Below are positions 1 through 21,034 of a DNA stretch of 21,034 nt, in pieces (positions within the stretch are counted from its first letter, which is position 1; the number at the start of each line of letters is the position of its first letter). Under the pieces are notes generated by a model, which saw nothing but the letters and a program-made list of their open reading frames with translations, searched no databases and was not told the DNA's origin. The stretch comes from a virus. The stretch covers positions 1 through 21,034 of IMG/VR virus record IMGVR_UViG_3300020578_000502; one strand, 5' to 3'. The translations under genes were made by a program, and so were the position numbers.

Positions 1-15
1 TAGCTAAAGGAGCAA

Positions 16-88
16 TAGGAGTGCTGGGAATTGAACCCAGACTACCCCGTTATAAGCAGGGCGCTCTGACCGATTAAGCTACACTCCC
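16..88 (-). tRNA. tRNA-Ile, anticodon UAU
   Basis: The reverse strand folds into a complete 73-nt cloverleaf without an encoded CCA. The acceptor is GGGAGTG against CACTCCT (one G-U closing pair), the discriminator is A, the D-stem is GCTT/GAGC, the anticodon stem is CCCTG/CGGGG, and the T-arm is CTGGG-TTCAATT-CCCAG. The anticodon loop CTTATAA has U33, anticodon U34-A35-U36 and A37, so it should read the isoleucine codon AUA. It begins one base after the stop of the antitoxin-like gene, so the two are probably co-transcribed. Most bacteria read AUA with a lysidine-modified CAU tRNA, which makes a UAU anticodon notable. It probably helps decode the AT-rich phage genes; ATA occurs twice within three codons in the neighbouring antitoxin-like gene. 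Confidence 0.92.
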
Positions 89-262
89 TCAAGGGGCTTC
101 GTTGTTTAACTCGGTGTGTATTCGTATCAACTCCTCGTCTGCGGGCATCATCACTGCTGCCTGCCCGTCTTCATTGACGATGCCTAAACTCTCTCCATTT
201 TCAACACGTTCCATCAGTTCATCAAACCTCTCTTGAAACTCTTCCACGGTGAAAACTTCCAT
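89..262 (-). CDS. Phd/YefM-like antitoxin, small protein
   Basis: A 57-residue ORF runs from ATG at 262 to TGA at 89-91. It starts MEVFTVEEFQERFDELMERV, continues with an ENGESLGIVNEDGQAAVMMP segment and ends in an acidic tail. This is the layout of the DNA-binding N-terminal half of Phd/YefM antitoxins: a short beta strand, an amphipathic helix (about 6-20), then a beta hairpin of the 'G..~i.~~~g..~avm~p' type (about 24-40). The usual toxin-neutralising C-terminal helix is short here. It lies between a 68-aa unknown gene (11-base gap) and the tRNA gene, and no toxin gene is adjacent. Small antitoxin-like proteins of this kind are common in T4-like cyanophages. It could be an orphan autoregulator or could counter a host toxin; the fold is inferred from pattern only. 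Confidence 0.72.
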   Translation of the reverse strand: MEVFTVEEFQERFDELMERVENGESLGIVNEDGQAAVMMPADEELIRIHTELNNEAP

Positions 263-273
263 TGTCCTGTTAT

Positions 274-480
274 TTAGTTTTTCTCACCACGAATGGCAAG
301 GTCGGCATACTCGATCTGTTCTGGATCCAGTTGTGCGGTGACCACTTCCAGAACGTTCATAAACTCTTCAACAGTCTCACACTCTACAAGACGCTCGCTG
401 CCCTGATCGCTCAACAGCAGGAAGGTGCGGGTGCATACGTCAATCACAATACCTTGAACGGTTTCTTGTGCGGTGGTCAT
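274..480 (-). CDS. Small conserved phage protein of unknown function
   Basis: A 68-residue ORF begins with ATG at 480, directly after the inverted repeat at 481-504 and downstream of a perfect sigma-70 promoter. The protein is acidic: a predicted beta-rich N-terminal half (about residues 7-33, including GIVIDVCTRTFLLLSDQG) is followed by a helix (about 36-57). There is no signal peptide and no membrane segment. It is the first gene of a short unit that continues into the Phd-like gene and the tRNA. I do not recognise a family beyond its resemblance to small early proteins of marine myoviruses. The promoter type suggests early expression. There is no clear Shine-Dalgarno motif at normal spacing. 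Confidence 0.72.
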   Translation of the reverse strand: MTTAQETVQGIVIDVCTRTFLLLSDQGSERLVECETVEEFMNVLEVVTAQLDPEQIEYADLAIRGEKN

Positions 481-504
481 TGGGGGTTTTCTTGATTACC
501 CCCA
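481..504. repeat. Inverted repeat at the start codon of the 68-aa gene
   Basis: TGGGGGT (481-487) and ACCCCCA (498-504) form a perfect 7-bp inverted repeat around a 10-base spacer. It lies between the -10 box and the ATG and abuts the ATG. The predicted transcript start (about 499-500) falls inside the far arm, so it is more likely a DNA operator than a full mRNA hairpin. Confidence 0.5.
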
Positions 505-505
505 T

Positions 506-534
506 ATTATAGGGTGTCGTAGGGCGGGTGTCAA
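506..534 (-). promoter_or_regulatory. Sigma-70 promoter, perfect consensus
   Basis: On the minus strand this reads TTGACA (534-529), a 17-base spacer and TATAAT (511-506), an exact match to the bacterial housekeeping consensus. It drives the 68-aa gene, the antitoxin-like gene and probably the tRNA. Host-polymerase promoters of this kind serve early genes in T4-like phages, whereas the fibre genes upstream carry late-type octamers. Confidence 0.8.
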
Positions 535-557
535 GTGTGCCAGTTGGAAAAGTGGAT

Positions 558-586
558 AAAAAAAGAGAGGGCACTGAGACCCTCTC
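558..586 (-). terminator. Intrinsic terminator
   Basis: On the minus strand GAGAGGG (586-580) and CCCTCTC (571-565) form a perfect 7-bp GC-rich stem with an 8-base loop, followed at once by seven T (564-558). It ends the putative small RNA that starts near 661 and any read-through from the glycan operon. It also insulates the early promoter at 506-534. Confidence 0.85.
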
Positions 587-661
587 CGTTAACCACCAAC
601 TCACCCCTTCACACCACTGAAGAGGGTCTTCATTCCCAAAGATACAAGGATGTTGAAGACC
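558..661 (-). ncRNA. Candidate structured small RNA, about 104 nt
   Basis: A near-consensus promoter predicts a start at about G661, and an intrinsic terminator ends at 558. The first transcribed bases GGTCTTCA (661-654) pair perfectly with TGAAGACC (632-625) over a 21-base loop. Next to this, CTCTTCA (624-618) pairs with TGAAGGG (611-605) over a 6-base loop with one G-U pair. The terminator stem follows. TGAAGA (632-627) can also pair locally with TCTTCA (623-618), giving a competing hairpin. The only small ORF inside is 10 codons without a spaced ribosome site. The structure is read by eye; no known RNA family is recognised. Alternatives are a leader transcript or an unusually complex terminator region. 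Confidence 0.5.
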
Positions 662-666
662 TTGTT

Positions 667-695
667 ATTATAGCGGATTATGAGTCTGGTGTTAA
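667..695 (-). promoter_or_regulatory. Sigma-70 promoter upstream of the small RNA
   Basis: The minus strand carries TTAACA (695-690), a 17-base spacer and TATAAT (672-667). This is one mismatch from consensus with ideal spacing. It begins 11 bases after the stop codon of the DUF6165 gene, and the next strong signal is the terminator at 558-586. Confidence 0.68.
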
Positions 696-705
696 CTACT
701 TGCGA

Positions 706-1062
706 TTAGTAAAGTTTTACTTCTTTATAGTCAGAATTAGTTATCTCATTGATTTTTCTTTTGATAGTTGCTCTCTCATCATTTGTCATATAAACATTGC
801 GAGCAAGCTCTATAAACTCATCATCAAACTCTTGAAGTTTTTCTTTTTCTCTAATCCTATCTTCAATTTTCCAAAGTTTTTCATTTACTTTTTTCAAGTT
901 AACTTCATGCTCTAGTGTATATTGTGTAATGGTAGATTTAATTTTATTTAAATCTTCTAATTCCTTATGAACATACTCATTATCAGTAAACAAAGACTTA
1001 ATTTGAAGAATTGTTATCTTATCAATCAGTTCTCCTACTGATATTGGAATTTCAACTCTCAT
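706..1062 (-). CDS. DUF6165 family protein
   Basis: This 118-residue protein has the DUF6165 N-terminal signature: a short strand (MRVEIPISV) followed by GELIDKITILQIK at residues 10-22. The rest is predicted to be almost wholly helical and charged (about 30-110), consistent with a coiled coil. Proteins of this family are usually found next to glycosyltransferases in surface-polysaccharide or protein-glycosylation clusters, and their biochemical role is not known. Here it is the last gene of the AT-rich glycan operon and overlaps the 3' end of the 196-aa gene by 11 bases, so translation is probably coupled. It is soluble, with no signal peptide. The family call is fairly secure; the function is open. 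Confidence 0.72.
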   Translation of the reverse strand: MRVEIPISVGELIDKITILQIKSLFTDNEYVHKELEDLNKIKSTITQYTLEHEVNLKKVNEKLWKIEDRIREKEKLQEFDDEFIELARNVYMTNDERATIKRKINEITNSDYKEVKLY

Positions 1063-1642
1063 TTCCCAAAGTATATTGATAATGCATTCCAGTTCCTACA
1101 AAAATTTCTTGAATTTCTTGCAGTTCTGTTTCAGTAAATTCAATATTCTCAAAAAGAAAAGTCAAACATTCTTGAATTTTATTCACTTTAATATTTCCAC
1201 CTTTTACGATATTTCCACCTTTTACGTCGGAAAATAAAGCAATTAATTCAGTTGCAATAGTATTAATCGGCAAAGAAATCATTGCTCCTTGTCTGATTTT
1301 ATCATAAGAACTCGTTTCACTCAACTCATCCCAAAATTCAGTATAATTAATTTTAGATCTTATAATTTCTATATCATTTTCTGTTATTATAAATTCCGAT
1401 ATAGATCTATCCCAAGTATAAGAATGCGTCCAATATTCTTCTGGGGGATATTTGCCTTCTTGATTTTTAATTTTATACAGACCTTCAGGAAGTTCTATGG
1501 GAATAAAACCAAGTTCTTCAAGTTCAGGATTAGAAAGTTGATCAAGACCAGTAAAAAATTCACTAAATGGAGAGGTATAGTATCCAGAAGAAATGTCCTC
1601 TGGATAAAAAGTTTTATAACTGTAATATTTTTTGACCAACAT
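1052..1642 (-). CDS. Unknown protein of the glycan operon, 196 aa
   Basis: I do not recognise this protein. It is acidic and soluble. The N-terminal half is rich in aromatics and proline (Y/F/W/P up to about residue 85). An 'FxITExDIEIIRSKINYTEFWDEL' type helical stretch lies near 84-107. A second helical region near 153-185 (KIQECLTFLFENIEF and after) resembles small phage chaperone-like helices only loosely. A glycine-containing turn is duplicated as VKGGNI twice through an 18-bp tandem DNA repeat. It is separated from the upstream GT9-like gene by 25 bases and overlaps the DUF6165 gene. Its place suggests a role linked to the glycan cluster, but nothing in the sequence shows an activity. 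Confidence 0.62.
   Translation of the reverse strand: MLVKKYYSYKTFYPEDISSGYYTSPFSEFFTGLDQLSNPELEELGFIPIELPEGLYKIKNQEGKYPPEEYWTHSYTWDRSISEFIITENDIEIIRSKINYTEFWDELSETSSYDKIRQGAMISLPINTIATELIALFSDVKGGNIVKGGNIKVNKIQECLTFLFENIEFTETELQEIQEIFVGTGMHYQYTLGNES
1191..1226 (-). repeat. Tandem 18-bp duplication inside the 196-aa gene
   Basis: Two exact head-to-tail copies of ATATTTCCACCTTTTACG (plus strand, 1191-1208 and 1209-1226) duplicate six codons in frame, giving VKGGNI repeated. It looks like a recent replication slippage product. Confidence 0.85.
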
Positions 1643-1667
1643 TTTAATACAATAAATTTAAAATTAT

Positions 1668-2636
1668 TTATGAATATTTTATACCTTCAAGTTTTTTGGT
1701 TGTTTTTACTATAGGTAATTTTTGATCTCCTTCTATATTTTTAAGAATATCCTGATATGCTTTTTCAATTTCTTTTTGAGTAAATTCAATTCTTGGTTGA
1801 TTTAATCTTGAAGACATATGAGAATGAAAACCAGAAATTCTCATTGCATCTGGGTAAAAGGGAAGATCTCTTTCTATAATATGAAATCCTTCATAAGTCA
1901 CATTAATTCGATGAGTTCCAGCAATGACCACAGATGCCTTTTTATTGAGTGCCTTACACATATGTTGCCCACAACTATCACAACCAATAAAGTAGTCTGC
2001 TGCTTCAATAATTGCTGCCCATTCTCTTAAGTTTGGATCTGGATCTGGTTTATATGTTTTAATGTTATGAAAGTCTTTTGCTCCCATAAAAATCACATTA
2101 TAATCTTTTGAGAGTTCATTAATCAAATAAGACAACATTGGTTTAGGAATTGATCTCAAACTATCATCAAAAATTCCAGAAGGATGTGGTTGTGCGGTAG
2201 AACCATAAGGTTGCATTACAATTGTTTTAGATTTTTTATGTTTTGATTTTGCTTCTTCTATAATTTCAAATGCTGTTCTTTTTTCTGAAGTTGAGAGTAT
2301 CATTTTCATTGGGGGCAAATCACTATGATCCGTTGAATGATTGATACAAATGTCAAATGCTTCTCTTAATGAAATCTCATTACGGTAATAAGCAGGAACT
2401 CGGTAAGGTTCTGGTGAGATTACTTGATCTGCTTTCCAATAATAATCAAAAGAACCTTTACTATCAGGATTAAAGGTTCTTTCTTGAAGTTCTGGAATAC
2501 CCCAAGTTACAAAATCCCATCCGGGGATCATTATATACCACTCTTGATCTGGATGGTTTTTATGATATTTGAGTAATGCTGGAATTGCCGTAATGGTTCT
2601 TCCCAATCCACCGTCTAATGAGATTATTGTAATCAT
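1668..2636 (-). CDS. GT9-like (heptosyltransferase-type) glycosyltransferase
   Basis: This 322-residue protein has the two landmarks of a GT-B fold, GT9-like enzyme. An N-terminal glycine-rich strand-turn, ISLDGGLGRTITAIPALL (residues 5-22), matches the 'G.lGD...~~P.l' motif of heptosyltransferases. A C-terminal nucleotide-sugar motif, IIEAADYFIGCDSCGQHMCKAL (about 209-230), matches 'i..a...ig.DSG..H.a.A'. A Rossmann-like strand, VIFMGAKDF (181-189), lies between them. The family transfers a sugar from a nucleotide donor to a lipid- or glycan-linked acceptor in the cytoplasm. The donor and acceptor cannot be told here. The stop lies one base before the next gene's 3' boundary, so the operon is tight. 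The start follows the upstream oxygenase stop closely. Confidence 0.68.
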   Translation of the reverse strand: MITIISLDGGLGRTITAIPALLKYHKNHPDQEWYIMIPGWDFVTWGIPELQERTFNPDSKGSFDYYWKADQVISPEPYRVPAYYRNEISLREAFDICINHSTDHSDLPPMKMILSTSEKRTAFEIIEEAKSKHKKSKTIVMQPYGSTAQPHPSGIFDDSLRSIPKPMLSYLINELSKDYNVIFMGAKDFHNIKTYKPDPDPNLREWAAIIEAADYFIGCDSCGQHMCKALNKKASVVIAGTHRINVTYEGFHIIERDLPFYPDAMRISGFHSHMSSRLNQPRIEFTQKEIEKAYQDILKNIEGDQKLPIVKTTKKLEGIKYS

Positions 2637-2637
2637 A

Positions 2638-3300
2638 TCAGTTATATTTTATAATACTATTATTTTGTTTTATAAAACTATAGTCCATATTAAAAGTTTG
2701 GCGTATGCCCCTACTTTGGGGGCAAGTTCCATGTATTATCCAATCGGGAAATATTAACATCTTTCCAACCTCAGGATTTATTGTGAGATACTTTGGTTTA
2801 TTTAAATAAAGTCTAGTCTTTGGTCCAGAATTCATAATTAAGTATAAATTATTGTCTGGTTCATCTTCTATATTTGTTTCAGGAACTCTTAGATATAGTA
2901 CTGTAGATATTGTCTCACCATCACCATCACTATGAAAATGTGGAGTATGATAAGAATTTTCCTCTCCAATTATTGTCCAACAATTCTCAGATTTAATGTC
3001 TATATTTTTTAGTATTTTTGGTTTTAATACACCCGATATTTTTAATCTGTTTAAAATTTGAAATTTATATTGCTTCTCTATATTCTCAAAAATTTTACTT
3101 TTATAACAATAATCTTCATCAGGTTTTCTTAACCAATATTGTTCTGAATTTTTTCCTGTAGTACTAAATCCCTCCTTTAAATTTGGAAAATCATTTGAAT
3201 TATCATTTATAAGATTACTTATTTTTTCTACAATTGTTTCATCTAATTGGTCTTCTATTATCCAATTTAATCCATTTTCATATATTTTCATAGTGGTCAT
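2638..3300 (-). CDS. 2OG-Fe(II) dioxygenase
   Basis: This 220-residue protein shows the iron and 2-oxoglutarate ligands of the double-stranded beta-helix dioxygenases. An HxD motif (H123-S-D125, in HTPHFHSDGD) is followed by a strand STVLYLRV (132-139), the distal histidine H190 in LIFPDWIIHGT, and R200 ten residues later, which is placed to bind 2-oxoglutarate. Such enzymes hydroxylate a protein, sugar or small-molecule substrate using O2. This type is plentiful in marine T4-like phages, but no substrate is established for most. It lies among glycosyltransferase genes and differs in sequence from the second oxygenase at 6373-6990, so the two are unlikely to be recent duplicates. All catalytic residues appear intact. 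Confidence 0.75.
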   Translation of the reverse strand: MTTMKIYENGLNWIIEDQLDETIVEKISNLINDNSNDFPNLKEGFSTTGKNSEQYWLRKPDEDYCYKSKIFENIEKQYKFQILNRLKISGVLKPKILKNIDIKSENCWTIIGEENSYHTPHFHSDGDGETISTVLYLRVPETNIEDEPDNNLYLIMNSGPKTRLYLNKPKYLTINPEVGKMLIFPDWIIHGTCPQSRGIRQTFNMDYSFIKQNNSIIKYN

Positions 3301-3306
3301 TTATAA

Positions 3307-3639
3307 TTAAGTATATTTTTTTACAGTAAGTTGTATATAAATTTCTTCTATTGTATTCATAAAAATTTTTGATAAAAAATTATTTTCAATTTCTTCTGTA
3401 AAATTTTTTGGAATTAAATTTTTCAAGACCAAATAATCACAAACTTCTTTACTGACTCTATAGTGAACTTTAGTAAGATCAAAATCTACGTTACAAATAT
3501 CAGTGGCAGAATTATCTTTAATGTCCCAAGGAAATTTTTCCAAATCTATTATTTTGTCAGGATTGAATACCTCGTACTTATCAATATTCACATATCCTTC
3601 TATTTTATTTGTTCCACAACCTAAATTATATTTAGTCAT
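3307..3639 (-). CDS. SAM methyltransferase, internally deleted
   Basis: The first 55 residues match the start of small class I methyltransferases in these clusters: YNLGCGTNKIEGYVNIDKY (residues 4-22) contains the SAM-binding glycine motif I and the acidic residue after strand 2, and DLEKFPWDIKDNSATDI follows. In intact relatives that region leads into an 'HVLEH' core and the remaining strands. Here the text jumps at about residue 48 to a segment (CNVDFDLTKVHYRV and after) that resembles the family's C-terminal end, including a final 'NTIEEIYIQLTVKKY' strand. At 110 residues it is about half the usual length. The reading frame is open, and its start overlaps the upstream GT-like gene by 4 bases. 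Probably inactive as a methyltransferase. Confidence 0.6.
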   Translation of the reverse strand: MTKYNLGCGTNKIEGYVNIDKYEVFNPDKIIDLEKFPWDIKDNSATDICNVDFDLTKVHYRVSKEVCDYLVLKNLIPKNFTEEIENNFLSKIFMNTIEEIYIQLTVKKYT

Positions 3640-4400
3640 TTATAATGAATATTAAATGTTTCTGTTTGCTGTTTAATATAAGTCTCATTCATAACTTTTT
3701 TCCAATCTATGATAGGACTTATATGATTAGCATCGCAATGAGTGCTCCAACCGGGCATTGGGGATATAATGTATCTATGTTGTTTAGAAAGTTCCCAGAA
3801 CTTATCATAATCTTTTGAGAAATGAAAACCTTTTTCTTCTTTTATACAATCAACAGAATATTTTTGATGAGTTTCCAGATCTTCTAATAGGGTCTTATAT
3901 TTACAAGCAAAAGTATTTGTAGTTGCTGGAACTGCTCTCCAATGAGAACTTGAAGTAGTAAAGATTTCACATAAGTATCCAGCATTAATAAAGAAATCAA
4001 AGTCATATAAAGTTACATAATGTGGATTGAGTGAAAATCCCTCCAACATTATATCACACCAACCTAAACAATGTAAATAATCATCTTCCAGAAAATAAAC
4101 AATCGTATCATCAGTTAGATTTTTGGATTGAATAATATCTAATGTTTTTAGAAAACTTTGAGGTTCGCTTCCACAATTAATAATTTCTACATTTTTTTCT
4201 TGTGATAAAAAAGTCTTATCTATACTACCATAAAACTCATCATAAACAATCGTAGAATTTACCAATTCTGGATCTAATGTATTTTTAAAGTTCTCAAAGA
4301 CCTTAATCTTATTAAACCAAGAAGGTCTTGTACGATCTGGAAGTTCTTGTAACTTTGAGTAATAACAATGTCTTATAAAGACTTCAATTGGTTTTTTCAT
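3636..4400 (-). CDS. Glycosyltransferase-like protein (GT-A type)
   Basis: This 254-residue protein carries VYFLEDDYLHCLGWCDIML at about residues 101-119. Its 'EDD' triplet sits after a hydrophobic strand, as in the metal-binding DxD motif of GT-A glycosyltransferases. The first 100 residues alternate strands and helices, including RHCYYSKLQELPDRTRPSWF (10-29). The C-terminal part holds PMPGWSTHCD, a plausible acceptor-site loop. There is no signal or membrane segment, so it should act in the infected cell's cytoplasm. It overlaps both neighbours by 4 bases (ATGA) and is therefore translationally coupled. I cannot name the CAZy family or the sugar. An alternative is a related non-enzymatic protein of the same fold. 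Confidence 0.6.
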   Translation of the reverse strand: MKKPIEVFIRHCYYSKLQELPDRTRPSWFNKIKVFENFKNTLDPELVNSTIVYDEFYGSIDKTFLSQEKNVEIINCGSEPQSFLKTLDIIQSKNLTDDTIVYFLEDDYLHCLGWCDIMLEGFSLNPHYVTLYDFDFFINAGYLCEIFTTSSSHWRAVPATTNTFACKYKTLLEDLETHQKYSVDCIKEEKGFHFSKDYDKFWELSKQHRYIISPMPGWSTHCDANHISPIIDWKKVMNETYIKQQTETFNIHYK

Positions 4401-5101
4401 TCTTGTATGTAAAGTTTCATTGGTGCCCAGTATCCTTCAATTCCCATTACATTAATATTTTGTACTAGTTTCTTATTTAAGTGCCTGTACATTAGGTGCT
4501 CAATATCTGCTTGTTTTTCTGTTCTTGATGCATATAAAATATCAATCTTCATTTTATCATAAGTCTCAATAATATTCAACAATAAACTACTATCAAAACT
4601 CCAACAACGAGTCATATACTGAAACATACTAGATTTTACATCAAAGTTATATAAATTTTGACTTTTATCAGGAGGTAATATAACAACTTTACCTTTTGCT
4701 TCCAGATGTTTTTGATGATTAAAGTTTGAGTTTAATCTATATCTTCCACTGATTTTGAATATTCTACCATAAGAACCTGTAAGATTTTTTAAATAATCTC
4801 CAAACATCAGTATTTCCAACATTGACTTGATGATAATCTCTGGTTCAAGGTCTCTGTTAGTTCTTAAATATTCTTGAAGATGAACTTGAATTTCTTCATT
4901 CGTTGTATAATTAATCACCTCACAATCAAATAAGTTCTTATTTACACTCTTTTCACCACAATCAATAATCACCGCAGAAGAATTGGGAGCATAAGTCTTA
5001 ATGGACTTTAGAGTTTCCTTTGTTTGTTCTATTCTTTCTTCTGTAGAACATTTTCCATAAGAAGTATATATTCCAGAAGTTATAATAAAAAGTGAAGTCA
5101 T
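4397..5101 (-). CDS. Putative glycosyltransferase-like protein
   Basis: A 234-residue soluble protein. The N-terminus MTSLFIITSGIYT is a Rossmann-type strand. A helix ERIEQTKETLKSIKTYAP (22-39) and a second strand SAVIIDCG (42-49) follow, an order seen in GT-A-like nucleotide-sugar enzymes. A striking block, RIFKISGRYRLNSNFN (113-128), matches a pattern I associate with phage and bacterial polysaccharide-synthesis proteins of the 'WavE-like' kind, though this is a recollection of motif style and not a search result. A classic DxD is not obvious, so the enzyme call is weaker than for its neighbours. It is flanked by 4-base overlaps on both sides. Confidence 0.5.
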   Translation of the reverse strand: MTSLFIITSGIYTSYGKCSTEERIEQTKETLKSIKTYAPNSSAVIIDCGEKSVNKNLFDCEVINYTTNEEIQVHLQEYLRTNRDLEPEIIIKSMLEILMFGDYLKNLTGSYGRIFKISGRYRLNSNFNHQKHLEAKGKVVILPPDKSQNLYNFDVKSSMFQYMTRCWSFDSSLLLNIIETYDKMKIDILYASRTEKQADIEHLMYRHLNKKLVQNINVMGIEGYWAPMKLYIQE

Positions 5102-5280
5102 TGATAAGATATGATATTTTTTGATGGAGCAATGACTAAATTTCCAGATATAGAAATACGATATTCATCACTGGTATAAAAAGGATGTACCATATGATGT
5201 AAAAAAGCAGGAAACATAATTATGGTTCCTTCCCAAGATTTATCTACCTCAACTAGAACATTATTATAGGTTTTTATCAT
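5098..5280 (-). CDS. C-terminal remnant of a 2OG-Fe(II) oxygenase
   Basis: This 60-residue ORF corresponds only to the last third of an oxygenase like the one at 6373-6990. It has WEGTIIMFPAFLHHMVHPF (16-34), with the distal iron histidine in the 'FPsyL.H.V' motif, and EYRISISGNLVIAPS (39-53), with the 2-oxoglutarate-binding arginine. The corresponding stretches of the intact gene are GNILLFPSYLSHSV and ERISISFNMIALP. The proximal HxH/HxD half is missing. It has ATGA-type overlaps at both ends, so the deletion was absorbed into the operon without breaking coupling. It cannot be an active dioxygenase alone. It is either a decaying fragment or a small beta-sheet partner protein. Confidence 0.65.
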   Translation of the reverse strand: MIKTYNNVLVEVDKSWEGTIIMFPAFLHHMVHPFYTSDEYRISISGNLVIAPSKNIISYQ

Positions 5281-6110
5281 TTATATTCAATAAATTTTTT
5301 ATCTAACTTTTCAATTATATCTGGGTCAGTTTTATGATTTGGTTTCCAGAATTCCATATTTATTTTTTGATATTTTTTAACTATTTCTGGTGGAAGAACA
5401 CATCTTGGTGGATTATATTCTACTTTTCTCTTAACTGTATGAAGGTCTTTAAGATTACACGCCCTATCAAAGTTCTCATTTGAATATTCTACATTCTCAA
5501 AATCGTGAGTATAATAAGGTTTTTCCAGAAACTCATACACTTGTCTCATCGTTTTTTCTGGTTCCTTACATAAGTTCTCATATTCAATAAAATGTATCAT
5601 TTCTGGATTGAGAGCATAACCTTCTTGAAGTAATATCCATGGCTCTGCAACAACACCACCATTTTTATTCATCATACCATCGCATCTTGAGAACACATTA
5701 TCATTATGTTCTGCAAGTGTCTTGGTATGAAATGGGTTTTTGGATGAAATCACCTCAAAGGAATTCAAAATAGAAACAATATCTCTTACAGGACATAAGA
5801 TTTTTGTGTAAGGAAAAAGTGCCTGAAGAAAGTTCGTTTTCTTCGTCCAACCACGACAACTATCAAAGATGACTGGTTTCTCTATGCTCTTATAATAACC
5901 ATCAAAAATTCCATACATTAGATTTTTTCTTTGGTCTTCTGTGATTGTAAGATTACTTTCGGCACTTGTGATAATATCAATAGAAGTTTCTGCAATTCTT
6001 TCTACTGGTGAAGCAATATCAGCATAAAACTCTGGATTTTGTTTAAGTATTCCTGAAAGTAATGTAGAACCAGACCTTGGAAGTCCGGAAATAAAATAGA
6101 ACTGCTTCAT
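5277..6110 (-). CDS. Sulfotransferase family protein
   Basis: This 277-residue protein has both PAPS-binding motifs of cytosolic/Golgi-type sulfotransferases. The 5'-phosphosulfate loop is ISGLPRSGSTLLSGIL (residues 7-22). The 3'-phosphate motif is KILCPVRDIVSILNSFE (103-119), with R109 and S113 in the expected places. The C-terminal 'HFIEYENLCKEPEKTMRQVYEFL' segment is the usual family helix pairing. The reaction would move sulfate from PAPS to a hydroxyl, most likely on a sugar made by the surrounding transferases, or to a tyrosine. It overlaps its neighbours by 4 bases on both sides. The full family length is present and no key residue is missing. Confidence 0.8.
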   Translation of the reverse strand: MKQFYFISGLPRSGSTLLSGILKQNPEFYADIASPVERIAETSIDIITSAESNLTITEDQRKNLMYGIFDGYYKSIEKPVIFDSCRGWTKKTNFLQALFPYTKILCPVRDIVSILNSFEVISSKNPFHTKTLAEHNDNVFSRCDGMMNKNGGVVAEPWILLQEGYALNPEMIHFIEYENLCKEPEKTMRQVYEFLEKPYYTHDFENVEYSNENFDRACNLKDLHTVKRKVEYNPPRCVLPPEIVKKYQKINMEFWKPNHKTDPDIIEKLDKKFIEYK

Positions 6111-6376
6111 TGATACTTTATTGATTTCTGCTGATGTTGATGTGTTTCTGTTTTTATATGATTATCCCATTGCCTTAAGTATTTTAATTTTTCTTGTTCG
6201 GTTATAGAATATTGATGAATAAAAAATAATGGATGACCATCTTTAGGATATGATGCAAACATGTCGTGTATTACAGTTTTTACTTTAAGACCATATTTTG
6301 CAATATTTCTACTTACAAGATAATTTGTAATATTTTTATTATAATTTACATCAAGAGTAACTAAAAGTTTTTTCAT
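6107..6376 (-). CDS. Unknown small protein in the glycan operon
   Basis: An 89-residue basic protein. An N-terminal strand KLLVTLDVNY (3-12) is followed by helix NITNYLVSRNIAKYGL (15-30), strand KVKTVIHDM (31-39), then a proline/glycine turn SYPKDGHPLFF. The C-terminal tail is polar, with a His/Gln cluster (HQHQQK, about 79-84). No family is recognised. Both ends overlap neighbours by 4 bases (ATGA), so it is translated as part of the operon between the oxygenase and the sulfotransferase. It might be a fragment of a larger nucleotide-binding enzyme, but no motif proves that. Confidence 0.6.
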   Translation of the reverse strand: MKKLLVTLDVNYNKNITNYLVSRNIAKYGLKVKTVIHDMFASYPKDGHPLFFIHQYSITEQEKLKYLRQWDNHIKTETHQHQQKSIKYQ

Positions 6377-6990
6377 TCTTGCGATTGAGGATATTCAATA
6401 CTACCTTTTGGAAGAGCAATCATATTAAATGAGATTGAAATACGTTCCTCATCGTGATTATTGGTTTCCACTGAATGAGAAAGATACGAAGGAAAGAGAA
6501 GTATATTTCCTTCTACTGGTTCAATACGAATACTTTCTCCTGTGAATTGGTTCTTCTGTGAAGTGAGAGAACAACCATCCCACATACGATTGATTGCTGG
6601 ATTTGAAAGAACTAACTTTCCACTTTCTTCTGGTGCTGAAAGATAAAAGACACCAGAAAACACTTTGCCGTGTACGTGGTCACTATTCATACACTGACGA
6701 GTATCGTTGATATTCATCCAAGCAGAAGTGAGAGCAATATCACAATCAATAAAATCAAGGTCAGCAACTGCTTTAAATCCCATCTGGCAGATATACTCAA
6801 AGAGTGGTCGTAGTTCTGGTAGTCCGTGAAGTGTTTCTGGAGAATGATAACCTGAAATATTTGATTTTTGAATGGAAGGATTTTGTTCTTTATACTCTTT
6901 GACTGCTTTGAGAAAGAGTTCCTTATGTTCCTCAAACTCTGGGTATTCTGACTGCCAAAGTGGAACTGAATAAATGGGCATTAGGTTCAT
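6373..6990 (-). CDS. 2OG-Fe(II) oxygenase, TIGR02466-like
   Basis: This 205-residue protein follows the layout of the phage/marine 'putative 2OG-Fe(II) oxygenase' family: MPIYSVPLWQSEYPEF at the N-terminus, ALTSAWMNINDTRQ (86-99), SDHVHGKVFSGVFYLSAPE (103-121) with H105/H107 as the proximal iron ligands, NILLFPSYLSHSVE (162-175) with the distal H172, and EERISISFNMI (181-191) with R183 for 2-oxoglutarate. The length is normal. It starts 7 bases after the GT25 stop and is coupled to the 89-aa gene by ATGA. Its substrate is unknown; a glycan, a small metabolite or a fibre protein are all possible. It is the intact counterpart of the remnant at 5098-5280. Confidence 0.78.
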   Translation of the reverse strand: MNLMPIYSVPLWQSEYPEFEEHKELFLKAVKEYKEQNPSIQKSNISGYHSPETLHGLPELRPLFEYICQMGFKAVADLDFIDCDIALTSAWMNINDTRQCMNSDHVHGKVFSGVFYLSAPEESGKLVLSNPAINRMWDGCSLTSQKNQFTGESIRIEPVEGNILLFPSYLSHSVETNNHDEERISISFNMIALPKGSIEYPQSQE

Positions 6991-6997
6991 AGTAATC

Positions 6998-7816
6998 TCA
7001 ATTATAATTGAATTTTGGTTTATTTAGTTCTATTTTACGAACCATCAAATTGTCGTTAGGTTTATTATAACAGAAAAAGTCATTTAAATCAAATGAAGAA
7101 CTTTCATTTTTCCAGAAATTAATCACTGAATCTCTACAAGGTTGGTCTCTTGGATGTAATTTAGTTTCTCTTTGATTGGAATGAAACTCTGTGTTTATCG
7201 TAAAAACTGGAAATGAATAAGTCTTACCAGTCTCAAAAATTAAATAATCAACATGTGATGATATTTCTTTGTACTTATAATCACCAATACGATTGACTAA
7301 TTTATATCCTTCCGGAAACTTATGCAATCTTAAGACCTTTTCTGCATAAGGACGATTAATTAAATAACCACTTGCAGAACCACTATCTCTCATTATTGGA
7401 TGTAGATAGAAAGGCATTACCGAATGATGGTTCATACAAAGTTGAATGCAATCCCAATTAAATGGTAAATTATCCATCAAAGTATTCCAATCAAATTTCC
7501 AATAGTCACTTACAGTAATATCACAATCATCTTCCATAATGACTGCTGTTTCCGTATTAGAAGTTTTTAACCAAGTGTCAATTGCTTCCAGATGAGATAA
7601 AGTACAACCAACATCACTTGCTCCACACTTCACTTTTTCATCAAGTACCAAATGTTCCCATTTTTCCTGTTCACTTCCAAGATAATTGGATGCTGATATT
7701 TTGGTGTAGTTAGAGATATTATATTCTCGAAACGTTTTTTCTATACTTTCTTTTCTATCTGTTCTAAAATCTAAATTTATATAATAAACAGGTGGAAAGT
7801 TAGATAAGTTTTTCAT
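6998..7816 (-). CDS. Glycosyltransferase family 25
   Basis: This 272-residue protein shows the GT25 order of motifs: PVYYINLDFRTDRKESI (residues 9-25, the strand-and-Arg start 'v.~INLd...dR'), CGASDVGCTLSHLEAIDTWL (64-83, 'GeiGC.lSH...w'), TAVIMEDDCDI (90-100, the metal-binding EDD), SASGYLINRPYAEKVL (147-162) and VDYLIF (189-194). In bacteria GT25 adds galactose or glucose to LPS or capsule. In animals the family holds the collagen galactosyltransferases, which is of interest beside four collagen-like fibre genes. It is the first gene of the AT-rich operon, behind a possible late-type octamer at 7839-7846. The family call is strong; the acceptor is unknown. Confidence 0.8.
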   Translation of the reverse strand: MKNLSNFPPVYYINLDFRTDRKESIEKTFREYNISNYTKISASNYLGSEQEKWEHLVLDEKVKCGASDVGCTLSHLEAIDTWLKTSNTETAVIMEDDCDITVSDYWKFDWNTLMDNLPFNWDCIQLCMNHHSVMPFYLHPIMRDSGSASGYLINRPYAEKVLRLHKFPEGYKLVNRIGDYKYKEISSHVDYLIFETGKTYSFPVFTINTEFHSNQRETKLHPRDQPCRDSVINFWKNESSSFDLNDFFCYNKPNDNLMVRKIELNKPKFNYN

Positions 7817-7838
7817 AGTTGTACATCACTAAATTATT

Positions 7839-7846
7839 TCTTTATA
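7839..7846 (-). promoter_or_regulatory. Possible late promoter octamer for the glycan operon
   Basis: The minus strand reads TATAAAGA, one mismatch from the T4 late octamer TATAAATA, 22 bases before the GT25 start codon. The surroundings are AT-rich, so chance is a real alternative. Confidence 0.28.
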
Positions 7847-7894
7847 CAAGTTACAAAGTACAAAATTCAATAAAAAATACGCCTGAAGGCACGG
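7844..7894. repeat. 51-bp constant block, copy after lectin-like gene A
   Basis: Identical over 51 bases to 8464-8514. It covers the last eight codons of the gene, including the GCC-TTCA-GGC mini-hairpin, the stop codon and 24 bases of non-coding DNA. The third lectin-like gene keeps a shorter diverged version near 8943-8983. Confidence 0.85.
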
Positions 7895-8307
7895 GCACGG
7901 TGCGCGTTCGTCTTGTTGACGGCCGCATAGGTGCGACCACTATTGAATACTATAAGAGAAGCCTGCGTAGCATTGAACTCTAAACTAGACCAGTAGACGG
8001 CGGAGGGATTGGGGTTCCAATAGTCCCAATGGACATTACAAACGTAACCAAGTTCTAAATCACTACCACTAGGAACAAACCAATCACCACAAGCATCAGA
8101 AGCATTAGCAACAGTAACAGCATCTCCTCGGCTTGTCCAAACTCTATTGACTTCACGAGAAGAACAAGCAACGATCCAAGCAAGACCTCCTTGTCGGGCA
8201 AATAAGTATCCACCTTCTAGTAAAGAACCTAAAGAACAACATCTTAATCCAGCATTATAATGAATGCAACAGATATTACATAATTGATTAGAAGTTAGAT
8301 CTGCCAT
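7867..8307 (-). CDS. Lcl/DUF1566-like variable protein A
   Basis: This 146-residue protein starts MADLTSNQLCNICCIHYNAG and has six Cys in its first 25 residues, with no signal peptide. Residues 30-79 (EGGYLFARQGG, IVACSSREV, then CGDWFVP at 73-79) are nearly identical to its two neighbours. From residue 80 to 138 (up to the RAFRR end) the sequence differs strongly from both, keeping only WD, YW and N-K anchors. The CGDWFVP ... YW(S/T)S.E(F/Y).AT ... RAFRR pattern is that of the Lcl C-terminal (DUF1566) domain, a C-type-lectin-like fold that follows collagen-like stalks in some bacterial proteins. Position after a collagen-like fibre suggests an accessory fibre tip or adhesin. A late-type octamer lies 26 bases before the start. 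Confidence 0.7.
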   Translation of the reverse strand: MADLTSNQLCNICCIHYNAGLRCCSLGSLLEGGYLFARQGGLAWIVACSSREVNRVWTSRGDAVTVANASDACGDWFVPSGSDLELGYVCNVHWDYWNPNPSAVYWSSLEFNATQASLIVFNSGRTYAAVNKTNAHRARAFRRIFY

Positions 8308-8486
8308 TTTTTATAATGTTTCTATTTGTTTTTATTTATTGTGTACTTGTAATCTCTTGGGAATTATTTGACGATAATAAAGACACGTTTGATGAGTTCA
8401 CTTGCGTCTCGATATATTTGAAGATTTTCAACCATTTTCAATCAAAAAATAAAAGCATACAAAATACAAGTTACAAAGTACAAAAT
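8308..8486. other. Intergenic stretch between lectin-like genes A and B
   Basis: This 179-base AT-rich gap holds the duplicated late-type octamer and leader of gene A (8308-8345) and the 51-bp constant block after gene B (8464-8514). The middle part (about 8350-8460) shows no convincing ORF, RNA or repeat. No template-repeat copy of the variable region is visible in it. Confidence 0.6.
8333..8340 (-). promoter_or_regulatory. Late promoter-like octamer before lectin-like gene A
   Basis: The minus strand reads AATAAATA, one base from the T4 late octamer, 25 bases before the ATG. The whole leader from ACAATAAATA to the ATG is repeated almost exactly before gene C (9386-9420), where it includes the end of the fibre 4 coding sequence. 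Confidence 0.5.
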
Positions 8487-8514
8487 TCAATAAAAAATAC
8501 GCCTGAAGGCACGG
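8464..8514. repeat. 51-bp constant block, copy after lectin-like gene B
   Basis: Exact copy of 7844-7894 (end of coding region plus 3' flank). Conservation past the stop codon is not explained by protein selection. Confidence 0.85.
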
Positions 8515-8936
8515 ACACAGCGGACGCAGGACCTAGCGCCGGCTCTTGATATACTTCCGTAGTTTGGACTTGCCTGAAAACACACGTGCCAAGCGTACGT
8601 TAGTAAAACATTGCCATCTGTATTACTCCAGTAGGCAGTGTTGGAGAAAGAGTCCCAAAAGGAACTACACATTTGACCGAGAGAAAGATGGTGGCGATCA
8701 GGAACAAACCAATCACCACAAGGATTAGAAGCATTAGCAACAGTAACAGCATCTCCTCGGCTTGTCCAATCTCTAGAGACTTCACGAGAAGAACAAGCAA
8801 CGATCCAAGCAAGACCTCCTTGTCGGGCAAATAAGTATCCACCTTCTAGTAAAGTACCTAAAGAACAACATCTTAATCCAGCATTATAATGAATGCGACA
8901 GATATTACATAATTGATTAGAAGTTAGATCTGCCAT
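8487..8936 (-). CDS. Lcl/DUF1566-like variable protein B
   Basis: I chose the ATG at 8936 because it gives the same MADLTSNQLC start as genes A and C. The open frame continues upstream to 9053, but that extension only reads through gene C in another frame. The product is 149 residues. Residues 1-79 differ from gene A at few places. From 80 on (DRHHLSLGQMCSSFWDSF and after) it is distinct, with a longer insert after the YW motif and a CVRCVRAFRR end instead of the single CVRAFRR seen in gene C. It follows gene C by 20 bases with no separate late octamer, so it is probably co-transcribed with C. It is a likely adhesin-type C-lectin-like protein; function not proven. Confidence 0.68.
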   Translation of the reverse strand: MADLTSNQLCNICRIHYNAGLRCCSLGTLLEGGYLFARQGGLAWIVACSSREVSRDWTSRGDAVTVANASNPCGDWFVPDRHHLSLGQMCSSFWDSFSNTAYWSNTDGNVLLTYAWHVCFQASPNYGSISRAGARSCVRCVRAFRRIFY

Positions 8937-8956
8937 TTTTTTATAAAGTACAAAAT

Positions 8957-9385
8957 TTAATAAAAAACACGCCTGAAGGCACGGACACAGAACGTAGTCG
9001 TCTTGTTCGCAATGCCTGACCGGAAACCGTTGCACACCATGTAGAAAGCCCACGTTGCATCGTACTCTGTACTAGTCCAGTATTTATTGTTGGAGGAAGA
9101 GTCCCAAAAGCATCTACACTCGACACCATATTTTGTATCATCACGACAAGGAACAAACCAATCACCACAAGCATCAGAAGCATTAGCAACAGTAACAGCA
9201 TCTCCTCGGCTTGCCCAAACTCTAGAGACTTCACGAGAAGCACAAGCAACGATCCAAGCAACACCTCCTTGTCGGGCAAATAAGTATCCACCTTCTACTA
9301 AAGAACCTAAAGCACAACATCTTAATCCAGCATTATAATGCTTGCAACAGATATTACATAATTGATTAGAAGTCAGATCTGCCAT
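8957..9385 (-). CDS. Lcl/DUF1566-like variable protein C
   Basis: This 142-residue protein is first of the three in transcription order. It has the shared N-terminal region (LCNICC, LRCC, FARQGG, CGDWFVP), then its own variable segment beginning CRDDTKYGVECRCFWDSSSN. It is closest to the textbook domain pattern: YWTSTEYDATWAFYMV then ANKTTTFCVRAFRRVFY. Cys content is high for a cytoplasmic-assembled phage protein. It starts 15 bases after the fibre 4 stop, and its AATAAATA octamer lies within the last codons of fibre 4. Close linkage to a collagen-like fibre fits a role at the fibre tip. Differences among A, B and C concentrate in first and second codon positions of many, though not all, variable codons. 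Confidence 0.7.
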   Translation of the reverse strand: MADLTSNQLCNICCKHYNAGLRCCALGSLVEGGYLFARQGGVAWIVACASREVSRVWASRGDAVTVANASDACGDWFVPCRDDTKYGVECRCFWDSSSNNKYWTSTEYDATWAFYMVCNGFRSGIANKTTTFCVRAFRRVFY

Positions 9386-9399
9386 TTTTTATAATGTTT

Positions 9400-12006
9400 C
9401 TATTCGTTTTTATTTATTGTGTTTTTTTTCAGTTCATCAATTTCCTTCTGTTGTTCTTTAATTGCCTCAATCAACAATCCAACAATGTTCCCATAAGACA
9501 CTGATTTAAGTCCATCTGGATTGCTCATTACTACTTCAGGTAATACTTTTTCAATATCTTGTGCAATTACACCAATTGATGGTTGGTTATGATTATCTAT
9601 CCACTTATATTTAACACCTTGAATCTGTTTTACAGTATCAATAGCATTTGTAATTGGCGTGATATCAGTTTTTTGTGTTTTATCAGAAAGTGAAGTGAAT
9701 GCTGTTGCTGATAGTGTTCCTGTAGAAGGATTAAATGTAAGTTTTGATGATGAAGTATTAGGTGTGAATGTTCCAGAGGTTGCTGTTGCAAAAGTTGGAT
9801 ATCTTGTAGCATTTGTTGTAGTATCATCTGTTATTGTTCCACTACCAGCAGCACCTTGAGCACCTGTGGCACCTGTGCCTCCTGTGGCACCTTGAGCACC
9901 TGTGGCACCTGTACCTCCTGTACCTCCTGTTGCACCTTGAGCACCTGTGGCACCTGTGCCTCCTGTGGCACCTTGAGCACCAGTACCTCCTGTACCTCCT
10001 GTACCTCCTGTTGCACCTTGAGCACCTGTGGCACCTGTGCCTCCTGTGGCACCTTGAGCACCAGTACCTCCTGTACTTCCTGTACCTCCTGTTGCACCTT
10101 GAGCACCTGTGGAACCAGTAGCACCTTGTGCACCTGTACCACCAGCAGCTCCTTGAGCTCCTTGAGCTCCTTGAGCACCAACACCACCTGTACCACCAGC
10201 AGCTCCTTGAGCTCCTTGAGCTCCTTGAGCTCCTTGAGCACCAACTGCACCTTGAGCTCCTACAGCACCTTGAGGACCAACAGCAGTTGATGGTGTTATA
10301 TCAATATAAGTTCCACCTGGAGCACTGACTAATGTAGAACTGTTAGTCCAAGTTTGTCCAGATGGGAATTGAACTTGATAAGTTGAACCACTACCAGTGA
10401 AAGATCCAAAATTTCCATATATGGCATAAGAGGTTGTTGATACTTGAACAATTCTAATTGAAGCTGGAGCACTTGAACTTGTCCCTAAGGAAGTTATTCT
10501 ATAAGCTAATCCATCACCATAAAATCCAGCATTATTGCTACTGTTATTAGATGTTTTAAAATAAAGTTTAGTTACTTGGTTTTGAGTGGTATCTGCATTG
10601 TATCCATTTTTTGCAACAATGGTCATGTATAGTGAAGAACCATTTTGAGCAGTTCCCCAAGTTCCTAATAAAATATAAGAAGAACTTCCTCCAGTTTCTG
10701 GAAGTGTAAAAGTTGTTGCACCAACAGCACCTTGGGCACCTTGAGCTCCTTGAGATCCTACTGCACCTTGAGCACCTTGAGATCCTACAGCACCTTGAGC
10801 TCCTTGTGTGCCCACAGCACCTTGAGCACCTGGAGATCCTTGAGCACCTGGAGAACCTTGTGCACCTGCAGAACCTTGAGCCCCAGCAGTTCCTTGTGCT
10901 CCTGCTGTACCTTGAGCACCTTGAGCACCTGCAGAACCTTGAGCACCTGGAGAACCTTGAGCACCAGTGCCTCCTGTACCTCCTGTGGAACCTTGAGCAC
11001 CTGCTGTACCTTGAGCACCTGCAGAACCTTGAGCACCTGCAGAACCTTGAGCACCTTGAGCGCCTTGAGCACCAGTGGTTCCAGTGTCTCCTTTATCACC
11101 AGTTCTCGCAAAGGTGATAATAATATCTTCACCATTACTATAAGATGTTGATCCAGAAAGTCTTGTACAAGGAATTTTAAAATATCCCGTCGCTTCTGTA
11201 GCTACACCATCAATTGTGAAGAGAGTAAAATCAGCAGAATTCAGTCTATTGGAAATTCTAAAGTGACCTCTAATCCCTGAGGTTGAATCATCAATAGTTC
11301 TTAGATACACTTGAATGTCAATGGCACCATCGGATTCATCATCAATGAACATTTGAGTAGCGGAACTCAAGTCACTGTTATTGAATCTTAAGGTTCCAGT
11401 TCCTGGATCACTATCGGTTGTGCTAGTGCTAAAAGTATAATCAAATGTAGCGCCACCAAAATTACCATCGGCACCTTGAGCACCTTGAGCTCCTTGTGCA
11501 CCACCAGATCCTTGAACACCAGATACACCTTGAACTCCTTGAGCTCCCTGTGCACCTTGAGCACCTTGAGCTCCCTGTGCGCCTTGAGCACCTTGAGCAC
11601 CCTGAGCACCTTGGGCGCCTTGGGCACCAACGGCACCCTGAGATCCTATGGCACCTTGAGCTCCTTGAGCACCTTGAGCACCTTGAGATCCTACCGCACC
11701 TTGAGCACCTTGAGATCCCACAGCACCTTGAGCACCTTGAGCACCAACAACACCTTGAGCTCCCTGAGCGCCTTGAGCTCCTTGAGCACCTTGAGCTCCT
11801 TGAGCACCTACAGCGCCTTGAGCACCTACAGCGCCTTGAGCACCTACAGCGCCTTGAACTCCTTGAGCACCTTGGGCACCTTGAACACCTTGAGCACCAG
11901 GATCAGGAATTCTCTGCCAAGCAGTTCCGTTCCATTGCCACCTTCTACCATTGGCAACATAAAAATCATTAAGAGCGGGACTATTTGGAAAATCTAGTGC
12001 TGCCAT
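9400..12006 (-). CDS. Collagen-like tail fibre 4 with S74 chaperone domain
   Basis: This 868-residue fibre starts with a short attachment-type module ([10 protein letters not shown]...W.WNGTAWQR, residues 6-32). GXY collagen repeats (about 37-178, mostly GAQ) and a globular domain (about 179-300) shared with fibre 3 follow. A second collagen stretch (about 301-426), a second beta-rich globular domain (about 428-572) and a third collagen stretch (about 573-718) come next. A '[13 protein letters not shown]' linker leads to a C-terminal peptidase S74 domain of about 95 residues: SDKTQKTDI with the Ser-(x4)-Lys dyad, [16 protein letters not shown], and [20 protein letters not shown]74 domains trimerise the fibre and then cut themselves off just before the Ser. 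Gln replaces the usual hydroxyproline position. An AATAAATA octamer precedes the gene. Confidence 0.88.
9411..9418 (-). promoter_or_regulatory. Late promoter-like octamer before lectin-like gene C
   Basis: AATAAATA on the minus strand, 25 bases upstream of the ATG and embedded in the final codons of fibre 4. The same octamer and leader precede gene A. Confidence 0.5.
9847..10275. repeat. Collagen-coding DNA repeat, fibre 4 segment 3
   Basis: About 430 bases of 9-base GXY units (plus-strand CACCTTGAG and CACCTGTGG variants) code for GAQ/GAT/GGT triplets. Near-identical units recur in fibres 2 and 3, so slippage and recombination between genes are likely. Confidence 0.85.
11071..11531. repeat. 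461-bp shared domain, copy in fibre 4
   Basis: Collinear, without visible indels, with 15689-16149 in fibre 3, at high identity with scattered, mostly silent changes. It encodes the globular domain from [13 protein letters not shown] to [13 protein letters not shown] plus flanking GXY triplets. Confidence 0.85.
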
Positions 12007-12021
12007 TATCTACTTTTTAGT

Positions 12022-12029
12022 TATTTATT
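12022..12029 (-). promoter_or_regulatory. Late promoter-like octamer before fibre 4
   Basis: AATAAATA on the minus strand, followed by ACTAAAAAGTAGATA and the ATG. The same block precedes fibres 3 and 2. Confidence 0.55.
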
Positions 12030-12351
12030 CTGGTTTTGGATACTTGTCTTTGATTGCTTGAATTTGTGCTGCCATTTCTGGTGGAAAAACTCCAGCGTGA
12101 AACAGAGCATCAAGTTGGTCACCGATAGATGGATACTCTGGTTTTCTCTGTCTCTGATACTCAGTGCGTTCGTGCTCTGCTTTGAGTCTTTCTATTTCTT
12201 GTAGGATTTCTTCATCACTTGGTCTTTCTATGTCTTTACTTAACCAAGTCAATCCTTCTACTTGATTTTGATGACAATACCATTTTGATCCTGGACATAA
12301 AACTTCAAGGGCATTTGATACTCCTATTGGTCTTTCTAAATCGAATTTCAT
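12025..12351 (-). CDS. Fibre-associated chaperone-like protein (pair 3)
   Basis: A 108-residue soluble protein. It has an N-terminal 'lcPGSKWYCHQNQVEGLTW' segment that parallels 'LRPGAqW..NGe.Y.GL.W' in the other two copies, a helix rich in E/K/R (EEILQEIERLKAEHERTEYQR, about 46-66), then EYPSIGDQLDALFHAG (72-87) and a C-terminal KDKYPKPE. This matches the XkdW/DUF4376-type small proteins encoded next to tail fibres, thought to aid fibre folding or attachment. Its start overlaps the adhesin gene stop by 4 bases. It is the most diverged of three tandem copies. Chaperone function is inferred from position and pattern only. Confidence 0.65.
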   Translation of the reverse strand: MKFDLERPIGVSNALEVLCPGSKWYCHQNQVEGLTWLSKDIERPSDEEILQEIERLKAEHERTEYQRQRKPEYPSIGDQLDALFHAGVFPPEMAAQIQAIKDKYPKPE

Positions 12352-12833
12352 TGTGCTATCTCCATAACTAGAATGGAATGGTCACCAAAAGCATAAGATC
12401 TTTCCCAAGTTCCACCATCCCAACCTTGGGCGTGAATAGTAAAAGTGGTTGGATTTGTATTGTTGGCATCTATGTAACACTCACATTTTCCTGTATAATG
12501 ATGATTAACTTGATCACCCTTATAGAAAAAATCCCAACTATCTCTTTGGAATTGACCAGGAATTTTAGTACCATCCCTTCTTATGCCAAAAGAAATACCA
12601 TTAGCATTGATTATTCTGGTGTGATATTGTGTCCTTACAAGAAGTTTTGATGTAGAAAATTTAGGAGTAAATGTCAAAGATACGTCCGAATCCAGTTCGG
12701 TGTTGAGCGCTACTGTTGTGTAAGAATCTGCATTTGGATCATATCTTGCATATCCAGTTTGAATTACATTTCCAGTAGGAAGTATGGTCACTGAGGAAGT
12801 ATTTTGAATAGTATTAACTCTTAATGTGCTCAT
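12348..12833 (-). CDS. Short fibre-like adhesin (pair 3)
   Basis: This 161-residue protein starts MSTLRVNTIQNTSSVTILP, the same N-terminal module as the two neighbouring copies (MST(I/L)(K/R).N.IQ.T.....L..TG..(I/L)Q). The rest alternates beta strands with many Thr/Ser/Asn, as in jelly-roll receptor-binding heads of short fibres. It ends in SILVMEIAQ, parallel to VILMEVSG and IVVMEVSA in the others. There is no collagen region. It forms a coupled pair with the chaperone-like gene at 12025-12351 (ATGA) and shares one base with the preceding pair member. Probably a virion adhesin; the receptor is unknown. Confidence 0.65.
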   Translation of the reverse strand: MSTLRVNTIQNTSSVTILPTGNVIQTGYARYDPNADSYTTVALNTELDSDVSLTFTPKFSTSKLLVRTQYHTRIINANGISFGIRRDGTKIPGQFQRDSWDFFYKGDQVNHHYTGKCECYIDANNTNPTTFTIHAQGWDGGTWERSYAFGDHSILVMEIAQ

Positions 12834-13138
12834 TATTCTTCTCCTGGTTTTGGATATTTATTTTTCACTTCATCAACCATTGTTTTCCAACCATCATAAC
12901 CTTGATGATATAAAGTATCTAGTTGGTCTTCAATAGAAGGATACTCCTTAGCACGGTCTCTTTGATATTGATTATTATTATATTCTTGTTGAAGTCTTTC
13001 TATTTCTTGATTGACTTCTTCTTCTGTTGGTGGTGGTAAATCATTGTCATCAGACCACCATAATCCTTCATAAGCATCTCCATTTATAAACCAACTTGCT
13101 CCTGGTCTTAGAGAATGAACTGCGTGTATAATATCCAT
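12833..13138 (-). CDS. Fibre-associated chaperone-like protein (pair 2)
   Basis: A 101-residue copy of the XkdW-like family. It has VHSLRPGASWFINGDAYEGLWW at residues 7-28, an acidic-to-basic helix (EEEVNQEIERLQQEYNNNQYQR), KEYPSIEDQLDTLYHQGYDGW, and KNKYPKPGEE at the end. It is closer to the copy at 13680-14009 in its first 30 residues than to the one at 12025-12351. The start shares one base with the adhesin stop at 13138 (TAATG), and its own stop shares one base with the next adhesin start, giving continuous translational coupling. Confidence 0.65.
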   Translation of the reverse strand: MDIIHAVHSLRPGASWFINGDAYEGLWWSDDNDLPPPTEEEVNQEIERLQQEYNNNQYQRDRAKEYPSIEDQLDTLYHQGYDGWKTMVDEVKNKYPKPGEE

Positions 13139-13680
13139 TATCCTGAAACCTCCATTAATATTACTGTAGATCCACAGCGGGCATTGTAACCTTGTGTGTC
13201 ATTTGTATCATTATAAGTTCTGTTTAGTCCAAAACCTTGACTGCCGACGTATTCGGCCCTAACTTGAAGTTGATAGGTTAATGCTGATGTTGATGATGGA
13301 CTATCAAGAATAGTATGAGATATAGAACCCGTATGATTAACATCTCTACCTTGATTAGAATCTGTAAAATGTATTTGTTGTCTAACACCAGCAGCATCTC
13401 CAAGGCCAGCGGTCATTACAGAACCATTTCTTGTGATTCTAAATGCATTATTATTAATACCACTAATTTTACCCAGATTAAATTGGACTAATATTTTATT
13501 TGAAGAACTTGATGGTGTTATAGTTGCCGACATTCCAGTAACATCATAAAAAGTTTCAGCAGTCGAACTATAAAAGGTATCAGTCTTTGTTGTTTGAACC
13601 ACCTGTAAAATACTACCAGTACTATTCAGTATAGGTTTCCCAGCAGTAGTTTGAATTGCGTTAGTCTTGATGGTACTCAT
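13138..13680 (-). CDS. Short fibre-like adhesin (pair 2)
   Basis: A 180-residue beta-rich protein. Residues 1-27 (MSTIKTNAIQTTAGKPILNS and after) equal those of the adhesin at 14009-14548, with 53 identical bases at the 5' end. Then come a shared scaffold (F.DV.G.S.T.TPSSSSNK.L) and a variable loop region, ending in a similar tail (YNARCGSTVILMEVSG). Conserved ends with a diverged middle fit a receptor-binding head that changes its loops. It is coupled with the chaperone-like gene downstream by TAATG. No enzymatic motif is visible. Confidence 0.66.
   Translation of the reverse strand: MSTIKTNAIQTTAGKPILNSTGSILQVVQTTKTDTFYSSTAETFYDVTGMSATITPSSSSNKILVQFNLGKISGINNNAFRITRNGSVMTAGLGDAAGVRQQIHFTDSNQGRDVNHTGSISHTILDSPSSTSALTYQLQVRAEYVGSQGFGLNRTYNDTNDTQGYNARCGSTVILMEVSG
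13628..13680. repeat. 53-bp identical gene start, adhesin pair 2
   Basis: Identical to 14496-14548. It encodes the first 17 codons of both adhesins and would serve as a recombination handle. Confidence 0.85.
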
Positions 13681-14009
13681 TATTCAACACCTTCTGGTTT
13701 AGGATACTTTGCCTTCACAGCAAGACACGCATCTATATATGCCTGTACTTGTTCAGTATCACCTTTCACAATACCATCAAGATACTCTTTAAAGTCTGGG
13801 TATTCTTTGGCACGAAGTCTCTGATACTCAGTGTTCTCCCATTTCTGTTGAAGTCTTACTACTTCTGCTTCAACTTCTTCTCTTGTTGGTTTCTTTTGAC
13901 CACCTTCCCATACTGGTTTTTCTAACCACTGTAAACCATCATAAGTTTCACCATTAAGAGACCATTGTGCTCCTGGTCTTAAAGTTAAAACTGCTTGTGT
14001 AATATCCAT
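13680..14009 (-). CDS. Fibre-associated chaperone-like protein (pair 1)
   Basis: A 109-residue XkdW-like protein. It has LTLRPGAQWSLNGETYDGLQW (residues 8-28), a charged helix REEVEAEVVRLQQKWENTEYQR, KEYPDFKEYLDGIVKGD, and VKAKYPKPEGVE. It is the longest of the three copies because of a short extension after WLEKP. It is coupled to both adhesin neighbours through one-base overlaps. The pairing of each adhesin with its own helper suggests specificity between partners, as with fibre-assembly proteins of other phages. Confidence 0.65.
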   Translation of the reverse strand: MDITQAVLTLRPGAQWSLNGETYDGLQWLEKPVWEGGQKKPTREEVEAEVVRLQQKWENTEYQRLRAKEYPDFKEYLDGIVKGDTEQVQAYIDACLAVKAKYPKPEGVE

Positions 14010-14548
14010 TATGCAGAAACCTCCATTACAACAATTGATGAGGTAGCTCTAGGGTCATAACCTGAGGTGTTTCTATCAGTTACAGATCTGTTTATAAACA
14101 TAGTACCTCCTTGACCATCAACTCTTGCACTTGCTTGAATTTTATAAGTTATAGCACTTGATGTTGCGGGAGAATCTAAGAAATCCATAGATTCTCTAAA
14201 ATAAGGTCCATCTGACTGACTGTTTGTTTCGTGTGAATATACCATAAAGTTTCTTGGTCTACTACCTGCTACATCTGCAAGACCAATTTCTGTTGAATTG
14301 CGTATCAGTCCGATATGACCAACAAAGAAAGAATTAATATAAGTTAAATTAACCATAATTAAAAATTTACTGGATGAAGAAGATGGAGTTAAGGTAACAC
14401 TTAATCCTGAAACATCAACCAAAGATGTACTAGTGGTCGTAAAAGCGTCTGTTTTATATGCTTGAGCAACTTGAAGAATACTCCCAGTGCTATTGAGTAT
14501 AGGTTTCCCAGCAGTAGTTTGAATTGCGTTAGTCTTGATGGTACTCAT
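14009..14548 (-). CDS. Short fibre-like adhesin (pair 1)
   Basis: This 179-residue protein is the first of the triplicated set in transcription order and the only one preceded by its own late-type octamer (GATAAATA, 14567-14574). The N-terminal 27 residues are the shared module. The middle (about 30-165) is beta-rich with many Ser/Thr and differs from the other two copies. The end, ATSSIVVMEVSA, is conserved. Its start lies 24 bases after the fibre 3 stop. It probably forms a short accessory fibre or caps a fibre. The fold is inferred from composition. Confidence 0.66.
   Translation of the reverse strand: MSTIKTNAIQTTAGKPILNSTGSILQVAQAYKTDAFTTTSTSLVDVSGLSVTLTPSSSSSKFLIMVNLTYINSFFVGHIGLIRNSTEIGLADVAGSRPRNFMVYSHETNSQSDGPYFRESMDFLDSPATSSAITYKIQASARVDGQGGTMFINRSVTDRNTSGYDPRATSSIVVMEVSA
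14496..14548. repeat. 53-bp identical gene start, adhesin pair 1
   Basis: Exact copy of 13628-13680. Confidence 0.85.
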
Positions 14549-14566
14549 ATCACTTTATATTTCCTC

Positions 14567-14572
14567 TATTTA

Positions 14573-14574
<2 letters not shown>
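14567..14574 (-). promoter_or_regulatory. Late promoter-like octamer before the adhesin set
   Basis: GATAAATA on the minus strand, 18 bases before the ATG and overlapping the fibre 3 stop. It is followed by AGAGGAAAT, whose GAGG could be a far-placed ribosome site. Confidence 0.45.
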
Positions 14575-16570
<1,996 letters not shown>

Positions 16571-16582
16571 CTACTTTTTAGT

Positions 16583-16590
16583 TATTTATA
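16583..16590 (-). promoter_or_regulatory. Late promoter octamer before fibre 3
   Basis: A perfect T4-type TATAAATA on the minus strand, overlapping the stop of the 83-aa gene. ACTAAAAAGTAGATA follows and then the ATG. Confidence 0.65.
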
Positions 16591-16837
16591 TTCCAAGAAG
16601 ATCTTTGAGTTCTTCTATGGTGAGTCCTGCTGCTTCTAGTTTTTGTTGAGCAGTTAGAGGTTCTGGTTCGGGAATGGGGTCTGGTTTATCCGCCAGAAGC
16701 GGGGTATTGCCTTCTTCTAACCATTTTAAATACTCTTCATTTAATTCTCTATGAACTGAAGCACCATCAGAAAGACGAAGTGCATAAGGTAATAAATCAC
16801 CTGTTATTGGATGTTGAACAAGTTTGTAGTTTTCCAT
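16586..16837 (-). CDS. Small fibre-associated protein, 83 aa
   Basis: An 83-residue acidic protein. YKLVQHPITGDLLPYALRLSDG (4-25) is followed by helix NEEYLKWLEEGNTPL (33-47), a proline-rich linker (PDPIPEPEPL, 52-61), then QQKLEAAGLTIEELKDLLGI at the C-terminus. The 'EYL.WLEEGNTPLpa' and 'KLEAaGLT.eELK.LLG' segments are typical of short proteins beside phage tail fibres, where they are thought to help assembly. It has the best ribosome site in the window, AAGGAG, 8 bases before the ATG and overlapping the fibre 2 stop. It therefore follows fibre 2 directly and probably serves it. Confidence 0.68.
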   Translation of the reverse strand: MENYKLVQHPITGDLLPYALRLSDGASVHRELNEEYLKWLEEGNTPLLADKPDPIPEPEPLTAQQKLEAAGLTIEELKDLLGI

Positions 16838-16848
16838 TGTCTATCTCC

Positions 16849-18957
16849 TTAGAATTCTGCAGAGGCAGTCCAAGCACCTATCGTTGCAAAATGCGCTGGG
16901 CCGGTCCATCCGTCCGGCTGGGATCTGGGGTAAATATATAATTGCATATTGTTCTCGTTAGATACTGTGGCCGACACCCAGACAGCAGCCCATGGTTGGT
17001 ATTCACGATATAATATCCACTGACCCGCAGCAGCTCCGCCATTGATGGGGTTGGTGATGACGAAGGGGGGGATAAAAGTTACTGTAGAAGGTTTAGTTCT
17101 CATTGTTACTGGAAAATAAATATTTGGGAGGAAGGCCGCATTCGGCCCAGACAGTGCATAAGCATATCCACTAAAATACATTTCATTGTTGCTGGAATGA
17201 GCTCCTTGGACAGTTGCAACAACATCAGTATTGCTATTTTTACAAAAATACCTCTGACACAACGCCAGCTCCTGCCCAAAGCTGCGCGACTCAAACGGTG
17301 TGGCGACGGAGCCGACTTCCAGCTGCACACCGGTGATGTAAGCATCCCTACTTATCCCTCCGATTTCGAGACCTGCTAGAACATTCGTTCCGGCAACTGT
17401 AGGAACCGTAAACTGATGTTGGTAGCGTGCCCAACCATTTGTCCACGTCGCGTTGGGATTGGAAGAAGTAAATGACACTTGATTGCTGGTACTAAACTTA
17501 GAGTCTCTAAAGTTTATTACGGTTTGGATTCCTTCTGTGCCAGTGTCTACCTTTGCATAATAGCTTAAAGTTAAGGTGGTTCCAGCGACAAGTTGACCTT
17601 GTTCCCCTGTTGCACGCAGCTCAATGGGCTGACCCAGTGCCATATCTGAAGCACTGTAGGTTAACTTTGTTGAATAGGTAAAACCATCCGGTGCATCAGT
17701 GCTTCTGGTAGCGGAAGCAGCATTTACCATCCAAAATCGGTCAGCGCCGTATTGGCCGCTTGTCGCCTGCGAAGTTCCTCTTTGCCAGACATCCATCCCG
17801 CCGTTGATGATAAAATTACGAGAACCAGCAGAACCTGTAGCACCTTGAGCGCCTTGAGCACCAGTAGTGGCAGAACCAGGAGCTCCTTGAGCACCTTGAG
17901 CACCTGTGGCACCTGTACCTCCTGTGGCACCTTGAGCACCAGTAGTGGCAGAACCAGGAGCTCCTTGAGCACCAACAGCACCTTGAGCGCCTTGAGCACC
18001 AGTAGTGGCAGAACCAGGAGCTCCCTGAGCACCTTGAGCACCAGTAGTGGCAGAACCAGGAGCTCCTTGAGCACCTTGAGCACCTGTGGAACCAGTAGCA
18101 CCTTGTGCACCTGTGGCACCTGTACCTCCTGTGGAACCTTGAGCACCTTGAGCACCTGTGGAACCAGTAGCACCTTGTGCACCTTGAGCACCTGTGGAAC
18201 CTTGAGCACCTTGAGCACCTGTGGAACCAGTAGCACCTTGTGCACCTGTACCTCCTGTGGCACCTTGAGCACCTTGAGCACCTGTGGAACCAGTAGCACC
18301 TTGTGCACCTTGAGCACCTGTGGAACCTTGAGCACCTTGAGCACCTGTGGAACCAGTAGCACCTTGTGCACCTTGAGCACCTGTGGAACCAGTAGCACCT
18401 TGAGCACCTGTGGAACCAGTAGCACCTTGTGCACCTGTGGCACCTGTACCTCCTGTGGAACCTTGAGCACCTTGAGCACCTGTGGAACCAGTAGCACCTT
18501 GTGCACCTGTACCTCCTGTGGCACCTTGAGCACCTTGAGCACCTGTGGAACCAGTAGCACCTTGTGCACCTTGAGCACCTGTGGAACCAGTAGCACCTTG
18601 AGCACCTGTGGAACCAGTGCCACCTGCACCACCAGCAGCACCTTGAGCTCCTTGAGCTCCCTGAGCACCTTGAGCGCCTTGAGCACCAACTGCACCTTGA
18701 GATCCTACTGCACCTTGAGCTCCTTGAGCACCCACTGTGCCTGTAGCACCTTGAGCTCCTTGAGATCCTACAGCACCTTGAGCACCTACGCTACCTTGTA
18801 CACCTTGAGCACCTTGAGCTCCCTGTGCACCTTGAGCTCCCTGAGCACCGGTGCTAGATTGTCTTTTCCATACGGTTCCATTATATTGAAACGTAACACC
18901 ATTACTAGTGTAAGTATCACCATTATTTGGACTATTAGGAAAATTAAACGCTGCCAT
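16849..18957 (-). CDS. Collagen-like tail fibre 2 with carbohydrate-binding-like tip
   Basis: This 702-residue fibre has the N-terminal module [20 protein letters not shown] then YNGTVWKRQ (4-33). A single long collagen stretch (about 36-378) of [12 protein letters not shown] follows, including four [11 protein letters not shown] units that break the Gly-every-third phase. A C-terminal part of 324 residues begins [20 protein letters not shown]. This start, the ADRFWM motif, and the [18 protein letters not shown]...ELALCQRYF block are a widespread phage tip arrangement: a CBM-like jelly roll followed by a receptor-binding region. The tip DNA is visibly more GC-rich than the neighbouring genes. 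A CATAAATA octamer lies before the gene. The 83-aa helper follows. Confidence 0.87.
17822..18855. repeat. Collagen-coding DNA repeat, fibre 2
   Basis: About 1 kb of 9-base GXY units with larger repeats. The unit encoding [12 protein letters not shown] recurs many times, and [11 protein letters not shown] occurs four times near the 3' end of the stalk. Confidence 0.85.
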
Positions 18958-18972
18958 TATCTACTTTTTGGT

Positions 18973-18980
18973 TATTTATG
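18973..18980 (-). promoter_or_regulatory. Late promoter-like octamer before fibre 2
   Basis: CATAAATA on the minus strand at the stop of the 118-aa gene, followed by ACCAAAAAGTAGATA and the ATG. One base of this leader differs from those of fibres 3 and 4. Confidence 0.5.
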
Positions 18981-19332
18981 TAAAATTGTGCATCTCATCT
19001 GCGGATCCAATAATGTTAATAGGTTGGTTTAAAGGCGTGATTTGTGCAGGTATAATTTGCTGTTTAAGCGCATCTCTATAAAGTTCTTGATTCTGATAGT
19101 TTGCTTTTACAACTTCATTTCTAAAACTTTCTACAGCTGCTCCAGTTTGATTTGATTTCTGAGCAATTTCTACTGCCATCACAGGCATCCAAGTCACTGC
19201 ACAACCCCACTCATCGACAGGTTCTCCTGTATTTGGATTTGTGCCTCTCATTTGAGTATACCAAGCACACTTCAATCCAATACAATCTTTTTTAATCAAT
19301 GGACAAAAATTGCCTGGTTTTATCTTAGCCAT
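18976..19332 (-). CDS. Conserved phage protein with four cysteines, 118 aa
   Basis: This 118-residue protein begins MAKIKPGNFCPLIKKDCIGL and continues KCAWYTQMRGTNPNTGEPVDEWGCAVTWMP. Cysteines at 9, 17, 22 and 44 are spaced to suggest a metal site or small structural zinc/iron site. A helix (MAVEIAQKSNQTGAAVESFRNEVVKANYQNQELYRDAL, about 53-90) and a proline-rich tail follow. I recall very similar small proteins in many marine phages near tail-fibre genes, always of unknown function. It lies between the 91-aa and fibre 2 genes with short gaps. A redox or zinc role is only a guess from the Cys pattern. Confidence 0.68.
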   Translation of the reverse strand: MAKIKPGNFCPLIKKDCIGLKCAWYTQMRGTNPNTGEPVDEWGCAVTWMPVMAVEIAQKSNQTGAAVESFRNEVVKANYQNQELYRDALKQQIIPAQITPLNQPINIIGSADEMHNFT

Positions 19333-19345
19333 AACTAAAACTACA

Positions 19346-19621
19346 TTATATCACGTTTTCTGATATTGAAGAAGTTCCAACTCCGACTGGTTCACTTACA
19401 ATACTTATAAGGTGAGTGTCTAATGCTGCAAGATATGGTTGTAGAATAGTATCGTCAGTAATTTCTTCATTTCTTTGTGGATTTTTCCATTCAATTTCCC
19501 CATGATCTTCATACCATTGAATCGCATGAATATCAGAATCTTCAAAATTCCATTCTTGAAGATGTGCAGCAGTTTCGTCCTTTCTAATCCATTTATCGGT
19601 TGGAATAATTGTTACTCTCAT
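19346..19621 (-). CDS. Fibre-associated small protein, 91 aa
   Basis: A 91-residue acidic protein. MRVTIIPTDKWIRKDETAAH then WNFEDSDIHAIQWYEDHGEI (24-43) forms a compact alpha/beta start. ITDDTILQPYLAALDTHL (54-71) is a helical part, and the tail is Ser/Val-rich and flexible. The 'IHAIQWY...GEIE' signature is typical of small proteins placed right after long fibres in T4-like marine phages, probably fibre chaperones or connectors. It starts 16 bases after the fibre 1 stop with a GAGGA ribosome site about 12 bases upstream, so it is co-transcribed with fibre 1. Confidence 0.66.
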   Translation of the reverse strand: MRVTIIPTDKWIRKDETAAHLQEWNFEDSDIHAIQWYEDHGEIEWKNPQRNEEITDDTILQPYLAALDTHLISIVSEPVGVGTSSISENVI

Positions 19622-19637
19622 TGCTAATTATCCTCGA

Positions 19638-21034
19638 TTAATCTTTACTACAAAGTATAACATCTATGTACTGAACTGCAAAGTCCATTGACGATCCACT
19701 GAAAGAAGCAGTGTTAGCGTGAGTGTGAGATGCGCCACCACCTGTATTAGACATACTGAATTCAACTACACCATCTGTTCCACCTCCAGTTGCTCGACCA
19801 CTATTTACGTTTCCATATACATGAAGATTAAGGTTTGTAATACTTGTTGTGTGGTTATGAGAAGGCATTTCATTTGTCGTCAATGTATGAGCAGCATTAC
19901 TCATAGAAACAGAACCACTAGGCGTTCTGGAAGTAAAGACTGATGTAAATGCAGTTGAACCTCCCGTTCCACCACCAGTTCCAGAAACAACTCTCAATGC
20001 TTTGTTATCTTGAGTAGTAACCTTTGTCCATCCTGTAGGTGCGTTTGCTTGGTAAAGTAAAAATACAGATCCAGAGGGAATCACAGCGGATGCAGAACCA
20101 ATGGCACCTTGAACACCCTGAGCACCTTGAGCACCTTGAGCACCAGCACCACCAGAACCACCAGCAGCACCTTGAGCACCCGTGGCACCTACAGCACCTT
20201 GAGCACCAGCACCACCTGTACCACCAGCAGCACCTTGAGCGCCCGCTGAACCAGCAGCACCTTGAGCACCAGCACCACCTGTACCACCAGCAGCACCTTG
20301 AGCACCTGTGGCACCTACAGCACCTTGAGCACCAGCACCACCTGTACCACCAGCAGCACCTTGAGCGCCTTGAGCACCTGTGGCACCTACAGCACCTTGA
20401 GCTCCAACAGCACCTTGAGCTCCTTGAGCACCTACAGCACCAGTTGCACCTTGAGCACCTACAGCACCAGTTGCACCTTGAGCTCCTTGAGCTCCTACTG
20501 CACCTTGAGCACCTTGAGCTCCTACTACACCTTGAGCACCAGTTGCACCTTGAGCTCCTTGTGCACCTTGAGCACCTACAGTACCAGTTGCACCCTGAGA
20601 TCCTTGAGCGCCTTGAGCGCCTTGAGCACCTTGAGCACCAGTGCCTCCTGTACCACCAGCAGCACCTTGAGATCCTTGAGCACCTTGAACTCCTTGAGCA
20701 CCTTGAGCACCAGTGCCTCCTGTACCACCAGCAGCACCTTGAGATCCTTGAGCACCTTGAACTCCTTGAGCACCTTGAGATCCTTGAGCACCTTGAGATC
20801 CTTGAGCACCTTGAGATCCTTGAGCACCTTGAGCTCCTTGAGCACCTGCAGAACCTTGAGCACCTGCAGAACCTTGAGCACCTGCAGAACCTTGAGCACC
20901 TGCAGAACCTTGAGCACCTTGAGGTCCAATTGGACCAGTATTAATTGATACCCATTGATTACTATCACCATCAGCATAATACACATGAAGATCACCATCA
21001 TCACTGTCCCACCAAAGATCTCCAGGTCTTGCAT
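19638..21034 (-). CDS. Collagen-like tail fibre 1 (5' end outside window) with gp12/collar-like tip
   Basis: The frame is open to the window edge: before the GTG at 20984 it still reads [19 protein letters not shown], a phage structural motif. The gene therefore starts beyond 21034, and the visible part is the last 465 or so residues. A PIGPQGAQ junction opens a collagen stretch of about 280 residues (GAQ, GSA, GSQ, GGT, GAV). The last 155 residues or so are a tip related to the phage collar/short-fibre family: [39 protein letters not shown], and two HxH motifs (PSHNH and SHTH). In T4 gp12 and gp37, HxH groups coordinate a metal along the trimer axis. It ends in [13 protein letters not shown]. 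Confidence 0.87.
20098..20932. repeat. Collagen-coding DNA repeat, fibre 1
   Basis: About 830 bases of 9-base GXY units. A 63-base block coding for [21 protein letters not shown]-type triplets is tandemly duplicated near 20640-20770, and a GSAGAQ unit is repeated four times near 20840-20915. Confidence 0.8.

Follow-up and report, generated by a model that had tools for sequence, protein, structure and literature searches.

The stretch of DNA analysed here (hereafter, the window) is an entire virus record of 21,034 bases, a fragment of a phage genome that carries collagen-like tail-fibre genes, one tRNA-Ile, and glycan-modifying genes encoding a family 25 glycosyltransferase, a sulfotransferase, and a 2OG-Fe(II) oxygenase (Pfam). 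The glycosyltransferase gene (6998..7816, minus strand; PF01755) and the oxygenase gene (6373..6990, minus strand; PF13759) were placed by Pfam and gene order, and relatives of this oxygenase are found almost solely in Synechococcus, Prochlorococcus, and Pelagibacter phages. The GAQ-rich collagen-like tail-fibre genes form a long series (9400-20984) adjoining the lectin-type adhesin genes described below, and the sulfotransferase gene lies at 5277-6110. No DNA match was obtained by megablast of the whole window against cultured phages, and tblastn of the target proteins against the same phages gave nothing significant. Close relatives of the window were found neither by an exact 30-nt pattern search nor by a scan of genome contigs, and an Rfam scan returned nothing in 7800-9450.

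Between the glycosyltransferase gene and the tail-fibre genes, the minus strand carries three open reading frames encoding variable proteins of the type targeted by diversity-generating retroelements (DGRs), i.e., copy C (8957..9385, 142 aa), copy B (8487..8936, 149 aa, counted from the ATG at 8936), and copy A (7867..8307, 146 aa). All three match the family profile, and the proteins also show a weak Lcl_C Pfam match. The nucleotide identity among the copies is 95-97% over the first 237 nt, up to the CGDWFVP motif, drops in the variable segment to 41-53%, with 12-27 gap columns, and is again 90-97% in the final 30 nt (GTCCGTGCCTTCAGG to the stop codon). The variable segments, bounded by alignment, comprise 54 codons in C (8987..9148), 61 in B (8517..8699), and 58 in A (7897..8070), and are followed by conserved, IMH-like 3' ends (8957..8986 in C, 8487..8516 in B, and 7867..7896 in A), which were assigned by comparison with the 3' ends of targets and templates. 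The alignment also revealed a 37-nt leader element in front of C (9386..9422, minus strand) and a near-copy of it in front of A (8308..8344, minus strand).

Thus, the three tandem paralogs with a sharply bounded variable segment, which had been the core of the original prediction, were confirmed, and the contrast in identity is far from chance. Residues 1-79, described there as almost the same in all copies, are not fully constant in spite of the high nucleotide identity, as 12 codons in this part differ with amino acid changes and one codon differs silently. These differences (in 9149-9385, 8700-8936, and 8071-8307) lie mostly at first codon positions, with G recurring in copy C at sites that are T, C, or A in the other two copies. 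The length change ascribed to copy B is real, but A also differs in length from C. Third-position changes, of which "some" had been noted, are in fact frequent (17, 22, and 19 differences at first, second, and third positions between C and B in the last part).

The assignment of the proteins to an Lcl/C-type lectin domain also stood. While the Lcl_C match is below the Pfam cut-off, a sequence profile finds the C-terminal domain of Legionella Lcl (PDB 8q4e) with an E-value of 1.8e-11. Copy C, modelled with AlphaFold (pLDDT 76; residues 1-19 unreliable), has its best structural match in the same domain (Z 14.3; Foldseek E 6.6e-7), followed by other C-type lectin folds (8oks, Z 11.3). The variable residues lie near the C terminus of this fold, and a C-type lectin fold is the usual one for DGR targets (PMC8144416). 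Lcl is a collagen-like protein that binds sulfated glycans (PMC11162425), and its C-terminal domain is the closest solved fold to the window proteins. The collagen link of Lcl reminds us of the collagen-like fibres adjoining the lectin genes here, whereas in the window these fibres are separate genes, and Lcl is not a DGR target.

Directly behind copy B, i.e., between B and A, lies a truncated avd gene that the original prediction overlooked (8337..8435, minus strand). This 99-nt pseudogene stub corresponds to avd codons 1-33, the rest being missing, and shows 89% identity (E 1.6e-31) to the intact avd of two related contigs, L018 and L028. Read from 8435 to 8337 it translates as MVENLQIYRDASELIKRVFIIVK*FPRDYKYTI, the start of Avd, with a nonsense codon at position 24. 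Its differences from L018 comprise eight silent ones, a single replacement, and the nonsense change; because nearly all of them, the stop codon aside, are silent, the gene was under selection until recently. The stub ends abruptly in the 8-nt sequence ACACAATA (8337-8344), which also opens the leaders of A and C and probably marks the joint of a deletion or fusion.

No other part of a DGR core was detected in the window. RVT_1 gave no match to a DGR-type reverse transcriptase (RT) anywhere in the 21-kb fragment, an adenine-tolerant scan for a template repeat (TR) matched only the three copies themselves, and the family profile, which in seven RT-bearing records picks up the template as a short match of its own, found none here. 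The earlier statement that neither an RT nor a template repeat is present therefore holds, and a complete, acting DGR is not supported at this locus.

Relatives of the target genes were gathered from IMG/VR by profile searches, and in several of them an RT lies beside the target gene. The order target, avd, template, RT, and 2OG-oxygenase was found in L028, L029/L030, L031, L032, L033, L035, and L139; the template was aligned to the VR in L028-L031, L035, L036, and L139/L168, and was marked by the A3 profile alone in L032/L033. The Avd of these relatives was identified by Pfam bAvd (63.3 bits; cut-off, 40) and also matches NCBIfam DivGenRetAVD (E 4e-17, below its cut-off). The differences between target and template bear the mark of adenine mutagenesis. 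In L035, the differences of three targets from one template number 19, 14, and 17 (50 in total), all of them at adenines, and the numbers at adenines and elsewhere are 12 and 0 in L036, 21 and 2 in L029, and 17 and 1 in L031. The target of L028 matches its own template in part only, with non-adenine differences, perhaps reflecting a slowing system; among the closely examined RT-bearing relatives, it is the sole one without a clean target/template match.

The templates that could be aligned by their 3' anchor (L028-L031, L035, and L036) end in CGTGCCTTC(A/C)GG followed by AGT, and their targets carry TGT or CGT instead, which is an IMH/IMH*-type difference. In each of the three window copies, CGTGCCTTCAGG is followed by the target-type CGT, where templates have AGT. 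The intact DGRs of these uncultured cyanomyovirus-like phages (L028-L036 and L139) thus share with the window the target family, the 3' end, an avd related to the stub, and the downstream 2OG-oxygenase, which is the conserved neighbor of the DGR core (85% amino acid identity between the window copy and those of L028/L029); they differ in possessing the complete avd, template, and RT, which occupy the interval held here by the glycosyltransferase gene. Judging from this homology to targets that stand beside a template and an RT, the window genes belong by descent to the DGR target family. The resemblance to DGR targets noted earlier is therefore strengthened by intact homologs, the lectin fold, the target-type 3' end, and the adjoining fossil avd, while a working system at this locus is not supported, given the missing RT, template, and two thirds of avd, together with the nonsense codon in what remains.

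Whether one template made A, B, and C can be judged from their differences. Targets sharing one template in L035 show 0, 0, and 0 third-position differences (of 39 codons), whereas pairs of the window copies show 15-19 plus 4-9 gap codons in the last part. With such length and third-position differences, the variation among A, B, and C is not limited to template adenines, and one template with adenine mutagenesis cannot explain all three; any DGR action must have been followed or accompanied by recombination or ordinary change. Compared with the L029 template, mismatches are more frequent at adenines than elsewhere in B (26/45 vs. 20/84, p = 1.4e-4), A (24/45 vs. 24/84, p = 0.005), and C (20/43 vs. 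22/83, p = 0.02), an enrichment for which codon position is in part a confounder. All 10 RT-linked targets have 33 residues from YW to RAFR, whereas 11 of the 25 targets that lack a linked RT, A and B of the window among them, deviate from this length (p = 0.015); as the members of an array are not independent, the length is no more than suggestive as a marker of RT linkage. Copy B resembles another type of variable segment (YWSNTD), which is seen in L001. We read the window segments as products of different past templates and/or of exchanged cassettes, which outlasted the loss of the core.

Core loss is not confined to the window. In six contigs, including the window, intact targets adjoin an avd stub, and the breakpoints of these stubs differ. 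In L009, avd codons 1-59 are joined to RT residues 285-342; in L024, avd 1-42 is followed by an RT tail; and in L007, avd is reduced to 14 codons. In L002, avd is split by an IS605-type OrfB insertion and there is no RT; the OrfB (TnpB-like) gene lies inside the avd remnant (L002:4856-6105), and the three targets of this contig still look freshly templated. Compared with the intact locus of its close relative G025/L168, L171/G026 has lost ~1.5 kb, and the 243-kb G026 has four targets, no RT, and only the broken avd, with no second copy. This T4-like pair (L171 / G026:C1:167000-173000, core deleted, and L168 / G025:C1:4500-9000, intact, at the same junction) is usable as a natural before/after comparison. 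Judging from the breakpoints rather than from a tree, related viruses seem to have lost the DGR core several times independently. G022-G024, strains that are 95-99.97% identical, share neighbor genes with the window and carry other target types, and their orthologous variable segments differ little.

On this evidence we consider it likely that the window holds an orphaned DGR locus, with targets that are probably frozen, in a tailed phage of the T4-like, cyanomyovirus-like group. It is the fossil avd, together with the parallel deletions in relatives, that leads us to regard the machine as gone at this locus. The ancestor would have had targets encoding tail adhesins of C-type lectin fold, followed by avd, the template repeat, the RT, and the 2OG-oxygenase gene. 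In that state, copies of the template made by the RT, with errors at adenines, would have been introduced into the 3' ends of the targets. Later, a deletion (or a duplication and deletion), probably through the ACACAATA sequence common to avd and the target leader, may have eliminated the RT and the template along with two thirds of avd, and thereby placed copy A directly behind the stub. The simplest ancestral order would be C, B, avd, template, RT, A, with the deletion occurring between two ACACAATA copies. What is left would be three adhesins in an array, each with a different binding tip that is probably fixed by now, and the differences of these tips in length and at silent positions point to the past use of at least two templates and/or to exchange of the variable cassette by recombination. 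We infer the order of these events, the fixed state of the tips today, and a role of the adhesins in host attachment. A point against this reading is that the near-identity of the first 237 nt of A, B, and C calls for a recent duplication or conversion combined with replacement of the cassette by some agent.

Since the window is a 21-kb fragment, its three copies might instead be distant targets of a still-active DGR whose RT, avd, and template(s) lie elsewhere in the genome, the stub being only what remains of a core that was duplicated or moved; we judge this to be unlikely. Targets far from the core have been described for other DGRs (PMC4891356; PMC8144416), one L035 target lies ~5 kb from its RT, and the core-less targets of L002 and L009 show clear template-like third-position conservation. 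In L002, third-position differences number 0, 1, and 1 of 39 codons, and such near-perfect conservation fits either a very recent loss or RT action in trans, both of which are possible in this group. However, the lengths and third positions of A, B, and C preclude a common single template, the avd at the window locus is broken, and the 243-kb G026, which has a like scar, contains neither an RT nor a second avd. A broader idea, that the DGR core is dispensable and is repeatedly lost or regained while the targets stay, with phages diversifying while they have it and later fixing the repertoire by its deletion, or being rewritten by an RT acting in trans from a co-infecting phage with an intact core, is also one that we hold to be doubtful, if somewhat less so.

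Length differences and third-position changes would also be expected if the copies were ordinary tail-adhesin paralogs that exchange cassettes by homologous recombination between conserved flanks, with no DGR in their past and a stub that merely came with flanking DNA. The 237-nt and 30-nt flanks are conserved enough for such recombination, and copy B looks like the YWSNTD type of L001. We nevertheless regard this explanation as quite improbable, as the target-type 3' end is identical to the base with that of intact DGR targets, the stub behind B occupies the exact position of the intact avd in relatives, and mismatches to foreign templates are enriched at template adenines. That the copies diverged after gene duplication solely by positively selected point mutations is hardly credible. 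Replacement changes do dominate even the conserved start (12 vs. 1 silent), but the 79 upstream codons contain only one silent change, whereas in the variable part about half of the bases have changed and indels occur as well; the two parts cannot share one age, and this explanation is close to refuted.

In the Bordetella phage BPP-1, the DGR genes are arranged as mtd, avd, TR, and brt. The order target, avd, TR, and RT is thus the same in BPP-1 and in the present family. The two also share a C-type lectin target at the tail-fibre tip and the IMH/IMH* difference at the 3' end (PMC6199706; PMC4891356). BPP-1 is temperate and its DGR is intact, whereas the window has several small target genes and a deleted core, and its T4-like relatives have no detected integrase. 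The nearest parallel to an orphaned locus is found in Treponema denticola, in which some isolates have target genes without an RT or TR, read by the authors as remnants (PMC4891356). That case concerns core-less target genes on a bacterial chromosome, whereas the window is from a phage and retains an avd stub, and the losses in its relatives are marked by several different breakpoints. Our literature search, incomplete in its coverage, found no paper on DGR core loss marked by phage avd stubs.

DGR surveys look for RTs, and core-less loci are therefore invisible to them; RT-centered surveys also miss remote targets (PMC8144416). An avd stub beside variable proteins is a direct marker of core loss. 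The present phage group shows intact, freshly lost, and long-lost states of one locus, which makes it testable whether loss of the mutator is neutral decay or the adaptive fixing of a good adhesin.

One survey found DGRs in temperate phages only (PMC6199706). No phage integrase was found in 12 records, one of them 243 kb long, and the portal family PF07230, for which S-CAM1 served as the positive control, identified G025 and G026 as T4-like (the T4 capsid family PF07068 gave no match in a search in which no control responded). In contrast to that survey, DGRs are thereby placed in T4-like phages without a detected integrase. The T4-type portal genes of these two relatives (G025:C1:22376-24160 and G026:C1:182636-185356) match the family in two pieces separated by an in-frame insert, within open frames of 726 and 1038 aa, respectively, and this insert is possibly an intein.
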